This document shows, one piece after another, positions 1 to 64,000 of a stretch of 64,000 nucleotides of DNA; within the stretch, counting starts at the first letter, position 1; each line of letters starts with the position of its first letter. Origin of the DNA: Ignavibacteria bacterium (GTDB taxonomy: Bacteria; Bacteroidota; Ignavibacteria; Ignavibacteriales; Melioribacteraceae); contig WPAE01000004.1 in the NCBI GenBank assembly GCA_009773205.1, positions 1 to 64,000 of the forward strand, given 5' to 3'. The notes beneath the pieces are model-generated. The model was not told the origin of the DNA. It saw nothing but the letters and a program-made list of their open reading frames with translations, and searched no databases. The position numbers and the translations under genes were made by a program.

Positions 1-99
1 CATCAATTAGCTGGACTGTTATTTTTACACGGCAATAAATTAACAATAGAAGGTCACTGTTTTCATGAATAAAGGCAAATGCCTTTATTGGTTACTCAA

Positions 100-272
100 A
101 GCGACCGCATCTCCGATGCAGTCGTTTGATAATGTAATTGGGTTTAGCTTTTCAGAGTTGGTTTGTTGTTAAGGTTGATTTGTAAAACGAAGTTAATTTT
201 AAAACAAAAAAGGTAGTTGCCAAAAGCGTCATTGTAATTATGGGCGGCGCTTTAGTTGCAACGCCGTTATAT
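100..272 (+). repeat. attC-like recombination site, right part (site A)
   Basis: This is the right-hand part of an integron-attC-like repeat that ends in TTGCAACGCCG immediately before TTATAT. It matches the ends of two further copies (1064-1136 and 1673-1746), which share GGCAGTTG or GGTAGTTG, a GC-rich stretch near GGCGCCGC, and the terminal CAACGCCGTT. The inferred crossover lies between G266 and T267. The cassette that this site belongs to starts outside the window, so its left arm cannot be checked. The first 100 bases hold no gene I can recognise. Confidence 0.5.
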
Positions 273-360
273 TTGCTACAAAATGAGTTGAAAATTACGG
301 GCATGGTTCCTATATTGGGTTCGTAAATAAGAGCTAATAAAGGAGCTAGGAGAGTTTATT

Positions 361-594
361 ATGCAACAAGCTAAAATAAGTTTAGACAAAGACCACATAA
401 TATTTTTAAATAAGTATCAAGAATTTGGTTTTAAAGATAAAAGTTCTTTAGTGCGTTCGGCTATTGAGGAATTTATTAAATCAGTAGAGAAACAAAAATT
501 GGTAAAATCAGCTAAACTTTATGCTGAGGTTTATAAGGAGGATTCAGAATTAAGGGATTTAACAAATTCAGCAATTGAGGGGTCATCGACATAG
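361..594 (+). CDS. Antitoxin of a MazEF-like pair (RHH type)
   Basis: This 77-residue protein has the look of a ribbon-helix-helix antitoxin. The N-terminal strand (KISLDKDHIIFLNKYQEFG) is followed by a helix typical of the fold (KSSLVRSAIEEFI, residues 28-40), and the tail is charged. AAGGAG and AGGAG stretches lie just upstream of the ATG. A MazF/PemK-like toxin frame follows directly and overlaps its end, which is the usual order for such modules, in which the antitoxin binds both the toxin and the promoter. It sits inside an integron-like cassette, where toxin-antitoxin pairs are common stabilisers. The exact antitoxin family was not established, but the pairing with the downstream frame makes the role likely. 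Confidence 0.7.
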   Translation: MQQAKISLDKDHIIFLNKYQEFGFKDKSSLVRSAIEEFIKSVEKQKLVKSAKLYAEVYKEDSELRDLTNSAIEGSST

Positions 595-914
595 ATTTAA
601 ATCCTGTAAAAGGTTCTGAAACCGGAAAAATTAGACCATGTATTGTTGTCACAAATGATGTTTACAACCAAAGAATTCCAGTCATTCAAGTTGTTCCAAT
701 AACATCTTGGAATGAAAAAAAATCTCAAATACACACAAACGTTTTCTTAGAACCATCAAAGGAAAATGGACTTACAAAGAAATCCATCGCAGATTGCCTC
801 CAGACAAGACCAATTGATTACCAATATAGATTAGTAAAAATTCGTGGTCAACTATCGGATAACAAGCTTACTGAAATAGATAGAGCATTAAAATTAGTTT
901 TTGATTTACTGTAA
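579..914 (+). pseudogene. MazF/PemK-like toxin, start or frame lost
   Basis: The frame from 579 to the TAA at 912-914 reads as a MazF/PemK endoribonuclease. It has the family's opening DLNPVKGSETGKIRPCIVV, then QVVPITSW, the KSIADCLQTRPID segment and a C-terminal LVKIRGQLSD...ALKLVFDLL. Such toxins cleave mRNA and are blocked by the antitoxin encoded upstream. The usual first residues (RRGDIYW or similar) are missing: a TGA at 576-578 closes this frame, and no ATG, GTG or TTG precedes the DLNP motif. A TTG-AGG at 575-580 lies in another frame, so losing one base of the GGGG run (579-582) would restore a start. It may be an inactivating indel, a sequencing error or a frameshift-expressed gene. 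Confidence 0.7.
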
Positions 915-920
915 GCAAAT

Positions 921-1136
921 GCAAATATAACCAGCCGCTCAACGCGGACAGCCCCTCGGCAAGCTCTGGGTAAACTATTTTCAGTGCGGCATTTGTGTAA
1001 TTAAAAAGTTTGGTTGCAATAATTTGTTGTTCTTTGAATGTAGTTAACAAAATGAATTAGTAAATAAATTATTGGCAGTTGTTTTCTAAGTGGCATTCCT
1101 GTTCTGGAGCGCCGCTTATTGGCAACGCCGTTATGT
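921..1136 (+). repeat. attC-like recombination site of cassette 1 (site B)
   Basis: The left arm GCAAATATAAC (921-931) and the right end CAACGCCG|TTATGT (1124-1136) enclose about 215 bp with no gene. Internal segments recur in site C (1528-1746): GTGCGGCATT or TTGCGGCATT near the left side, ATTATTGGCAGTTGTTT near 1070 and 1680, and CGCTTATTGGCAACGCCGTT at the right end. I therefore read the 915-1164 gap as a recombination site rather than a promoter region. Confidence 0.55.
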
Positions 1137-1740
1137 TGCATAAAAATATCTAGGAGTAATTGTTATGAAAAAGCAAAATATGTCAAAGGTGGTTGATAGC
1201 ATTTCTAGGAATTTAAGTCTAATAGGCCTTCTTGGATTAATTGGTTTGGCTGGTCTCTTTAATTCAGAATATTTTCGTTGGAGTTATCTAAGCTATTTTA
1301 GCTTCATTTCATATTTACGGTTTATTAATATTATAATAATTCCGAATCTTTCTATTAAAGTTGAATGGTTAAGAATTCTTCCTATAAGTATTCTCATACC
1401 AGCATTGGCGTTTTTATCTCCTGTTTTCCCTGGAATTGGATTTTTAGGCTTTTTAGGCTTTTTAGCATTAAAAGTTGAATTTATTTCTACAGAAAATATA
1501 GTACATCAGAAAGCTTAAAAAATTACTTGCAACATAACAAGTTCTTCAAGACCGACCTCTTCTTTTCATTGCGGCATTGTTCAAGTTTTCGTATTTGACA
1601 TTTGTATAATTATTGGCTTTGTTCTTCCGTGAATTGTTAGTTTTGTAAAGTAGTTCTGTTTATAAATGTATTTAAAATTATTGGCAGTTGTTTACTAAGC
1701 AGTATTGCTGTTCTGTGGCGATCGCTTATTGGCAACGCCG
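1131..1740 (+). mobile_element. Integron-like gene cassette 2 (membrane protein)
   Basis: The cassette starts at TTATGTTGCA after G1130. Its own arm TGCAACATAAC (1528-1538) is the perfect reverse complement of GTTATGTTGCA (1130-1140). This arm differs from that of cassette 1 (TATATTTGC), so the complementarity is cassette-specific, as in integron arrays. The cassette carries one gene on the plus strand plus its attC-like site, and ends at G1740 before TTTGTAAACG. No matching GTTTACAAA arm was found downstream of lemA, so the array seems to end here. Confidence 0.55.
1165..1518 (+). CDS. Small membrane protein, cassette-borne
   Basis: This hypothetical 117-residue protein has two or three hydrophobic segments. 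The first (residues 16-33) reads SLIGLLGLIGLAGLF, a central aromatic stretch follows (YLSYFSFISYLRF, about 43-55), and a C-terminal segment contains repeated GFLGFLGFLALK. The Gly-Leu-Phe pattern resembles small membrane proteins of the DUF3796 type, but I would not assign that family firmly. A TAGGAGT Shine-Dalgarno lies 8-10 bases before the ATG. It is the only gene of the second cassette, so it probably has its own accessory role; nothing in the sequence shows what that is. Confidence 0.6.
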   Translation: MKKQNMSKVVDSISRNLSLIGLLGLIGLAGLFNSEYFRWSYLSYFSFISYLRFINIIIIPNLSIKVEWLRILPISILIPALAFLSPVFPGIGFLGFLGFLALKVEFISTENIVHQKA

Positions 1741-1746
1741 TTTGTA
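1528..1746 (+). repeat. attC-like recombination site of cassette 2 (site C)
   Basis: The left arm TGCAACATAAC begins 9 bases after the stop of the cassette gene. The right end CTTATTGGCAACGCCG|TTTGT is shared with site B, and the long shared segment ATTATTGGCAGTTGTTT(A/T)CTAAG lies about 60 bases before the end of each. The element fills the gap between 1518 and lemA and explains why that gap has no gene. Confidence 0.55.
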
Positions 1747-1769
1747 AACGAAAAACCAAAGGAGTAGAA

Positions 1770-2375
1770 ATGAGTAAAGGGCTAAAGATCGGGTTAGGAA
1801 TACTTGGTGTAGTAATAGTATTAATAATCATGTTAGTTTCTTGGGCAACCGGCAAATACAATGCCTTTGTAGGATTAAACGAAGGCGTTAAAGGTTCTTG
1901 GAGTCAGGTAGAAAATGTTTATCAAAGAAGATCGGATTTAATTCCTAACTTAGTTGCTACTGTAAAAGGAGTTGCTAATTTCGAAAAAGAAACTTACACC
2001 GCCGTTACTGAAGCTCGCGCAAAAGTAGGACAAATGAAAATTGATGCAGCTCAGCTTGATGATCCGGAAGCTTTTGCTAAATTTCAGAGAGCGCAAGATG
2101 GATTAAGCGGCGCTTTGCAGCGTTTGCTTGTTGTTTCAGAAAATTACCCGCAGCTTAAGGCAAACGAAAACTTTTTGCAGCTTCAAGCTCAACTAGAGGG
2201 ATCGGAAAACAGAATTACTGTTGAACGCCAAAAATTTAATACAGTTGTGCAAAATTACAATACAGCTATTAAAAAGTTCCCTGGAGTTATAGTAGCAAAC
2301 TTTGGCGGATTTAGAGAAAAAGCTTACTTCCAAGCTTCCGAAGGCGCTGATCAAACTCCCAAAGTAGAATTCTAA
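1770..2375 (+). CDS. lemA: LemA family protein
   Basis: LemA family membrane protein of 201 residues, close to the family's usual length. One N-terminal transmembrane helix (about 6-26, IGLGILGVVIVLIIMLVSW) is followed by the conserved NxxV...QVENVYQRRxDLIPNLVxxVKG motif and a long helical bundle with FNTVVQNYN. The family's function is unknown; the bulk of the protein is expected on the outer side of the membrane. AAAGGAG lies 7 bases before the ATG. The next gene, a TPM-domain protein, follows 19 bases later, a pairing seen in many bacteria. The start lies only about 30 bases beyond the end of the cassette array, so this is where the stable chromosome appears to resume. Confidence 0.93.
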   Translation: MSKGLKIGLGILGVVIVLIIMLVSWATGKYNAFVGLNEGVKGSWSQVENVYQRRSDLIPNLVATVKGVANFEKETYTAVTEARAKVGQMKIDAAQLDDPEAFAKFQRAQDGLSGALQRLLVVSENYPQLKANENFLQLQAQLEGSENRITVERQKFNTVVQNYNTAIKKFPGVIVANFGGFREKAYFQASEGADQTPKVEF

Positions 2376-2394
2376 TACGAACGAAGAGTGTAGA

Positions 2395-3165
2395 GTGAAG
2401 AACGTAGAACGAAATATCAGATTAATATTTTTGCTGTTGTTAATTTTTGCTGCTTCGGCATTTTCGCAAGTCTCAATTCCGATCTTAAAAAATTATGCTA
2501 ATGATCTAACAAATACTTTAAACCGTTCCCATTTGTACTCTTTAGAAACAAAATTAAAATCTTTCGATGATTCGACATCCAATCAAGTTGTGTTTTTAAT
2601 GATGAACTCTCTTGATGGATATTCACTTGAAAGTTTCAGTTACGAAACTGCCGCAAAAAATCAAATTGGTTCTAAAAAGAACAATAACGGAGTTTTATTC
2701 TTTGTTGCAAAAAATGACCGTAAAATGAGAATTGAAGTTGGCTACGGCTTGGAAGGAGCTTTGCCGGATGCTTTAGCTAATTCGATTCTTAGAAATGAAG
2801 TACGACCTTATTTTAAAAATGGTAATTATTACGCCGGGGTTAGCGCCGGCTTGGAAGCAATTATTTTAGCAACCAAAGGTGAATACAAGGGCGATCCAAA
2901 AAGTAAAGGAAAAGGAAAAGGAACTGGCATTCCTTTCATTTTTATTGTGATAATTTTTATAATTATTGCTGCACTCGGTGGTAAAGGAGGAAAGGGCGGC
3001 GGAGGCGGGCTTTTACCTTTGCTTATTCTTAGTTCAATGGGCGGTAGTGGAAGGCGTTCCGGCGGATTTGGCGGCGGAAGCAGTTGGGGCGGTGGAGGCG
3101 GTTTTGGTGGTTTTTCAGGTGGCGGCGGCTCTTTTGGAGGCGGGGGATCCAGCGGAAGTTGGTAA
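2395..3165 (+). CDS. TPM domain exported/membrane protein (YgcG-like)
   Basis: This 256-residue protein starts with a GTG codon and a signal peptide (LIFLLLLIFAASAFSQ). The TPM (YgcG/Psb32) domain covers about residues 30-165 and shows the conserved RKMRIEVGYGLEGALPDALA segment. A transmembrane helix (about 183-203) follows, then a glycine/serine tail (GGGGGFGGFSGGGGSFGGGG) that is typical of this family. TPM domains have been linked to acid phosphatase activity and photosystem repair in plants, but the bacterial role is unclear. It is co-directional with lemA and probably in one operon. No ATG exists before the signal peptide, so GTG at 2395 is the best start. Confidence 0.85.
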   Translation: MKNVERNIRLIFLLLLIFAASAFSQVSIPILKNYANDLTNTLNRSHLYSLETKLKSFDDSTSNQVVFLMMNSLDGYSLESFSYETAAKNQIGSKKNNNGVLFFVAKNDRKMRIEVGYGLEGALPDALANSILRNEVRPYFKNGNYYAGVSAGLEAIILATKGEYKGDPKSKGKGKGTGIPFIFIVIIFIIIAALGGKGGKGGGGGLLPLLILSSMGGSGRRSGGFGGGSSWGGGGGFGGFSGGGGSFGGGGSSGSW

Positions 3166-3289
3166 TTTAATAGTTTTTAAACGGACTTATTGACTAATTT
3201 TAGAGATTTTACAGCTTTCTAAAATATTTTAAGAACTTAGTAGTTCTTTCTTGCAGTATTAAGCTCGTTTTAGTATTATTTCAAAGGCA

Positions 3290-3649
3290 TTGGATAACAT
3301 TAGTGTTGGAATAGCGCTCTTTAACGATTGTGATTTTTTTGCAGCTCATGATTTTTTTGAACATTGTTGGATGGATTGTGAGCAAGCAGATAGAAATTTC
3401 TATCAAGGTTTAGTTCAAGTTTCAGTTGGAAGTTATCATTTAATTTCCGGCAACTACAAAGGATGCCTAAGTCAGTATAAAAAATCTTCAAAGAAATTAA
3501 GTAAGTATTTACCGGTTCACCAAAACATTAATTTAGCTTTGCTGCTCAATGCAATAGAGCCTATAACAAAAGATTTAGGTGATTCACTAAAAAATGTTGA
3601 CCCCAAAATGTTTGGGAATCGAATTCCGAAAATTGAAGTAACCAAATAA
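3290..3649 (+). CDS. DUF309 family protein
   Basis: This 119-residue helical protein carries the DUF309 signature F-x-A-H-x-x-x-E-x-x-W (FFAAHDFFEHCW, residues 17-28), followed by FYQGLVQVSVGSYHL and a second helical pair. The family folds as a small helical bundle; its function is unknown. The likely start is TTG at 3290, because no ATG precedes the conserved region. It lies 28 bases upstream of the ferredoxin gene on the same strand and may be cotranscribed with it. Confidence 0.8.
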   Translation: MDNISVGIALFNDCDFFAAHDFFEHCWMDCEQADRNFYQGLVQVSVGSYHLISGNYKGCLSQYKKSSKKLSKYLPVHQNINLALLLNAIEPITKDLGDSLKNVDPKMFGNRIPKIEVTK

Positions 3650-3677
3650 ATTTTTCAAATAAACTAAGGAGTCCATA

Positions 3678-4010
3678 ATGGCAATAAAGATAACAGATGA
3701 ATGCATCAATTGTGGCGCATGCGAACCAGAATGCCCAAACAACGCTATTTACGAAGGCGGAGCTGATTGGAAAATTGGCAACGATTCTTTTAACGGCGAT
3801 GCAACCACACCAACAGGCGCTAACGGATTCTTTTCGGCAGATTATTTTTTCATTGTGCCGGATAAGTGTACCGAATGTGTAGGTTTCCACGATGAGCCGC
3901 AATGCGCAGCCGTTTGTCCGGTTGATTGCTGCGTTCCCGATCCAACCCACGTTGAAGAGAAAGATGCACTTCTGGCTAAAAAAGATTATTTAGATAATTT
4001 AGGAAGATAA
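3678..4010 (+). CDS. 4Fe-4S dicluster ferredoxin (YfhL-like)
   Basis: A 110-residue ferredoxin, soluble and acting as a low-potential electron carrier. The first cluster motif is C-I-N-C-G-A-C-x3-C-P (residues 9-20). The second is C-T-E-C-V-G-F-x5-C-x3-C-P with the extended loop typical of YfhL/FdIII-type ferredoxins, plus an extra CC in VDCCVPDP. A long insert (about 25-50) separates the motifs. AAGGAG lies 8 bases before the ATG. A strong hairpin terminator follows 20 bases after the stop. The electron partner cannot be read from the context. Confidence 0.9.
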
Positions 4011-4032
4011 ACCCACTCTTGTATTGGAATAA

Positions 4033-4062
4033 AAAAGGGCTTGTTGTTCAAGCCCTTTTCTG
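4033..4062. terminator. Bidirectional intrinsic terminator
   Basis: AAAAGGGCTTG (4033-4043) pairs perfectly with CAAGCCCTTTT (4049-4059) across the 5-base loop TTGTT. A-rich and T-rich flanks on each side let it end both the ferredoxin transcript and the convergent gene at 4066. Confidence 0.9.
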
Positions 4063-4065
4063 CTA

Positions 4066-5091
4066 TTAGAAATGAATTCTAAATAATTCTATTCTTGTAG
4101 TTTGAGTTTCTCGGAAATTGCTAAAAGAATTAAATTTTTTATCTGGAGCAAGTAAAGAATTGTTATCTACTGGAGATTGTGGCGCAATTAAGTGTGTATA
4201 TAAAAGAGAGCCGATAACCGGCGAGAAAAATGCTAAGTAATAAACAGGATGATTATTTACCTTAATTTGTGTTGCTAATAAACTTGTAACTAGAGTTAAT
4301 CCCCAGCTACAGCCTAAGTTTTCCCAGTAATTCAAGTTCGGGTTTTCCTCTTTTGCAACTAAGTAAATCATAGTCGGAAAGCCGATTAAATATCCAACTC
4401 CAAATCCAATTACGGCGCCTCCCAAAGCATACCATCCACTATTTGTTCCTAAGCTAAATATTCCAGCTCCGGCAAGAGTTGAAAGAACTGTAACACCGCT
4501 TTCTGCAAATAGCTCAAAAATTATTTTTCCAAATAATGGAGTTTGATTATATAAGTTACCAAGTTTATTGGTATCCGGTTGAATAACTGAAGCCATAGAT
4601 GATTTTGCGAGCATATAATCGAGTGTATCTTTTTCTGTTGGAGTGAAGAATTTCCAAATACCGACATCGTGCTTAAATGCATAATCTTGCGATTTTATCA
4701 ACTCGCCAGCATTAAATGATTTTGTATTATCGAAATATCTGGCGAATCCTTTTTTTAGGTACAATTCATTAATATAAATGTCTTGTAAGATGTATTGTTT
4801 GTAGAGTACAACTAAACTGAATCGTTTTTTTTCATCTACCGAAATCGAATCCATCTTAAGTTGAACTTTGGAATAAGTATTTATGAAATCTTTAGCATTA
4901 GATGCTATTATTCTTAGATATGGAATTTGTGAAGAATCACTTGGCGCATCTACGCCCGCAAGTTTAACAATGCGTCCATCGGATAGTTTGAATAAGTTTG
5001 CATCCAAAACTTCTTTAATAGTTACTGTCTGACAAAGTAAAACTGACTTCGTTAAAAAGAGAAGTGCAAGCATTGTTCTTAATAAACGCAT
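4066..5091 (-). CDS. SNase-like domain fused to membrane domain, exported
   Basis: A 341-residue protein with a signal peptide (residues 1-20) and a staphylococcal-nuclease-like OB fold (about 22-165). The fold contains GRIVKLAGVDAPS, the matching strand KKRFSLVVLY and the late GIWKF motif. A C-terminal half (about 195-310) follows with three or four hydrophobic helices containing GWYALGGAVIGFGVGYLIGFP. The nuclease residues look lost: the Arg of RLIGID is Lys, the Glu after DAP is Ser, and the third Arg is not evident. The domain may therefore bind rather than cut. The combination with a membrane domain is unusual. It converges on the ferredoxin gene through a shared terminator. Confidence 0.7.
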   Translation of the reverse strand: MRLLRTMLALLFLTKSVLLCQTVTIKEVLDANLFKLSDGRIVKLAGVDAPSDSSQIPYLRIIASNAKDFINTYSKVQLKMDSISVDEKKRFSLVVLYKQYILQDIYINELYLKKGFARYFDNTKSFNAGELIKSQDYAFKHDVGIWKFFTPTEKDTLDYMLAKSSMASVIQPDTNKLGNLYNQTPLFGKIIFELFAESGVTVLSTLAGAGIFSLGTNSGWYALGGAVIGFGVGYLIGFPTMIYLVAKEENPNLNYWENLGCSWGLTLVTSLLATQIKVNNHPVYYLAFFSPVIGSLLYTHLIAPQSPVDNNSLLAPDKKFNSFSNFRETQTTRIELFRIHF

Positions 5092-5150
5092 ACTGCCACT
5101 TTTTTGTTTTTAAGTTATGAGTTGAACACCTCAAATTCAAAGAAAAAATA

Positions 5151-6035
5151 TTACCACAACAAAACTGCTGTTACCGGAAAATGATCTGACGGAAACTTTC
5201 TGTTGTAGCTGTCTCTTATAATCTCTGCGCTTTTAACTTTTATATCTTTCGAAATGAAGATGTAATCAATTCTATCTCCATTAGTCTCACCACTAAAGCC
5301 GTTAAATGTGCCTTCGCTTTCACTTTTAGCATTCTTGATTCTGTAAGAATCTTCTAAACCGTAATTTAACATATTCTTAATTGCCGGATTTTCTTCTCCG
5401 CAGTTAAAATCTCCGGTTACAATTACTGGAAGAGATTCTTTTTGAGATTTAATTTTTGCACCAAGCATTTCCGTACTTTTTTCTCTGCTCGTCTGCGATT
5501 GATGATCTAAATGTATGTTATAAAGGAAAAATTGTTTTTTAGATATTAGATTAGTGAACTTAGCCCAAGTGCAAATTCTTGTAATATTGTTTCCCCAATG
5601 CTTTGAACCGGGTACAGTTGGAGTTTCCGAGAACCAAAATGTTTCTGATGTATCTGGTTTGAAAGTATTTTTATCAAACAAAATGCATGAATATTCCCCG
5701 GCTTGCTTGCCATCGTCTCTACCAACACCAACAATCGTAAATTTTGGAAAGTTTTGTAAAATTTCCTCAACTTGAAAAGCCAGCGCTTCCTGAAGTCCAA
5801 GAATTTCCGGGTCAAACTTTTTTATTGTTTCCATCAAATTTTCGCGGCGGAACTGCCAGCTGTTTTCGCCATCTTTGGCTGTGCCGTAACGGATGTTAAA
5901 TGACATTAGCTTTAACTCGTTTGAAACTAAGCTCTGCGCTTGTACTTGCATAGAAAACATCGAAACTGAAAACATTATCAAGCAAAATGTAACAGTTGAA
6001 AATTGAACACATGCTCCAAAGCTTTTGTTGTTCAT
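5151..6035 (-). CDS. Exported endonuclease/exonuclease/phosphatase family hydrolase
   Basis: This 294-residue protein belongs to the EEP (DNase I-like) fold. An N-terminal hydrophobic signal (about 14-33) precedes MSFNIRYGT (metal/substrate Asn), ILGLQEA (metal Glu), YNIHLDHQS (His and Asp), TGDFNCG (Asp and Asn) and the terminal SDHFPV (Asp-His pair), so all catalytic positions are present. Secreted relatives in Bacteroidota hydrolyse phosphodiesters or phosphate esters; the actual substrate is not determinable here. It lies 60 bases from the convergent-side neighbour and diverges from the MBL gene at 6095. Confidence 0.88.
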   Translation of the reverse strand: MNNKSFGACVQFSTVTFCLIMFSVSMFSMQVQAQSLVSNELKLMSFNIRYGTAKDGENSWQFRRENLMETIKKFDPEILGLQEALAFQVEEILQNFPKFTIVGVGRDDGKQAGEYSCILFDKNTFKPDTSETFWFSETPTVPGSKHWGNNITRICTWAKFTNLISKKQFFLYNIHLDHQSQTSREKSTEMLGAKIKSQKESLPVIVTGDFNCGEENPAIKNMLNYGLEDSYRIKNAKSESEGTFNGFSGETNGDRIDYIFISKDIKVKSAEIIRDSYNRKFPSDHFPVTAVLLW

Positions 6036-6094
6036 ATTAAATTTCCATAGTTTTTAGTTGAGCATAATTTCTAAAACAAAAATATTATTTTATA

Positions 6095-6943
6095 ATGACA
6101 ATTGGTCCATACAAATTAGACATAATAGAAACTGGTTCTTTTGCACTTGATGGAGGCGCAATGTTTGGCGTTGTTCCAAAACTTTTTTGGCAAATGACAA
6201 ACCCACCGGATGAATTAAATAGAATTACGCTCAACGCTCGAAATCTTTTGTTGAGCGCCGAAAATCAAAATATTCTTATAGATACTGGAATTGGAAATTT
6301 TTGGGATGAAAAGTTTAACAGAATTTACGGAGTAGATTATTCTGAGTTTTCTCAGCAAAAATCTTTTGAAAAAGCCGGCGTTGATCCTGAAAAAGTTACA
6401 GATGTAATATTAACTCACCTCCACTTCGATCATACAGGCGGTTCAACTTACTTAAAAGATGGAAATTGGCTGCCAACTTTTCCAAATGCAGTTTATCATA
6501 TTCAGAAAAAACATTTTGAGTGGGCAATAAATCCATCAGAAAAAGACAAAGCCAGTTTTATTAAAGAACGCTTTATGCCTTTGATGAATGAAGGAATTTT
6601 GAAACTGTGGGAAGATTCTGAATTTAACGATTACGTTGAATTGATTGTTGTAAACGGACACACATTTAATCAGCAGCTTGTAAAGATTTCGGATTCTTCC
6701 AATACAGTTTTATACTGTGGAGATTTGATTCCAACTAGTTCGCATATCCCTGTTCCTTATGTAATGGGTTACGATCTTCAGCCGTTAATTACTTTAAACG
6801 AAAAGAAAGATTTGCTTCCAAAAGCATCTGAAGAAAATTGGTATTTGTTTTTTGAGCATGATTCTTTTGCAGTTGCTTCAACTGTAACAAAAAATGAACG
6901 CGGATTTGCTGTGAAAGAAAAACTTACAGAGCTGCCGAAATGA
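6095..6943 (+). CDS. MBL-fold metallo-hydrolase
   Basis: A 282-residue metallo-beta-lactamase-fold enzyme with the zinc motif THLHFDHTGG (about residues 112-121). Further metal ligands are in VNGHTF (His), YCGDLIP (Asp) and FFEHD (His). The order of motifs is that of the glyoxalase II/lactonase-like branch of soluble hydrolases; the substrate is unknown. The next gene, a Rieske protein, overlaps its stop by 4 bases (ATGA), so the two are translationally coupled. That coupling suggests a shared oxidation or detoxification step, which is inference. Confidence 0.85.
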   Translation: MTIGPYKLDIIETGSFALDGGAMFGVVPKLFWQMTNPPDELNRITLNARNLLLSAENQNILIDTGIGNFWDEKFNRIYGVDYSEFSQQKSFEKAGVDPEKVTDVILTHLHFDHTGGSTYLKDGNWLPTFPNAVYHIQKKHFEWAINPSEKDKASFIKERFMPLMNEGILKLWEDSEFNDYVELIVVNGHTFNQQLVKISDSSNTVLYCGDLIPTSSHIPVPYVMGYDLQPLITLNEKKDLLPKASEENWYLFFEHDSFAVASTVTKNERGFAVKEKLTELPK

Positions 6944-7275
6944 AAGCGACTGAAGGATTTTCAAAAGTATGCAAAGTAAACGATCTCAAAGATAAAATTG
7001 GTCAGCGTTTTTTTGTTGATGATGTTGATGTAGCGCTTTTCAAAGTTGAAGAAGAAATCTTTGCATTGAGTAATGTTTGCATTCACCAAAAAGCCGCCAT
7101 TATTTATGATGGATACATAGAAAACAATTGCGTTTACTGTCCCGCTCACGGCTGGATGTTTGATCTGCGCACCGGAAAATTTTCTCAAGGAATGAAAGGG
7201 CTTGATTCATACGAAGTACAAATTATTGGTGAAGATGTTTACGTTAAAACATTCAAGAAAGAACTGAAATGGTGA
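6940..7275 (+). CDS. Rieske 2Fe-2S ferredoxin-like protein (NirD type)
   Basis: A 111-residue soluble Rieske protein. The cluster motif is split as usual: C-x-H in NVCIHQ and C-x-x-H in CVYCPAHGW, about 20 residues apart. It has no membrane anchor and matches the small NirD/ferredoxin-component type rather than the bc1 Rieske protein. It overlaps the preceding MBL hydrolase by 4 bases and is followed 24 bases later by queG. It presumably passes electrons to an oxygenase or reductase, but no such partner lies next to it. Confidence 0.88.
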   Translation: MKATEGFSKVCKVNDLKDKIGQRFFVDDVDVALFKVEEEIFALSNVCIHQKAAIIYDGYIENNCVYCPAHGWMFDLRTGKFSQGMKGLDSYEVQIIGEDVYVKTFKKELKW

Positions 7276-7299
7276 GCTGCTTATTAATCTTTTGAGAGT

Positions 7300-8223
7300 A
7301 TGAATATTACCAACGAAATAGTAATTCATAAAGCGCACGAACTTGGCTTTGACTTAGTTGGATTTGCTAAAGCTGATTTGCTCGAAGAAGAAACATCTCG
7401 CCTGCAAAAATGGCTCGAAAAAGATTACAACGCCTCTATGAAATACATGAGCCTGAATTTGGAAAAGCGTAAAGAAATAAATCATATTTTACCTTCGGCA
7501 AAGAGCGTTATATCATTAGCAGTAAATTATTACACTCCGTTTAAACATAGTGATGAAATTGGAACAGGAAAAATTTCGCGCTATGCCTGGGGCAAGGATT
7601 ACCATTTAATAATATGGGAAAAATTGTCTCTTATAGAAGAATATCTGAAAAATCTCGATCCAACCTTTGAATCTAAAAGCTATGTAGATACCGGTCCAGT
7701 TATGGATAAAGCTTGGGCAGTAAGAAGCGGAATTGGATGGTTAGGAAAAAACTCTAACGTGATTAATAAGGAAATTGGCAGTTGGTTTTTTATTGCCAAC
7801 ATAATTACCAATTGCAACTTTGATTATTCTTTTGAGATTGCTGATCACTGCGGAACATGCAGCGCATGCATGGAATCGTGCCCAACAAACGCAATTGTTC
7901 AGCCTTATGTTGTAGATGCAAACCGCTGCATTTCCTTTTTAACAATTGAAAATAAAAACGAAATCAGCTTGGAGTTCAAAGGTAAATTAGATAATTGGAT
8001 TTTCGGCTGCGATGTTTGCCAGGATGTTTGTCCTTGGAATAAAAAATTTGCCGAACCAACTCTGTTGCAAGAGTTCCATCCAAAAGAAACCAATTTAGTT
8101 CTAAATAATGTAATCAACATGAGCGAAAGTGAATTCAAAAATAAGTTTGAGACAAGCCCAATAAAAAGAACAAAACTTTCGGGATTAAAAAGAAATGCGG
8201 CTTTCCTTATTAACGAACCCTAA
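7300..8223 (+). CDS. queG: Epoxyqueuosine reductase
   Basis: QueG reduces epoxyqueuosine to queuosine in tRNA, the last step of queuosine synthesis, using cobalamin and two 4Fe-4S clusters. The 307-residue protein shows the N-terminal HELGFDLVGFAKAD segment, the central KSYVDTGPVMDKAWAVRSGIGWLGKN region and two ferredoxin motifs, CGTCSACMESCP and CDVCQDVCPWN, in the right order. It is shorter than the E. coli enzyme, which has a C-terminal HEAT extension, but matches many Bacteroidota forms. It is cotranscribed with the MBL and Rieske genes; the Rieske protein could be an electron donor, though this is only a guess from the spacing. Confidence 0.95.
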   Translation: MNITNEIVIHKAHELGFDLVGFAKADLLEEETSRLQKWLEKDYNASMKYMSLNLEKRKEINHILPSAKSVISLAVNYYTPFKHSDEIGTGKISRYAWGKDYHLIIWEKLSLIEEYLKNLDPTFESKSYVDTGPVMDKAWAVRSGIGWLGKNSNVINKEIGSWFFIANIITNCNFDYSFEIADHCGTCSACMESCPTNAIVQPYVVDANRCISFLTIENKNEISLEFKGKLDNWIFGCDVCQDVCPWNKKFAEPTLLQEFHPKETNLVLNNVINMSESEFKNKFETSPIKRTKLSGLKRNAAFLINEP

Positions 8224-8297
8224 GCAAACGAAATACATCTAACGACTATTAAAAGCAGGCAACATTCAATAATTTTGTGCGAAAAATGGAGAAAGAA

Positions 8298-9245
8298 ATG
8301 ACAGGGAAACACCACAAAGTAATAATAATAGGAAGCGGACCAGCCGGATTAACTGCAGCACTTTATGCATCGAGAGCAAATTTGAATCCGGTAATTTTTG
8401 AAGGAATGCAGCCTGGCGGACAATTAACAATAACCACGGAAGTTGAAAACTTTCCTGGTTTTGAAGTTGGAATTCAAGGTCCGGAATTAATGGATATTAT
8501 GCGTAAACAAGTTTTACGATTCGGCGCAAAATCATATTTCAAAACAGTAACAGAAGTAGATTTATCTAAACGCCCATTTACAATAAAAACAGAAGATGAA
8601 ACTTACACTGCCGATTCTGTTATTGCAGCTACAGGCGCATCTGCAAGATGGTTAGGAATTCCAAGCGAAAAATTTTATCAAGGTTATGGCGTTTCTGCTT
8701 GCGCAACTTGCGATGGATTTTTCTTTAGAGGCTTGCGCGTAATTGTTGTTGGCGGCGGCGATACCGCAATGGAAGAAGCAAATTATCTTTCACGTTTTGC
8801 AAGCGAAGTTCTTCTCGTTCATAGAAGAGATGAGTTTAGAGCTTCTAAAATTATGTCAGAGCGTACAATGAAAAACCCTAAGGTGAAATTTGTTACCAAC
8901 ACAACAATTAAAGAAGTTCTCGGGAAAGATGATGGCGCCAGAAAAATGGTTACAGGTGTGCTTCTCGAAAACACAAAAGATGGTTCTGTTAAAGAGGAAC
9001 CTATTGACGGAGTATTTCTCGCAATTGGGCATAAACCAAATACTGAAATTTTCCGAGGGCAGCTTGATATGGATGAAACCGGTTACTTGAAAGTAAAACC
9101 GGGAACAACTTACACAAACATTGAAGGCGTTTTTGCTGCCGGCGATGTTGCCGATCATGTTTACAGACAAGCGGTTACTGCTGCCGGAAGCGGTTGTATG
9201 GCTGCTTTAGACGCTCAGCGCTGGCTTGAAGAAAATGAATCATAA
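8298..9245 (+). CDS. trxB: Thioredoxin reductase
   Basis: NADPH-dependent flavoprotein that reduces thioredoxin in the cytoplasm. The FAD motif [15 protein letters not shown] lies at the N-terminus, the redox centre CATC is followed by DGFF, the NADPH motif is [12 protein letters not shown], and the final FAD motif is [17 protein letters not shown] choose ATG at 8298 (315 residues) because GGAGA at 8288-8292 sits at the right distance. Upstream in-frame GTG (8277) and ATG (8286) would add 4 to 7 residues. A clean terminator follows the stop. Confidence 0.97.
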
Positions 9246-9260
9246 TTTGTTTGATTTGTA

Positions 9261-9292
9261 ATAAAGGGTCTAATTAACGACCCTTTATTTCT
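9261..9292 (+). terminator. Intrinsic terminator after trxB
   Basis: ATAAAGGGTC (9261-9270) pairs perfectly with GACCCTTTAT (9279-9288) over an 8-base loop, followed by TTCTGTTT. Flanking A and T runs let it serve the convergent gene ending at 9305 as well. Confidence 0.88.
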
Positions 9293-9304
9293 GTTTCAAA
9301 TAGT

Positions 9305-9718
9305 TTATTTCTGTGCGTTTTCTTTCAGTTCAACTTTTCTTGCAACAAAGTGAGCAACAATAGCTCCAATACCTAAACCCAAAAATGTAAACCAAACGCT
9401 GTAAACAGGTTCGTTATCCCAATATTTTGTTCCATCTTCCCAATATTTGTAACCAAAAAAGAAAATTCTATCTACTATATTTCCTATAATTCCAAAAGCA
9501 ACTAAAAATACTGTGATAATTCCACCTTTTAATAGGTAGTAACCATTCTTTCTTTCTTTATCTCTCGAGTGAAGCAGCTCGAACATTTGTTCGGTTGAGA
9601 GACCTTTTTCAATCATCATTTGTTTCTCTCTTGATTTGAAATATATAGCTAATGTGATAACGAGACCAAAAACGATGAAGAAAATTATCGGGATAAATAC
9701 TGCAATTACTTCCGGCAT
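9305..9718 (-). CDS. Small membrane protein (DUF6249-like)
   Basis: This 137-residue protein has three predicted transmembrane helices: residues 5-27, about 66-88 (IITVFLVAFGIIGNIVDRIFFF) and about 106-125. A cytoplasmic KSREKQMMIEKGLSTEQMFELL segment lies between the first two. That segment is typical of the small DUF6249-type membrane proteins of Bacteroidota, which are often encoded beside an ECF sigma factor. Here the ECF gene diverges at 9897, consistent with that association. An AGGAGA site lies 6 bases before the ATG. The function is unknown. Confidence 0.65.
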   Translation of the reverse strand: MPEVIAVFIPIIFFIVFGLVITLAIYFKSREKQMMIEKGLSTEQMFELLHSRDKERKNGYYLLKGGIITVFLVAFGIIGNIVDRIFFFGYKYWEDGTKYWDNEPVYSVWFTFLGLGIGAIVAHFVARKVELKENAQK

Positions 9719-9896
9719 AAGAGTTCTCCTTTTATTGTTTAATACTTGTGACTGCAGTTGTTCTTCTAAGGTTACAACATTTCAATTTATTTTTTCATTC
9801 ATTACTTTGGACTTGGATTTATTATCTAATGGTTACCGTTTTTTAACAGAACCCTTTTTTGTAACCTCTGCAATTGTACTTTGGTCTAATTGAGCA

Positions 9897-10463
9897 ATGA
9901 AACATTTAAGCGATATAGAAATAATTGATTCGGTAAAACGAGGAAACGTTTCGGATTACTCTTTGATAGTAAACAGGTACAAAGACCGCGCTTTTTCTTT
10001 TTTGCGGCGGTTGCTCAAAAACGAAATGGATGCCGAGGAAGCGCTTCAAGATAGTTTTCTTAAAGCTTATAATGGATTAAATGATTTTCGCAGCGATGCC
10101 CAGTTTTCAACTTGGTTTTATAGAATTACTTACAACACCGGATTAACTATTCTAAGTTCTAAGAAAAGACAAGTAGAACAGGAAATGTTTTCGATTGATG
10201 AAGACTTTGAACTTGGCAGTTATGATAACGAAATTTACAGCACAACTGAAAATGTGAGCCAATATGTTTTAAAGATGGTTGATAAACTGCCGGTAAGAAA
10301 CGCACTTGTTATAATTTTGTTTTATATAGATGGACTTTCAATGAGCGAGATAAGCCAAGTAATGGGAGTTTCTTTAACGAATGTGAAAGTACTTCTACAT
10401 AGATCTAGAAACGCATTAAAAAATTTGCTGCTTAAGCACAATTATCAAGAGGAAGTATTATGA
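9897..10463 (+). CDS. ECF-type RNA polymerase sigma factor
   Basis: A 188-residue sigma-70 family factor of the ECF group. Region 2 (about 10-85) includes DAEEALQDSFLKAYNGL and the -10 recognition segment FSTWFYRITYN. Region 4 (about 125-180) includes DGLSMSEISQVMGVSLTNVKVLLHRSRNAL. It directs RNA polymerase to a stress or envelope regulon. The downstream gene overlaps its stop by 4 bases (ATGA) and encodes the likely anti-sigma factor, the classic arrangement. The divergent small membrane protein may be part of the regulon. Confidence 0.95.
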   Translation: MKHLSDIEIIDSVKRGNVSDYSLIVNRYKDRAFSFLRRLLKNEMDAEEALQDSFLKAYNGLNDFRSDAQFSTWFYRITYNTGLTILSSKKRQVEQEMFSIDEDFELGSYDNEIYSTTENVSQYVLKMVDKLPVRNALVIILFYIDGLSMSEISQVMGVSLTNVKVLLHRSRNALKNLLLKHNYQEEVL

Positions 10464-10987
10464 AAAAGAATATTGACGAACTTCTAAACGATTATATTGA
10501 TAATCAACTTTCTCCAGAAGAAATTGATGAAGTAAAGTTATTGCTTGATAGCACAAATAAAACCGGAGAGGAATTAAAAGCATTGCGTGCTGTTCATAAC
10601 TCTTTACATAAACTTCATAACGATCCTGCTCCAGCAGGGTTTACAGAACGGTTTATGAAAAAGTTAGGCGCAGTTCAAACTGTGTCTCGTAATAATCTTT
10701 ATTTCTTTTATGGCGTTGTAGGATTTTTTGCAGTTCTCATCGTTGGTATTTTGGCATTTATTATTTATTCAATCAATTGGAATTTTGAAAGCATGAATCT
10801 TTCCTTTTACGTTGAGCAAGTTAAAGCCGGAATAGAAAAAAATGGAGGCAAAGCTTTATCAATTTTCAAAAATAAAACTGTTTTGATGATTAGCTCTTCA
10901 CTGGTTCTTCTTTTATTAATACTCGCCTACTTCAGATTTGAATCTCACAAGAATTGGAAAAAGAAATTTAACAGCTGCTCTTACTAA
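10460..10987 (+). CDS. Putative anti-sigma factor, membrane-bound
   Basis: This 175-residue protein has a cytoplasmic N-terminal helical domain (residues 1-70, starting INDYIDNQLSPEEIDEVKLLL-like with LNDYIDNQLSPEEI) and two transmembrane helices (about 78-103 and 138-158). The N-terminus resembles the anti-sigma domain that clamps ECF factors, but the zinc-binding HxxxCxxC motif is absent. The start codon overlaps the stop of the sigma factor gene, so the two are made together. It would hold the sigma factor at the membrane until a signal releases it. That role is inferred from position and architecture. Confidence 0.72.
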   Translation: MKKNIDELLNDYIDNQLSPEEIDEVKLLLDSTNKTGEELKALRAVHNSLHKLHNDPAPAGFTERFMKKLGAVQTVSRNNLYFFYGVVGFFAVLIVGILAFIIYSINWNFESMNLSFYVEQVKAGIEKNGGKALSIFKNKTVLMISSSLVLLLLILAYFRFESHKNWKKKFNSCSY

Positions 10988-11074
10988 GCTGAAAAGCCAT
11001 GTACTTTATTATTTCACAATTAGCTTATCGCTTATGGTTGTAATATTTTTGCAGACAATAAAACAAGTTTTGTG

Positions 11075-11986
11075 ATGAGACACAAATCCGGATACGCTGC
11101 AATAATTGGAAAACCTAACGCTGGTAAATCAACGCTGTTGAACGCAATTCTAGGCGAGAAGATTTCCATTGCTACATCCAAACCGCAGACAACAAGAAAA
11201 AAGATTCTTGGAATTCATTCTACAGAAGATTATCAGATAATTTTTTTAGACACTCCGGGGATAATGCATCCGGAATACCTGCTTCAAAATAGGATGCTGG
11301 AATTTGTTTTTCAGAGCGCAAAAGATGCAGATGTAATTTTGTTTATTCTTGATATTGAAGCCGATCCAAACGGCGCCAAAGCTTTTGAAGATGTAAATGT
11401 TCAAAAAGTTCTGAATGAAAACGCCGCACCCAAAATTTTGTTAATTAACAAGATTGATGTTTCAAATCAAGGTATTGTAGAAAAATTATCTGCCGAAGTT
11501 AACGCGAAAGGGATTTTCAAAAAAGTTCTGCCCATCTCTGCTAAAAATTCTGTCAACATTATTTCTGTTGTTGATTCAATATTGGAATTCTTACCCGAAC
11601 ATCCAAAGTATTACACCGATGATCAATTGAGTGATGAAAATGAAAGATTTTTTGTTTCAGAAATCATTCGCGAAAAAGTTTTTGAGCTTTACCGAGAAGA
11701 AATTCCATACAGTACGGAAGTTGAAATAGAAGAGTTTGCAGAACGCCAAGGAAGAAAAGACTACATTCGTGCGGCAATAATCATCGAGCGTGAGTCTCAG
11801 AAACCGATTATTATTGGCGATAAAGGTTCTGCAATTAAGAAACTTGGAAAAAATGCACGAGAAGCAATCGAATCGTTTTTGCAGCGGGAAGTATTTCTAG
11901 AACTCTTTGTAAAGGTTAAAGAAAAGTGGCGCTCAAATTCAAATATGTTAAACCGGTTTGGCTATAAATCGGAAAGCAATGGCTAA
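11075..11986 (+). CDS. era: GTPase Era
   Basis: Era binds the 3' end of 16S rRNA and helps 30S ribosome assembly. The GTPase domain shows GKPNAGKS (G1, about residues 10-17), the effector TSKPQTTRKK, DTPG (G3), and INKID (G4). The C-terminal KH domain contains IIIGDKGSAIKKLGKNAREAIE and ends with the family's FVKVKEKWR. At 303 residues it is standard size. An in-frame GTG lies directly before the ATG at 11075; I prefer the ATG. The gene overlaps the following transporter by 8 bases. Confidence 0.96.
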   Translation: MRHKSGYAAIIGKPNAGKSTLLNAILGEKISIATSKPQTTRKKILGIHSTEDYQIIFLDTPGIMHPEYLLQNRMLEFVFQSAKDADVILFILDIEADPNGAKAFEDVNVQKVLNENAAPKILLINKIDVSNQGIVEKLSAEVNAKGIFKKVLPISAKNSVNIISVVDSILEFLPEHPKYYTDDQLSDENERFFVSEIIREKVFELYREEIPYSTEVEIEEFAERQGRKDYIRAAIIIERESQKPIIIGDKGSAIKKLGKNAREAIESFLQREVFLELFVKVKEKWRSNSNMLNRFGYKSESNG

Positions 11987-12926
11987 GCATTCAAAATATT
12001 TTTATAAATACACAGCCGAAGCAGCACTTGTTCTGATGACTATAATTTGGGGTGGAACTTTTGTGATTGTTAAAGAATCTCTAAATGATATTTCATCAAT
12101 GCTTTTTATTGCAATCCGCTTTGCTATTGCTTCGTTGCTGCTAATTGCTTTTCTGTTTGTAAAGAAAATAGAAGTTGAAAGAAATACAATCTTGCCAGGA
12201 ATAATGCTTGGTGTGTTCTTGTTCAGCGGTTTCTTTTTTCAAACGCTGGGCTTAAAATTAACAACAGCAACAAAATCCGGGTTTATTACCGGAACGTTAA
12301 TCGTGTTCATTCCGTTTGTCCAAATATTAGTCGAAAGGAAATTCCCTTCTAAAGGAGTACTAATTGGGGCGGCAATAGTAATACTTGGTTTGTTATTTCT
12401 TTCAAGCGGCGGTGCTTCTATCGCAACTTTTATTTCCGAACTTGGCGCAAGTTTCAATCTCGGAGATATGCTAACATTAATCTGCGCATTCTTTTTTGCC
12501 GTTCACATTGTATATATAGATGTTTACAGCCCTAAACATAATTTCTGGGTTTTGCTAACCACTCAGCTTACAACAGTAGCAGTACTTGGATTTGCTGCAT
12601 CACTTTTGTTTTTCGGTTTATCGGTTGAAGCACTTCATATTGATTTAACAAAGTATCTTTTATTCGGATTGCTTTATACCTCGCTCCTTGCAACTCTTTT
12701 TAATATTGGAATACAAACACGATTTCAAAAAGTAGTAAGTCCAACTAAAGCCGGAATTATTTATTCGTTTGAGCCAATCTTTGCAGCGGTTTTTGCTTTC
12801 TTTTTACTTGGAGAGAAAATAAGTAACTTTGGCTTGCTCGGTTGTGTGTTGATTTTCTTTGGCTTAATAGTTGCCGAATTATTCGATTCATATTTCGAGA
12901 ATAAAAATGAATCTGAGCCGAGCTGA
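11979..12926 (+). CDS. EamA/DMT family transporter
   Basis: A 315-residue inner-membrane protein with about ten transmembrane helices and two EamA repeats. The first repeat begins with ALVLMTIIWGGTFVIVKESL. The second ends with the family's SPTKAGIIYSFEPIFAAVFAFFLLGE segment. Members export amino acids, nucleotides or other small metabolites; the substrate is not evident. I choose ATG at 11979, which overlaps the era stop, over an upstream in-frame TTG at 11958. It overlaps acyP at its 3' end, so the era-EamA-acyP-ispF-DedA-lnt genes form one tightly packed unit. Confidence 0.9.
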   Translation: MAKHSKYFYKYTAEAALVLMTIIWGGTFVIVKESLNDISSMLFIAIRFAIASLLLIAFLFVKKIEVERNTILPGIMLGVFLFSGFFFQTLGLKLTTATKSGFITGTLIVFIPFVQILVERKFPSKGVLIGAAIVILGLLFLSSGGASIATFISELGASFNLGDMLTLICAFFFAVHIVYIDVYSPKHNFWVLLTTQLTTVAVLGFAASLLFFGLSVEALHIDLTKYLLFGLLYTSLLATLFNIGIQTRFQKVVSPTKAGIIYSFEPIFAAVFAFFLLGEKISNFGLLGCVLIFFGLIVAELFDSYFENKNESEPS

Positions 12927-13185
12927 AATTCTTGCTAGCGGATTTGTACAGGGAGTTGGCTTCCGCTATTTTGTAGTAAAACAAGCCGAGTGGTTAGGCT
13001 TAAAAGGATTTACAGAAAATTTATTTAGCGGAGAAGTTTTAACTGTTGTTGAAGGCGAGAAGAGCATGATTGAAGAGCTGCATAAGCAAATCAAAATCGG
13101 TCCTTCGAGAGCGCAAGTAAGAAATGTTTTTATAAAGTGGTGTAATTACAAAAATGAATTCACAAAATTTGAGATAAAATATTGA
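12907..13185 (+). CDS. acyP: Acylphosphatase
   Basis: A 92-residue enzyme that hydrolyses carboxyl-phosphate bonds. It carries the full signature [12 protein letters not shown] (the Arg is the phosphate-binding residue) and the catalytic Asn region [14 protein letters not shown], with length and fold typical of the family. ATG at 12907 lies within the end of the transporter gene; an upstream in-frame TTG would add an unlikely 12-residue extension. The 3' end overlaps the TTG start of ispF. Confidence 0.94.
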
Positions 13186-13673
13186 ACCAACAATTCAGAA
13201 TAGGTTTTGGCTATGATGTTCATGCGTTTGCAGAAAACCGAAGGCTCATAATTGGCGGAGTTGAAATTCCTTATTTAAAAGGATTGCTCGGTCACTCCGA
13301 TGCCGATGTTCTTCTACATGCAATTTGCGATGCAATGCTTGGCGCGCTTGCACTTGGCGATATTGGAAAGCACTTTCCGGATACCGATGAAAAGTACAAA
13401 GATGTTGATAGCAGGAAATTACTTAAGCATGTAGTTGAATTAATTCGTGCAAACGGATACGAAGTTTCAAATGTTGATTCGACAGTGCTTCTTCAAAAAC
13501 CAAAGATTTCTGCTTACGTAAATGAAATGCGCCGCACGATAGCGGAAATAGTAAATCTATCTGTAGCGCAAATATCTATCAAAGCAACAACAACAGAAGG
13601 CTTGGGTTTTGTTGGCAGAGAAGAAGGCTGCGCCGCACATTCTGTTGTTTTACTAACCAAGAACGAAACCTAA
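13182..13673 (+). CDS. ispF: 2-C-methyl-D-erythritol 2,4-cyclodiphosphate synthase
   Basis: IspF makes the cyclic diphosphate of the non-mevalonate isoprenoid pathway as a zinc-dependent trimer. The 163-residue protein shows GFGYDVHAF (zinc-binding Asp and His), [19 protein letters not shown] (third zinc ligand), [10 protein letters not shown] and the C-terminal [15 protein letters not shown]. The start is TTG at 13182, sharing bases with the acyP stop (TTGA). The next gene begins within its stop (TAATG). The other MEP pathway genes are not in the window. Confidence 0.96.
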
Positions 13674-14281
13674 TGCTTCAAGATATTCTCGCATACATAA
13701 GCGCACTCGATCCGGCAGTAATTTATCTCGTTTTGTTTTTCTTTGCCTTCATCGAAAATATTTTTCCTCCTTCGCCTAGCGATGTTGTGCTTGTAATAGG
13801 CTCAACTCTAATTACAAATACACCCATTGGGTTTATCCCAATTTTAGCGGTTACAAGCATTGGCAGTGCCGTAGGTTTTATTGTTATGTATTTTATTGGC
13901 GAGTTTTTAGGAGAAAAACTGATTAGAAAAGGGAAGTTTAAGTTTCTAAAGAAAGAATCTCTAGATAAAACTGATGAATGGTTTTCTAAGTATGGCTATA
14001 AACTTATTTTAATAAACAGATTTATACCAGGAACGCGAGCTGTAATAAGTTTTTTTTGCGGCGTTCACCGCTTAAAACCAGCCAAAACTTTTTTCTATGC
14101 CGCGCTAAGCTCTTTTGTATGGAATGCATTATTGATTTCGCTCGGAGCTTTTCTTGGAAATAATATAGAAATGATTGATAAGTATCTTGGGACTTACTCG
14201 AATATTGTTTTGGGAATTACTGCAATTGTTATTGCTTTTGCTTTATATAAATTCTGGATAAAGAAAAAATCTAAGCAATGA
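13673..14281 (+). CDS. DedA family membrane protein
   Basis: A 202-residue polytopic protein of the DedA/VTT family, which includes undecaprenyl-phosphate and phospholipid flippases needed for envelope integrity. It has the family's opening FFFAFIENIFPPSPSDVVLVIGS, the re-entrant-loop motif around YGYKLILINRFIPGTRAVISFFCG, and a final helix near 180-197. The start overlaps the ispF stop by one base, and the stop overlaps the lnt start. Its position with lnt fits an envelope role. Confidence 0.92.
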   Translation: MLQDILAYISALDPAVIYLVLFFFAFIENIFPPSPSDVVLVIGSTLITNTPIGFIPILAVTSIGSAVGFIVMYFIGEFLGEKLIRKGKFKFLKKESLDKTDEWFSKYGYKLILINRFIPGTRAVISFFCGVHRLKPAKTFFYAALSSFVWNALLISLGAFLGNNIEMIDKYLGTYSNIVLGITAIVIAFALYKFWIKKKSKQ

Positions 14282-15921
14282 AATTTTTCAGCAAATATAG
14301 AACTCTAGTAACTCTTGAAGAGAAAACAGAACGAAAAAAACAATTACTACTTGCCTCCTTTGGCGGAGTTTTGCTTGGTTTATCTTTTCCTCCTATTCCT
14401 TTTCCGTTTCTATCTTTCTTTGCGTTCATTCCCTTTTTCTTTGTACTTGAAAAAAGAGAAACTCTCGCTTCAATAAATCGAATTTCTTACGTTTTTCTTT
14501 TCTTCTTCTGTTTAATAACGCTTTATTGGGTTGGAAGCTGGACAAAAGAAGCCGATCCATTTTTAATGATCTCCGGCGTTTTACTTTTGTTTGTAAATCC
14601 GGGTCTATACCTTATTGCAACGTCACTTTATTTTATCAGTACCAAAGTTTTTGGCAGAAACAGATCGCTGTACTTTTTTCCTATTTATTGGGTTTTCTTC
14701 GAATACGTTTACTCTCTTACAGATTTGAAATTCCCTTGGCTTACACTTGGAAACAGTCTCGCTTATTTTAATCAGTTTATTCAAATTGCAGATACTGTTG
14801 GCGTGTATGGTCTTTCGCTTATTATTCTTTATATAAATGTTGTTCTTTATAAAGCTGTGAAAGAGATAAGAACAAGTAAAAACATGAATCAACGGTTTAT
14901 GTTTTTTGCTCTGCTTCTTTTTATGATTCCGATGATTTACGGCTGGTTTAAGCTGGCTTCTTATCAAACGCCATCAAGACAAATTAAAGTTGGATTGGTA
15001 CAGCCAAACTTAAACCCTTGGGAAAAATGGAGCGGTGGAAGCATTGACGAACTGCTTGATCTATATTTTGAGCAATCTGAAGTTGCAATAAATAAAGGTG
15101 CGCGAATAATTTTTTGGCCTGAAACCGCACTGCCAGTTTATTTACTTGGCGGCAACTACACTAACGAAGTTGATCGCATTCATCTATTTGTAAACGAGAA
15201 TAGAGTTTCGCTGATTGCCGGGATGCCCGATATAAATTTCTTTTTTAATATTAAGGAAGCCCCAAAAGGCGCAAAGATTTTGAGAAACGGCGCTGCCGCT
15301 TATACTTCTTATAATTCAATATTTACTTTTACTCCTAACTCAACAGAAATTCAGAAATATCAAAAAAACCTGCTTGTTCCTTTTGGCGAAAAAGTTCCTT
15401 TTGTAGAAGACCTTCCTTTCCTTGGAGATTTTATAAAATGGCAGGTCGGAATATCAAGCTGGAATGTTGGTGATAGGCAAAGTGTATCGGATTTAGGTTA
15501 TACAAAAGTCGGAGCCGTTGTTTGCATAGAATCAATTTATCCGGAATACATTACCAAACTTGCTAACAACGGTGCAGATTTTTTAGCTGTAGTTACCAAC
15601 GATAGCTGGTATGGTTATTCAAGCGGGCCATTTCAGCATAAAGAAATTTCTGTTTTGCGTGCAGTTGAAAATAGAAGAGCAGTTGTGCGCAATGCTAACG
15701 GTGGAGTAAGCTGCATCATTGATCCGATGGGAAGAACATTAACGGAAACAAATCTTTTTAAAAAAGATGTTTTAGTTGGGTATGTTCCTATTTATGAAGA
15801 AAAAACCTTCTATTCTCAATTCCCTTTGATAATTCCGCTTATAGTTGTTTTGGGTTCAGTCATTACAATTTTATTAGCAGCACTAAACTCAATTATAAAA
15901 CTTGTGAAGAAAAAACCATGA
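14278..15921 (+). CDS. lnt: Apolipoprotein N-acyltransferase
   Basis: Lnt adds the third acyl chain to the N-terminal cysteine of lipoproteins in the inner membrane. The 547-residue protein has N-terminal transmembrane helices (about 20-230), a periplasmic nitrilase domain (about 235-500) and a final helix (about 512-535). The catalytic triad is visible: Glu in FWPETALPVY, Lys in LLVPFGEKVPF and Cys in VVCIESIYPE. It overlaps DedA by 4 bases and the following aldolase gene by 4 bases. Confidence 0.96.
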   Translation: MKFFSKYRTLVTLEEKTERKKQLLLASFGGVLLGLSFPPIPFPFLSFFAFIPFFFVLEKRETLASINRISYVFLFFFCLITLYWVGSWTKEADPFLMISGVLLLFVNPGLYLIATSLYFISTKVFGRNRSLYFFPIYWVFFEYVYSLTDLKFPWLTLGNSLAYFNQFIQIADTVGVYGLSLIILYINVVLYKAVKEIRTSKNMNQRFMFFALLLFMIPMIYGWFKLASYQTPSRQIKVGLVQPNLNPWEKWSGGSIDELLDLYFEQSEVAINKGARIIFWPETALPVYLLGGNYTNEVDRIHLFVNENRVSLIAGMPDINFFFNIKEAPKGAKILRNGAAAYTSYNSIFTFTPNSTEIQKYQKNLLVPFGEKVPFVEDLPFLGDFIKWQVGISSWNVGDRQSVSDLGYTKVGAVVCIESIYPEYITKLANNGADFLAVVTNDSWYGYSSGPFQHKEISVLRAVENRRAVVRNANGGVSCIIDPMGRTLTETNLFKKDVLVGYVPIYEEKTFYSQFPLIIPLIVVLGSVITILLAALNSIIKLVKKKP

Positions 15922-16949
15922 AAAAATTTATTGACCTTAGAAGCGATACCGTTACAAAACCGTCTTCGGAAATGAGAAAGGCAATGTATGAAGCAGAAGT
16001 TGGTGATGATGTTTACGGCGAAGACCCAACTGTTACAATTCTTCAAAGCAATATGGCAGAACTGCTTGGAAAGGAAGCAGCGCTTTTTGTACCGAGTGGT
16101 ACTATGGCAAACCAAATTTGCTTAAATGTTCTTACAAATCCAGGTGATGAGGTTATTTGCGATAGAGACGCACATATTTTTCAATATGAATCAGGCTCTC
16201 CAGCGGCACTTAGCGGTTTGCAGCTAAGTTTAATTGATGGCGTGCGCGGAATTTTTACTCCCGAACAAGTTGAACCGCTTATTAGACCAACAAGCGCATA
16301 TTACATGGCGCGTACTCGAGTAATCGAAATAGAAAATACACATAACCGTGCAGGCGGTACTATTAATCCGATTGAAAATATAAAGGCAATCTCTGCCTTA
16401 GCTAAAAAGTATAATCTGTACACACATCTCGATGGTGCGCGAATTTGGAATGCTTCTGTAGTTACAAATATCTCACCTGCAGAATACGCCAGCCATTTTG
16501 ATTCTGTTAGTGTTTGTCTTTCAAAAGGATTAGGCGCACCGATTGGCTCTGTCTTAGCAGGCAACAAAGATTTTGTTAAAGAAGCATTCCGCATTCGCAA
16601 AGCTTGGGGCGGTGGAATGAGGCAGGTTGGTGTAATTGCCGCAGCAGGTTTGTATGCTGTGCAAAACAACATTTCACAATTGAAAGAAGATCACGAAAAA
16701 GCTAAAGTGTTAGCAGAAGGCTTATCTAATATTGCAGGAGTAAACATCAACATGGAAAATGTTGAGACTAACATTCTGATGTTTATACCAAAGCATATAT
16801 CAATAGAAGTTTTTCAAAAGAAGTGTAAAGAAACAGGGCTTTTACTTGGAATAGGAAAAGTTGGAGAAATTAGAGCAGTAACGCACATGAACGTTTCGTT
16901 TGAAGAGATTTCTGAAGCTGTTAATATTATAGCGAAAGTTTTGAGTTAG
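15918..16949 (+). CDS. ltaE: Low-specificity L-threonine aldolase
   Basis: A PLP enzyme that splits L-threonine or allo-threonine to glycine and acetaldehyde. The 343-residue protein opens with the family's IDLRSDTVTKPS and has GDDVYGEDPT, ALFVPSGTMANQI, the THLDGARIWNA region (PLP Asp) and the PLP lysine in SVCLSKGLGAPIGSVL. It is translationally coupled to lnt (ATGA overlap) although the activities are unrelated, so the coupling is probably just operon packing. Confidence 0.94.
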   Translation: MKKFIDLRSDTVTKPSSEMRKAMYEAEVGDDVYGEDPTVTILQSNMAELLGKEAALFVPSGTMANQICLNVLTNPGDEVICDRDAHIFQYESGSPAALSGLQLSLIDGVRGIFTPEQVEPLIRPTSAYYMARTRVIEIENTHNRAGGTINPIENIKAISALAKKYNLYTHLDGARIWNASVVTNISPAEYASHFDSVSVCLSKGLGAPIGSVLAGNKDFVKEAFRIRKAWGGGMRQVGVIAAAGLYAVQNNISQLKEDHEKAKVLAEGLSNIAGVNINMENVETNILMFIPKHISIEVFQKKCKETGLLLGIGKVGEIRAVTHMNVSFEEISEAVNIIAKVLS

Positions 16950-16975
16950 TTAAACAGAGTAAAATTAAGAACAAA

Positions 16976-17455
16976 ATGCAACAGGAATTGAAGTTGGAAA
17001 AATCAAATTTTAAGCACACAATTATTGAAGCTGTCCGTTTTCATGAAGTTGATATGATGAGTGTTTGCAATAACGCCGTTTATTTCAACTACTTTGAAGA
17101 TGCACGCATTAAATACATTCAAGATTTAATTAAGAATTATTCGCTCAAAAATATCTTAGCGGGGCATTCTTACTTTATTATGGCACACAACGAAGCAGAT
17201 TACATTGAACCGGCATTGTTAGAAGACGAATTAATTGTTTACACAAGAGTAAATTTTATTAAAAGCAGCTCTTTTGGTTTCAGGCACTTGATAGAAAAAA
17301 AGAGTACCGGAAAAATTATTACAAAAGGTGGCGGAGTATTTGTCCACATCGATAAAAAAACAAGAACGCCAGTTCCACTACCTCAAGAATTTTACGAAGC
17401 GGTAAAAGATTTTGAACACGAAGTTGAAATCATAAACCGAAAAAAATCAGAATGA
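16976..17455 (+). CDS. Hotdog-fold acyl-CoA thioesterase (YbgC/4HBT-like)
   Basis: A 159-residue hotdog thioesterase. The motif VDMMSVCNNAVYFNYFEDARI matches the 4HBT family pattern with the catalytic Asp, but the usual His of GHVNN is replaced (SVCNN). The remaining strands EDELIVYTRVNFIKSSSFGF and GGGVFVHIDKKTRTPVPLP fit the fold. It probably hydrolyses a short or medium acyl-CoA; the substrate is unknown. It lies 26 bases after ltaE on the same strand. Confidence 0.82.
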   Translation: MQQELKLEKSNFKHTIIEAVRFHEVDMMSVCNNAVYFNYFEDARIKYIQDLIKNYSLKNILAGHSYFIMAHNEADYIEPALLEDELIVYTRVNFIKSSSFGFRHLIEKKSTGKIITKGGGVFVHIDKKTRTPVPLPQEFYEAVKDFEHEVEIINRKKSE

Positions 17456-17524
17456 ATTTTACAAATCAGAATATTGCAGCAACTCGTTTTAAAATTCCTT
17501 AGTTTGAACTAAAAAAGAGGCATT

Positions 17525-18214
17525 ATGAACCTCGTGTTTGATATTGAGACGGTTGGATGTGAGTTTGAAAGTTTACCCGAAACTCAGCAGGAATTCTTGC
17601 TGCGTTATGCTGAGCAAGAAACGGAATCCGCCAAAAGAGAAACATTGATAGAAAACGCTAAACGCTGTCTTAGCCTTTATCCCTTTACGGCAAAAATTGT
17701 TTGCCTTGCCATGATGAATACAGACACAAACAAAACTCTTGTACTATTCGAGAACCGAGAACAGGAATCATGGGAATCGGAAGAAGAAAGTGTAATTTAT
17801 CAATCTGCTGCCGAAGAGGAAATTATTTCCAAGTTTTGGAAGTATTCCTCTAAAGCTGAAAAATTAATCTCATTTAATGGAAGAGGATTCGATTTGCCCT
17901 TCATAATGATGCGTTCGGCAATGCTTAAAATAAAGCCAACAAGAAATTTTATGAAGAATAGATATGACTCTGCAACTCATATAGATTTGTTAGAGCAGTT
18001 TACTTTTTATGGATTAACCAAGAAGTTTAATTTAGATTTTTACTGCCACGCTTTCGAAGTTGAATCGCCAAAAGAAAGTGGTATAACAGGTATGGAAGTT
18101 AAAGAACTTTATAAAGCAGGAAGAACAAAAGATATTGCAATTTACTGCGGCAGAGATGTTCGAGCAACGCACCAGCTTTACAAAATTTGGAATGAGTTTC
18201 TAAATCTTAAGTAA
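17525..18214 (+). CDS. Predicted DEDD-type 3'-5' exonuclease (PolB exo-like)
   Basis: A 229-residue protein of the stand-alone exonuclease family related to the proofreading domain of family B polymerases. Motif Exo I is FDIET (residues 4-8), Exo II is LISFNGRGFDLPFI, and Exo III is IAIYCGRDVRATHQLY with the Tyr/Asp pattern of the DEDDy group. No polymerase domain is present. It probably trims single-stranded DNA or RNA ends in the cytoplasm. AAGAGG lies just upstream of the ATG. A gene-free region of about 650 bases follows. Confidence 0.85.
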   Translation: MNLVFDIETVGCEFESLPETQQEFLLRYAEQETESAKRETLIENAKRCLSLYPFTAKIVCLAMMNTDTNKTLVLFENREQESWESEEESVIYQSAAEEEIISKFWKYSSKAEKLISFNGRGFDLPFIMMRSAMLKIKPTRNFMKNRYDSATHIDLLEQFTFYGLTKKFNLDFYCHAFEVESPKESGITGMEVKELYKAGRTKDIAIYCGRDVRATHQLYKIWNEFLNLK

Positions 18215-18868
18215 ATCAATAATTTATTAGAGAATAATTTTTGCCAAATTAGAGCGTGTTGTACAAACATGTGTAGCAGCAGAGAAGTTTCTGGCGCTAA
18301 TCAAAAGCAAACGAAATAAGTCCTGCCAAAAAATTAACTTAGAATAGAACTGGCTGATTCAAAGCTATACTTTTGTTATTGTCTAAGAGAATCCCCGGTT
18401 ACAAATTTATGTTTATTCATTTCTCGAATTCCATTATTAAACTGATGGCAAACACAAATTCAAAGAGTAAGCCCTTATAAACTCTCATTATCTCTTGAGC
18501 AATTGATTTCAAGCGTGTATATAATTCCTAACAGATTGACTTCACCGAATAATTTCTTTTTAAGATTTCTTTTTTGGTTTTGTTCATAAACTGTTTTTAC
18601 TCTCTTGTAATCTTTGAGATAATGACGAACAGCCTGTTGCTAGTGATGAGATAAATGAAAACTAAGAGAAAAGAAAGCCGCTTATTTTGTACGGTTTCTT
18701 TTGAACCATGTATCTTGCCCCTTGTGTTTTAGCCCTTTGCCTTGTGTCTAAGTACTCAATACTTAGTACAGTTTTTTTAGCTGCTCTAAATCTACAATTA
18801 GTAAACTTTGTTTCCTTCCCTTTTTGCTATTTTTGCGAATAAGAAATAAAGAAAGGATTTTTGAATTT
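18215..18868. other. Gene-poor intergenic region before lpd
   Basis: About 650 bases without a convincing gene. A short minus-strand open stretch (about 18478-18640) reads like a protein tail (HYLKDYKRVKTVYEQNQKR and so on, ending in a stop). It has an in-frame stop just upstream and no start, so it may be a decayed gene end or chance. No tRNA or strong hairpin was seen. The promoter of lpd is probably within the last 100 bases. Confidence 0.35.
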
Positions 18869-20287
18869 ATGTCATCAAGAACACAATTAGCCGTTATAGG
18901 CGGCGGACCCGGCGGATATGCAGCTGCGTTTTTGGCAGCTGATTTAGGAATGCAAGTTACTTTAATAGATATGGAGAAAAATCCAGGTGGAGTTTGTCTT
19001 TACCGCGGATGCATTCCTTCTAAAGCCTTGCTGCACGTTGCTAAGCTTATAAATGAAGCAGAGGAAGCAAAAAAATGGGGAGTAGATTTTGGCGAGCCGA
19101 AAATAGACATTAACAAGCTACGCGATTTTAAAAATGGAGTTGTAAATAAACTTACCGGCGGTTTGGGGCAGTTGGCAAAGCAGAGAAAAGTTAATTATAT
19201 CAACGGGAAAGCAACCTTTGTAAATTCTAACACGCTCTCGGTTACAAAAGCTGATGGAACTGATGAAGAAGTTGTTTACGAAAAAGCTATTCTTGCAACC
19301 GGTTCGGTTCCAACAAAAATTCCTGGATTATCAATTGATTCTCCCAGAGTAATGGACTCAACTTCAGCACTCGAATTGAATGATGTTCCTAATCGTCTGC
19401 TTGTAATTGGAGGCGGCTATATTGGTTTAGAGCTTTCATCAGTTTATGCTTCTTTAGGAAGTGAAGTTACAGTTGTTGAAATGCTTCCCGGTTTGTTGCC
19501 CGGCGCCGATAGAGACATGGTTGCCGTTCTTGAAAAAAGAATAAAAAAGTTAATGAAGAATATTTTTACAGAAACCAAAGTTGTTGATCTAAAAGACAAT
19601 GGTGATTCCGTTACTGTAAAATTAGAAAGCGAAAAAGTTATAGAGACGGAACAAACATTCGATAAAGTTTTGATTTCTATTGGCAGAAGACCCGTTACAA
19701 CCGGATTGGGGTTGGAAAAAACAAAAGTTAAAGTGAACGAGCGCGGTTTTGTTGTAACCGATAAAACTATGAAGACTGATGATGCAAGCATCTATGCGAT
19801 AGGAGATCTTGTAGGAAATCCGATGCTTGCTCACAAAGCTGCTGCCGAAGGTAAAGTAGCTGTAGAAGCAATACTCGGTCATAAAGTTGCTTTCGAGCCG
19901 AATGCGATTCCTGCGGTTGTGTTTACAGATCCGGAATTGGCTTGGGCTGGAATTACAGAAAACGAGGCACGCGAAAAAGGAATTAATGTTGAAGTCGCTA
20001 AATTTCCATGGGGCGCAAGTGGACGCGCAACTACATTGGACAGAAACGATGGAATGACTAAGTTAATTATAGAACCAGAAACAGAACGCATTCTTGGTGT
20101 TGCAATTGTTGGTGTTGGCGCGGGCGATATGATAGCTGAAGGAACACTTGCAATTGAGATGGGCGCAGTAGTTAAGGATTTGGAACTTACAATTCATCCG
20201 CATCCTACTCTATCGGAAACCATGATGTTTGCTGCAGAACTGTATTACGGACGCGCTACAGATATGTATCGTCCAAAGAGAAAATAA
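18869..20287 (+). CDS. lpdA: Dihydrolipoyl dehydrogenase
   Basis: E3 subunit of 2-oxo acid dehydrogenase complexes or the glycine cleavage system. The 472-residue protein has the FAD motif VIGGGPGGYAAA, the redox disulfide GGVCLYRGCIPSKALL (the usual Thr before the first Cys is Val), the NAD motif VIGGGYIGLELSSVYASLG, the second FAD motif SIYAIGDLVGNPMLAHKA and the catalytic HPHPTLSE. ATG at 18869 fits the family start; in-frame codons upstream would add an unlikely extension. No E1 or E2 genes are adjacent. Confidence 0.95.
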   Translation: MSSRTQLAVIGGGPGGYAAAFLAADLGMQVTLIDMEKNPGGVCLYRGCIPSKALLHVAKLINEAEEAKKWGVDFGEPKIDINKLRDFKNGVVNKLTGGLGQLAKQRKVNYINGKATFVNSNTLSVTKADGTDEEVVYEKAILATGSVPTKIPGLSIDSPRVMDSTSALELNDVPNRLLVIGGGYIGLELSSVYASLGSEVTVVEMLPGLLPGADRDMVAVLEKRIKKLMKNIFTETKVVDLKDNGDSVTVKLESEKVIETEQTFDKVLISIGRRPVTTGLGLEKTKVKVNERGFVVTDKTMKTDDASIYAIGDLVGNPMLAHKAAAEGKVAVEAILGHKVAFEPNAIPAVVFTDPELAWAGITENEAREKGINVEVAKFPWGASGRATTLDRNDGMTKLIIEPETERILGVAIVGVGAGDMIAEGTLAIEMGAVVKDLELTIHPHPTLSETMMFAAELYYGRATDMYRPKRK

Positions 20288-20314
20288 TTTTTCAAATTAC
20301 AATACGAGCATATT

Positions 20315-21463
20315 TTGAAAACAAAAGTTTTGTTTCTTCTGCTGATGATTCTACCTTGTTCGATTAATGCGCAGAGCTACAATTGGGCACGCCACGATTC
20401 TCTTGTGAAAGCCGGAATCTATCAGATTTACGGAATTGAGTTAGACGATGCAGAAAAAACTTTTGATGTTGTAGTTAAAGAATACGCAAAACATCCTTCC
20501 GGAAAATTCTTTAAAGCAATGACAACCTGGTGGCGCATTCTTCTCGATCTTGAAGATGAAAGCATGGATGATAAGTTCTACAACCAGCTTGAAGATGTAA
20601 TTGATTTGTGCGATGATATTTTGGATGACAATAAAAGAAATGTTGATGCGATGTTTTTCAAAGGAGGCGCACTTGGTTTTCGCGGGCAGCTTCTTGCAAT
20701 TCGCGAAAGCTGGTTCAAAGCCGCACTCGATGGAAAAGATGGGCTAAATCTTGTTTTCAAATCTTACGAAGTAAATCCCAAGAATGTAGATGTTCAGCTC
20801 GGCTTCGGAATTTATCATTATTATGCCGAGGTAATTCCGCAAAAATTTCCGGCCGTAAAACCATTTATGGTTTTCTTTCCTAAAGGAGATAAAAATCGCG
20901 GCATAAAAGAGCTTGAACACGTTGCATGGAACGGACGATACACTCGAATTGAAGCGCGCCACTTTTTGCAAAAGCTTCTTTTCCAGTTTGAAGAAAATAT
21001 GGAAGAATCCCGCAAGTGGGGTAAATATCTGCTGACAGATTTTCCCAACAATCCGAATTTTCAAAAGTATTATGGAGTTACTTTTGTAAAAGAGAACAAT
21101 TACGCCGAAGCAGCAAAGACATTTAGAGATATCTATAACAAATGCGAACGTGGATTGCCCGGCTACAACAAACGCTACAAAAGAGAAGCCGCTTATTATC
21201 TTGGTATGGATTTTATGCTGAAAAACAAAGCCGATTCTTCCGCTTACTATTTCGAAAAATCCGAAAAACTTTCCCGTGAAATTGATAAAGAAGAAAAATC
21301 CGGTTTTTTCATTAACACAATTTTATACTTGGGCTACATGAATGATTTGATGGGCAAGCGTGAAAAAGCTATTAAGTATTACAATGAATCACTTCGTATT
21401 AAAGAACGCAACAATTCCCACGAACAGGCAAGACGATACTTAAAAGAACCGTATAAAAAATAA
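20315..21463 (+). CDS. Exported TPR-like protein
   Basis: This 382-residue protein has a signal peptide (KVLFLLLMILPCSINAQS) and a mostly helical body with TPR-like repeats. Examples are VDAMFFKGGALGFRGQL, VDVQLGFGIYHYYAEV, NNYAEAAKTFRDIYNKC and KREKAIKYYNESLRIKERN. The likely start is TTG at 20315; no ATG precedes the signal peptide. The overall layout resembles the minus-strand protein at 42689-43843, which has matching GAxxGY/FRG and GxYxFY segments, so the two may be distant paralogs. It is probably periplasmic; the function is unknown. Confidence 0.72.
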   Translation: MKTKVLFLLLMILPCSINAQSYNWARHDSLVKAGIYQIYGIELDDAEKTFDVVVKEYAKHPSGKFFKAMTTWWRILLDLEDESMDDKFYNQLEDVIDLCDDILDDNKRNVDAMFFKGGALGFRGQLLAIRESWFKAALDGKDGLNLVFKSYEVNPKNVDVQLGFGIYHYYAEVIPQKFPAVKPFMVFFPKGDKNRGIKELEHVAWNGRYTRIEARHFLQKLLFQFEENMEESRKWGKYLLTDFPNNPNFQKYYGVTFVKENNYAEAAKTFRDIYNKCERGLPGYNKRYKREAAYYLGMDFMLKNKADSSAYYFEKSEKLSREIDKEEKSGFFINTILYLGYMNDLMGKREKAIKYYNESLRIKERNNSHEQARRYLKEPYKK

Positions 21464-21499
21464 TTGAGAATTTCGACATAGGCTATTTACTCTAAACGA

Positions 21500-21545
21500 C
21501 TTAATGCCTGCCCTGCAGCAGGCGGGCGAGTCCGCCATCCGGAGA
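21500..21545. repeat. GC-rich palindromic repeat (REP-like)
   Basis: GCCTGCCCTGCAGCAGGCGGGC followed by GAGTCCGCC and GGAGAC stands out in this AT-rich region and can fold (GCCTGC with GCAGGC). Related GCCTGCC, GGCGGGC and CCGCC elements occur at 24140-24165, 35570-35700 and 42620. It sits directly upstream of the peptidase remnant at 21554. Confidence 0.6.
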
Positions 21546-21553
21546 CATATAAA

Positions 21554-21910
21554 ATGGGGGTGTCGGTTGTGCCTGTTGGACATTAGAAACTTTATGATAC
21601 AATTTATCAAGAACGCTATATGGGCTTGATAACAGAAAATCTGGAGTCGTATAATGAAGGCTCGCCCGTAACTTATGCAAAAAAACTTAGAGGAAATCTA
21701 TTAATCGTTCATGGAACTGGCGATGATACTGTTCATTATCAAGGCACTGAGTTAGTGATAAATGAGTTGATTAAACACAATAAACATTTTACTATGATGG
21801 CTTATCCAAACCGCTCGCACAGTATTAATGAAGGTGAAGGAACTACAATTCATCTCTTCACGCTTCTCACAAAATACTTGAACGAAAATTTGTCAGCAGG
21901 TGTTAAATAA
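21554..21910 (+). pseudogene. Remnant of S9 (dipeptidyl peptidase IV-like) peptidase
   Basis: This is the last 118 codons of a prolyl-oligopeptidase-type serine peptidase. The frame reads MGVSVVPVGH, then a TAG at 21584-21586, then KLYDTIYQERYMGL, which matches the usual SVAPVTDW-x-YDTIYTERYMGL with the conserved Trp turned into a stop. The catalytic Asp region (LIVHGTGDDTVHYQ) and His region (PNRSHSINEGEGT) survive, but the nucleophile Ser and the whole propeller are missing. A short internal start at 21620 could give 96 residues. It lies between a GC-rich repeat and an intact gene, consistent with decay after a deletion. Confidence 0.85.
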
Positions 21911-21984
21911 ACGAGCAATAAAATCACTCACTGCTTTGTTGTTGAAGATGTTTTTCACATACAATGCTTAACATTGGAGAAAAC

Positions 21985-22677
21985 ATGAAAAAGCAATTTC
22001 TACTTATTCTTTTCTTAGCCATCAGCTCGGTTAGTTTTGCTCAAACAATTGGTGGAAGTTTTATGCTGGGCTATCCGCAAGGCGAGTTCCGCTCAAACGT
22101 TGATAGAATGGGATTTGGTGGACAAATCCAAGGAACACTTTGGACACCTTCTAAAGAACGCCCTTTTACAATTGGATTTGATATTGGATACATAGTTTAC
22201 GGGCAGGTTGATGAAAAACTTCCATGGATAGGATATCCAGGAGTTTATCTTGATCTATCTAGAACCAACAGTATGGGAAGCGCGCATATTTTAATGCAAA
22301 TAAGTCCTTTCTTCGGCACTATTCGTCCTTACGTTGAATGTTTGTTTGGCGGCGCTTATTTGCAAACAAGAACAACTGTACGCAACGAAAACAAGAATGA
22401 AGAAATAGCATCATCAACCAATTTTGATGACGTTACATGGAACTACGGCGGCGGCGCTGGTATGCTGTTTAGACTTGGCGGCGCTTCAGAAAATGTTGAA
22501 GCGATTTATCTTGATCTTAAAGCACGCTACTTATTTGGAACAGAAGCAGAATACTTGACCGAGAAAAGTCTTTTATACGTTAAAGCAAATGGAGAGCCGG
22601 TTTTTGCTGTAAAAAAATCTAAAACCGATTTCTTTTCGTTCCATATTGGCGCTGTAGTAAATCTTGATTTGTTGTAA
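21985..22677 (+). CDS. Outer-membrane beta-barrel protein
   Basis: This 230-residue protein has a signal peptide (KKQFLLILFLAISSVSFAQ) followed by alternating amphipathic strands, for example GGQIQGTLWTPS, FTIGFDIGYIVYGQV, YVECLFGGAYLQTRTTV, YGGGAGMLFRLG and YLDLKARYLFGTEAEYL, and it ends in a hydrophobic residue pair (DLL). This is the pattern of OmpA/OprF-like or PorT-like barrels of Bacteroidota; no ligand is evident. ATG at 21985 is preferred because GGAG lies 6 bases upstream; an earlier in-frame ATG at 21964 lacks a site. Confidence 0.78.
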   Translation: MKKQFLLILFLAISSVSFAQTIGGSFMLGYPQGEFRSNVDRMGFGGQIQGTLWTPSKERPFTIGFDIGYIVYGQVDEKLPWIGYPGVYLDLSRTNSMGSAHILMQISPFFGTIRPYVECLFGGAYLQTRTTVRNENKNEEIASSTNFDDVTWNYGGGAGMLFRLGGASENVEAIYLDLKARYLFGTEAEYLTEKSLLYVKANGEPVFAVKKSKTDFFSFHIGAVVNLDLL

Positions 22678-22748
22678 GCGGTTTCTTTGATAGGTTTCCA
22701 TATTTTTTTATACTTCCAGCGAGAATTATGATTTTTATTAATTAACAA

Positions 22749-23765
22749 ATGGCGAGAGTTATGATTACCTACAAAGAATTAGGGTTAGTTAATTCCAAAG
22801 ACCTTTTTGCAAAAGCAGTAAAAGGCGGATATGCAATACCGGCTTTCAACTTTAACAACCTTGAACAACTACAAGCAATTATAGGCGCATGCGTTGAAAC
22901 AAAATCTCCGGTTATTCTACAGGTTTCCAGCGGCGCACGTAAATACGCTAACCAAACTTTACTAAAACACTTAGCAAAAGGTGCGGTTGATTATGCACAC
23001 GAATTAGGTTTCGATATTCCTATCGTACTTCACTTAGATCATGGCGATACTTTTGAACTCTGCAAGTCATGCATCGAAAGCGGCTTCTCTTCAGTTATGA
23101 TTGACGGCTCACACCATTCCTACGAAAAAAACATTGAACTTACGGCGCAAGTTGTTGAATACGCACATAAACATAATGTTAGCGTAGAAGGCGAGCTTGG
23201 TGTTTTAGCAGGAATTGAAGATGATGTTAGCAGCGATGTTACACACTACACAAAACCAGAAGAAGTTGAAGACTTTGTTAAGAAAACCGGCGTTGATTCG
23301 TTGGCTATTTCTATCGGTACATCGCATGGTGCAAACAAATTTACACCAGATCAATGCACACGCAACGAAGATGGAATTCTTGTTCCGCCGCCGCTCCGTT
23401 TCGATATACTTGAAGAATGCGAAAAGAGAATACCGGGCTTCCCGATTGTTCTTCACGGCGCTTCTTCCGTACCAGCCGAGTTAGTAAAAATAATTAACAG
23501 CAATGGCGGCAAGTTAAAAGATGCCGTTGGAATTCCGGAAGAACAATTGCGCCGCGCTGCTGCTTCGGCTGTTTGCAAAGTAAATATTGATTCTGATGGA
23601 CGCTTAGCAATGACCGCAGCTATTCGCAAAGCTTTCAACGATAATCCGGCAGAGTTTGATCCGCGCAAATACTTAGGCCCAGCCCGCGATTCTTTGAAAG
23701 AACTTTACAAACATAAAATTGTAAACGTTCTTGGAAGCGCAGGAAAGGCTGTAAATTGTAATTAG
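22749..23765 (+). CDS. fba: Fructose-bisphosphate aldolase, class II
   Basis: Zinc-dependent aldolase of glycolysis and gluconeogenesis that joins or splits fructose-1,6-bisphosphate. The 338-residue protein shows GGYAIPAFNFNN, the zinc and catalytic HLDHGDTFELC, MIDGSHHSYEKN, EGELGVLAG, SIGTSHGANKF and the second zinc region LHGASSVP. The size and motifs fit the class II family. The reading frame has ATG at 22749 and a second ATG at 22761. Confidence 0.96.
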   Translation: MARVMITYKELGLVNSKDLFAKAVKGGYAIPAFNFNNLEQLQAIIGACVETKSPVILQVSSGARKYANQTLLKHLAKGAVDYAHELGFDIPIVLHLDHGDTFELCKSCIESGFSSVMIDGSHHSYEKNIELTAQVVEYAHKHNVSVEGELGVLAGIEDDVSSDVTHYTKPEEVEDFVKKTGVDSLAISIGTSHGANKFTPDQCTRNEDGILVPPPLRFDILEECEKRIPGFPIVLHGASSVPAELVKIINSNGGKLKDAVGIPEEQLRRAAASAVCKVNIDSDGRLAMTAAIRKAFNDNPAEFDPRKYLGPARDSLKELYKHKIVNVLGSAGKAVNCN

Positions 23766-23786
23766 GTAAGTGGCATTAGGCAATAG

Positions 23787-23812
23787 AAGAGCGGCTGCAA
23801 AGCTGCTCTTTG
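23787..23812 (+). terminator. Probable terminator after fba
   Basis: AAGAGCGGC (23787-23795) pairs with GCTGCTCTT (23802-23810) with one G-T wobble and a 6-base loop, 22 bases after the fba stop. The T run behind it is short, so strength is uncertain. The rest of the 330-base gap to 24100 shows nothing recognisable. Confidence 0.55.
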
Positions 23813-24099
23813 CCAACAAGTAAGACTTAAAAGTTGTTTACAAAAGTGGATCTACTTGTTGATGCAGGCGGCTAAGTCGAAAACAACGTTTTTTATGTTC
23901 ATGGCTTTTTAGATTAGGCTCATAAATGGAAAAAGAATGCAAATAACAGTGTAAGAATTCTGCACAACCAAAAACCAGAAGACTTCAAATCACATGTTAC
24001 ATCTTTAGCATTATCCAAACAGATCAAAAATTAAAAACCACTCCGAAAAAGATTTCTTAAATATGAAACACGTTTTATTAGCTTTTCCTTCTTTTGTCC

Positions 24100-25602
24100 T
24101 TATTTCATCAGCGTCATCTTCTTTGTTTCTACAAAACCACGTCCTAAGCCTGCCGAAGGATTTCCGGCGGTTAAGCGGTAAAAATAAACACCGGAACTCA
24201 ATTGAGAATTGACCCGCTTCCTGCCTCGTCTTGCGTCTTCGGCAAGGCGCGGAATGGAGAATTGAGAATTATATATACCTGCATTCTGAAACTCATCAAC
24301 TAATGTTGCAACCTCTCTTCCTAAAACATCGTAAACTTTTAAAGTTATGTGGCTTGCGCCCTGCAGCTTGTAACTAATAGCTGTTGCTGGATTAAACGGG
24401 TTAGGGTAATTTTGATGCAGTTCAAATTTTTCTGGCAGACTTGCTTTGCCGGATTTTGTACCAGATGTTTTGAAACGATAAATTTTGCCTGAACTGTAAT
24501 TAGCAAAATACAATTCCTTCTTTTCATCAATACCAAAAGTTGAAACCGGATGAGCCTTTGTAAACAATCTGTCATTAAATGCTTTCCCATTTTTTAGTTC
24601 AAGCGCCCAAATATGCCCGGAAACAAAATCGGCATATACATATTTGCCATAAAGTTCTGGTACTTTTGAACCGCGGTAAACAAATCCGCCGGTGATAGAA
24701 AATCCGCCCTCGCTGTTGTGCGGATATTCAAAAACAGGCGGAATGTAATTTGCGGCATTGCACCCGCTTGTGTTGAAAGAATGAGTCCCCTCATAACAAC
24801 GCCAGCCGAAATTGCCACCTTTAGTAATAATATTAATTTCTTCCCACGCGTTTTGCCCAACATCTGCCGCCCATAAATCTTTTGTAATTAAATCGAAACT
24901 GAAACGCCAAACATTTCGCAAACCGTAAGCGTAAATTTCTTCTTTATAACCTAAGTTGTTTCTCCTGAAAGGATTATCCAAAGGAATAGAATAATTTATT
25001 CCTAAATCTGTTTTATCAACATCTATACGTAAAATTTTGCCCAGATGAGATTGCAAGTTTTGTGCATAGTTTTGAGGATCGCCTCCGGAACCGCCATCGC
25101 CAAGAGAGATGTAAAGAAATCCGTCTGGTCCAAAAGAGGTTTGTCCGCCATTGTGATTTGAATAAGGCTGAGCGATTTGCATCAAGATTAGCTCACTGTT
25201 TTTGTTTGCCAAATCCGGATCCGTGGAAACTTTGAATCGTGAAATTATGGTTCTTCTTGATGGAGAGTTTGTAGTATAGTTTACATAGAAATAACCGTTA
25301 CTATTATAATTGGGATGAAAAGCCAATCCTAACAAACCCATTTCTCCACCGCTGCTCACTCTATCAGTAATATCGAGAAATACTTTTTTTGTCTTTACGG
25401 TTTGATTGTTTTCAAAAACCGAAATTATTCCTCTTTGTTCTACTATGAACAAGCGGTTTGAACCATCCGCCGCATTTTGAATATCAACAGGCTGCTGAAA
25501 AGTAAGTTCCGGAAAAGCCTGCTCGATTGTTAATTGTGCCGAAGAGTTGCTGCAAGAAATTAATGCAAGAAACAAGACAAAAATGGAAACAAAATATTTC
25601 AC
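24100..25602 (-). CDS. PQQ-dependent sugar dehydrogenase with T9SS sorting domain
   Basis: A 500-residue secreted protein. A signal peptide (about 1-22) precedes a six-bladed glucose/sorbosone dehydrogenase propeller (about 25-385) with GEMGLLGLAFHPNY, NHNGGQTSFGPDGFLYISLGDGG, GKILRIDVD and the repeat AADVGQNAWEEIN. It is expected to oxidise an aldose with PQQ. A type-A T9SS C-terminal domain follows (FELHQNYPNPFNPATAISY, VLGREVATLVDE, SSGVYFYRL, KKMTLMK), which targets it to the cell surface. Two foreign stretches interrupt that domain (PRLAEDARRGRKRV and PSAGLGRG); both keep the frame. It diverges from the redoxin gene. Confidence 0.9.
   Translation of the reverse strand: MKYFVSIFVLFLALISCSNSSAQLTIEQAFPELTFQQPVDIQNAADGSNRLFIVEQRGIISVFENNQTVKTKKVFLDITDRVSSGGEMGLLGLAFHPNYNSNGYFYVNYTTNSPSRRTIISRFKVSTDPDLANKNSELILMQIAQPYSNHNGGQTSFGPDGFLYISLGDGGSGGDPQNYAQNLQSHLGKILRIDVDKTDLGINYSIPLDNPFRRNNLGYKEEIYAYGLRNVWRFSFDLITKDLWAADVGQNAWEEINIITKGGNFGWRCYEGTHSFNTSGCNAANYIPPVFEYPHNSEGGFSITGGFVYRGSKVPELYGKYVYADFVSGHIWALELKNGKAFNDRLFTKAHPVSTFGIDEKKELYFANYSSGKIYRFKTSGTKSGKASLPEKFELHQNYPNPFNPATAISYKLQGASHITLKVYDVLGREVATLVDEFQNAGIYNSQFSIPRLAEDARRGRKRVNSQLSSGVYFYRLTAGNPSAGLGRGFVETKKMTLMK
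24201..24270. repeat. In-frame 60-bp insert flanked by a 10-bp direct repeat
   Basis: ATTGAGAATT at 24201-24210 recurs at 24261-24270, exactly 60 bases (20 codons) apart. Between them lies a GC-rich stretch encoding SIPRLAEDARRGRKRV inside the sorting domain, where relatives have a short loop. The layout looks like a short mobile palindromic repeat with target duplication, tolerated because it keeps the frame. Confidence 0.6.
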
Positions 25603-25682
25603 GGTTTTCTCTTTTATTAGGAAACGATTTACAAAGAGATTTTGTTCCTTTAATAGAACAAATTACAAACAAGGAGGAAAGA

Positions 25683-26261
25683 ATGAAAAAAATAAAAACA
25701 CTAATTATTACGACAGCTCTAGCCGTTGTTTTAACAAATGTAAATTTAGCCGAAGGGTTAAAAAAAGCAGATAGCTTTTCGTTGAAAGATTATAATGGAA
25801 AAACGCATTCGCTTTTGGATTATAAAAACTCTAGTGCAATTGTTTTGATTTATGTTTCTACTCAATGCCCGGTTTCCAATGCTTACAATGAAAGAATGGC
25901 TGATCTTTACGAATCTTACAAAGGTAAAAATGTTTCATTTATTGGAATTAACTCGAACAAAGCTGAAGACATTGAAGAAATTAAAAAACACGCAGCAGAA
26001 AACAATCTGCAATTCACAGTTTTGAAAGACATTAACAATGTTATTGCCGATAAGTTTGCTGCTTCTTTTACACCAGAAGTATATGTGCTAAACGACAAAC
26101 AAGAGATTGTTTATCACGGAAGAATAGATGATAACCGCAGGAAGGAAAATGTTCAAGTTTCTGATTTAAGCGACGCGCTTGATGAAATTCTTGCAGGGAA
26201 AAAAGTTACAAATCCAAAAACGAAAGCTTTTGGCTGTACAATTAAAAGAGTTGGCAAGTAA
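25683..26261 (+). CDS. Redoxin (AhpC/TSA-like) thioredoxin-fold protein, exported
   Basis: A 192-residue thioredoxin-fold protein with an N-terminal signal (KTLIITTALAVVLTNVNLAEG). The active-site region is STQCPVSNAYNERM, so it has a single peroxidatic-type Cys (C-P-V-S) rather than CxxC, as in redoxins of this group. FTPEVYVLNDKQEIVYHGRIDD supplies the cis-Pro strand. A strong AAGGAGGAAAG site precedes the ATG at 25683. It ends at ATG of the next gene (TAATG), so the two thiol proteins are coupled. Their periplasmic thiol-redox role is inferred. Confidence 0.85.
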   Translation: MKKIKTLIITTALAVVLTNVNLAEGLKKADSFSLKDYNGKTHSLLDYKNSSAIVLIYVSTQCPVSNAYNERMADLYESYKGKNVSFIGINSNKAEDIEEIKKHAAENNLQFTVLKDINNVIADKFAASFTPEVYVLNDKQEIVYHGRIDDNRRKENVQVSDLSDALDEILAGKKVTNPKTKAFGCTIKRVGK

Positions 26262-26746
26262 TGAAAAATAAGTTGATAATAGTTCTTTCGCTTTTGTTCG
26301 CAGCCTTAATAAATGCGCAAATAAAAATCGAAAAAATTGATAAAATTGGACTTGAAAAAATTATTAACGAGCGGAACGGAAAAGTTCTGCTCTTAAATAT
26401 ATGGGCCACTTGGTGCATTCCGTGCCGAGAGGAATTTCCAGATCTGGTGAGAATCTATAGAGAATTCGCTAAAGATAATGTTGAAGTAGTAGGAATCAGC
26501 ATAGACTTTCCTGAAGAAGTGAATCAAAAAGTTATACCGTTTCTAAAAAAACAAAAAGCTGGGTTTGTTAACTACATAACAGGTTTCAAAAATGATGAAG
26601 AACTGATTAACATTATTAACAAAGAATGGAATGGCGCAATACCAGCAACAATAATTTATAGCACAGATGGAAAGATGGTCTTGTTTATGGAAGGGAAAAA
26701 AACTTATAAAGAATTTAACGAAGCAATTGAAAACCAGCTTAAATAA
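26261..26746 (+). CDS. TlpA-type disulfide reductase, exported
   Basis: A 161-residue thioredoxin-like protein with a signal peptide (LIIVLSLLFAALINAQ) and the active site ATWCIPCREEFPDLV (CxPC). A cis-Pro segment follows near GAIPATIIY. It resembles TlpA/ResA proteins that reduce disulfides in the periplasm, for example in cytochrome c maturation. It is coupled to the redoxin gene upstream and converges with the YciI gene, whose stop lies 6 bases away. Confidence 0.88.
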   Translation: MKNKLIIVLSLLFAALINAQIKIEKIDKIGLEKIINERNGKVLLLNIWATWCIPCREEFPDLVRIYREFAKDNVEVVGISIDFPEEVNQKVIPFLKKQKAGFVNYITGFKNDEELINIINKEWNGAIPATIIYSTDGKMVLFMEGKKTYKEFNEAIENQLK

Positions 26747-26752
26747 TGCCGG

Positions 26753-27211
26753 CTATAGTTTATACTTTGTAATTTTCTCTACGTATTTCAAATATTCTTT
26801 TAATGCTGCAGAGCCATACCACGGAATTAACTCAACATCAAAAATTTTTGCGGCAACTGCCGGATCTGTATTAACCAACTCCTTAGCCTCTTCTATTGTT
26901 TTAACATCAAGTATAAACAAGCCTCTGTATTTCAAATCATTTTTTCCAAATGGACCAGCAGCAATAAGTTTATTCGCGTCAACTAACCTATTAATGTTTT
27001 TCATGTGTCCAGCAAATAAGCTGTCTCTTGTTTCTTTTTTTTCTATTACAGCCGGACCGGTTTTGAGAATTACAAAAACATAATTCTTCATTCCATAATT
27101 ATCTGCGCCCAAACTTTTGGCAAGTGTTGAATCGTATTGAGCATTTTTTGACTGCGCTAATGTTGTTAAAGAAAACAAAAAACAAAAAGTAACAAAAAGT
27201 AAACGCCTCAT
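26753..27211 (-). CDS. YciI-domain protein with signal peptide
   Basis: This 152-residue protein has a signal peptide (LLFVTFCFLFSLTTLAQS) followed by a YciI-like ferredoxin-fold domain (about 45-135). Visible parts are YVFVILKTGP, HMKNINRLVDANKLIAAGPF, LFILDVKTIEEAKELVNTDPAV and FDVELIPWYG. The His-containing helix and the GP(F) turn are typical. YciI proteins are usually cytoplasmic, so an exported version is noteworthy. It is separated by 6 bases from the photolyase gene on the same strand and may be cotranscribed with it. Confidence 0.8.
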   Translation of the reverse strand: MRRLLFVTFCFLFSLTTLAQSKNAQYDSTLAKSLGADNYGMKNYVFVILKTGPAVIEKKETRDSLFAGHMKNINRLVDANKLIAAGPFGKNDLKYRGLFILDVKTIEEAKELVNTDPAVAAKIFDVELIPWYGSAALKEYLKYVEKITKYKL

Positions 27212-27217
27212 TTTATT

Positions 27218-28555
27218 TTACCTCAGATGTTTTTGAATATATTTTTTTACATCAAACTTTTTGGCGCAGCCATTGTAATTCATGTATCTGATTTTTCCAT
27301 ACACAGCACGTTCAAACCAAGGACGGTCGTGTACACCACCGATTGACCATGCAATTCCAGTGTAGCCGTTTGGGTCGCGCCCATCCAATTCATATTTATC
27401 ATTTAAGTAGATCGCAATTTTCATAGCTTCTTCGGGTGATTTACTCCACTCAAGAATTTTTTTCGCCCAGTACATTCTCATATAGCCGTGCATTTTGCCG
27501 GATGCAACCATTTCAAGCTGTGCGGCATTCCAAAGATCCTCGTGAGTTTTAGCTAATTCAAATTCTTCCAAGTCATAGATATAATCACGCTTGTCTTTGC
27601 GGTGAATATTTAACGATTCCTGTGCCCAAGGATGAAACCCTTCGAATGAATCATAGTTCTTGTTGAAGAAACAAAAGTTATCCGAAAGTTCTCGCCGGAC
27701 AATCATTTCTTCCAAGAAATCTTTGTGCGATTCTTCATTCTCTGTTAACGGCTGAATTACGAGTGCAACCCTTTGCGGCGCTATATGCCCAAAATGAAAA
27801 TATGGAGAGAGATTCGATTGAGCATCATGAGTTGGAAAGTTTCTGTCTGTCGCATATTTGGTAAACTTATTCTTAATAAATTCTTGTAAAATATTATGAG
27901 CAGCCATTTCACCGGGAATTAACCAATCAATCTCTTTAACATCTTTGTTTACGTTTAGCAAATCGTAAATTTTTTTCCATTCAATCTTTACTTGGTTGAT
28001 ATTATTCTTCATCTTTTGCAGAGAAGGAAGCTCATCTAAAAATTCTGGCAGAAGTTTATGAATCTTTGTCCGTATTGTATAAGCGGCAAACTCTTGTTTA
28101 GCGGAAACTTGATGAAATGGAACAATGTTGTGTGCATCAACTTCACAAAAGGGAATATCAATTTTATCGGCAACAGATTTTTTCCATCCTCTGGAAATCT
28201 TTAACGGATTAAAATCCGCGATTAGCAATGATGCGTTTATGGATTCTAAGAATTTGGGAATTTCAATTTCGGCATCGCCTACAGTTAAAACAAAGTGAAT
28301 GTTATGCCTGCATAACTCACCTTCAACTTCTTGCAATCCTTTAATCATAAACCCATACTGGCGGAGTGTTGCATCTAAAAAATTTGAGACAAGATTAAAC
28401 ACTACGAAAAGAGAAGTGTTTTTCTCGATTGCTTTGCTTTGCGCGTAAATTAAAGCCCAGTTATCATGTGCGCGCTGATCTCGCTGCATCCAATAAACAA
28501 CCGGACCAATTTTATCTTTTCCTTCTTGAAGAATTCTTAACCGCTTGAGATTCAT
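27218..28555 (-). CDS. phrB: Deoxyribodipyrimidine photolyase, class II
   Basis: A 445-residue flavoenzyme that repairs cyclobutane pyrimidine dimers with light. The N-terminal Rossmann domain has PVVYWMQRDQRAHDNWAL. The FAD domain ends with GYTGIAWSIGGVHDRPWFERAVYGKIRYMNYNGCAKKFDV, of which the WSIGG-HD and GKIRYMNYxGCxxKFD elements are diagnostic of class II rather than class I. Length is typical. A YciI gene follows closely on the same strand. Confidence 0.94.
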   Translation of the reverse strand: MNLKRLRILQEGKDKIGPVVYWMQRDQRAHDNWALIYAQSKAIEKNTSLFVVFNLVSNFLDATLRQYGFMIKGLQEVEGELCRHNIHFVLTVGDAEIEIPKFLESINASLLIADFNPLKISRGWKKSVADKIDIPFCEVDAHNIVPFHQVSAKQEFAAYTIRTKIHKLLPEFLDELPSLQKMKNNINQVKIEWKKIYDLLNVNKDVKEIDWLIPGEMAAHNILQEFIKNKFTKYATDRNFPTHDAQSNLSPYFHFGHIAPQRVALVIQPLTENEESHKDFLEEMIVRRELSDNFCFFNKNYDSFEGFHPWAQESLNIHRKDKRDYIYDLEEFELAKTHEDLWNAAQLEMVASGKMHGYMRMYWAKKILEWSKSPEEAMKIAIYLNDKYELDGRDPNGYTGIAWSIGGVHDRPWFERAVYGKIRYMNYNGCAKKFDVKKYIQKHLR

Positions 28556-28706
28556 ATTAAATTACTATGTAAACGATGATATTAATATAGGGAAATGGAA
28601 TAAAAGGTTACGCGTTTAGATATAAAGTTTCTGAATTTTACGAATCAATTTCACTCAAAAGTATAGCGTGGCAACTTGGTACGGAGGAATTTACAATAAC
28701 TAAGTT

Positions 28707-28739
28707 AAAGCCGCGCATTTTAGTGCGGCTTTCTTTTTC
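28707..28739 (+). terminator. Strong hairpin with T tract upstream of cstA
   Basis: AAAGCCGC (28707-28714) pairs with GCGGCTTT (28725-28732), and the stem can extend by two more pairs. CTTTTTCC follows. On the plus strand no gene precedes it: the photolyase runs the other way and starts at 28555. It may therefore end a small RNA from 28560-28706 or act as an attenuator in the cstA leader, 73 bases before the cstA ATG. Confidence 0.7.
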
Positions 28740-28811
28740 CCGCTGTGGTTTTCATTTATCAAGTAAACTCTTATTTTATCCCGCAAACAAAACCTATTCC
28801 AAGAGAATAAA

Positions 28812-30530
28812 ATGAACATTCTATTTATTGTAGCCGGCGCCGCACTGACATTTATTTTCTTCTACAAAACTTACGGCGCATTTCTCGCAAAAAAAGTTTT
28901 TAAACTAAATGATAAAAGACAAACACCGGCGGTAAGTTGTAATGATGGCGTTGATTTCGTTCCTGCTGAATCTAAATTTTTAATGGGACAGCATTTCTCG
29001 GCAATTGCAGCAGCGGGTCCAATTACCGGACCAATTATAGCAGGCGTAATGTTCGGCTGGGTCCCTGCTCTAATATGGATTGTGCTTGGTTCAGTATTTA
29101 TCGGCGGCGTACACGATATGGGCTCTATTGTTGCATCTATCCGCTATAAAGCAAAATCTATTACAGAAGTTGTTAAAGCAAACGTTTCCAAGCGTGCTTG
29201 GATTTTATTTATGTTGTTCATTTGGATTACACTTGTTTATGTCGTTGTAGCATTTACCGATGTTACCTCAAGCTCTTTTGTTGGAACAATAACACTTGAG
29301 AATGGGGAAAAAGTAGGCGGAGGCGCAATAGCAGCATCATCTCTTCTTTATTTGATACTTCCGGTAATTATGGGTGTTCTTCTAAAGAAAACCAAATTAT
29401 CACTTACGCTTGCTACAATTATTTTTCTTCCTTTGGTAGGCGTTTCTATTTGGATTGGTCCTTCAATAGCGTTTGATCTTGAAAGCTGGTTTAATTTATC
29501 TCCGCACCAGACACAAAAAGTTTGGAATGGATTTATTCTTGCTTACTGTTTTTTAGCTTCAATAATTCCTGTTTGGTTATTGCTTCAGCCGCGCGGACAC
29601 TTAGGCGGCTATTTTCTTTACACCGCTCTTGCAGCTTCAGCGGTTGGGTTAATCTTCGGCGGATTTTCAATTCAGTATCCAGCATTTACCGCTTCTTATG
29701 CCAATGTTGAAAATTTCTGGTTTCTGATGTTTCCGGTTCTGTTTATTACTGTTGCGTGCGGCGCTTGTTCCGGCTTTCACTCGCTTGTTGGTTCTGGAAC
29801 AACATCTAAGCAGCTTGCAAAAGAAAGCGATGCAAAGGTTGTTGGCTATGGAATGATGCTGCTTGAAGGTATGGTTGCAGTTGTTTCTTTAGCGTGCGTT
29901 ATGATTCTTGCCAAAGACAGCGCTCTAATAAAAAGCTCTCCAAATTTTATTTATGCTTCTGGTATTGGTCAGTTTGTTCAGCTAATTGGAATTCCCGCCG
30001 CACTTGGTATTTCTTTTGGCTTGATGGCATTTACTACTTTTGTTTACGATACTCTTGATGTTTGCACTCGTTTGTGTCGTTACATCATTGAAGAACTTTC
30101 CGGCTGGAAAACTAAATTCAGCAAGTATTTTGCTACGGGCATTTCTATTCTAGTTCCTCTTTTGTTTGTAACTTCAACAATGAATGACGAAGCAGGTAAC
30201 CCGATTCCCGCTTGGAAAATGTTTTGGAGCATCTTTGGCGCGTGCAACCAAATGCTTGCTGCTTTAGCTTTAATTGGAATAACAGTATGGCTTTATAAAA
30301 CAGCAGAAAATAAATATGCATGGATAGTTTCATTTCTTCCTGCTGTATGGATGTTCTTAATGAGCAATTGGGCGTTTTTAGTTCTTATGCGCGATGGCTG
30401 GTTTAATACAGGCAGCTTTGTATTTACAGGAAACCCTGTACCGATAGTTTCTCTTATCTTATTAACTCTTTCCGTTACCATTGCAGCAGAAACGGCTTAC
30501 GCAGTTGTATTGAGGAAAAACAAAGCGTAA
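28812..30530 (+). CDS. cstA: Carbon starvation protein CstA family transporter
   Basis: A 572-residue inner-membrane protein with about 15 to 16 helices. Signatures include GVDFVPAESKFLMGQHFSAIAAAGPITGP near the N-terminus, FIGGVHDMGSI, GACSGFHSLVGSGTTSKQL and FVYDTLDVCTRL. CstA-family proteins import pyruvate or peptides during carbon limitation. It is shorter than E. coli CstA (about 700 residues) but matches the compact Bacteroidota form. A hairpin with a T tract lies in the leader region and may regulate it. Confidence 0.93.
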   Translation: MNILFIVAGAALTFIFFYKTYGAFLAKKVFKLNDKRQTPAVSCNDGVDFVPAESKFLMGQHFSAIAAAGPITGPIIAGVMFGWVPALIWIVLGSVFIGGVHDMGSIVASIRYKAKSITEVVKANVSKRAWILFMLFIWITLVYVVVAFTDVTSSSFVGTITLENGEKVGGGAIAASSLLYLILPVIMGVLLKKTKLSLTLATIIFLPLVGVSIWIGPSIAFDLESWFNLSPHQTQKVWNGFILAYCFLASIIPVWLLLQPRGHLGGYFLYTALAASAVGLIFGGFSIQYPAFTASYANVENFWFLMFPVLFITVACGACSGFHSLVGSGTTSKQLAKESDAKVVGYGMMLLEGMVAVVSLACVMILAKDSALIKSSPNFIYASGIGQFVQLIGIPAALGISFGLMAFTTFVYDTLDVCTRLCRYIIEELSGWKTKFSKYFATGISILVPLLFVTSTMNDEAGNPIPAWKMFWSIFGACNQMLAALALIGITVWLYKTAENKYAWIVSFLPAVWMFLMSNWAFLVLMRDGWFNTGSFVFTGNPVPIVSLILLTLSVTIAAETAYAVVLRKNKA

Positions 30531-30621
30531 GGCATTTCACAGAGATACACAGAAAATTCACCGGGTTACAAAGTGTCAACGCTACATTCGGACTGCTCGG
30601 CGTAACGGCTAGTTAGGCGTT

Positions 30622-31026
30622 TTATTTATTGTATTCTTTTAAAATTCTTTTTATACATCTGGAAGACGATTTTTTAATATCATACCCCCAAAGCCTAATA
30701 ACCCGCCAACCGTTTTTCCGTAATTCTTTAGTAACGATTTTATCTCGCTGTTTATTCCTATTTATTTTATTAATCCAGTAGTTCGTATTTGTTTGAGGCA
30801 TGATAAATCTTGTGGGATGTTTATGCCAAAAATCTGAATCAATGAAGACAACAATTTTTTTCCTTCGAAAAACTATATCAGGGCTGCCAATAATATTATT
30901 TGCGTGAGTTGAAAAATATATTCCAGCATTTTTCAATTCTCTCATTATTATCTTTTCAGGAATGGTTCCCTTTGAGCGAATATTTTGCATATTCTTTTTT
31001 CTTTGCGCCGGAGTTAAATTGTCCAT
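30622..31026 (-). CDS. vsr: Very short patch repair endonuclease
   Basis: A 134-residue Vsr endonuclease, which nicks at T:G mismatches made by deamination of 5-methylcytosine. Visible motifs are SKGTIPEKIIMRELKNAG, GSPDIVFRRKKIVVFIDSDFWH (catalytic Asp and metal-site residues), and the C-terminal KNGWRVIRLWGYDIKK. Vsr genes normally accompany C5-cytosine methyltransferases, as here. The start ATG shares one base with the stop of the PLD endonuclease gene. Confidence 0.95.
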   Translation of the reverse strand: MDNLTPAQRKKNMQNIRSKGTIPEKIIMRELKNAGIYFSTHANNIIGSPDIVFRRKKIVVFIDSDFWHKHPTRFIMPQTNTNYWINKINRNKQRDKIVTKELRKNGWRVIRLWGYDIKKSSSRCIKRILKEYNK

Positions 31027-32012
31027 TAGTGAGAGGAGAAATCCATATAATAATTTTCATCGTCAATTTTATAAAAAGCTACATCTGTTCTTCCATAGTG
31101 TAACAAGTTTTCTTTAGTGATAAAGGCACCATTTGCTAAACCTAAACGATGTCTGAAATATTCTCCAAGAATGCTGTTGTTATGAGGGGTTTCAATTGCT
31201 GCACCCATTTCATTTTTTTGTGCTCTCGTGCAAATAAGAGTTTTGTTATCATCAGTTAGAACAGTAAAATGTGTTGATTTGATTGGGAAAAAATCACTCC
31301 GATAAACTTCTGGGGGAAGTTGGATATATGCTTGGTTAGGTTCTCTTCCATCTCTCTGCCCCCAATTTAATCCACCCTTATTATGAATGTTTCCACTTCT
31401 GTCTAATAAAGAAACGGTTATACTTTCTAATGTCGTGAAATCTGGTTGAAAGATAGGCGTAGTTTCCGTAGCTGGAGCTTCAGCCAATTCTTTTGGTCTT
31501 CTTCGATAGACGCGGTCATTAAAAATCTGTATCAAATTTTCTGAATCTGGATGCTCACAATAAATAGAATCACCAACCATACTTTCGAAATATGTAAGGG
31601 CAGCACGACTGTCACATTCTGTTAAAACCTCTTTTTGCTTTCTTTCATTGAATGCAGTTTGAGTGTAATTTGCGGAACCAAGAAAACTCAAACGAGGTTC
31701 ATCGTCAGCTAACCAAAGATACATTTTTGAATGTGCAGGTGGTGTGATGGTTCTGTAACTGCACTGAAATCGACCACCAAAATCATTCACAATTTGTTTA
31801 AAACCATTGTGATTGCTAACAGAAATACCTTCGGCAGAACTCATACCAATGATTAATTTAATTTCAATATCTGCCCTACCAAGATTATTCAATTCAGTTA
31901 AATGGTGGAACGCCATAGCAGACGTTGCATATCCCGAAACAATTAAAAGTTTGTTACTGCCACTTTGAACAGGGTCAATAAGAATATTATTAAAAAGATT
32001 ATTTGTTATCAT
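31026..32012 (-). CDS. NgoFVII-like restriction endonuclease (PLD family)
   Basis: A 328-residue protein of the phospholipase-D superfamily of restriction enzymes. It has an N-terminal VSGYATSAMAFHHL strand-helix unit and the HKD-type catalytic segment AHSKMYLWLADDEPRLSFLGSANYTQTAF, with His, Lys and the downstream Ser/Asn. The C-terminal region (about 200-328) would carry DNA recognition. One HKD motif is present, so it should work as a dimer as in BfiI. ATG at 32012 overlaps the methyltransferase stop (ATGA), which marks original linkage of these two genes. NgoFVII cuts GCSGC; the site here is unknown. Confidence 0.85.
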   Translation of the reverse strand: MITNNLFNNILIDPVQSGSNKLLIVSGYATSAMAFHHLTELNNLGRADIEIKLIIGMSSAEGISVSNHNGFKQIVNDFGGRFQCSYRTITPPAHSKMYLWLADDEPRLSFLGSANYTQTAFNERKQKEVLTECDSRAALTYFESMVGDSIYCEHPDSENLIQIFNDRVYRRRPKELAEAPATETTPIFQPDFTTLESITVSLLDRSGNIHNKGGLNWGQRDGREPNQAYIQLPPEVYRSDFFPIKSTHFTVLTDDNKTLICTRAQKNEMGAAIETPHNNSILGEYFRHRLGLANGAFITKENLLHYGRTDVAFYKIDDENYYMDFSSH

Positions 32013-32380
32013 AGAATTCCACAAGCAGATTTTTGATATGTGTTTTCGGTCTTTTCAAAGATTGTGTATTGCTCTTTCATAGAAGAAACATTATAGATTA
32101 CTTGATGTTGGCGATGTATAAAAGGAGTTATATTACAATCAATAGAATCATATTCAATTTTTGCAAAACTTTTTAGCAAAGCCTCGAAAATAATTTTAAC
32201 GCCCATCGGAGGAACAGCCATGCCTATTTGTTTTCTTACACTTTCTTTTGAGCCGCAGAATTCAAAGTTATCTGGAAAGGTCTGTAATCTTGCTCTTTCT
32301 CTGTTGGTCAGTGCTCTATTTTCTTTCCAATGGTAAACGTGAGTTCCGCCGCCGCTGCCGGTAATTGTGTAAGAAGGTTT
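32009..32380 (-). CDS. C5-cytosine methyltransferase, C-terminal part (motifs IX-X)
   Basis: This open frame of 123 codons carries the second part of a C5 DNA methyltransferase: PSYTITGSGGGTHVYHW, RALTNRERARLQTFPDNFEF (motif IX region) and SVRKQIGMAVPPMGVKI (motif X), then a variable tail. The first part lies at 33408-34148. No ATG, GTG or TTG occurs before motif IX; TAA codons sit directly upstream (32381-32383 and 32405-32407), and the first ATG (32221) is inside motif X. The fragment is therefore either dead or started unusually (ATT or CTG). Two-subunit enzymes split at this same place are known (M.AquI), so a working heterodimer cannot be excluded. Confidence 0.75.
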   Translation of the reverse strand, partial: KPSYTITGSGGGTHVYHWKENRALTNRERARLQTFPDNFEFCGSKESVRKQIGMAVPPMGVKIIFEALLKSFAKIEYDSIDCNITPFIHRQHQVIYNVSSMKEQYTIFEKTENTYQKSACGIL

Positions 32381-32404
32381 TTAGATTTGAACCGTATAGA
32401 AGGT

Positions 32405-32650
32405 TTATTGTTGTGGTAAAATTCGGTGGATGTATTCTATAACTTCGTTTTCTCTGCTATTCGGTGAGTCTTCTTCAAGTGCATTACATTTTTCACAATG
32501 ATTTTCGGTTATTGGATGGATATAATTTTCAACACATTCGCAATCCCAATATTCCAGATTAAGAGTTATATCTCCAACTATTTCAATTCTCTCATTCATA
32601 TCATTATATACAGTTGTAAGAATTCCATCTCTCACAATTTTGTTCACCAT
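32405..32650 (-). CDS. Small Cys-rich protein within the R-M island
   Basis: An 81-residue protein I do not recognise. Its middle has possible zinc ligands (CECVENYIH, then HCEKC about 12 residues later) and its ends are acidic or helical (RENEVIEYIHRIL). The start overlaps the stop of the DUF3883-like gene by 7 bases, so it is translationally coupled. It is in the same frame as the methyltransferase C-terminal part, separated from it by two TAA codons. It may be a regulator or accessory subunit of the neighbouring nuclease; that is speculation. Confidence 0.55.
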   Translation of the reverse strand: MVNKIVRDGILTTVYNDMNERIEIVGDITLNLEYWDCECVENYIHPITENHCEKCNALEEDSPNSRENEVIEYIHRILPQQ

Positions 32651-33411
32651 TCTTTCGCTCCAACGTGATAACTTGTTTGACTAGAAGTAATAGTTTTTCT
32701 ATCAAATTGGAAATATTCTACTGGATTGAAATACAAGTTAAGCTTTGGTTCTTGTATTAAATTACTTACGACAATAAGTGCATACTCATTTTTGTATTCA
32801 CGTGCAGTCTTAAATTCCTTTTCAGTAAATCTAATTCCACCATAATTTGTTTTGATCCCTTTAATCTCTACAAGAATATATTTTCTATCAACATCAATCT
32901 GGAAATCATAACCATCGCCAAACATTCTTGCATCCTCAATTATTCCGTTGCTAAAGGGCTCAATTGATTTGTAATTATTTAGGAAATATTCTTCGGCTTC
33001 CAATCCAGTCATTTGAAGTTGTTTAAATCTAGATTTGAAAACCGGACTAACTCCTTCAACTGATAAGTCTTGTATTCTGTATTTTTCCTTTATGAACAGT
33101 TTAACAATATTACAGAACGAGAATAAATCTAAATTCCCAAATAAATTATCTATCAATATTTTTCTATGGATATAAGCATTCCCTTTTTGCCACCATCCTT
33201 TTCGTTTATTTTCAAAAAAGGGATCAAATAGATCTTGCCGATTTTTTACAGTTCCACTTGTTTCGGCAATTCCAATCTTCACTATGTAATTATAAAATTC
33301 TGTTTTTGTTTTACATCCAAAACACTTGATAAATCCCATATCGTATTTTGCTAACCCATATCCAATCAAATTGAGGATCTCATAGTTCTTATGTTTATAG
33401 TTCGAATTCAA
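32644..33411 (-). CDS. DUF3883-like nuclease candidate in R-M island
   Basis: A 255-residue protein whose C-terminal third matches the DUF3883 (NOV C-terminal) type of PD-(D/E)xK-like domain: GYDFQIDVDRKYILVEIKGIK, then GIRFTEKEFKTAREYKNEYALIVVSN. The VEIKG and upstream Asp would form the metal site. The N-terminal two thirds (about 1-140), with FGCKTKTEFYNYI and WWQKGNAYIHR, could recognise DNA. It starts with TTG, overlapping the TGA of the methyltransferase first part (TTGA). Its position inside a methyltransferase suggests that it is a restriction enzyme or an inserted defence gene. Confidence 0.7.
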   Translation of the reverse strand: MNSNYKHKNYEILNLIGYGLAKYDMGFIKCFGCKTKTEFYNYIVKIGIAETSGTVKNRQDLFDPFFENKRKGWWQKGNAYIHRKILIDNLFGNLDLFSFCNIVKLFIKEKYRIQDLSVEGVSPVFKSRFKQLQMTGLEAEEYFLNNYKSIEPFSNGIIEDARMFGDGYDFQIDVDRKYILVEIKGIKTNYGGIRFTEKEFKTAREYKNEYALIVVSNLIQEPKLNLYFNPVEYFQFDRKTITSSQTSYHVGAKEW

Positions 33412-34148
33412 GCCGCCTCTCTGAAAAAAGCATTCTCACCAGGTCTGATGTGCTTAAGTCTTTTAATCACTTGTTCTGACTGCTTAGTTAATTCATTATT
33501 AGTAGCATTTTGTAGAATAGGAGGATTTTCTATAGCATTTCTAACACTTATATCTAAATCCTTATAAAGAACTGGAGAAGGAACTCTGAAAACAATATCC
33601 AAATCTTTTCGAATTCCAATTATGATTATTCTTTGTCTTGATTGAGGAACACCATAATTATCGAACTTATATAGATGTGGGTAAACAGAATAACCAGTGT
33701 CAAATAAATCTTGCAAAATATTATTGAAAGTTTTTCCTTCGTTAGCGTTTCGCAGCCCTCCAACATTTTCAGCAAGGAACCACATTGGTTGAAATATTTT
33801 TAATGCTTTAACACCAGAAGAATATAATGGTCCATATACACCATCTATACCTTTTTGTTCACCAACAACACTAAAATCATTGCATGGAAAACCAAATGCA
33901 AGAGCATCAATTTCAGAAATATTTTTAAGAACCCTGTAATCTAATTTCCTAATATCTTTATGAATAACTGATTTCGGATTATCTGGACAAATATTTTTTA
34001 TATAAGTATTACAAGAATCCGTATCGTAATCTGTTGACCAAGCGTGCGCGATTTCAAATTTATCAAATGAGTTATTCGCTTTGGCGAGTTTTGCAGCCAA
34101 ACCAAGACCACCGGGCCCACAGAACAATTCACCAAATTTAAAAATCAT
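33408..34148 (-). CDS. C5-cytosine methyltransferase, N-terminal part (motifs I-VIII)
   Basis: A 246-residue first part of a C5 DNA methyltransferase. It has motif I FGELFCGPGGLGLAA, motif IV FGFPCNDFS (catalytic Cys), motif VI FLAENVGGL, and motif VIII QSRQRIIIIGI, then ends after RLKHIRPGENAFFREAA with a stop. Motifs IX and X are missing here and sit 1 kb downstream at 32009-32380. ATG at 34148 has AAAGG at good distance; TTG at 34181 is an alternative. The break lies where two-subunit C5 enzymes such as M.AquI are split, and the size is close to that alpha subunit. Cys and ENV are intact, so activity is possible if the second part is made. Confidence 0.9.
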   Translation of the reverse strand: MIFKFGELFCGPGGLGLAAKLAKANNSFDKFEIAHAWSTDYDTDSCNTYIKNICPDNPKSVIHKDIRKLDYRVLKNISEIDALAFGFPCNDFSVVGEQKGIDGVYGPLYSSGVKALKIFQPMWFLAENVGGLRNANEGKTFNNILQDLFDTGYSVYPHLYKFDNYGVPQSRQRIIIIGIRKDLDIVFRVPSPVLYKDLDISVRNAIENPPILQNATNNELTKQSEQVIKRLKHIRPGENAFFREAA

Positions 34149-34275
34149 ATAAGCCTTTCTTTCTTTTTTATTCCAACTCAAATATAACCTATTATTTCGT
34201 TTTCCTAAATAGAATATGGATACGCGTAACTATATGAAACGCTTTTAGAGTGCAACTCTGCCGATTCCATTACAG

Positions 34276-35445
34276 TTACATTTTTAATTTACTTTTTAAC
34301 CAGCCGGGAACCGCATCTTTGTGTACCATTATAGCAATGGTTTTTAGCCTTGCGTAAATTTCGCTCATGTACCAATAGCCATCATATTTTTTATCTTTTG
34401 TTCCCCACGAGTTTTTTACATAATAAAATTTGTAGCCGCGTTTATCTCTTGCCAATCCTGTAATGTGCATTAAGTGATCATCGGTGGTAGTTTGATTATC
34501 AAAAGATACCTGTCTCATCTCTTGTGTAATAAATTTTTCTTTAAGTGGCTCCTCGGTTTTATTCTCCGCGTTGTCTTGCTCAATATCTTCAAGCTCAACT
34601 TGAGGAATAATAGCAATCCCTTTCTTTTTATCAAAACTTTTTTCGCTTACATCTCCATCCCAAACAACAGAAAATCCTTTAGATAAAGCGGTATCAATTA
34701 AAGCAATCATTTCGTTAATTGGAATATTGTAGTACTTATCATTACTCCAGTTATCCGGAATTTCCAGAACGAACTTGGAATAAAACGGATGATGCGAGTA
34801 GGAAGTAAACTCAACGTAATCATCAGGGTTAAAATTTAGCGAATCACAAAAATTTTTAGGAGTGAAGATTCTTCCGAGATAATCAAACTTTACAGGCGGT
34901 GTTCCAAGATATATATTTAGCGTAGATTCAAAAACTTCATGCCAGCGAGGAGTAATTTTTCCGCCTTTGTTTCTTTTTACGGAGCTGACTATACCTTCCA
35001 ACACTTCTGCCATTTCTCCGTGATTGTGCTCATCTTCGCCAATATTCATTCCTTTATAATTCGCTTCGGGTATCATTCCTTTTTCGCGGATTATATTCAT
35101 TACATCGTGAGCCTGCCCGCCAACACTAAAATTTGTTGTGCCTGAATAACGAATATACTTTTGCGCTTTTAGCGGATAAGCATGGCGAACAAACCACATT
35201 GGAGAAATAAAGTGTTCTCCTTTTTTCATTCTAAGGAGTTCTGTTTCTATAAAAGATGTTGTGGCAAACGACCAGCAAGTGCCGGTTTTGGCTTGGTTTT
35301 TAACTGGTGTTGTTTTTACTTGATGAACCATCTCAAACTTGTAAACATCTTCTTCGCTTTTCTTTTTCTTGGTTTGAGTAAAAACAGAGTTATGTACAAA
35401 AAGAAATGAAATTAAAACAACCGGTAACAAACATGTTCTCTTCAT
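34276..35445 (-). CDS. Exported C1 family cysteine peptidase (bleomycin hydrolase-like)
   Basis: A 389-residue papain-superfamily peptidase with a signal peptide (LLPVVLISFLFVHNSVFTQ). The oxyanion Gln and nucleophile are in VKNQAKTGTCWSFA, the catalytic His in HLMHITGLA and the Asn in YVKNSWGTK. It resembles the C1B aminopeptidase C/bleomycin hydrolase group (GQAHDVMNIIREKGMIPEANYKG), which is usually cytoplasmic, so export is a Bacteroidota variation. ATG at 35445 gives a proper signal peptide; longer in-frame starts upstream would run into repeats. Confidence 0.88.
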   Translation of the reverse strand: MKRTCLLPVVLISFLFVHNSVFTQTKKKKSEEDVYKFEMVHQVKTTPVKNQAKTGTCWSFATTSFIETELLRMKKGEHFISPMWFVRHAYPLKAQKYIRYSGTTNFSVGGQAHDVMNIIREKGMIPEANYKGMNIGEDEHNHGEMAEVLEGIVSSVKRNKGGKITPRWHEVFESTLNIYLGTPPVKFDYLGRIFTPKNFCDSLNFNPDDYVEFTSYSHHPFYSKFVLEIPDNWSNDKYYNIPINEMIALIDTALSKGFSVVWDGDVSEKSFDKKKGIAIIPQVELEDIEQDNAENKTEEPLKEKFITQEMRQVSFDNQTTTDDHLMHITGLARDKRGYKFYYVKNSWGTKDKKYDGYWYMSEIYARLKTIAIMVHKDAVPGWLKSKLKM

Positions 35446-35508
35446 AAAGCCCCTTTTTATGTTTTGTTGATAGCAAAATAAATGTTGCTTAATTAAAAAT
35501 AAAGCCCT

Positions 35509-35700
35509 GTTTGTACTTCGCTTTCTTCGGGCAAGCGCTTTGTTCGTTAACCCTTGCCGATGTAATATAATCCGCCAGAGGCGGACGAGTGTCAAATTCC
35601 CCGCCTCTTGAGGCGAATAAATAAAATTTGTTTTCAGAAACCCCGCTGCCCCGCCTGCCAAAGCAAAGCGGCGGGCAGGTTGCGGCGGGGAGCTTCATCT
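35509..35700. repeat. Cluster of GC-rich palindromic repeats
   Basis: Several GC-rich inverted units lie in the gap 35446-36027: CTTCGGGCAAGC, TCCGCCAGAGGCGGACGAG, CCCCGCCTCTTGAGGCG, and CCCCGC...CCGCCTGCC with GGCGGGCAGG...GCGGGG. They resemble the repeats at 21500-21545 and near 24150. The remaining part of the gap (35701-36027) holds no gene that I can see; the SPFH promoter is probably there. Confidence 0.7.
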
Positions 35701-36027
35701 ACTAAATACTCCCGATAGCTTCAAAACAAACTAAGTATATCTCTCCAACAAAGTATTTATCAGAGGACTTATATAATTCACTAAAAAATATTAAATTCAT
35801 CTGCGATTTTTGATTGCGTTACAATTCTAACTAAAACTTACAATGTTGCAATCAAGTTAATATGACTGCACAAAGGTCTGCCATAAGCAGACGTGTGGAA
35901 GCGAACAATTCGACAACATTGAGTTGTGTTAAAAATATCTGCAAGTTAGTTTGGCAATTCTTTGCATGCAGATTACAAGACTTTTCAAAGAATGTAAATT
36001 GATGAAATAAATTATCAGGAGATCACT

Positions 36028-36993
36028 ATGTGGTTTGGAATAATAATAATCGTTGCTGTAATAATTTTTCTCTATGAGTACAGATTGAGAAAGCCGGATC
36101 AGCTTGTTTTAAAAGAATCGGACGGCAAAATTGTTTTGAACAAAACCCGTTTTTATCCAAAAGATTTTTGTCTTGTTCTTCCTAAAACAACGCTGCCATT
36201 GCAATTAAATGTTGAGTCCACAGCTAAGGGCAACCTCGATATAAAAGTAAAACTTGCGGTTACGGTTTCTCTTGCTGCTGGAAATGTTTCGCAGCTAATT
36301 AAAGTTGGCGGTTGGAATTCCAACTCGGTTACAAAAGCAGCAAAAGAATTTGAAGTTGTTCTGCAAAGTCTTGTTAAAGAGTTTACAGTGAAATATGAAA
36401 TTGAGGAACTCTCTTCTGAAAAAATTTACCACTATTTAATCGAAAGAGTTAGTGTAAGCAAAGAGCAATTTGGTTTGGATGTAATTTCGGTTTCTGTGCA
36501 GTCATTTGAAGTAGTTGATCAAAAAATTGCGGAATCTATTCGTCAGCAGGAATCTGCTAGAATACTTGAGCAGACAGAATTGTTGAACCAGAAAGCAAGA
36601 ATTACTGCTGCAAAGGCAAAACTAAAAGCAGATGAAGAAATTGCTTTTTTAGAAAACGAACTCGAATTGAAAAAGTTTGATTTAAGACGCACCGAGCTTG
36701 ATAAAGAATCTGAACTTGCCGATAAGAGAATAAAGGAAGAATTAAAGCGCAAGAAGTTGAACCTTGAGTTTGAAAAAGAGGAATTGGAAATGCTGAAGAA
36801 CAATCCGGAGTTGTTGCTGCTTTCTCCACAAGCTGCACGACTTGCAGAAGCAAGCCAAAGTTTGAAAAACGCGCGTACAGTGGTAAATCTTTCTCCAAGC
36901 GATATTGCTCAAGGTTCCGACTTGCTGAATGTTTTTCAAAATTTTTTGCTAAAGACAGTAAGCGGTTCATCAAAAAACGAAGAGAAGAAATAA
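36028..36993 (+). CDS. SPFH/band-7 domain membrane protein
   Basis: A 321-residue protein with an N-terminal transmembrane segment (about 2-16), an SPFH/band-7 domain (about 35-175) and a long charged coiled coil (about 175-265, QQESARILEQTELLNQKA onwards), ending in a helical tail (LLLLSPQAARLAEASQSL). Such proteins form membrane-bound oligomers or scaffolds (stomatin, flotillin). AGGAG precedes the ATG at 36028. The giant aminotransferase/PEPC-like gene starts 11 bases after its stop. That spacing suggests the SPFH protein may hold the giant enzyme at the membrane, but this is inference. Confidence 0.85.
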   Translation: MWFGIIIIVAVIIFLYEYRLRKPDQLVLKESDGKIVLNKTRFYPKDFCLVLPKTTLPLQLNVESTAKGNLDIKVKLAVTVSLAAGNVSQLIKVGGWNSNSVTKAAKEFEVVLQSLVKEFTVKYEIEELSSEKIYHYLIERVSVSKEQFGLDVISVSVQSFEVVDQKIAESIRQQESARILEQTELLNQKARITAAKAKLKADEEIAFLENELELKKFDLRRTELDKESELADKRIKEELKRKKLNLEFEKEELEMLKNNPELLLLSPQAARLAEASQSLKNARTVVNLSPSDIAQGSDLLNVFQNFLLKTVSGSSKNEEKK

Positions 36994-37004
36994 TTTAATT
37001 AAAG

Positions 37005-40000
37005 ATGATAATCGAAAAAGATACTTTAGAATACTTTGCGGTAAAGCAAGTAAAAGCTGCAACTGTTTCCGAGATTAGCGAGGCAACAGCTTCATCGCCT
37101 GTTCCGCCGGAAGATCGTGTAAATTTTCACATCGGAAATCCTGTGCAGGATGTGCAGCTTTCATCTGCGTATTTGAGAATTGTGAATAGAATTGACATTG
37201 CGCGTGAAGAACTAACTGATAACGATCTTGATGCTTTCCTTAAAGAATTGGGATTAGAACCCGAAGCCAAAACGGAACTTGAATTCTTTCTGGATTTAAT
37301 TAAGAAAAGCGCGCCTTATACACCACGCGGCGGGTTCAACAAAAACGCGCCAAGCTTCTTGATAAAACATTTTAATGAGTGGCTCACAAAAAATCAGCAA
37401 GAGCCACTTGCTTACGATCTTGGTGAAAAAACCGGAAGACGCGAAATTATAATTGCAACCGGCGGAGTTAACGAAGCATTACGAATGCTTCTTCACGCGC
37501 TTTCAAGTTTTCTGGTTCATAAACCTGCAAAAGTTTTTACTTATGGAATTACGCTTCCGGATCATATAAAAAATTATAACTCGCTTAGTTTTTCTTGTTT
37601 ATCCAACGACGAAGAAAAACTTGTTAGTAAACTGAAGGAAGGATTGTCAGTTTCTCAGATCAAGCCGGCTTTTCTTGTGCTTGGTAAAAACACAAAAGAA
37701 GAAACGCGAAGAGAACTTCGTCAGCTAAGTTTACAGATTCCTCTGTTTTTTGTTGAAGCTAACGATGCGCCGAATCATCTTTCTCTTGCGCGTGAAGCAA
37801 AGATGATGAACCGCGTGCTGCGTATTTTAACACCAGGAATTTTTTCTCCGGCGCTTAAGAATCTTTCAACCTTGTTTTTTGCGGGGAATCCAGAATTCAT
37901 AGAAATCATTGAGACAATTCATTTTCAGTTGAAAGGAACGCCATCGGCTTCCGAAATAGAATTGCTTTCTTACATTTTAAAGAACGATCTAGTTAAGCAG
38001 TTTGAAAGCAAGAGAGAATCTAATATTACAGTCGAAACAGAATACGACGGTTATCTATCAGAAGGAATAAACGAAGCGGCTTTTGCTTTACACACAAAAG
38101 TTTATGAAGAAAAATTTAGTTCTATCATCTCGAACAAATCGGAACGTTTTGGAGAGATTGCAGAGGGTTTGCAAGAAAAAGCAAGGTTGCTGATTTCAAA
38201 TGCAAATAAGCAGACAAATATTTATAAGTATGATCTCTTGGGCGGATTAACTGCTAACGAGCTGCTTGGCAGACTTATTTCAAATATACATTCCAAAAGT
38301 TTTGCCTCTGAGCTGGTTGATAGTTTTCTTCATTCGTTTTTAGCTCATCACACCGAGTACATAAAAAAGAATTGCTACGTAGTCAGCGGCTCATCAAGAA
38401 CCGGATTAGGATTGTTAGGCTTTCATTGCGGAATTACAGAGGTAATCTTTCCAGATTTAAGCTGGACGTACGAGCACTGTTTTCCAAAAGTTACGGTTGT
38501 TCCCTTAACAGACGCTTTTGAATTAGACATTGACGGAATAATCTCTGCAGTTAAGAAAAAATTATCTGCAGATCCGAAATGGAAAACTTACGGCGCTGTT
38601 GCTCTTAATAATCCGCATAACGCAACCGGTCAAGAATTCAACAAGTATGAATTGAAGAGACTGCTTAAGTGGCTTCTCACAAATAAAATTTTTGTGGTTG
38701 ATGATTTGTCTTATCAAAATGTTGCGCCAAAAGACTCTCTTGATGTTATAAAAACAATACGCCAATTAACCGATGAACTTGTTGAAGAAGGATACCTAAC
38801 AGAAGAAGAATCTTCTTACGCAATCACAGTTCATTCTGTTTCTAAAACAGACTCGCTTGCCGGCGCGCGTTTGTCTGTAATTGAAATTCGCCATACGGAA
38901 ATTGCAGAAAAATATAGAGATGTTCTTTCAACTATCGAACTGAATCTCGGCGCAATTTTTTTGACTTACTTGTTTTATAGAAACAAAGTTGAAACTGTTA
39001 ATGCGTACTGGCGTTTGCGCAACAGAATTTTCAAAGAAAGAAATTCTGCTTTGGCAGAAGCAGTAGAAATTTTGCCGGAAGTAAGAAACCGTTTCGACAT
39101 TTACATTAAGCCGCCAAAGGGAAGTATGTACCCGCAGATGATTATTAATCAACTTCCCGCCGGACTTTCTTTGGATTGGCTTGCTTCCGGTTTGGCGCGG
39201 CAGGGCATTGGACTTGTTCCTCTTTCAACTTTTGCAAGAACAGAAAAAGGATTTGAAGCAGGAAGAAAAACATTCCGTTTAACACTTGGCGGGACTGACA
39301 ATGCAAAAATTCTTAAGAGCAAAACAAGAAGAGTATTAATTGACTTGAACAGAATGATTGACGAAGAAGCAGCGCATTACAATAAAAAGAAATTTTCTGT
39401 ACAACCTCTTAATGTAAAAAAATCGCAAAACAAAATTGATACTGTTTCTCAATGGAAACATGTAGAAAATAATCTTAAAGATTATTTCGATGTAACACTA
39501 AAGCGTTTTGCCTCGCAGTTCAATGGAAAAATTTCAGATTCGGAAAAAATTAAAAAAGATTATCTGAATGAACGCCTTGATTTATTTAAGCAGCGTTACT
39601 TCGAAAGAACAAATTTAATTTTGGATTTATCCGATGTTATAAATGCTGACAATGGAAAAATCTTAGCGAAAACCTTAGAGAATGAATTTTATAGAGACGA
39701 TTTAGTACGCAGAGAAACAGCTTTCAAAAATAGATTATACGATAGAACTGTTCACCCGACTCAAATGTATTCCTTGAAAGCTGAGTGGGCGTTTGAAAAA
39801 CTGATCGAAAGCTTAATTCGTGGAAAAGAAATTTCGCAAACTCACTTTGAATTGCTTCGCGAAGAATTAGTAAAAGAATTTCTCGGGTTAAATGTTGCAA
39901 TTGTTTCCAATGAAGAATCCGAAGAGTTGGTTTTAGATTTGAATTCAGTTATAGCGGCAGAAAATTATTCGCAACTTTATTCTAAGCAGCCGATTGAAAC

Positions 40001-42605
40001 ATTTCTATCGTTTTGGGGCGATTGGGATGGCAGCAACAGACCAAGCGGGCAAGGGCATCGTTTGGTTGCCGCTGTTCTAATTGAGAACGTTGCTCGCCAA
40101 TCGAAGCTTATTCAGCTGCTTCATAAATATGATAAATCAATTAAAATTGATCCAACACTAATCAGTGAGATTGAAAAACTTCCTAAGAACAATAACCGCT
40201 TTACTGAACTATTCAACGAAATAAACTCGCTTACTCATCAGCTTGAAAAGCGCTATAGAGGAATTCTTCCGTTCAATGTTAAAGCGGGAAAATTCCGAAG
40301 AGTTGGAATGAAGCTGCATATTGCTCAAGATCCTCTCACTCGCTTGTGGCATCATAACGATAGAACCGAGCGTAAAATGCTTGATCTGCGCAAGCAAAGA
40401 AGAGAAACGTTAGAGTATTATTTCTCGCTAAACAAACAGATTAGAAAAACTTTGCATAGATTAATTCCGGCAATTCAAAAAAATATTTCTAATCCGGAAC
40501 TGTTGATTGAAGCCGGTACATACAAAGACTTGCTCAAACGTTTTATAATTACGCCGCGCATTCATCAAAAGTTAATTACTAATCAAGATCCTTTTGCAAT
40601 TGATACTACGGTTCACAACATCAATGAGATAAACGAAATTTCCGGCAAGTATGGCAATCCAGGAATGGTAATGGCTCTGCAAGTAAGCATGACTACTAAG
40701 CCGGATGCGCTTATTTCACTCGATAGAAAACTGCGCGCAAGCCGCGAACAAATTTTAAGAGAAACCTCTGAGGCAAATATTCCTTGTGTTTGGAGCATTC
40801 CTCTTTTTGAAGATTTGGATTCCGTGAAAAAGATTGGAGGTTTCTTAAACAAGATTTGGGAATACTCACTTCAAAGCAGAAGATTGAACCAAGATACAAG
40901 CGAGCGCTTTACAGAAATCATTACTGAAGTTTTTGTTGCAGGCTCAGATTTAAGTCAGCAAATTGGGCAAGCCGCTGGAATGAGATTTTTCAAAGAAGCC
41001 AAATATGAAGTTACGACTTGGCTTGCCGAACGTGGATTGATCGGAAAAATTAGAATGAAAATGGGAAGCGGCGAACCAATGCAGAGGCAAGGCGGATATT
41101 ACACTTCAGTTGCCGGTGCGCGCGCATTTATTCAGTCAAACGATTCTGCAAAAAGATTTGCCGCGCATCTTCAAGAATCTACAAAGAAAAGCACAGAGTA
41201 TGCAACTACACCGCTTGTTGGTGTTTTTGCCGGCGGCGATTTGAGAACATTTCAGAGTAACATTTCGGAGAAGCTGCGGTATCTGCCAGTTCATGATTTT
41301 GCTCAGCTTCTTTATCATGTAAAAGAATCACAAAAGTTTTACGAAACTGAAATTCACCGCGCAGGCGAACCTATTGTTGAAACACGCTTGCAATTCAAAA
41401 CACGCGGCTTAAAAGAATTAGAGCGTCTTACAATTGGCAAGAAAGATATAGTCTTTGATGAGTTCCTTCCCATTCTTACAGAAAACTTCAGACAGATTCT
41501 TTACGGAAGAGAAGAAGATGTAGTTGGCATTCACATAATTTCTTATTTCATTGGAAGAACAACGCCGCCGCTAAGAGACCGTCCAACTGTTCGTCCGGGA
41601 CAAAACGTTGGCGGAAGCGCCGGACAAAAAATTTTAGAAAAGATTGCCGGTACAATTCCATTTTCAAAATATGGAAGTTTGCTTCGCGCAATTTCTCATA
41701 ATCAATCTCAAACTGTCGTGCTGGGAATAAATCAACTTACAACCGGATTATTTCGTGCGCTCGATGAATTTTCTCAAAAGCAGAACACAGAAGCATCTTT
41801 GCTAATTGCCGATAGAATTTTACCTAATCTGCCTGTGTACGAAATTCTTCACACGCTTCGTATCTATCACGATGTAGGTTTGACTTATCTCAACAAACTT
41901 GAAAAAGCTTTTCCGGCTGGAAACTCGGCTCTGATTGCTTTGCGTGAAGATGTTGACGCGATTAAAAAATATCTGCCGCTGTTCCAAAGAGAGCTTTTGC
42001 GCAGGCATGGAATTGATGTAAACGACTTCTTTGAGAAAGATAAATTTATAGTTGATCTGCTTCCAACTCTCCGCGCAGATGTTGCGGTTTTACTTCAGCC
42101 GGATTTATTTAACACAAGTGTTGAAAAACTATTTTCGCAAATCAGCGGCAATGTTGAGAAAAATTGGCAGGAAGAAATAAAAGAACTTCTCGAAATCCCG
42201 AAGAAAGTTCAGCAATGGCGTGCTGAAATTTGGAATCTGCTCGAGCAGCCCGTTTTTCAACGTGTAGCAAGTTTTGTTGAACTTGCCATAGCGCTTCATT
42301 CTCTATCTGCAAATAGTTTTTCAAAAGAAAATTTGTTTTCAGCAAAGAAAGCTAAAACGCCTCAGATGCCAAGCCTTTCGCAAGCATCGGCTGATGAGAA
42401 CATGCATCAGTTTTTAGGCGCTGCAATGGAATATCTCTCAGCAGTTTCTCAAGAAATGGTTGAGGTGCCGATTAATATAATTCGTGCGCTAAAAGAAGCC
42501 GAGAGAATTATAAAGATTGAAGAGCAAGCGCTCACTTCGAGACAACAAGATATGCTCAGATTTTATTTGCTTCAAATTGCCCGGCTAACCGGAGAGAATG
42601 GGTAA
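37005..42605 (+). CDS. Giant fusion: tandem aminotransferase folds plus PEPC-like region
   Basis: A single 1866-residue frame. Residues about 35-400 look like a degenerate class I aminotransferase (FHIGNPVQD, ATGGVNEAL at 151) lacking the PLP lysine. Residues about 440-790 are an intact one: VSGSSRTGLG (459), LNNPHNATG (533), VVDDLSYQN (566), the PLP lysine in SVSKTDSLAGARLS (Lys614) and the carboxylate-binding Arg in FRLTLGG (757). Residues about 800-1866 resemble phosphoenolpyruvate carboxylase: TVHPTQ (His917) for TAHPTE, FWGDWDGSNRP (1003) for WMGGDRDGNP, AGSD (1312) and GSGEPMQRQGG (1353) for the glycine loop. Several PEPC positions are altered, so activity is uncertain. If both halves work, PEP and bicarbonate could give oxaloacetate and then aspartate. 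It is probably cotranscribed with the SPFH gene. Confidence 0.75.
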   Translation: MIIEKDTLEYFAVKQVKAATVSEISEATASSPVPPEDRVNFHIGNPVQDVQLSSAYLRIVNRIDIAREELTDNDLDAFLKELGLEPEAKTELEFFLDLIKKSAPYTPRGGFNKNAPSFLIKHFNEWLTKNQQEPLAYDLGEKTGRREIIIATGGVNEALRMLLHALSSFLVHKPAKVFTYGITLPDHIKNYNSLSFSCLSNDEEKLVSKLKEGLSVSQIKPAFLVLGKNTKEETRRELRQLSLQIPLFFVEANDAPNHLSLAREAKMMNRVLRILTPGIFSPALKNLSTLFFAGNPEFIEIIETIHFQLKGTPSASEIELLSYILKNDLVKQFESKRESNITVETEYDGYLSEGINEAAFALHTKVYEEKFSSIISNKSERFGEIAEGLQEKARLLISNANKQTNIYKYDLLGGLTANELLGRLISNIHSKSFASELVDSFLHSFLAHHTEYIKKNCYVVSGSSRTGLGLLGFHCGITEVIFPDLSWTYEHCFPKVTVVPLTDAFELDIDGIISAVKKKLSADPKWKTYGAVALNNPHNATGQEFNKYELKRLLKWLLTNKIFVVDDLSYQNVAPKDSLDVIKTIRQLTDELVEEGYLTEEESSYAITVHSVSKTDSLAGARLSVIEIRHTEIAEKYRDVLSTIELNLGAIFLTYLFYRNKVETVNAYWRLRNRIFKERNSALAEAVEILPEVRNRFDIYIKPPKGSMYPQMIINQLPAGLSLDWLASGLARQGIGLVPLSTFARTEKGFEAGRKTFRLTLGGTDNAKILKSKTRRVLIDLNRMIDEEAAHYNKKKFSVQPLNVKKSQNKIDTVSQWKHVENNLKDYFDVTLKRFASQFNGKISDSEKIKKDYLNERLDLFKQRYFERTNLILDLSDVINADNGKILAKTLENEFYRDDLVRRETAFKNRLYDRTVHPTQMYSLKAEWAFEKLIESLIRGKEISQTHFELLREELVKEFLGLNVAIVSNEESEELVLDLNSVIAAENYSQLYSKQPIETFLSFWGDWDGSNRPSGQGHRLVAAVLIENVARQSKLIQLLHKYDKSIKIDPTLISEIEKLPKNNNRFTELFNEINSLTHQLEKRYRGILPFNVKAGKFRRVGMKLHIAQDPLTRLWHHNDRTERKMLDLRKQRRETLEYYFSLNKQIRKTLHRLIPAIQKNISNPELLIEAGTYKDLLKRFIITPRIHQKLITNQDPFAIDTTVHNINEINEISGKYGNPGMVMALQVSMTTKPDALISLDRKLRASREQILRETSEANIPCVWSIPLFEDLDSVKKIGGFLNKIWEYSLQSRRLNQDTSERFTEIITEVFVAGSDLSQQIGQAAGMRFFKEAKYEVTTWLAERGLIGKIRMKMGSGEPMQRQGGYYTSVAGARAFIQSNDSAKRFAAHLQESTKKSTEYATTPLVGVFAGGDLRTFQSNISEKLRYLPVHDFAQLLYHVKESQKFYETEIHRAGEPIVETRLQFKTRGLKELERLTIGKKDIVFDEFLPILTENFRQILYGREEDVVGIHIISYFIGRTTPPLRDRPTVRPGQNVGGSAGQKILEKIAGTIPFSKYGSLLRAISHNQSQTVVLGINQLTTGLFRALDEFSQKQNTEASLLIADRILPNLPVYEILHTLRIYHDVGLTYLNKLEKAFPAGNSALIALREDVDAIKKYLPLFQRELLRRHGIDVNDFFEKDKFIVDLLPTLRADVAVLLQPDLFNTSVEKLFSQISGNVEKNWQEEIKELLEIPKKVQQWRAEIWNLLEQPVFQRVASFVELAIALHSLSANSFSKENLFSAKKAKTPQMPSLSQASADENMHQFLGAAMEYLSAVSQEMVEVPINIIRALKEAERIIKIEEQALTSRQQDMLRFYLLQIARLTGENG

Positions 42606-42688
42606 AAAATGTAAACCCTCTTCGGCAGGCAGAATTCATTTTTATAATCACCATCTTTATCAAAAATGATATTGAAATATTATGACAC

Positions 42689-43843
42689 CTATAATTTGCT
42701 TAATTTTTCTTTAGCTATGGTTTTATGATTTTCACTGTTACTATTCTTTATAACCCAATTATAGCAACCTCTTGCCTCAGTTTTATTACCAATTTCCAAG
42801 TATGCATTGCCAAGCATAATATAACCCCAGGAATCAAAGCCTGGGACTATTCTTTTGCCCATTAGCTCTTTCCACAGCATGATGACTTTATTGTACTCCT
42901 TCGCAGCAAAATAATATTGTGCCAAAAAAGAATACATAGTCCCAATTTCAATTTTTTCAAGATCAGAGAGTGTCTCACTTTTTGGTAAATTTATTCCTTT
43001 CGTTAACAATTTGTTACCTTCAGCAAGCATTTCTTCGTTGCCAAATTTTGCACCAAAAATGATATAATAATAATATTTACTCTCCGGAAATTCTTGAATT
43101 AATTTATCTATTATAGCAAAAGCTAAATCCCCCTTTTTTTGTCTAATATATAGATGAGCCATAATTTCCATTGCCTCATACTTAGCGAATCGCCCTTTGT
43201 TAATTACCAACTGAAAGTATTTTAATGCGTCAGCTTCTGAGCCGCTTTTTCCAAGTACCCATAGAATCGGTTTAATGTACCACGGCACATTGCTTGTGTA
43301 GAAATTGTAGAGTCCTCTACTCAAATAAGCATCACCCCAATTGGGACATAATTCAATCAATCTATCAAAGTAATCGAGACCTTTTTTACCTTCTGATATA
43401 GCTTTAAAATTTTCACCTTTGTTTGCATAATAAATTCCGATATAACCATATGCTGCACCGGTATAAAACAAGGCAGTTGTGTCGCGCTGGTTATTAATAA
43501 TCAGCTTATCACCTACACTGGCAATTTCACTAAACTCACTAAATGCAAGGTCAAGAGTATTTCCGAGATTCTCTTTTTCACTTAAAAAGCCGATTGAGAC
43601 TTTATAACCGAGTAAAATACTTTTTCTATACAGTATTATTGCGTGGAAGTATTTCCACTGTAAGGAAGAGGGATTTTCCGACTTTAATTGTTGGGTTAAA
43701 TTAATTGCCTCATCAAACAGATGGTTATAAGTTAACTTAATTACATAATCGGCAGTATCCCTGGGTAAATATTCTCGAATGTTTTGGGAAATAATATTTC
43801 CAGACAAAATAAAAAACAGAGATATCACTATATTCAATTTCAT
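42689..43843 (-). CDS. Exported TPR protein
   Basis: A 384-residue protein with a signal peptide (LNIVISLFFILSGNIISQN) and TPR-type helical repeats: LFDEAINLTQQLKSENP, TTALFYTGAAYGYIGIYYANKG, WGDAYLSRGLYNFYTSNVPWYI, ALKYFQLVINKGRFAKYEAM and IMLGNAYLEIGNKTEARGCY. The GAAYGY and GLYNFY segments match the layout of the protein at 20315-21463. It is probably periplasmic; the function is unknown. It is encoded opposite to the giant fusion gene, converging with it across an 83-base gap. Confidence 0.75.
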   Translation of the reverse strand: MKLNIVISLFFILSGNIISQNIREYLPRDTADYVIKLTYNHLFDEAINLTQQLKSENPSSLQWKYFHAIILYRKSILLGYKVSIGFLSEKENLGNTLDLAFSEFSEIASVGDKLIINNQRDTTALFYTGAAYGYIGIYYANKGENFKAISEGKKGLDYFDRLIELCPNWGDAYLSRGLYNFYTSNVPWYIKPILWVLGKSGSEADALKYFQLVINKGRFAKYEAMEIMAHLYIRQKKGDLAFAIIDKLIQEFPESKYYYYIIFGAKFGNEEMLAEGNKLLTKGINLPKSETLSDLEKIEIGTMYSFLAQYYFAAKEYNKVIMLWKELMGKRIVPGFDSWGYIMLGNAYLEIGNKTEARGCYNWVIKNSNSENHKTIAKEKLSKL

Positions 43844-44029
43844 TTTTTATCTCGATTAAATTTGTTATTTACTTTAAGTTTTATATTAATTGACTTTATA
43901 ACTTCTTTTTGTGCTCCCATTACACAAGAGCAATAAAGTAATATGGCTGCTCTTAAAAAAAGTTTTACAAAAATTTATCCTGAAAAGACTTGTAGACTGG
44001 GCAAAGAATAGGATGTATTTAGAACCTCT

Positions 44030-44683
44030 CTAAATACAAGATTTAACTATCTTAATGTACTCAGCCAATTTTTCTTCATCCAACTTTCCACCTGTTCTAA
44101 CTCCGGAGCAAATATCTACGCCGTACGGATGAACAAGTTCTACTGCGCTTTTCACATTTGCCGGATTCAAACCGCCTGCTAAGTAAACCGGAACCGAAAC
44201 ACTTTCCACTATTTGTTTGCTAAGATCCCAGTTGTGAGTTCTTCCCGTTCCACCTAATTCTTTAACAGCAAGTTTTTGATTTCCAGAATCGAGCAATAGC
44301 GCATCAGCAGTGTTGGCAGCAGTAATTGCCTCAGCAACCGAATCATCATCTATCACGTGAATTACTTGTACAACTTTTACATCGGGTAATTCACTTTTGA
44401 TATCGTCATAAGTTCCTTCTACTAAAGAATCACAAATTTGCACAGTAGAAGTTCTGCAAATTTTTAATTGCTGTACAATCTCTTCAACACTTCTTTTACT
44501 TGTAAGCAAAAAGGTATCAGTTTTTCCAGTAATAGCTTTGGAGATTTCGACTATTGTCTCAAAATCAATTACACCGGGACCGCTTGGCATTTCGGAAACA
44601 AGCCCTATTGCATCTGCGCCCTGTTTTATTGCAAGCTCTGCCTCTTGAATGCTTGAGATACAGCAGATTTTAATTTTTGTCAT
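44030..44683 (-). CDS. trpF: Phosphoribosylanthranilate isomerase-like protein
   Basis: A 217-residue TIM barrel of the TrpF family, which isomerises phosphoribosylanthranilate in tryptophan synthesis. It keeps the general-base Cys in KICCIS (family KICGIT) and the Asp in LLLDSG, and has GGTGRTHNW and the phosphate-binding AGGLNPANV and GVDICSGVRT. The conserved Gly of KICG is Cys here. No other trp gene is nearby, so it may be a stand-alone isomerase with the PriA/HisA-like problem of unknown substrate or a true TrpF encoded apart. It overlaps the acetyltransferase gene by 14 bases. Confidence 0.85.
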   Translation of the reverse strand: MTKIKICCISSIQEAELAIKQGADAIGLVSEMPSGPGVIDFETIVEISKAITGKTDTFLLTSKRSVEEIVQQLKICRTSTVQICDSLVEGTYDDIKSELPDVKVVQVIHVIDDDSVAEAITAANTADALLLDSGNQKLAVKELGGTGRTHNWDLSKQIVESVSVPVYLAGGLNPANVKSAVELVHPYGVDICSGVRTGGKLDEEKLAEYIKIVKSCI

Positions 44684-45245
44684 TATTCAGCCAGTCGCTT
44701 TTTAGTATTGAATACATTTTCATAGTACGGAATTTTCCCTTGATAAGAATTTTTTCGCGCAATGTTCCCTCGTAAACCAAACCGGCTTTTTCCATAACTT
44801 TCCACGAGCCGGTGTTTTCGTGTTCGCAATGAGATTCAATTCTATTCAAATTCAACACGCCAAATCCAAAATCAATTAAAGCTCTAAATGCTTCACTAAC
44901 AATACCGCGTCTCCAATATTTTTGCGATATTACATAGCCAACATCTCCGCAGCGATGCAAAGAAGAATAACCGCGAAGATCTATTGTTCCGATTAGTTTC
45001 TTTTCTTCCTTAAGTTCAATTCCCCAAATAATTGAATTACTGTCATTAAATTGTTGATCTGCAAAGCTGATAAACTCCGAAGAATCATTTATGCTTGTAT
45101 GCGGTTCCCAAATTAAAAAGTGAGCTGCTTCTTGAATGCAAGCATATTCAAAGATATCATTTGCATCTGCGGCGCTTAGCTTTCTTAGCTTAAGCCGCAC
45201 TGTTTCTAATTGCGGAAATTCTGTCAAGAGTTTCTCGTCATTCAT
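44670..45245 (-). CDS. GNAT family N-acetyltransferase (RimJ/RimL type)
   Basis: A 191-residue acetyltransferase. It shows the RimJ/L-type opening TVRLKLRKLSAADANDIFEYA, the strand IIWGIELKEEKKLIGTIDLR, the acetyl-CoA loop YVISQKYWRRGIVSEAFRALIDFGF and the late LNRIESHCEHENTGSWKVMEKAGL. Members acetylate protein N-termini, amino acids or antibiotics; the substrate is not evident. ATG at 45245 gives the normal family start; longer in-frame starts give an unlikely extension that crosses the neighbouring gene. Its end overlaps trpF. Confidence 0.88.
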   Translation of the reverse strand: MNDEKLLTEFPQLETVRLKLRKLSAADANDIFEYACIQEAAHFLIWEPHTSINDSSEFISFADQQFNDSNSIIWGIELKEEKKLIGTIDLRGYSSLHRCGDVGYVISQKYWRRGIVSEAFRALIDFGFGVLNLNRIESHCEHENTGSWKVMEKAGLVYEGTLREKILIKGKFRTMKMYSILKSDWLNNDKN

Positions 45246-45312
45246 ATTTTGATTACATTTAATTGTAAAATCTATGCTAAAATTAATCAGAAAATAATAT
45301 AAAGGTGAAAAA

Positions 45313-45528
45313 ATGATTTCAAAAGAATTGTTAGACATTCTATGCTGTCCCGAAACCAAAGCTGATTTGGTTCTTGATGGATACTCGCTCGTTTCGGTTG
45401 ATAAAAACTCGCGCCGAAGATACCGAATTGAAAACGACATACCGATAATGCTTATCGAAGAATCGGAAGTTTTAGATATTGAAACTTGGAAAACAATAAT
45501 GAAACAACACAATAAGCCAACCGAGTAA
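45313..45528 (+). CDS. Trm112/YcaR family protein
   Basis: A 71-residue member of the Trm112 family with the opening LLDILCCPETKADLVLDG and the later RRRYRIENDIPIMLIEESE that is diagnostic of the group. In eukaryotes Trm112 activates methyltransferases; the bacterial role is unclear. The usual four-Cys zinc site is reduced to the CCP pair. An AAAGGTG site precedes the ATG. The FAD-linked oxidase gene begins 2 bases after its stop. Confidence 0.88.
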   Translation: MISKELLDILCCPETKADLVLDGYSLVSVDKNSRRRYRIENDIPIMLIEESEVLDIETWKTIMKQHNKPTE

Positions 45529-45530
45529 AG

Positions 45531-46988
45531 ATGATTGTAAAAACCGATACCCAAGAGTTTCAGAATTACCTATCCGATGCATCCAACTACAGCGGAACTG
45601 CCGATAAAGTTTTTTTGCCGGAAACCGAAAAAGAAATAATTGAGATTGTAAAAGATGCAAATCAAACAAAAACAAGAATTACGATTTCTGGAAACGGAAC
45701 CGGCTTAAATGGCGGAAGAGTTCCCGAAGGAGGAATTGTAATTTCACTTGAAAAGCTTAACCGGATTCTTGAACTAAACACCGCCGAAAAATTTGTTAGA
45801 GCAGAGCCCGCAGTTATTTTGAAAGACTTGCAAGATTACGTTGAAGAACATAAACTTTTTTATCCACCTGATCCAACTGAGCGAAATTGTTTTATAGGCG
45901 CAACAGCAGCAACAAATTCTTCCGGCGCTAGAACATTTAAGTATGGTTCAACACGCAATTATGTTTTGGCAATCCGTGTTGTGCTTGCAAATGGAGAAAC
46001 AGTTTTTTTGGAAAGAGAAAAACAGAAAGTTGAAAATTACACTGCTAAGATTACAACCGAACAAGGGAATGTTATTTCAATTCAAGTTCCGCAGTTTGTT
46101 ATGCCAAACACAAAGAACGCTTCGGGGTACTTTTGCAAATCTGAAATGGATGCGATCGATCTCTTTATTGGCTCCGAAGGAACACTTGGAATTATTACCG
46201 AATTAAAACTTAAACTGCTCGCATATAACGATAACGTACTTTCTTGTGTTGTTTTTTTCTCTAACGAAGACGACGCATTTAATTTTATTGATGAAACAAG
46301 AGAAATTGCAAAATACAATGGCGAAATATCGGCTCGCGGCTTAGAATTTTTTGATAAGCATACATTAAATTTTCTTCGCCCGGATTACTTAGCCATTCCA
46401 CAAAACACTTGCTGCGTTTGGTTTGAACAAGAATTAGATGAAACCGAAGAACAGCTAACAGAAGCTTGGCTCGAGTTAATTGACAAACACAATGCAGATG
46501 CCGAAAAATCTTGGATTGCAGTAGATAAAAAAGAGCAGGAAAAGTTAAAGGATTTTCGACACGCAATAGCTTGGCGCGTAAACGAAGCAGTTGCCCGCCG
46601 CGCATTGAAAAAAATTGGAACCGATATTTCAGTTCCCGTTAATGTGTTCCGAAGTTTTTATAAATGGATGACAAAACTTGTTGAAGACAACAATATTGAA
46701 TACGTAGTTTACGGTCACTTTGGAGACTGCCATCCGCATTTAAATATGCTGCCTAAAGATCAAGAAGATTTTGTGAGATCGAAAGAACTTTACTTTGAAA
46801 TTTGCAAAGAAGCAGTGCGCCTTAAAGGAACAGTTTCTGCCGAGCATGGTATTGGTAAAATGAAACGCGATTATTTACTTATGATGTACGGCGAAGAAAC
46901 AATAAAACAAATGGCTAATCTGAAATCTGCTTTCGATCCAAACAGAATTTTAAATATCGGAAACATTTTTGAAGAGAAGTATCTTTAA
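45531..46988 (+). CDS. FAD-linked oxidase (GlcD/D-lactate dehydrogenase-like)
   Basis: A 485-residue flavoprotein of the vanillyl-alcohol-oxidase fold. The FAD-binding segments are GNGTGLNGGRVPEGGIVISL, DPTERNCFIGATAATNSSGARTFKYG and IDLFIGSEGTLGIITELKL. The C-terminal domain has YGHFGDCHPHLNML and the final VSAEHGIGKMKRDYL. This is the GlcD/DLD group, which oxidises D-2-hydroxy acids; no Fe-S subunit is fused or adjacent. It is coupled to the Trm112 gene upstream and is followed 7 bases later by a TPR protein gene. Confidence 0.9.
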   Translation: MIVKTDTQEFQNYLSDASNYSGTADKVFLPETEKEIIEIVKDANQTKTRITISGNGTGLNGGRVPEGGIVISLEKLNRILELNTAEKFVRAEPAVILKDLQDYVEEHKLFYPPDPTERNCFIGATAATNSSGARTFKYGSTRNYVLAIRVVLANGETVFLEREKQKVENYTAKITTEQGNVISIQVPQFVMPNTKNASGYFCKSEMDAIDLFIGSEGTLGIITELKLKLLAYNDNVLSCVVFFSNEDDAFNFIDETREIAKYNGEISARGLEFFDKHTLNFLRPDYLAIPQNTCCVWFEQELDETEEQLTEAWLELIDKHNADAEKSWIAVDKKEQEKLKDFRHAIAWRVNEAVARRALKKIGTDISVPVNVFRSFYKWMTKLVEDNNIEYVVYGHFGDCHPHLNMLPKDQEDFVRSKELYFEICKEAVRLKGTVSAEHGIGKMKRDYLLMMYGEETIKQMANLKSAFDPNRILNIGNIFEEKYL

Positions 46989-46995
46989 TAGCATA

Positions 46996-48822
46996 ATGAA
47001 AAAATACTTCTTCATACTGTTCTTATGTTTTGTTCTTACAGCGCAGGCACAAAACAATCCAAACGTTGATAACAAATTTCGGCTTGCACAGAGCTTTGAA
47101 ATGGCTGCTCAGTTTGATAAAGCTGAAACTCTCTACCGCGAATTAGCAGGTCTTCAATCATGGAATTATACATTTTTTGAATCAATCAACCGTGTTTTAA
47201 TTCTACAAAAGAAGTATAAAGAATCGGTGGAACTAATAGAAGCAAGAATAAAAGACTCGCCAAACGACACAGGCTTATATGGAATGCTAGGAACAACTTA
47301 TTTTTATTCTGATAACTTGCAGAAAGCATACGAAACTTGGGAGCGTGGAATTGCGGCAAATGCAAATTCATTTATTACTTATAGAATAATAGCTAACTCA
47401 GCAATCGAAAACCGCGCTTACGAAAAAGCAATTGAGTACTTAAAACGCGGAAAGAATATTTCTAACGATCCGTTTCCTTTTATGATTGACTTAGCAAGCA
47501 TCTATGCAATCAATATGAATTTTACAGATGCTGCTTCTGAATTGTGCGAGTTGATTTCTGTTCGACCAGATCATCTTGCAACCGCAAAAGCACGTGTTGT
47601 TAACTATATAACGCGTCCGTTAGCAGCAGAGCAAACAATCCATTCGGTTGTAAATTTTGTCCGTTCAAAAGAAACAGTGGAGTTGTTTGACTTTTTGGCT
47701 TTCGTTTATTTTCAATCTGGTAAATTTGATAAGTCTTTAGAAACAATTATTAAAGCAGAAAGAAAGTTTAAGGGAAATGGAAACACAACAATTGTATTCG
47801 CACAAGAATCTTTTAGAAACCGTCAGTTTGAAACTGCTTCGAAAGCATACAAATTTTTAATTGATAACTTTCCAAATTCTCCGCATGAAATTTATGCGCA
47901 GCTTGGTTATGCCAAAGCTCTCGAAGAAACGCTTAATGAAAAATGTAACACGCTGACCGAAAAGTGGAAACCGTTTACTTTGCCCAAAGTTTTGTTTCCC
48001 AATGATTATGAGAAAATTATAAATGCTTACAATACTTTTGTTACTAAGTACAGCACAAACGCTTCCTCAACCGAAGCACTTTTTAGAGCAGCAGAAATTT
48101 ACCGCATACGCTTGCACGAATTGAACAAAGCCGACAGCCTTTATAATTTAATAATCAGCAACGCTCCGCTTACTAATTACGCAATTGATGCAAACATAGC
48201 CTGCGGAAAAATTGCCTTGCTTCAAAACAACATTGATAAAGCTAAACGGTATTACTTTGCGGCAGAATCCAATCCAAGAATAGATCCAGCAAAATCGTTC
48301 GAGGCAAAATTCTTGTCAGCAAAAACTTCTTTCTGGAAAGGTGATTTTTCAACCGCTTCCGAAGTACTAAAAAGTTTACTACGTTTTACTTCGACAGATT
48401 TTTCCAACGATGCTCTGGAACTTTCTTTCCTAATAAACTCAACAAAGCGAGATTCAATTAATCTTGCAAAGTATGCCAAAGCCGATCTCCTTTTATTACA
48501 AAATAATTACAAACAAGCTGCTGTTGAACTTAAAACTTTAGGTGATAACGATAATCTATTTATAATAAATCAGTTCGCTAAAATGAGAATGGCAGAAATT
48601 TTTATTTCGGAGAACAATTTTTTTTCTGCGCTGCCTTTGTTAGAAAAACTTTCAAGCGATGAAAAAAATGCGATTTTTGCAGAAAAAGCAACTTTTCTGC
48701 TTGCAAGCACCTTTTTATACGGCATTGGCGATCGGGATAAAGCCATACAAACTTATCAAAAACTACTTGAAAATTTCCCAAACTCGATATATTTTGACCG
48801 TGTAAGAGATAAACTAAATTGA
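46996..48822 (+). CDS. Exported TPR repeat protein
   Basis: A 608-residue protein with a signal peptide ([18 protein letters not shown]) and a superhelix of TPR units through its length. Examples are [33 protein letters not shown]-like repeats ([17 protein letters not shown]), [16 protein letters not shown] and [17 protein letters not shown] at the C-terminus. The second half resembles tol-pal system YbgF-type repeats. It is periplasmic or outer-membrane associated; its partner is unknown. ATG at 46996 is chosen over an in-frame ATG at 46969 because it gives a clean signal peptide. Confidence 0.82.
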
Positions 48823-48845
48823 CTTCTAAAAAAAAACGGCTAAAA

Positions 48846-50105
48846 ATGAGCAATTCCAGAACACCGCGCAGCGTAAAATGTTCGTTTTGTGGAAGAGACG
48901 GCAGCGAAGTTACATCTATGGTTGCTGGTCCCGATGTGTACATTTGCGATTTTTGCATCAAAACAAGTGTTGATATTTTAAAAAATAATATTTCAAGCCA
49001 TCCTAAAAAAGACAGCTCGTACCACTCTTCACTAACTCCAGATTTAATCAAGAAAAGTTTGGATGAATATGTTGTAGATCAAAACAAGGCAAAGAAGGTT
49101 TTGGCAGTTGCTGTTTATAATCATTACAAAAGAGTTAATGCCAGCAACTCGCTTTTTGAAATGGATGATGTAGAAATAGAAAAAAGCAATATTCTTCTGC
49201 TCGGTCCAACCGGAGTAGGAAAAACTTTACTTGCACAGACGCTTGCAAGAATTTTGGACGTTCCATTTGCAATTGCAGATGCTACAACTTTAACAGAAGC
49301 CGGTTACGTTGGCGATGATGTTGAAACTGTTTTGGTGCGTTTGCTTCAAGCGGCAGATTACAATTTAGATAAAGCGCAAAAAGGAATTGTTTACTTAGAT
49401 GAAATAGATAAGATTGCGCGTAAAAGCGAAAGCACATCTATAACAAGAGATGTTTCTGGCGAAGGCGTTCAACAAGCGCTATTAAAAATTTTGGAGGGAA
49501 CTGTTGCCGGCGTTCCACCGCGCGGCGGAAGAAAACATCCCGAGCAAAGTTTAATAAATGTTAATACAAAAAATATCCTATTCATTTGCGGCGGCGCTTT
49601 CGATGGCATTGAAAACATTATTGCAAGCAGAATTAATAGAAATCCGATTGGCTTTGATACACACGTAAAAGAAAACCAAGATGAAATTGAACGCGATAAT
49701 CTGATCCAAAAAGCACTGCCAGAAGATTTAGTTAAATATGGGTTAATACCAGAATTAGTTGGGCGTTTGCCTATAATAGCACCGCTATCCAAACTAAATG
49801 AAAAAGCAATGAAGAATATTCTTACCGAACCGAAGAATGCTCTTGTTAAACAATATAAAAAGCTTTTCTCTTTGGAAGGAATAGAACTCGAGTTCGATAA
49901 TCTCGCGCTTGAAGAAATTGTAAAAAAAGCAGTCGAAAGAAAAACCGGCGCACGCGCGCTTCGTTCTATTGTTGAAGCTATTTTGCTCGATATTATGTAT
50001 GAGCTTCCTACAATGGAAAATGTTGATAAATGCTTAATTACACGCGATGTTGTAGCAAAGAGTGAAAAACCGGTTTACTTAGAAAGTGATAGAAAAACTG
50101 CATAA
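48846..50105 (+). CDS. clpX: ATP-dependent Clp protease ATP-binding subunit ClpX
   Basis: ClpX unfolds proteins and feeds them to ClpP. The 419-residue protein has the N-terminal zinc finger (CSFCGRDG and CDFCI), Walker A GPTGVGKT, the pore loop region [10 protein letters not shown], Walker [12 protein letters not shown], the sensor region and the IGF-like loop (NPIGFD). ATG at 48846 fits the family start; an in-frame TTG at 48819 would overlap the TPR gene. clpP is not in the window. A terminator follows. Confidence 0.97.
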
Positions 50106-50118
50106 ATTTTTCTCGCTT

Positions 50119-50146
50119 AGCCCGAAACTTTTCGGGCTTTTGTTTA
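50119..50146 (+). terminator. Intrinsic terminator after clpX
   Basis: AGCCCGAAA (50119-50127) pairs with TTTCGGGCT (50130-50138), followed by TTTGTTTATT, 14 bases after the clpX stop. The loop is tight, so the top pairs probably stay open. Confidence 0.88.
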
Positions 50147-50200
50147 TTGTGTACAATTGTATTTTCCAGTAACAACAACATCAACTTGGCAGCCTATTTT

Positions 50201-51457
50201 ATGAAGCAAATACAAATTATTCTGTTCTTTGCTTTTTCTACTTTAGTTATAGCTCAATCCAAGCTTCTAATATTTATGGATTTGCAGCAAACCGATCACC
50301 TTAAAGCATATGGCATAACATATAATGCATTGCAAAACGGCTCAACTGCCGATTGGCTTCTAAATTACCGCGGTGGTTCTTTTATGCTGGATTACTCTAA
50401 CGAGCTTGCTCTCAACTGCCGAATTAAAGGAGTTTCTTTTCAGTCTTTTACGCAGCAAGAAGCTGTTCAGATTTACGCCTTAGTTCAAAGCGAGGACCAA
50501 AATATGGATGTTGTTCGTTTGGAGAAAGCTCCGAATATTGCCGTTTATGTTCCGCCAAATTTTAAGCCTTGGGATGATGCCGTTACATTAGCGTTGGATT
50601 ACGCCGAAGTTAAGTATAATAAAATATGGATTGAAGAAATTTTACGAGGCGATTTAGAAAAGTACGATTGGCTTCATCTTCATCACGAAGATTTTACTGG
50701 ACAGTACGGAAAGTTTTATGCTTCTTTCAGCGAGGCTTCTTGGTATGTAGAACAACAAGTTGTTTATGAAAGAGAAGCGAAAAAACTTGGCTTCAAAAAA
50801 GTTTCTGATATGGAAAAAGCTGTTACAGCAGAAATTAAAAGATATGTTGGGCAGGGCGGATTTTTGTTTGCAATGTGTTCTGCTACAGATTCGTATGATA
50901 TTTCATTAGCAACGCAAAATGTAGATATTGCCGATAGAATGTACGATGGCGATCCGCCGGATCTTAATGCTCAAGAAAAAGTAGATTATACGCAAACTTT
51001 TGCTTTTGAGAATTTTAAGATTGAGATGAACCCGTTAGTTTACGAATACAGCGATATTGATATCTCTCCACTAGAAATTGGGCCTGAGCAGAACGATTAT
51101 TTTACTTTATTCGATTTCTCTGCAAAGTATGATCCCGTTCCAACTATGCTTACGCAAAATCATTTAAGCGTAATACGCGGGTTTATGGGGCAGACATCTA
51201 TGTTTAGAAAGAAGTTGATTAAGAACTCAGCAATTATTCTTGGTGAGCGAGCCGGCACAGACCAGGTAAAATATATTCACGGAAATTTTGGAAGAGGAAC
51301 ATTTACTTTTTACGGCGGGCACGATCCGGAAGATTATCAACACGCCGTTGGCGATCCGCCAACAGATTTATCATTGTTCAAAAACTCTCCCGGCTACCGT
51401 TTAATTTTGAACAACATTCTTTTTCCCGCCGCAAAGAAAAAAGAACAAAAGACTTGA
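50201..51457 (+). CDS. Exported protein of the 'asparagine synthetase B'-annotated family
   Basis: This 418-residue protein has a signal peptide (KQIQIILFFAFSTLVIAQ) and begins its mature part with the LLIFMDLQQTDHLKAYGI and DWLLNYRGGSF motifs. These are typical of a Bacteroidota family often named asparagine synthetase B. It has no N-terminal Cys2 glutaminase and no PP-loop ATP site, so that name should not be trusted. Later segments (GGFLFAMCSATDSYD, FGRGTFTFYGGHDPEDYQH) suggest a glutamine-amidotransferase-like fold. It is probably periplasmic; the function is unknown. Confidence 0.7.
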   Translation: MKQIQIILFFAFSTLVIAQSKLLIFMDLQQTDHLKAYGITYNALQNGSTADWLLNYRGGSFMLDYSNELALNCRIKGVSFQSFTQQEAVQIYALVQSEDQNMDVVRLEKAPNIAVYVPPNFKPWDDAVTLALDYAEVKYNKIWIEEILRGDLEKYDWLHLHHEDFTGQYGKFYASFSEASWYVEQQVVYEREAKKLGFKKVSDMEKAVTAEIKRYVGQGGFLFAMCSATDSYDISLATQNVDIADRMYDGDPPDLNAQEKVDYTQTFAFENFKIEMNPLVYEYSDIDISPLEIGPEQNDYFTLFDFSAKYDPVPTMLTQNHLSVIRGFMGQTSMFRKKLIKNSAIILGERAGTDQVKYIHGNFGRGTFTFYGGHDPEDYQHAVGDPPTDLSLFKNSPGYRLILNNILFPAAKKKEQKT

Positions 51458-51514
51458 TCCTGAATTCTGGATATCAAGAATCCACAACATAAATTTTGCA
51501 TCTAAAGAGGTACA

Positions 51515-52177
51515 ATGAGATATGTAAAATTTAAAAACTGCAAAGAACAAGTTCCAATTGGAAAGTTAGTATGCGTTGGACGCAATTACGCCGCACACGC
51601 AAAAGAACTTGGCGGAGAGGCATCAACCGAGTTTCCAATTATTTTTCTTAAACCGGCATCAAACGTAATTTTTTCGGGCAATAAAGTTATTCATCCGCCA
51701 TACTCAGAAAATCTTCACTACGAAGTTGAATTGGTTCTTTACATCGGCGAAGACATAAAAAACGGAAATGATGAACAAGCTGAAAAAGCAATTTATGGAT
51801 ATACAGTTGGACTTGATATGACTTTGCGCGATCTACAATTTGAGTTTAAGGAGAAAGGTGAACCGTGGACTTTAGCAAAATGTTTTGATACAGCGGCGGT
51901 TCTTGGTGAGGTTATATTAAAAAGTGAGCACACTCTTCGCGGAGATGAAAATATTTCGCTTTCTGTTAATGGTTTAACAAAGCAGAGTACTTCTATTTCC
52001 AATATGATCTTCAACGCTGTTCAGTGTGTTAAGCATATTTCATCCAGGATGACTTTGGAAAAGGGAGATTTAATTTTTACCGGAACTCCAGAAGGCGTTG
52101 GAAGAGTTGTTCCGGGAGATAAGTTATATGGACAAATTGAAAACATTGCCACAATTGAAACAACAATAATTAAATAG
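51515..52177 (+). CDS. Fumarylacetoacetate hydrolase family protein
   Basis: A 220-residue enzyme of the FAH family (hydratase/hydrolase/decarboxylase of dicarbonyl acids). Motifs are VGRNYAAHAKELG, the metal site in LHYEVELVLYIG, TVGLDMTLRDLQ and the C-terminal GDLIFTGTPEGVGRVVPGD. Small single-domain members often act as oxaloacetate or acylpyruvate hydrolases. AGAGG lies before the ATG. The FmdB-type protein gene follows 16 bases later. Confidence 0.9.
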   Translation: MRYVKFKNCKEQVPIGKLVCVGRNYAAHAKELGGEASTEFPIIFLKPASNVIFSGNKVIHPPYSENLHYEVELVLYIGEDIKNGNDEQAEKAIYGYTVGLDMTLRDLQFEFKEKGEPWTLAKCFDTAAVLGEVILKSEHTLRGDENISLSVNGLTKQSTSISNMIFNAVQCVKHISSRMTLEKGDLIFTGTPEGVGRVVPGDKLYGQIENIATIETTIIK

Positions 52178-52193
52178 ATAATCGGGAGTTTAT

Positions 52194-52442
52194 ATGCCAA
52201 TTTTTGAATACAAGTGTAACAACTGCGGAAAAAAATTTGATGTCTTGCATAAATCCAGCACAAATATGGCAGAAGTAGTTTGTCCGGATTGCCAATCCAA
52301 GAGTTCTAAGAAACTGCTTTCAACATTCAGCGCTTCTGTTTCTTCTTCGGGATTCGATGGAGGCGCTTCTTGCAGCGATGGAAGCTGCGGAGTTCCTTCC
52401 TACGGCGGCGGCTGTGCAAGCGGTATGTGCGGATTAAATTAA
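52194..52442 (+). CDS. FmdB-family zinc ribbon protein
   Basis: An 82-residue protein with the FmdB/CxxC_CxxC_SSSS zinc ribbon: PIFEYKCNNCGKKFDVL, VVCPDCQSK and the serine run SASVSSSG. The tail is rich in Cys, Gly and Ser (SCSDGSCG, GGCASGMCG) and could bind a second metal. The family is thought to be regulatory, but its role is unproven. CGGGAG precedes the ATG. Likely cotranscribed with the FAH gene. Confidence 0.85.
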   Translation: MPIFEYKCNNCGKKFDVLHKSSTNMAEVVCPDCQSKSSKKLLSTFSASVSSSGFDGGASCSDGSCGVPSYGGGCASGMCGLN

Positions 52443-52469
52443 CATATGGGCGCCTCTAAAAACTAAAAA

Positions 52470-52585
52470 TGCTTGTCATTCTGAGGAGCGGAGCGACGAA
52501 GAATCTCCATTTTTCTTTCTAAAAGCTAAACGAAGATTCTTCATCCAGGTCTTTGTAGTGATAGGTCTCAGACCTATCACTACTA
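52470..52585. repeat. Palindromic repeat cluster (GAAGAATCT arms, 29-bp palindrome)
   Basis: GTCATTCTGAGGAGCGGAGC is followed by GAAGAATCT, whose reverse complement AGATTCTTC lies about 40 bases later. A perfect palindrome follows: GTAGTGATAGGTCT (52555-52568), one C, AGACCTATCACTAC (52570-52583). These are known types of dispersed repeats in Bacteroidota-like genomes and fill the gap between two convergent genes. Confidence 0.75.
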
Positions 52586-52602
52586 CTACAGAACGCCATA
52601 GA

Positions 52603-54654
52603 TTAATTGTATGTTGTTAGCAAATTATATTCTTTTCCATATTCAAGCATCTGCTTTGTAAAATCCTCTGGGTACTCAATCTTAACATCAATAATATTCT
52701 TTCCTTCCATTACCGGAACAAGTTTTGGCTGTATGAATCCTGCATAAGGTGCAATGCCAAGTTTTTTATAACGCTTCAGAACTTCCTTGTGAAGTTCTTG
52801 ATCTACCTTAACTGCGTAGTTTTCTACTAAATTCTTTCCGGCGTTGTAATCCCCTTCCGATTTAATGCGCTGTATTTCTTTCAGAAGCTGTCCGAATAAA
52901 CTTTTCAGTTTCTCGTAATCGTTTACAACAAAATATGTTTTACCATTTTCAACTTTTTTCTCGATAACATTTTCTTTCTTGCCCGTTTCAAAAGCCCATT
53001 TTGAAACCAACTGTCTGTTACGCATATGAGCTTGTTCAATATTATCGCCGGGCTGAACGCGTGAGAGCTGTACCAACATTCCGTTGCGGATATAATCACT
53101 ATATGCAGCTTTGCCTGCTTCAGTAGATTCTATCAAGCCAAGATCAACTAACTTTTGATCGTACAAGAAATAAAGCGCTACCAAATCTGCGCGGGCTTCT
53201 TCCAAAGTTGAGTAATAATTTTTCAAAGTTTGATGTGGTTCGGCGGTTCCGGAATTTAGCTGTCCGGAAGCATGCCCAATTACTTCGTGCATATCTGTGT
53301 GAAGATCATCTACAAGAGTTCCATATTTTTTCTCACGTTCAATTTCTTCTTTGGAATAAGCAAACTCTTGAAGCACACCGCTGGTTTCGGCAAACTTATT
53401 GTATGAATGAACTATGTTACCAAGATTAACAGATTTTGAGCCATGTTCTTTTCTAATCCAGTTTGCATTAGGCAGGTTGATTCCAATTGGAGTAGAAGGC
53501 GCTGCATCTCCGGCTTCAACTACAGCAGTAATTACTTTAGCAGAAATTCCTTTTACACTTGGCTTTTTATGTTCTTTTGCAATCGGAGAATTATCTTCAA
53601 ACCATTGCGCATTTTTGCTGATTGTTTCTATGCGCTTTGTTGCTGCGTTATCTTTTATAGAAACAATTGATTCATAATTAGCTCGAAAACCAAGCGGGTC
53701 GTTGTATGTTTCTATAAATCCATTTGTAAACTCAACTACAGAGCTTGTGTCTTTCACCCATTCAATATTGTATTCATCCCACTTTTTCAAATCTCCTGTT
53801 TTGTAATATTCAATCAATAGTTCAAAACATTTTTTCTGTTGATCGTTCTCGGCAACTGTAACAGCTTTTTCTAACCAGTAAACTACTTTGCGCAAAGCAA
53901 AGGCATACATACTTCCGGTTCTCCAGTATCTTTCAAATATTTTTCCATCTTCTTTAACGAGCTTGGAGTTCAACCCGTAAGAAATTGGCTGCGGGTCGTT
54001 AGGGTCAATTATATTTTTGTAAAAATCTTCTACTTCTTTTTGAGTTACATCGCCGTAAAAATTAACAGCGGATGATTTTACAAGATCAACTCCATCGGCT
54101 TGATTTACTTTCATTGGAGCAATTGTAGGATCAAAAATATACTTAACTAAATTTTTGTAGAGATCGCCAACAGTTTCTTGGTTTTGCATCGGGAGTTCAT
54201 ATTCATCAGAGCCGCTAAGTAGTTGCTGCAAGTATTCTTCAGAAAACTCCGGTAGTAATTTCTTGCTTGAATAATGATGATGTATTCCGTTTGAAAACCA
54301 AACCCGTTTAACGTAAGTCATAAACTGCTGAAACTCGGAAACACTGCGGTCGCCGTTGTAAGTTTTTACAATCGCTTCTAAAGAGCGCCTAATGTAAAGA
54401 TTGTGTTTGTAGTTTTGATCGTAAATAATATCTCTGCCGGAAAGCGAAGCTTGGTATAAATAGTAAACAAGCTCTTTCTGCTTTGGTGTAAGCTCTTCAA
54501 AGCCGGGAACGTAATAACGCTGAATGCGCAAATCTGCAAACGATTCCACAGAATACTTAAAATCTTTTGGTGGACCGCCGATTTTTTTGTTATCAGAACA
54601 ACTCATAATTGAAATTCCAATCAAGATTATTATTAAAAATTTTGAAAGCGTCAT
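52603..54654 (-). CDS. M49 family (dipeptidyl-peptidase III-like) lipoprotein peptidase
   Basis: A 683-residue zinc peptidase of family M49. The zinc motif is HEVIGH (HExxGH) followed by ASGQ, and the second zinc Glu is in TLEEARADLVALYF. It removes dipeptides from peptide N-termini. The start at 54654 gives a lipoprotein signal (LIIILIGISIMSCSDNK), so it is membrane anchored and exported, unlike cytoplasmic eukaryotic DPP III. An earlier in-frame start would overlap the divergent gene at 54740. Confidence 0.9.
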   Translation of the reverse strand: MTLSKFLIIILIGISIMSCSDNKKIGGPPKDFKYSVESFADLRIQRYYVPGFEELTPKQKELVYYLYQASLSGRDIIYDQNYKHNLYIRRSLEAIVKTYNGDRSVSEFQQFMTYVKRVWFSNGIHHHYSSKKLLPEFSEEYLQQLLSGSDEYELPMQNQETVGDLYKNLVKYIFDPTIAPMKVNQADGVDLVKSSAVNFYGDVTQKEVEDFYKNIIDPNDPQPISYGLNSKLVKEDGKIFERYWRTGSMYAFALRKVVYWLEKAVTVAENDQQKKCFELLIEYYKTGDLKKWDEYNIEWVKDTSSVVEFTNGFIETYNDPLGFRANYESIVSIKDNAATKRIETISKNAQWFEDNSPIAKEHKKPSVKGISAKVITAVVEAGDAAPSTPIGINLPNANWIRKEHGSKSVNLGNIVHSYNKFAETSGVLQEFAYSKEEIEREKKYGTLVDDLHTDMHEVIGHASGQLNSGTAEPHQTLKNYYSTLEEARADLVALYFLYDQKLVDLGLIESTEAGKAAYSDYIRNGMLVQLSRVQPGDNIEQAHMRNRQLVSKWAFETGKKENVIEKKVENGKTYFVVNDYEKLKSLFGQLLKEIQRIKSEGDYNAGKNLVENYAVKVDQELHKEVLKRYKKLGIAPYAGFIQPKLVPVMEGKNIIDVKIEYPEDFTKQMLEYGKEYNLLTTYN

Positions 54655-54739
54655 AATTTTTTTCTCTTTCTTTTGAAGTATCGTTTGATTATCGGCGTGA
54701 AAAATATAACTTTTGTTATAGTCAAACAAAGCAATTAAT

Positions 54740-55072
54740 ATGAACGTACAAATATTCGGGACAAAAAGCTGTAACGATACAAAAAAGGCAGAGCGCTTCT
54801 TCAAGGAAAGAAGAATATCTTTTCACTTTCGGGATTTGAATGAAAAAGGAATAGCAAATGGCGAGCTTGATAACATTAAGAAGGCTATTCCTCTTGAAGA
54901 ACTGATTGATAAAGACGGGAAGCAGTACAAGAAAAGGAATATGCAGTTTATGGTTTTTGATTTGGAAGAAGAATTAATTTCCGATCCTCTTTTGCTTGTA
55001 ACTCCAATAGTAAGAAACGGAAGAGAAGCAACAATCGGCTATAAACCCGAAGTCTGGAAAAAATGGCAATGA
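54740..55072 (+). CDS. ArsC/Spx-like thioredoxin-fold protein
   Basis: A 110-residue protein of the ArsC/Spx/YffB family: IFGTKSCNDTKKAERFF with the single redox Cys, then FRDLNEKGIANGELDNI and the end IVRNGREATIGYKPEVWKKW. It lacks the second Cys of Spx CxxC and the arsenate Arg set is not obvious, so it is better called ArsC-like. It diverges from the M49 gene over an 85-base promoter region. Confidence 0.85.
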   Translation: MNVQIFGTKSCNDTKKAERFFKERRISFHFRDLNEKGIANGELDNIKKAIPLEELIDKDGKQYKKRNMQFMVFDLEEELISDPLLLVTPIVRNGREATIGYKPEVWKKWQ

Positions 55073-55282
55073 TTAGTTGCAGTTACACCGAGCGCCCGCT
55101 CCGACTCGCGTCGAGGTGTGTCAGCAAGGTGAATTTTTTCATTTCTCGACTTCGCCCCGCATAAATCGCGGGGCAAGCTCCATTAGGCTTAAGTATTGAA
55201 ATAATTATTTTATAGAGCAACTAAATAAACAAATGTACAACTATCCACGCACCGAGAAAGAACTGAGCAAGTCTAATCTTAG
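55073..55282. repeat. GC-rich repeats between convergent genes
   Basis: This 210-base gap holds a GC-rich part (about 55088-55180) with CCGACTCGCGTCGAGG and a clean inverted repeat GCCCCGC(ATAAATC)GCGGGGC near 55153-55173. No gene is visible. The second hairpin could serve as a weak terminator for the genes on both sides. Confidence 0.6.
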
Positions 55283-55891
55283 TTATAAAATGCTTTCAGC
55301 TTTCAGTATTTCAACTAACTTTTCGTAACCAACAAATTGTGTTCCGTTCCATCCGCATTTTTTTGCGCCCTCAACATACTCGGGAATATCATCTATGAAG
55401 AAATGTTCGCTTGACTGTTTTTGCGTAAATGCTTCAACCGTTCTATAAATTTTTTCTTCGGGTTTAATTGCGCCTACTTCATGAGATAGAATAAGTTTAT
55501 CAAAGTAGTTTAAGAACTTAAATTTTCCGTAACCATAACGTTTATGCATTTCATTTGTATTGCTAAGTAAAATTAGTTTATACTCTTCTTTCAGCATAGG
55601 CAAAAGCTCAACTACATTTTGATTAATTGTGAAAATGTTAGAAAACAGAAAACAAAATTCATCTGCGCTGATTATTCCTTCAAGCCAATCAAGCATAATT
55701 TCTAGGAACTTATCTTGTGTTAATTCACCACGCTCAAACTGTTGATGAATGTGGTAATTTGCTGCGTATAAGACCTTAAACTTATTACCAAGATTTGGCT
55801 TAAGCTGATTGAATTTTTGAATAACCGGCTCATAATCAAATGGAATTAAAACCTTGCCGAGATCAAAAACAATAACGGAGTATTTATTCAT
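55283..55891 (-). CDS. HAD-superfamily hydrolase (subfamily IA)
   Basis: A 202-residue HAD phosphatase: motif I VIVFDLGKVLIPFD, motif II LILLSNTNEMH, the Lys of motif III in GAIKPEEKIY, and motif IV FFIDDIPEYVEGAKKCGWNG. Motif I has DLG in place of DxD, as in the YihX-like branch. A sugar phosphate or nucleotide is the likely substrate. ATG at 55891 matches the family start; a further upstream in-frame start adds 10 residues. Confidence 0.88.
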   Translation of the reverse strand: MNKYSVIVFDLGKVLIPFDYEPVIQKFNQLKPNLGNKFKVLYAANYHIHQQFERGELTQDKFLEIMLDWLEGIISADEFCFLFSNIFTINQNVVELLPMLKEEYKLILLSNTNEMHKRYGYGKFKFLNYFDKLILSHEVGAIKPEEKIYRTVEAFTQKQSSEHFFIDDIPEYVEGAKKCGWNGTQFVGYEKLVEILKAESIL

Positions 55892-55938
55892 GCGGAATTT
55901 TTTATTAAAGATGGTGAGCAATTTATCAACTCTTGTTA

Positions 55939-56223
55939 CTAATAATGATACCTACATTGTACAAAATCAATTCTTTCCTCATTAACAACATAAACAATGC
56001 GGTGCTCTTGTGTAATTCTTCTCGACCAAACTCCACCTCCCAAATAGCGAAGCGGCTCCGGCTTGCCAATTCCATCAAACGGGCTTCTCATAATAGCTTC
56101 AACAATTTCGAGAATCCTTATGGCAACTTTCCGGTCTATTTTTACCCAGTATGCTAAGTCCTCTCTAAACTCAGAATGAAAAACGCTTTGCCTTTCTTTG
56201 GGAGTTTTATTTTCCAAGTCCAA
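55939..56223 (-). CDS. yoeB: YoeB/Txe family toxin
   Basis: A 94-residue RelE-superfamily mRNA interferase that acts on the ribosome. It has EFREDLAYWVKIDRKVAIRILEIVE, SPFDGIGKPEPLRYLGGGVWSRRI (the catalytic Glu and Arg region), TQEHRIVYVV and the end CRYHY with the conserved His-Tyr. It overlaps its antitoxin gene by 17 bases; an internal start nearer the HSEFREDL segment would reduce that overlap. Classic antitoxin-first order. Confidence 0.93.
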   Translation of the reverse strand: MDLENKTPKERQSVFHSEFREDLAYWVKIDRKVAIRILEIVEAIMRSPFDGIGKPEPLRYLGGGVWSRRITQEHRIVYVVNEERIDFVQCRYHY

Positions 56224-56488
56224 ATTTCACCTTAAGTTCATGCAGAGTTTGAGGAACTTCTTTTTGTTCATGAACTTTTAACAGTGCTTTTAATAATCTC
56301 TGAGCATTTTGAGGTGAGCGGAGAAGATGAGCGGTTTCTAAAATACTCGATAATTCGCTTTCCGAAACCAAAGCCACATTTTCGGAATTCTTGCGTTTGA
56401 TTATAATCACTTCTTTATTATGCGAAACTTCATCCAGCAGTTTTGCAAGATTGGCACGCGCTTGCGTATATGTTAAACTGATTGACAT
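56207..56488 (-). CDS. yefM: Phd/YefM family antitoxin
   Basis: A 93-residue antitoxin of the Phd/YefM type: the N-terminal DNA-binding part TYTQARANLAKLLDEVSHNKE, the strand VIIIKRKNSENVALVSESEL and a C-terminal toxin-binding helix. It should neutralise the YoeB toxin downstream and repress the pair's promoter. Divergent sequence upstream (56489-56740) has no gene but holds a 107-bp inverted-repeat element. Confidence 0.92.
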   Translation of the reverse strand: MSISLTYTQARANLAKLLDEVSHNKEVIIIKRKNSENVALVSESELSSILETAHLLRSPQNAQRLLKALLKVHEQKEVPQTLHELKVKFGLGK

Positions 56489-56607
56489 TCCAACACCCTT
56501 CTAATTGTACAGACTTAATGTACAGATAAAAACCAAGATTAACAAAGTATGGTATTCGTTTGAATTAGGAATGTAGAAGGTTTTTAGTCAACATAATTTG
56601 ACCTAAA

Positions 56608-56714
56608 CTTAAGAGGGTGTGTGATAATTCAATTTTTTTTGAAAAAAGTTCGATTTTATTTCAACAACAAAATCAAAATTCTATTGACACCTAATATTCA
56701 TACACCCTCTTAAG
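56608..56714. repeat. 107-bp inverted-repeat element (MITE-like)
   Basis: CTTAAGAGGGTGT (56608-56620) is repeated in reverse complement as ACACCCTCTTAAG (56702-56714), with a few more matching bases inward. The 81-base core is very AT-rich and has no frame. The arms are too far apart for a terminator and resemble the ends of a miniature transposable element. Confidence 0.65.
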
Positions 56715-56740
56715 ATGCGTGTAAAGCATCAAATGAAAAA

Positions 56741-57196
56741 TTATTTGCTTACAACAACCAACGATGTTTTTTCACCTTTCTGGGTTAACATAATTGAATA
56801 ACCTTCTTCACTTTTAAACATTATCATCGTTACGCCAAGCATGCTATTCTCTGAATACTTATTGCCATATTTTTTTAAGAGCAATGCTTTTGTCATACCA
56901 AATAGTTTCTGCGCGTCTTCATCTTTTCCATTAACAAGAGTTTTGCCTTTTTGCTTGCCCTCTTCGGTAAACATGTAACCAACTTTAATAGAAATCGGTT
57001 CTAACCATTCATAATACATCAATACTTTGAAGTTCATCATTTCTTTTTCTTCTATTGTTTTATCCGCATGTTTTTCCTTAATGTTAGTTATTGTTTGATC
57101 AAAAGGATCGCTCAAGAAAGTTTCTAAAGAGAATTGCGCCATTAGTGTTGTGAAGGAAAGTAAAACTAAAGCAAGAGCCATTTTTAATGTTTTCAT
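56741..57196 (-). CDS. Hypothetical exported protein
   Basis: A 151-residue protein with a signal peptide (MALALVLLSFTTLMAQ). The mature part alternates strands and charged loops (FKVLMYYEWLEPISIKVGYMF, EEGYSIMLTQKGEKTSLVVV). I do not recognise a family. It is preceded by AGAGGAAC. It stands alone between the toxin-antitoxin region and the efflux operon. Confidence 0.65.
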   Translation of the reverse strand: MKTLKMALALVLLSFTTLMAQFSLETFLSDPFDQTITNIKEKHADKTIEEKEMMNFKVLMYYEWLEPISIKVGYMFTEEGKQKGKTLVNGKDEDAQKLFGMTKALLLKKYGNKYSENSMLGVTMIMFKSEEGYSIMLTQKGEKTSLVVVSK

Positions 57197-57333
57197 TTAT
57201 GTTCCTCTTTTCAAAACTAAACTGTTGTTAAGGCAGATTTCAACAGCAACAAGTTTCCCGCAAATAGTTCGAGTGGAATCTTTCTTGTTGCAACTTAAGC
57301 ACGCTTGAATATTCTTTCAACCGGCATCTTAAA

Positions 57334-57438
57334 GTAAAGATGCGCCGAGTGCGTCTTTACTATTTGAGACGGATGCGATCCGCCTCAACGAAGAATAGGA
57401 ACGGATAAAAACAGAGACGTTCCGGCGGAACGTCTCTG
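57334..57438. repeat. Three GC-rich hairpins after the efflux operon
   Basis: GTAAAGATGC with GCGTCTTTAC (57334-57360), GAGACGGAT with ATCCGCCTC (57366-57386), and a perfect 13-bp stem CAGAGACGTTCCG, one G, CGGAACGTCTCTG (57412-57438). The last lies 9 bases after the RND stop and may end the operon, although its T tract on the minus strand is poor. The rest of the gap 57197-57446 has no gene. Confidence 0.75.
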
Positions 57439-57446
57439 CATTACAA

Positions 57447-60400
57447 TTAATACAACTCTTCAGTTGCTGCTTCTGCTTTGGGTCTATAAACCTTGCTGTA
57501 TATCTTCTTTAAGAAAGGAACAAAAGCATTTTTAACTTCTTCCATCTTAGTGTAAACAAGAGGCACGATAATCAGCGTTAAGAAAAGAGAAGAGGTTAAT
57601 CCGCCAATAAGAGCAAGCCCTAAACCACTTTTCCACTCAGCGCCATCGCTTGAAGAAAACGCAATAGGCGTCATTCCAAAAATCATAGTCAATGTTGTCA
57701 TAAAAATAGGTCGTATTCTCATTTTGCCTGCATCAATCAAAGCATCTTGCAGGCTTTCGCCTTTAGCTCGCATAGCGTTTGTTCTATCAACAAGAAGAAT
57801 GGCGTTTTTACCTACAAGCCCAACAAGCATTATAACACCAAGCATAGAAAAAATAGTAAGTGGTTCCATTGCAAGCGCTAGCGCAAGCAAAGCGCCAATC
57901 ATTGCGAGCGGTATTGAAAACAGAATTACAAAAGGATGTAAAAATGAATCGTAAAGTGCAACCATTATCATGTAAGTGAAAAGAATACCGGCAAATAGAG
58001 CAAGCATCATATCTGCAAAAGAATCTTTTTGATTTTTCACCATTCCAATGAATGAATAAGTAATTCCTTTTGGCATCTGATAATTTTTCATCTCGTTTTC
58101 AAAATCTTGAGCGATGCTGCCGCTTGGTCTGCCTACAGCTTGAGAATAAATTATTACAGAAGCACTTCTTGCCTGGCGTGTTAATTTTGTTGGTCCTGTA
58201 GCCCGCGAAATTGATGCGAACTGTTTGAGATAAATCTGTTGTCCCATTCTGTTTGTAAATACAATGTTGCCAAGTTCTTCTGTCTTTGAGCGGTCATATT
58301 TATCAAGCACAACACGAATATCGTATTCGGTTTCTCCTTCGCGCAGTTTTGATTCGTCATCGCCGGTTAGCGCAACACGAAGCGCGCCGCCGACTTCTGC
58401 TAATGTTAAACCATAAGTTAGAAGTTTGTTTCTATCAATGCTAATTCTTGTTTCCGGGTTCCCATCTTCAGAAGAAAGGCGAACATCATCTGTACCTGGA
58501 ATCATCTTAACAATATTAGCAACTTCTTTAGCGGATTTTAAAACCTCTTCGTAGCTTGCGCCTGTTAATAGTATTTGAACTGGGGTTTCGTTAGCTGTAC
58601 CAAAAATACCTACTTCATCTGCTCTTACTTTTATACCGGGAATTACAGCAAGTTCTTTATTAATCAAGTCCTTAATTTCTTGAGTTGATCGGGTTCTTTC
58701 GTTTTTTGGAAATAGCGTTACGGTTATTTCCGAGTTATTGGCAGTTGAGAAACCAATCAAACCTTCGCTGGAACTGCCTACATTAGCATAAAGTTTTTGC
58801 ACTTCTGGAATTTTTCCCAGAACGCCTTCGATTCTTTGCGATATTTTATTTGTTTCTTCGATTGGCGTTCCCGGTTTCAGTTCTACGTTAACTACAAACT
58901 CGCCGCGGTCAACTTGCTTCATAAATTCAAAGCCAATAAAACCAGTTGGAACTAAAGCAATGGCAGCAAAGAAAAGTGCAATTGTTAAAATCCACACTTT
59001 GCCTCGGTTTTTGAAACTCCACTTTAGAAGTTGAATATATTTTTCTGTAAAAGTGTGAAATTCTTTTTCGAACCAGAGAGCAAATCTGCCAAGTATTGTT
59101 ACTTTAGTTAGCCTTTCGAGTTTGCCAAAGCGCGAAGCAAGCAGCGGAGTAAGTGTAAAGGATACAACTAAGCTCATCAAAGTTGAGACAACAATTACAA
59201 TGGAGAATTGACGCAAAATATTGCCAACAATTCCGCCTACAAAAGCTAAAGGCAGAAAGACAGAAATATCCACCAAAGTAATTGCAAGTGCAGCAAAACC
59301 AATTTCGTTTCTGCCCTTTAGAGCCGCCACTTTTTTCTCTTCACCTTTTTCTAAATGATGATAGATGTTTTCTAGAACAACAATAGAGTCATCTACAAGA
59401 ATGCCCACTACAAGCGAAAGTGCGAGAAGGGTCATCAAGTTTAACGAGAAATCTAAAGCATAGACCGCTATGAAAGTGGAGATCAAAGAAGCCGGTATTG
59501 CAATTAATACAATTAGTGAGTTACGAATGCTGTGCAGGAACATCAACATTATTATAGCAACAAGAAAGACCGCAATAGCTAAATCTTCTTTAACAGCATT
59601 AGCCGCATCTATTGTAAATAAAGAGCCATCTGCCGCAATTTCAAATTTTAGATTAGAAGTCGAGAGCTGATCTTCAATGTTTTTAATTTCTTCTTTTACA
59701 AGTTTAGCCACTTCAACTGCATTTGCATCGGCTTGTTTTTGAAGAATTACACCAATTGTGTTTTTAAAGTTCAAGCGCAAAATATTACTGTAATCTTTAA
59801 TTCCATCTTCTACTTCTGCTATATCGGATAGTTTAACAATGCCTCCCTGCCTTGAAACACCAACCGGCAAAGAGCGCAACTCATCAACCGAACTTAATTT
59901 GCCTGCAACACGCACAATAAACTGTCCATCTTCGTCTTTTACTTTTCCAGTTGGAAAATCAAGATTAGATGCTTTTATTAACTGTGTAACTTGCAAAATT
60001 GAAATTCCGTATGCTTTTAATTTTTGCATATCGAGATTAACTTTAATCTCCCGCTGATCACCGCCGACTAAAGAAACCTGCCCAACGCCGGGAATTCGCG
60101 AAAGCTGCGGCTGCACTCTATCTTTAATAAGTTGATACAGATCGCGAGAGTTCATATCGGCAGTAACGCCCATTCTAAGTATTGGTATTTCATCGAGCGC
60201 AAATTTTGATACAACCGGCTGTTTGGCTTCCGAAGGCAGTTTTGTAAAAACCTCGTTAATTTTTCTTTGAGCATCTTGAAGCGAAATATCGGTCTTTGCA
60301 GATTGTAATAATTCTATAATTACAAAAGAAACTCCTTCAAGCGATGAAGAACGCACTTCCGAAACTTTGTCCATTCCTGCAACAGCGTCTTCAATAATTT

Positions 60401-60593
60401 TTGTAACTCCGGTTTCAACTTCTTTAGGAGAAGCGCCGGGATAAATTGTAGTGATAGTAAGAATAGGCGGAGAAAATTTAGGCAGCAATTCATACTTTAG
60501 CTTAGAGAAGCTGAAAAGCCCAAGCGCCATTAGTGCGGCAAAGACTACAATTATTAAAGAAGGACGTTTTATTGCTAATTCTGTAATTGTCAT
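57447..60593 (-). CDS. RND efflux pump, inner-membrane transporter
   Basis: A 1048-residue RND permease (AcrB/AcrF type) with twelve transmembrane helices and two large periplasmic loops. It starts with ITELAIKRPSLIIVVFAALM. The proton-relay Asp pair is in VGILVDDSIVVLENIYHH, and the repeated FTLTPLLASRFGKL and later GMTPIAFSSSDGAEW segments are typical. It exports drugs, detergents or bile-type compounds with the adaptor and TolC-like channel encoded upstream. Fourth and last gene of the operon; 14 bases after the adaptor. Confidence 0.95.
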   Translation of the reverse strand: MTITELAIKRPSLIIVVFAALMALGLFSFSKLKYELLPKFSPPILTITTIYPGASPKEVETGVTKIIEDAVAGMDKVSEVRSSSLEGVSFVIIELLQSAKTDISLQDAQRKINEVFTKLPSEAKQPVVSKFALDEIPILRMGVTADMNSRDLYQLIKDRVQPQLSRIPGVGQVSLVGGDQREIKVNLDMQKLKAYGISILQVTQLIKASNLDFPTGKVKDEDGQFIVRVAGKLSSVDELRSLPVGVSRQGGIVKLSDIAEVEDGIKDYSNILRLNFKNTIGVILQKQADANAVEVAKLVKEEIKNIEDQLSTSNLKFEIAADGSLFTIDAANAVKEDLAIAVFLVAIIMLMFLHSIRNSLIVLIAIPASLISTFIAVYALDFSLNLMTLLALSLVVGILVDDSIVVLENIYHHLEKGEEKKVAALKGRNEIGFAALAITLVDISVFLPLAFVGGIVGNILRQFSIVIVVSTLMSLVVSFTLTPLLASRFGKLERLTKVTILGRFALWFEKEFHTFTEKYIQLLKWSFKNRGKVWILTIALFFAAIALVPTGFIGFEFMKQVDRGEFVVNVELKPGTPIEETNKISQRIEGVLGKIPEVQKLYANVGSSSEGLIGFSTANNSEITVTLFPKNERTRSTQEIKDLINKELAVIPGIKVRADEVGIFGTANETPVQILLTGASYEEVLKSAKEVANIVKMIPGTDDVRLSSEDGNPETRISIDRNKLLTYGLTLAEVGGALRVALTGDDESKLREGETEYDIRVVLDKYDRSKTEELGNIVFTNRMGQQIYLKQFASISRATGPTKLTRQARSASVIIYSQAVGRPSGSIAQDFENEMKNYQMPKGITYSFIGMVKNQKDSFADMMLALFAGILFTYMIMVALYDSFLHPFVILFSIPLAMIGALLALALAMEPLTIFSMLGVIMLVGLVGKNAILLVDRTNAMRAKGESLQDALIDAGKMRIRPIFMTTLTMIFGMTPIAFSSSDGAEWKSGLGLALIGGLTSSLFLTLIIVPLVYTKMEEVKNAFVPFLKKIYSKVYRPKAEAATEELY

Positions 60594-60607
60594 TTTTCAA
60601 ATTCCTT

Positions 60608-61669
60608 TTACTTATTAAGAATGGCTACTTTAGTGTTATCAACCAAATTATTCTGACCGTTCACAACTAAAATTTCGCCTTCGTTCAATCCGGCAACCAC
60701 ATGAACATCTGGTCCAGATTCTTTTCCTATTGTTAAATTTCTAAGTTTAGCCAAGCCATTTTCAACAACAAACACTTGTGGATTCTTAATGCTTCCAACT
60801 AAAGCCGAGCGAGGAACTACAATAACGTCTCTCTCTCTCATAGAAGTAAACTCAGCGCGGACAAACATTCCAGCCTTCAATTGATGTTTCCCAAGATTAG
60901 CTATAGAAATTTCTGCGGCGTATGTATTAGCTTCATCAGCTTTGCTGCTTATAGATTCTATTTTCCCGTCGAATTCGGTGCCTGGATAGACATCTGCAAC
61001 TACATTTACATGATCACCTGTTTTTAAAACTACAGCATCAGTTTCGGATAAATTTAATTTTATTTTAACACGAGAGAGATCAACAATGTTTGCAACAAAT
61101 GAAGGCTGCGGAGCGCCTTGAAGCATTGTTCCAACATCTACCGGCCGGTTTGTAACATAGCCGGCAATTGGAGTTTTAATTTTTGTGTCTTCAAGCTGGC
61201 GTTTTGCCACAATGTAATTTGTTTCTGCCATAGCGGCGCCAACCTTCATCTGCTCGTACTGAGTATCGCTAACAGATTTTTCTTGATACAGTTTTTCAAA
61301 GCGCGCCAAATCATTTTTAGCTTTTAACCAATTAGCTTCTGCGCTTATAAATGCAGCTCTTCTAAGCTCATCATCTACTTGAGCGAGAACAGAGCCGGCT
61401 TGTTTGTAATCTCCAACCTTTGCGAAAACTGCTACAATTTTTCCGGTTGTTTCAGATAAAACATTCACATCGTTATTTGCATAAACCTTTCCGGTAAGAG
61501 AAAGTTGAGAAGTAAGATTTTTCTTTGCAGCGTTTGCTACAGAAACGTAATATGTTATATCAATGCCGCCGGAAGTGTTGGCATCAAGTTTCTTTTTGTT
61601 GATTGCTAATATTGTTACAATAATTCCAGTTACTACAACAACACCAACAATAGCTTTCCAGTTTTTCAT
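60608..61669 (-). CDS. RND efflux periplasmic adaptor (membrane fusion protein)
   Basis: A 353-residue adaptor with an N-terminal membrane anchor (about 5-24), a lipoyl half-motif NVLSETTGKIVAVFAKVGD, a coiled-coil hairpin (about 105-160), the second lipoyl half IAGYVTNRPVDVGTM, and the beta-barrel with VVPRSALVGS. It links the RND pump to the outer-membrane channel. It lies 84 bases after the TolC-like gene and 14 bases before the pump gene. Confidence 0.93.
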   Translation of the reverse strand: MKNWKAIVGVVVVTGIIVTILAINKKKLDANTSGGIDITYYVSVANAAKKNLTSQLSLTGKVYANNDVNVLSETTGKIVAVFAKVGDYKQAGSVLAQVDDELRRAAFISAEANWLKAKNDLARFEKLYQEKSVSDTQYEQMKVGAAMAETNYIVAKRQLEDTKIKTPIAGYVTNRPVDVGTMLQGAPQPSFVANIVDLSRVKIKLNLSETDAVVLKTGDHVNVVADVYPGTEFDGKIESISSKADEANTYAAEISIANLGKHQLKAGMFVRAEFTSMRERDVIVVPRSALVGSIKNPQVFVVENGLAKLRNLTIGKESGPDVHVVAGLNEGEILVVNGQNNLVDNTKVAILNK

Positions 61670-61753
61670 GTTTATTTCTCCAACATGTTATTAATTTTCA
61701 TTAAACCTCATTATTAATTCCCTCTCCTTTGGAGAGGGTTAGGGAGATGCTTT

Positions 61754-63073
61754 TTATTTGCCTATTGATTTATCAAGTTTTGCTTTAGCTAATTCACAAT
61801 CAACAGTTGATGTTGATAAATTAGTCTTTGCAGTTATCAAAGCCGTTTCCGCATCAATAACATCTGAGCCGGCAGCTAAACCGTTTTTAAATTTTCCGGA
61901 AGTAACTCGCATATTTTCTTCAGCTTGTTTTACAGTTAATTCCGCAAGCGCTACTTTCTTATAAGCCTGTTTCAAGTTCAAGTAGTTTTGAGTTACTTCG
62001 AGAGCAATTCCATCTTTAATCATTCCTAAGCCATCTTTAGCTTGTGCTGCTGTTGCTTCTGCTTGGTCTGTTTGATGCGCTGTTGTCATCCAATCCCAAA
62101 CATTCATACTAAAATTTACACCTGCATCCCAAGTTGCATCAAACTCATTTTGTACAGGCATAATTCTTTGGTTAGGCTTGCTGTAGTAATAATTTCCATA
62201 TAAACTTACCTGCGGGTACCAAGAAGATTTTGCTAAAGTAATTCCTGCTTCGCTTGCTTTAACTCTTGCATCAGCGGCTTTAACTTCGGCTCTGTTTGTG
62301 GCAGCGTCAAAAATTAATTTGTCAAGATCATCATAACTTGCTTCGGTTAAACGCGCAGAAGATGCTACCGTTATTTGTGTGTTAAGAGATATCCCTATTG
62401 TGCTGTTGAGAGCAACCATAGCAAGTGTAACAGCATTTTCTGCTTCCATCTGCCGGTACATTACATTCGATAGCTGCACTTCCAATTTCAAAACATCATT
62501 CTTTGTCAGCATTCCATTTTTTACAAGATTATTAGCATCTTCCAAATGAGCTTTAACTTGGTCAACAGTTTCATCCATCACTTTTTTGAATTGCGAAGCT
62601 TTGTATAAACTCCAATAAGCATTTTTGATGTTAAATATCAGATCGCTCTTCTCTTTGTTGTATTCTTCATTAGTTGCGTTAGAAAGTTGTTCGTTCAGTT
62701 CGAGATTACCAAGCAGGCGGAATCCGGTAAACAAAGGCTGTGCAAAAGTTGCCTGCGCACCCCAACTATCAAAAATCCCTGGCGCAATTGGAAATGAACC
62801 GAACGGGGTAGAAATAACAAAAGGATCAACTTCGCTTAGCCTTGTATAACGCGCGTTAAATTTAAGCGAGGGCAGTCTTAGCGCATTTGCTTCTTTTACT
62901 TTTGCTTCTGCACCCTTAACTTTCATCAATGATGAGTGAAGTATTTTACTGTTCTGCAATCCGGTTTCTATTGCATGCTCAACGGTAAGCAAAATTTTTT
63001 CTTGTGCAGTTACAATAGAAGCGGCTGTAAAAACGAGTAATATAACCGCTGCTTTAATTTTATTTAATATCAT
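61754..63073 (-). CDS. TolC family outer-membrane efflux channel
   Basis: A 439-residue outer-membrane efflux protein. After the signal peptide (AAVILLVFTAASIVTAQ), two TolC-type repeats are visible, each with long helices (LPSLKFNARYTRLSE; SSWYPQVSLYGNYYYSKP) and the terminal DVIDAETALITAKTNL. It forms the exit duct of the tripartite pump. It follows tetR by 18 bases, so the whole cluster is one operon on the minus strand. Confidence 0.92.
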   Translation of the reverse strand: MILNKIKAAVILLVFTAASIVTAQEKILLTVEHAIETGLQNSKILHSSLMKVKGAEAKVKEANALRLPSLKFNARYTRLSEVDPFVISTPFGSFPIAPGIFDSWGAQATFAQPLFTGFRLLGNLELNEQLSNATNEEYNKEKSDLIFNIKNAYWSLYKASQFKKVMDETVDQVKAHLEDANNLVKNGMLTKNDVLKLEVQLSNVMYRQMEAENAVTLAMVALNSTIGISLNTQITVASSARLTEASYDDLDKLIFDAATNRAEVKAADARVKASEAGITLAKSSWYPQVSLYGNYYYSKPNQRIMPVQNEFDATWDAGVNFSMNVWDWMTTAHQTDQAEATAAQAKDGLGMIKDGIALEVTQNYLNLKQAYKKVALAELTVKQAEENMRVTSGKFKNGLAAGSDVIDAETALITAKTNLSTSTVDCELAKAKLDKSIGK

Positions 63074-63091
63074 AAATTTGATTCTCCCTAC

Positions 63092-63706
63092 TTATATTGA
63101 TTTATAATTTTCTCTTCCTGCGGCTGTAAATATTCCCTCAAACAAAATTTTTAATATGTCTCGGAAGGCTTGATCTGCAGAGACAGGCAGCTTTGCAAGT
63201 ACTTTGGGATTTAGTAAGCTTTGAATGGAAGCCACATAAGCTGCAACCACAACATCGTTATTAATATCCGACCGAAAAATTCCATCTTCAATTCCATCTT
63301 CAATTAGTTTAGAAAGATGTTTGTGAGCTTTTTTAGATCGAAATTCTTCTATATCGCACCAAATAGCTGGGTGGCTTTTCATTAAATCGTGAACCATTGG
63401 TTCTTCAAGTTTTGCAGCTTGTTTAGCAATAAAATTCATGAACTCTTTAAGCTTTTCTATGAAAGTAATGTTTTGTCTCGACATCAGTCCTTCTATAAAT
63501 GCATCAACTTCGCACTTATGTGTATGTATAAGTTCTTTAAGAACATGCTCTTTGTTTGAAAAGTATTTGTACAGTGTTTTTTTGCTTATTCCAAGCTCAT
63601 ATGAAATTTCTTCCATTGTAACCTTTGAAAAGCCAAACTTGCGGAACAATTCATCTGCTTTTTGAACTATACGTTGTTTTATCTCTTTTTCCTCATTCAT
63701 TCTCAC
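63092..63706 (-). CDS. TetR/AcrR family transcriptional regulator
   Basis: A 204-residue repressor. The N-terminal helix-turn-helix is FGFSKVTMEEISYELGISKKTLYKYFSNKEHVL (about residues 24-56), which matches TetR proteins closely. The C-terminal ligand-binding helices are variable. As first gene of the TolC-adaptor-RND operon it very probably represses its own operon and releases it when a pump substrate binds. AAAGGAGAG precedes the ATG. A perfect inverted repeat upstream is its probable operator. Confidence 0.93.
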   Translation of the reverse strand: MRMNEEKEIKQRIVQKADELFRKFGFSKVTMEEISYELGISKKTLYKYFSNKEHVLKELIHTHKCEVDAFIEGLMSRQNITFIEKLKEFMNFIAKQAAKLEEPMVHDLMKSHPAIWCDIEEFRSKKAHKHLSKLIEDGIEDGIFRSDINNDVVVAAYVASIQSLLNPKVLAKLPVSADQAFRDILKILFEGIFTAAGRENYKSI

Positions 63707-63751
63707 TCTCCTTTTAATTAATTATCAACACAAATAGCTCGTTAACAGTTC

Positions 63752-63787
63752 CATTGGAAACGATATGTGTTTTAGTCGTTTCCAATG
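63752..63787. promoter_or_regulatory. Probable TetR operator
   Basis: CATTGGAAACGA (63752-63763) and TCGTTTCCAATG (63776-63787) are perfect 12-base inverted repeats separated by 12 bases, about 46 bases upstream of the tetR ATG. Size, symmetry and position fit an autoregulatory operator of the efflux operon. Confidence 0.75.
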
Positions 63788-64000
63788 CAGCATAAGTTCC
63801 CATATTTTAAAAATAATTGTTCAAAAAATGCAATTACTGTGTTTAGGAGAAATGTCTTATGAATTCTATTTCTCTTTTCCCAAAGAGAAAATATAATGTA
63901 AGGTTAGGGTACCTCTAAAAGTTAGCATTTTAAAAATTTTAACGCGGAGTTCACAAAGAAAAAGCAAAGCTCACAAAGGATGTTGATATTTTTAGAGGCA

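Follow-up and report, generated by a model that had tools for sequence, protein, structure and literature searches.

The Host Gene and Its Sorting Domain

Are the extra pieces in the sorting domain of a secreted protein mobile repeats that entered in frame, or are they old protein sequence? The question is raised by one gene in a 64,000-nt stretch of DNA (hereafter the window) from the draft genome of an Ignavibacteria bacterium (G000; 4.14 Mb in 476 contigs). The product of the gene matches PF07995 at aa 35-347, and its C-terminal part (aa 399-481) matches both PF18962 (28.5 bits; cut-off 27) and the NCBIfam model TIGR04183 (29.9 bits; cut-off 23); its translation includes ...YNSQFSIPRLAEDARRGRKRVNSQLSSGVYFYRLTAGNPSAGLGRGFVETKKMTLMK. 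An AlphaFold2 model of the C-terminal domain, built from 18 tails of the same genome, has a mean pLDDT of 74.9 and places strands at model residues 3-6, 17-22, 26-34, 39-48, 51-56, 80-88, and 99-107. The T9SS chains 8gl8_D (E 0.013) and 8gl6_D (E 0.051) are among the 50 fold matches listed, in which others rank better. As judged from profiles and model, the domain is a T9SS type A sorting domain (CTD) with a predicted seven-strand Ig-like fold (table 1). The two extra pieces fall between conserved strands and keep the frame, as originally predicted, the first in the β5-β6 loop and the second in the β6-β7 loop.

Table 1. Coordinates of the features discussed; positions are those of the window unless a locus is named
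Feature	Position	Strand	Remark
CDS, 500 aa	24100..25602	-	Predicted secreted protein, glucose/sorbosone dehydrogenase-like, ending in a T9SS type A sorting domain
T9SS sorting domain (CTD), seven predicted strands	24103..24429	-	AlphaFold2
β3-β4 loop (LGRE region)	24316..24327	-	No length variation, 71/71 parsed tails
β5-β6 loop with array and core	24193..24261	-	Lowest-confidence part of the model
Heptamer array arm AATTGAGAATTGA, coding strand CTCAATT	24200..24212	.	
GC-rich core, 39 nt, CCCGCTTCCTGCCTCGTCTTGCGTCTTCGGCAAGGCGCG	24213..24251	.	Net insert 39 by array register
Heptamer array arm: one unit AATGGAG, then AATTGAGAATT	24252..24270	.	
Second insert, 24 nt, 8 residues PSAGLGRG, CCTTCGGCAGGCTCAGG-type	24136..24159	.	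β6-β7 loop
AT-rich MITE-like repeat copies	63927-63999; L243 15131-15226; L244 10538-10630; L247 18195-18287; L260 12108-12173		

The First Insert and the Dispersal of Its Core

The original prediction described the first insert as a 60-base piece bounded by the direct repeat ATTGAGAATT. The repeat is present at 24201-24210 and 24261-24270, and its spacing is 60 nt. Instead of bounding an insert, however, the two copies consist of heptamer units from an array, (AATTGAG)n, and are no target-site duplication; the register of the array gives an inserted core of 39 nt. The β5-β6 stretch of the window protein is 26 residues long versus 13 in array-only tails, a difference of +13, and within this loop pLDDT is < 50 at model residues 61-66 and 69-73. 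The 39-nt core looks like a 63-nt form minus 24 nt.

Copies of the core are spread through the genome. A 30-nt core (24220-24249) is found at 10 places in 4.14 Mb at ≤3 mismatches, five of them exact, and at none with the reversed control; a 141-nt query gave 54 genome matches at E ≤ 10. Several CTDs contain copies, as do intergenic gaps (e.g., after stop codons in loci L006 and L007), and one copy lies with its array in frame in a BFO_1060-type glycosyltransferase (L353). A search of intergenic gaps and other frames, suggested along with the prediction, returned both kinds of copy. A copy in another frame is in the gene of a DUF3108 protein (L316, 727-1581 on the minus strand), where it reads LASLVASRSG in the signal-peptide region. 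Arrays are not obligatory because two intergenic core copies (L012 and L015) are flanked by another repeat instead. Across 79 family genomes, a 70-nt form is matched in four: G000, its congeners G066 and G068, and G031 of another genus. The element also sits within CTD β5-β6 loops of the sister genomes G066 (L196) and G068 (L201).

Judged by its sequence relationships, the first insert is a dispersed repeat, and we consider it probable (about 0.78) that it is one of the copies of a tiny dispersed element that resides within AATTGAG heptamer arrays.

Two side observations concern individual copies. A single β5-β6 loop in L201 holds two tandem element-like pieces whose reading frames differ (LASLDASRSGS and SPRSTRVGAG). 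Contigs C106 and C248 end with the same CTD and element (the end of L010 and the start of L011), a case of repeat-limited assembly.

Heptamer Arrays and Their Interruption

In one orientation the AATTGAG heptamer is free of stops and reads NSQFSIL in every frame. Arrays are scattered over the clade, intergenic as well as intragenic. Of the 79 family genomes, 28 contain the exact double heptamer AATTGAGAATTGAG and four its reversed control; G000 alone has 15 occurrences of the double heptamer. In a set of one locus per genome inspected by eye, seven of 28 lie within the CTD β5-β6 loop, one of them that of G000. A survey of the arrays of G020, G029, G022, and G013 listed 60, which a script assigned to CTD β5-β6 loops (11), other open frames of at least 100 aa (21), and positions outside these (28). 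Adding L434 and L450 by eye raises the first class to 13 of 60. The binomial P for 11 of 60 is about 6e-19, given a target of 0.2% of the genome, which is an assumed figure. Inspection by eye also showed that, among the 21 open-frame arrays, those of L401, L407, L412, L417, and L430 precede the probable start codon or are in a questionable frame. Arrays or cores are in frame in AlaS, GltX, and RsmE (three genomes each), as well as in an aminotransferase, a molybdopterin enzyme, and an AMP-binding enzyme. The arrays of L441, L443, and L377 are in likely signal-peptide or N-terminal regions of proteins from other genera.

In G000, 11 of 71 parsed tails have an array (run ≥10 nt) in β5-β6, and nine of these 11 have a GC-rich core too. 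The β5-β6 stretch measures 13 residues with an array alone and 20, 23, 24, 26, 31, 33, or 34 with array and core (+21 to 63 nt). Loci with similar tail ends represent the different states: L130 has neither array nor core, L152 has the array only, and L014 has the array and a 30-nt core. GC-rich units are 21 or 30 nt long, with nested or trimmed forms of 39, 54, 60, and 63 nt. A script that looked for array-gap-array structures found 15 distinct cases, two of which are irregular array units only; the register is exact (phase jump 0) in six, with gaps of 21, 23, 30, 30, 39, and 63 nt. In several cases, then, units interrupt arrays in register, with neither duplication nor loss of the target. Surviving coding copies have lengths that are multiples of three and lack in-frame stops, so that each adds 7-21 residues to its loop. 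This divisibility is no separate evidence because it follows from the open frame; an intergenic case (L415) is 23 nt long, no multiple of three.

All 10 NSQF motifs in CTD loops of G000 are spelled AATTCTCAATTC, where codon usage expects 3.3% each; the tails come mostly from a protein search and are partly duplicates, so that independent events are fewer than 10. Over all loci the same spelling accounts for 42 of 61 motifs, in a set enriched through the array search itself. We take the copying to be at the level of DNA, without protein as the copied unit.

Filled and Empty Sites in Orthologous Genes

The clearest comparison is offered by GltX, the essential glutamyl-tRNA synthetase, whose orthologs differ in the presence of a unit. 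In G000 the site has an array without a core, and in G066 the array there contains a 30-nt unit that belongs to the type found in CTDs. Between these two genes (78.3% DNA identity) there is one 30-nt gap, inside the array, in addition to two short gaps near the 5' end. Between the more similar GltX genes of G029 and G021 (96.2% DNA identity), the sole gap is 21 nt. Inspection of the site by eye in 30 genomes found an array in 13, with a core in three of these (G021, G025, and G066); the arrays of G000, G066, and G013 are oppositely oriented. These comparisons are read as presence and absence of a unit at an orthologous site, brought about by either gain or precise loss.

The arrays themselves do not lengthen loops. 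With a core-free array (G029 and G062), the GltX loop has 36 codons, the same as without an array, and the glycosyltransferase loop has 21 residues in L360 and L361, with or without one. Because a core-free array keeps loop length, the array is expected to have replaced sequence or to have arisen in place, and the core alone adds length.

At the window gene, the syntenic ortholog in G066 (74% identity, same neighbor gene) has STLPASHSARQGGRSSL at the β5-β6 loop instead, the G030 ortholog has NSQFSTLLTGRHVNNSQL, and those of G014-G016, like most other orthologs, have neither array nor core. Sharing of the same extra residues among orthologs of different genera, which would point to old protein sequence, was looked for and is absent from the orthologs compared: the congener differs, and distant orthologs are empty or have other residues.

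Loops That Tolerate Inserts

Of 74 CTD tails listed in G000, 71 were parsed, with counts based on regular expressions (a tail that ran off its locus and two truncated ones were left out; L020 and L027 are the same place counted twice). From the β3-β4 LG motif to the following conserved G, all 71 have a stretch of 12 residues. The stretch before this motif (β2-β3) is 18 residues in 67 and reaches a maximum of 36, the β5-β6 stretch is 11 in 28 tails and at the longest 34, and the tail after β6 is 19 in 56 tails and 25-27 in 11. Among family orthologs of the window protein (with neighbors on the same loci), the β3-β4 stretch is 12 in 25 of 25 parsed tails and the β2-β3 stretch exceeds 18 in nine of 25; in named genomes, the β3-β4 stretch is 12 in 40 of 42 (3, 5, and 1 of the 28, 47, and 32 tails in the ortholog and named-genome sets were unparsed).

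The cited passages of PMC11285876 state that secretion in P. gingivalis requires the β3-β4 loop and the C terminus, and that a β-hairpin in the β5-β6 loop of PorU/PorZ is functionally irrelevant. In the natural tails, the β2-β3, β5-β6, and β6-β7 loops accept inserts and β3-β4 accepts none, in agreement with the Porphyromonas mutant data. The pattern of CTD inserts can serve as a mutagenesis experiment that nature has performed on the T9SS signal. In L182 and L184, the sorting domains end after the LGRE motif; these may be pseudogenes. In G000, L150, L180, and L023 have β2-β3 or β5-β6 loops with good hairpins of other families (e.g., GTAAAGACGCGCCGTGGCGCGTCTCTAC), for which there is no clear copy elsewhere in that genome.

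The second insert of the window is also present as predicted, and the tail after β6 is 27 residues versus 19. Other copies of this type found in G000 are in sorting domains only. The idea that both extra pieces are mobile repeats is therefore borne out for the first, which has intergenic, glycosyltransferase, and GltX copies, but not for the second, which is confined to sorting domains and may have spread by copying of whole tails. Inserts of other types behave in the same way. Strong matches to the RHAELSRS and ARHLELVS inserts, the GTAAAGACGCGCC hairpin, and the PSAGSGQG piece are limited to CTDs of their own genome, and GHSERSRG has two partial matches outside CTDs, on C61. In a 464-kb sample, a non-CTD match was obtained for 19 of 57 insert queries versus 17 of 151 control loops, many of the matches being 15-16 nt only. 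That all CTD inserts are dispersed repeats was rejected, most others being matched only in CTDs; the confinement of most other inserts suggests that copying among tails is also at work.

Proposed Mechanism and Alternative Explanations

Dispersal, register-keeping interruption, presence and absence at orthologous sites, recurrence in the CTD loop, and absence from β3-β4 can be read from the sequences themselves. We distinguish two layers. In one, heptamer arrays occupy loops (CTD β5-β6 and sites in GltX, AlaS, and RsmE), and in the other, GC-rich units of 21 or 30 nt interrupt such arrays. The core may move from array to array by template switching or gene conversion, with the array arms on both sides supplying short homology for its copying. 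Duplication of CTD tails would then spread some copies, and most copies would be neutral passengers in permissive loops. It is possible, at somewhat less than even odds, that arrays overwrite tolerant coding loops in a length-neutral manner and serve as landing pads into which 21- and 30-nt units are copied with register and frame intact, even in essential aminoacyl-tRNA synthetases. If this were true, the units would rank with the smallest known mobile DNAs, and the T9SS signal would be a recurrent docking site that diversifies the tails of surface proteins.

One alternative is that only whole sorting-domain tails are duplicated or converted and that nothing small is mobile. The window and L002 tails have 85% identity over 141 nt, long tails are common to L003 and L020 and to L014 and L010-L011, and most other insert types, like the CCTTCGGCAGGCTCAGG piece, are confined to CTDs in G000. 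Tail copying does not explain core copies that are intergenic, in frame in a glycosyltransferase, or at GltX of a sister species, and it is contradicted for the first insert by GltX; as a full account it is unlikely.

Movement as a REP or MITE, driven by a RAYT-type Y1 transposase, is improbable as well. Short, GC-rich units are what this would lead one to expect, and G000 has three Y1_Tnp (PF01797) matches. At these three loci, however, units and arrays do not exceed the level of 20 random 3-kb pieces, insertion leaves no target duplication, and the array register is kept. Mobilization by RAYT was rejected on the three loci without units.

RNA-mediated copying, which has reportedly been proposed for cyanobacterial SDRs, would fit the precise insertion without duplication, as well as a size class and a heptamer setting like those said to mark SDRs; drawn from this analogy, it is given a low probability. 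That the inserts are ordinary old loop sequence or chance similarity is very unlikely. The protein motifs at these sites, YN(V/S)(E/Q)F for CTDs and NS(K/E/Q)(F/Y) for GltX, are close to an array reading to begin with, so that few changes would be needed to produce an array, yet old loops do not account for perfect 7-nt periodicity, the one codon spelling in 10 of 10 motifs, both array orientations at one GltX site, or syntenic orthologs with different inserts. Finally, an artefact of the fragmented assembly is most unlikely: repeats do lie at some contig ends (C106 and C248), but the copy in the window lies 24 kb into a contig of 191 kb, and such structures recur across several genomes, some of them assembled in few contigs (eight in G029 and five in G030).

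Comparison with Known Small Repeats

The best-known selfish repeats that lie in frame are those of Rickettsia and Wolbachia, and mobile repeats of less than 30 nt are known from cyanobacteria. In-frame insertion and tiny size are combined here, in a lineage far from all of these. The inserts were originally likened to the palindromic elements of Rickettsia. RPEs are described in the cited passages as 105-146 bp long, forming long stem-loops and ending in inverted repeats of about 12 bp (Ogata et al. 2000, through the review PMC2229807). As far as that description goes, the likeness lies in selfish-looking repeats that occur between genes and in frame in unrelated protein genes whose products tolerate them. 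The elements here differ in size (39 nt in the window and 21-63 nt in most other copies), in weak pairing, in their AATTGAG setting, and in clustering in a single loop of a single secretion-signal domain. The window copy folds no better than its shuffles (DNA fold z = +0.23), other copies have DNA fold z of -0.97 to -1.77, and hairpins are not enriched among inserts as a class (six of 56 inserts versus 10 of 145 controls at p ≤ 0.05). The comparison with Rickettsia thus holds for in-frame and intergenic copies and breaks down for palindrome, size, and flanks: the elements work like RPEs yet have neither their size nor their stem-loops.

The SDRs of cyanobacteria, reportedly described by Elhai and coauthors in 2008, are said to be about 21-27 nt long, to lie often within tandem heptamers, and to be nested. 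Embedding in heptamers and precise insertion without target duplication, features reported for SDRs, are both found here. The 21-nt units (L423, L427, L456, L464, and L009) are within the size range reported and the 30-, 39-, and 63-nt units outside it. The sequences, phylum, and heptamer differ, several units are at least 30 nt long, and many are in frame in conserved genes. By analogy with these features, the 21-nt units inside heptamers most resemble cyanobacterial SDRs. For one family, SDR5, the cited text gives insertion precisely between nucleotides 3 and 4 of HIP1 (PMC4390886).

Some REP/REPIN repeats associated with RAYT are intragenic, including at about the same recB site in two Xanthomonas species, in the cited part of PMC3733652. 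The elements here are likewise small dispersed repeats with some copies within genes; relative to REPs as described there, they differ in that neither a RAYT association at the three Y1_Tnp loci nor a tagged hairpin was found. Arrays of another heptamer, TAACTGA, are reported from Beggiatoaceae, Cyanobacteria, and some Bacteroidetes, in Maribeggiatoa mostly just upstream of start codons (PMC4679880). These are likewise dispersed tandem heptamers, in another clade, and the cited passages mention no inserted cores (PMC4679880). A literature search at the level of listings, which is no proof of absence, found no paper on such elements in Ignavibacteria or in sorting domains. Because near-identical filled and empty sites are available in an essential gene, comparison of close genomes can test how small mobile DNA can be and how repeats enter proteins.

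Other Repeats in the Same Sequences

The element did not stand out in a k-mer census of the 464-kb sample, in which AT-rich words and other, longer repeats predominate. Three other repeats were noted. An AT-rich, MITE-like dispersed repeat of about 65-96 nt has inverted ends GGCACCTCTAAAAAT...ATTTTTAGAGGTGCC (table 1). A repeat of about 100 nt starting AATCCGCCAGAGGCGGACGAG is found in the window (35568-35679), where it overlaps the start of a called ORF (34276-35661 on the minus strand), and in L246 (16053-16152) and L262 (4014-4112). A third, of about 150-165 nt and starting GAGACCTCTGAAAAATT, is found in L245 (8832-8983) and L247 (15896-16060).

Follow-up and report, generated by a model that had tools for sequence, protein, structure and literature searches.

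A tandem aminotransferase–PEPC-like fusion protein obligately paired with an SPFH protein in Ignavibacteria, possibly a membrane-tethered enzyme leading from PEP to aspartate

The window analysed here (the whole stretch of 64,000 nucleotides) belongs to a 4.14 Mb genome of the class Ignavibacteria, for which Stygiobacter is the closest named relative found. Two open reading frames lie in tandem on the forward strand, the first coding for 321 and the second for 1866 amino acids, with only 11 nt between them (Table 1). Upstream of this pair a papain-like protease gene is transcribed divergently and downstream a TPR gene is transcribed convergently, so the gene order suggests that the pair forms a separate transcription unit. 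No third conserved gene was found beside the pair among the other loci compared. The protease gene (34276-35661, minus strand) codes for a papain-like (C1) peptidase, and a related gene (L097:6188-7396, plus strand) lies near a free-standing tandem aminotransferase of genome G077 that is described below; this may be a coincidence. Just upstream, a restriction-modification cluster (30622-34181, minus strand) encodes a Vsr nickase, an NgoFVII-like PLD restriction enzyme, a NOV_C-domain protein and a C5 cytosine methylase. The latter matches positions 1-217 of the 324 profile positions, its C-terminal part appearing truncated. At 44030-44683 (minus strand) there is a divergent phosphoribosylanthranilate isomerase gene (PRAI, TrpF-like); no other trp gene was seen in the neighbouring ORFs scanned.

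Table 1. The gene pair and the domains and motifs assigned to its products (window positions; residues numbered in the fusion protein; equivalences to E. coli PEPC are assignments from alignment or motif)
Feature	Position	Strand	Basis
SPFH/Band_7-type membrane protein, 321 aa	36028..36993	+	ORF; Band_7 matches in family; position directly upstream of fusion; co-occurrence
Aminotransferase-aminotransferase-PEPC-like fusion, 1866 aa	37005..42605	+	ORF, ortholog alignment
Degenerate aminotransferase lobe, residues 1-335	37005..38009	+	model, alternating strand/helix order, motif invariance
Intact class I aminotransferase lobe, residues 410-795	38232..39389	+	PF00155, Foldseek, invariant residues
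Lys614 codon, PLP Schiff-base lysine in SKTDxxAGAR	38844..38846	+	52/52 orthologs
Divergent PEPC domain, residues 815-1866	39447..42602	+	Foldseek PDB matches; weak PF00311/PF14010 in orthologs
TVHPTQ, residues 915-920, His917 = E. coli PEPC His138	39747..39764	+	52/52; TAHPTE/Q in PEPC, QHPDN in 3odm
GDWDGSNRP, residues 1005-1013, GGDRDGNP of bacterial PEPC	40017..40043	+	near-invariant
TPRIHQ, residues 1183-1188, candidate DIRQ (Arg396) counterpart	40551..40568	+	R1185, Q1188 invariant; partial alignment, register uncertain
PLFED, residues 1266-1270, Glu1269 = Mg ligand Glu506	40800..40814	+	hhalign; PLVED in 3odm
SDLSQ, residues 1314-1318, Asp1315 = Mg ligand Asp543, Gln1318 at Lys546	40944..40958	+	hhalign; RSDTAM in 3odm
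GSGEPMQRQGG, residues 1354-1364, Arg1361 = Arg587	41064..41096	+	R1361 51/51; GCGSLPFRG in 3odm
RDRP...LRAI, residues 1524-1563, Arg1526 = Arg699, Arg1561 = Arg713	41574..41693	+	47/47 each; local alignment
C-terminal ENG, terminal Gly = PEPC RNTG/QNTG-COOH counterpart	42594..42602	+	49/52 3' ends

A sequence-only reading had described the larger product as one polypeptide that joins a degenerate aminotransferase, a complete PLP aminotransferase and a PEPC-like region. The open reading frames are as described, Lys614 and the PEPC-type motifs lie where that reading had placed them, and the arrangement is conserved in 52 orthologs. Relatives of the fusion were found in 24 of 97 relatives' genomes, in 12 of 297 genomes sampled across the phylum (all 12 from the same class) and in 55 of the 391 genomes searched within the class; two further matches among the 97 relatives (G031 and G089, E about 1e-4) are ordinary aminotransferases and were left out. 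Thus the family is confined to the class Ignavibacteria in the genomes searched, where its full length is conserved, and no plasmid relatives were found. For the one scan of all GTDB species the seeds were exact peptides from one sequence only, and distant relatives may therefore exist outside the class.

In the alignment of the 52 orthologs, which reach down to 38% pairwise identity, Lys614, TVHPTQ with His917, GDWDGSNRP and GSGEPMQRQGG are invariant or nearly so, and we therefore rejected chance, a sequencing error or an annotation artefact as the source of the fusion. The PEPC half is better conserved than the aminotransferase half (mean identity 55% vs 50%), which argues that it is not decaying. 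In five genomes the fusion gene seems to be split or interrupted at varied points (L095 in G051, L096 in G050, L149 in G442, L145 in G539 and L147 in G531); these are probably frameshifts or assembly errors, but some of them may be true gene breakage.

Residues 1-795 contain two class I aminotransferase lobes in tandem, the first degenerate and the second intact with Lys614. PF00155 (class I/II aminotransferase) matches residues 446-765 with an E value of 6e-14 and 52.4 bits (cut-off 19.7), and a template-free model of residues 1-814 built from 27 orthologs (pLDDT 84.9, pTM 0.84) retrieves class I aminotransferases from the PDB in a Foldseek search (E 3.6e-14). The PF00155 score, the PLP lysine and the fold all place this part among the class I/II aminotransferases, although it is far below every NCBIfam subfamily cut-off. 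The residues for PLP and for both substrate carboxylates are invariant in the orthologs: judged by the spacing from Lys614, we take Lys614, Asp567, Tyr570, Asn539, Arg622 and Arg758, each invariant where present, to be the counterparts of Lys258, Asp222, Tyr225, Asn194, Arg266 and Arg386 of AspAT.

The first lobe (residues 1-335), of the large-domain type, has no PLP lysine when the register at this position is set by eye, and carries the invariant motifs NFHIGNP (40-46) and YxPRGG (Y105), which resemble the N-terminal arm and the Tyr70 segment that one AspAT subunit contributes to the other. A profile comparison of the two lobes gave no significant homology, and the assignment of the N-terminal lobe therefore rests on the predicted fold and the motifs. 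The simplest reading is that the lobes are not two enzymes but pair within the chain as a pseudodimer, with one PLP site composed from both. Compared with the known class I aminotransferases (PF00155; AspAT, prephenate aminotransferase) the fold, the PLP lysine and the carboxylate-binding arginines are shared, whereas the tandem arrangement in a single chain and the first lobe without lysine set the fusion apart from them.

The nearest free-standing relative of this tandem part, and the only one found, is a protein of 652 aa in genome G077 (contig C202, L097:1861-3816) with the same two lobes and 37-39% identity in the catalytic lobe, but without a PEPC domain and without an SPFH partner. Its operon (L097:1861-5950) also contains DAHP synthase and TyrA (prephenate dehydrogenase), which suggests aromatic substrates for this branch and is a hint against aspartate as the substrate of the fusion. 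The protein is likely an aromatic-pathway relative of the aminotransferase half of the fusion. In the 297 genomes sampled across the phylum no free-standing tandem aminotransferase was found, the fusion itself aside.

The C-terminal domain is very divergent. The window protein gave no match above the Pfam threshold to PF00311 or PF14010, and a few orthologs gave weak ones (PF00311: E 7e-5 to 7e-4, at best 18.1-20.1 bits vs a cut-off of 22.4; PF14010: E 0.007-0.07, at best 15.3 bits vs a cut-off of 25). A TPR/substrate-binding-like protein in G071, which is unrelated, reached 18.6 bits on PF00311 and is thus level with some of the fusion matches; we had considered it as a second PEPC-like protein of this genome and rejected it as a chance match. 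With hhalign the E value against bacterial PEPC was 0.04-0.06, and among 60 column-shuffled PEPC profiles one scored as high as the real one; the global alignment was uninformative and the local one borderline against the shuffles, the isolated barrel segment reaching E 0.0015. A PDB sequence search with the profile of the PEPC half had no matches at E<=10. Such scores therefore do not prove a PEPC, and the assignment rests mainly on the fold, the register and order of the motifs and the C-terminal glycine.

The predicted structure of this domain is of moderate confidence (pLDDT 72, pTM 0.68). Searched with Foldseek against 350,542 PDB chains it gave 11 matches with E<0.001, all of them PEPCs of the plant and the archaeal type (8ojq from plant, E 4.5e-7; 3odm of the archaeal type, E 4.5e-5), as would be expected if the region is PEPC-like, as had been proposed from the sequence.

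Seven motifs follow each other in the order known from PEPC, most of them near the C-terminal end of a predicted strand and invariant in up to 52 orthologs. Three pairs are aligned by hhalign (PLFED/PLFET, SDLSQ/SDSNK and GSGEPMQRQGG/GRGGSISRGGG for fusion/PEPC), and TVHPTQ, GDWDG, RDRP and LRAI are arranged in PEPC order around these barrel motifs. His917, Glu1269, Asp1315, Arg1361, Arg1526 and Arg1561 are invariant where present and correspond to His138, Glu506, Asp543, Arg587, Arg699 and Arg713, the register of Arg699 being set by the motif only. Loss of the histidine, the arginine or the glycine-loop positions in orthologs would speak against a PEPC; they are kept across the alignment. The final residue is glycine in 49 of 52 3' ends (ARLTGENG and similar), and the remaining three seem to be frames that are broken or contain gaps, so that all intact 3' ends have the glycine. 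In PEPC the C-terminal QNTG tetrapeptide is needed for maximal activity (PMC8342391).

Three residues of E. coli PEPC are replaced in the fusion, Lys546 by Gln1318, His579 by Met, Leu or Ile at position 1353 and Arg581 by Ser, Cys or Asn at position 1355, and the sequence-only reading had considered that such altered motifs might mean a new reaction. The archaeal-type PEPC 3odm, in the stretches that were matched in PDB searches with short motif-like queries, has RSDTAM and LGCGSLPFRG at these places and also lacks Lys546, His579 and Arg581, while its QHPDN, PLVED and LGMPPELMGMGRALNEI are close to TVHPTQ, PLFED and LGINQLTTGLFRALDEF of the fusion. The altered motifs therefore do not imply a loss of function, and the case for a new reaction is weakened.

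With the bacterial and plant PEPCs (PF00311; E. coli Ppc, 1FIY/1QB4) the domain has in common the fold, the order of the motifs (TAHPTE/Q, GDxDG, PLFE, SD, GxG..R.GG, RP, LRAI and the C-terminal Gly) and a similar length (about 1050 vs 883 aa), but it stays below the Pfam cut-off, has the three replacements, is fused to an aminotransferase and is linked to an SPFH protein. With the archaeal type (PF14010; 3ODM) it shares the fold, HPD/HPT, PLVED/PLFED, an SD without Lys at +3, the LGCG/(L/M)GSG loop without His/Arg and the G..RAL.E segment, whereas the archaeal type is not fused and has only about 530 aa; with subunits of 55-60 kDa (PMC8100219) it is of another size than the fusion domain. Because a bacterial-size length is combined with archaeal-like substitutions, we would place the C-terminal domain, which is very divergent, in a third PEPC lineage.

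The smaller protein is built of an N-terminal transmembrane segment, the sequence RLRK, an SPFH domain, a coiled coil and a conserved C-terminal PQAARLAEASQSLKNARTVV; since RLRK follows the transmembrane segment, the positive-inside rule predicts a cytosolic SPFH domain. The window protein alone is below the Pfam threshold for Band_7, but PF01145 (Band_7) is recognised in 26 of the 38 members of the family, with E values down to 1.3e-9. This agrees with the SPFH protein proposed from the sequence at a distance of 11 bases. Across the genomes surveyed the co-occurrence is near-perfect, a stronger link than could be known from one sequence. The SPFH family is present in 24/24 fusion-bearing and in 0/73 fusion-less genomes among the 97 relatives, and 54 of the 391 class genomes have both genes and 335 neither, the exceptions (G535 with the fusion only, G489 with the SPFH gene only) being at contig edges; these counts are not phylogenetically independent. 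Wherever the contig extends far enough the SPFH gene lies immediately upstream of the fusion. Four apparent fusion loci without it turned out to be gene-caller misses with the SPFH gene directly upstream, and an apparent SPFH-fusion single gene in G580 is due to an assembly gap of Ns. The pairwise distances of the two proteins are correlated with r=0.93. As the distribution is patchy, both genes appear to have been lost or transferred jointly and repeatedly.

Prokaryotic SPFH proteins (flotillin/stomatin-like) fall into 12 subfamilies (PMC2636767); that paper uses neither the word aminotransferase nor the word carboxylase. The protein described here resembles them in its single N-terminal membrane segment, SPFH domain and coiled coil, but its partner is a metabolic enzyme and not NfeD or an FtsH system.

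In the window genome a profile search found neither a PF00311 PEPC nor a pyruvate carboxylase. An ATP-dependent PEP carboxykinase gene lies next to an AspAT-like aminotransferase gene on another contig (C214) than the fusion, and in four genomes (L088, L089, L095, L096) genes for PEP carboxykinase and an AspAT-like aminotransferase are found close downstream of the fusion. Because the window genome has PEP carboxykinase, it could obtain oxaloacetate without the fusion. Canonical PEPC is present together with the fusion in three genomes, and mutual exclusion of the two was not significant (p about 0.07-0.11). The neighbourhood of PEP carboxykinase and AspAT, the lack of PEPC and pyruvate carboxylase and the retained catalytic residues favour a route from PEP and bicarbonate through oxaloacetate to aspartate.

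The best explanation, to which we give an even chance, is a bifunctional, SPFH-scaffolded enzyme; its PEPC domain would be of a third type, and it would make oxaloacetate from PEP and aspartate from oxaloacetate. The SPFH protein would reside in the inner membrane, face the cytosol, oligomerise and hold the giant enzyme there, and we consider physical contact of the two proteins at the membrane likely. The PEPC domain would carboxylate PEP with bicarbonate by means of His917, the invariant arginines and Mg2+ on Glu1269/Asp1315, the C-terminal glycine completing the active site; that PEP is carboxylated here appears somewhat more likely than not. Oxaloacetate would then be passed to the aminotransferase part, in which the N-terminal lobe would be the inactive half of the intramolecular dimer and the second lobe, with PLP on Lys614, would make aspartate with glutamate as donor. 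For oxaloacetate and aspartate as the coupled pair we see slightly less than an even chance.

It is rather unlikely that the PEPC fold runs another reaction on PEP, on another enol phosphate or on a 2-keto acid, and that the aminotransferase uses the product (an aromatic keto acid, say, or another that does not lead to aspartate), so that an unknown compound derived from an amino acid is made at the membrane. The replaced bicarbonate-site residues of bacterial PEPC would fit, but archaeal-type PEPC carries the same replacements and is known to carboxylate PEP. Also in favour are invariant residues that are new in the fusion, among them Glu1357, Met1359, Trp1007 and Arg1012, the place of its closest free-standing relative in the DAHP synthase-prephenate dehydrogenase operon, and the patchy, lineage-restricted distribution; against this stand the retention of the catalytic His, the Mg ligands, Arg587/699/713 and the C-terminal Gly, and the PEP carboxykinase/AspAT neighbourhood in four genomes.

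PEPCs bind PEP, aspartate or malate allosterically, and the domain could be a non-catalytic sensor of one of these that regulates the aminotransferase, the SPFH protein reporting or localising the signal. Lys546, His579 and Arg581 are not conserved and we found no published precedent for a coupled enzyme, but the terminal Gly and the residues of the active site are under stricter conservation than other positions, and the aminotransferase half is less well conserved than this domain, a pattern unlike that of typical pseudoenzymes, which makes a sensor improbable. A defence or stress system in place of a metabolic enzyme is suggested by the patchy distribution and the restriction-modification cluster in the window; as neither protein has a PADLOC match, the other loci are without a conserved third gene and there is no plasmid match, we regard it as very improbable.

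The sequence-only reading knew of no described system of this kind, and in the openly licensed literature we found no description of such a fusion or of its pairing with an SPFH protein. Each domain belongs to a known superfamily, and the combined system is, as far as can be told, undescribed. The full proposal, a third class of PEPC that channels PEP and bicarbonate to aspartate within one polypeptide as an obligately SPFH-scaffolded, membrane-tethered carbon-fixing enzyme, is tentative, and we judge it less probable than its parts. If it is true, there is a third PEPC lineage that has kept the catalytic core and combines archaeal-like substitutions with a long bacterial-size domain, and nature would hold a PEP-to-aspartate channelling enzyme relevant to carbon fixation and to the biosynthesis of the aspartate family. 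Bacterial SPFH proteins, few of whose clients are known, would gain a soluble enzyme as a specific partner with an obligate genetic link, and the scaffold function of SPFH proteins would become directly testable.
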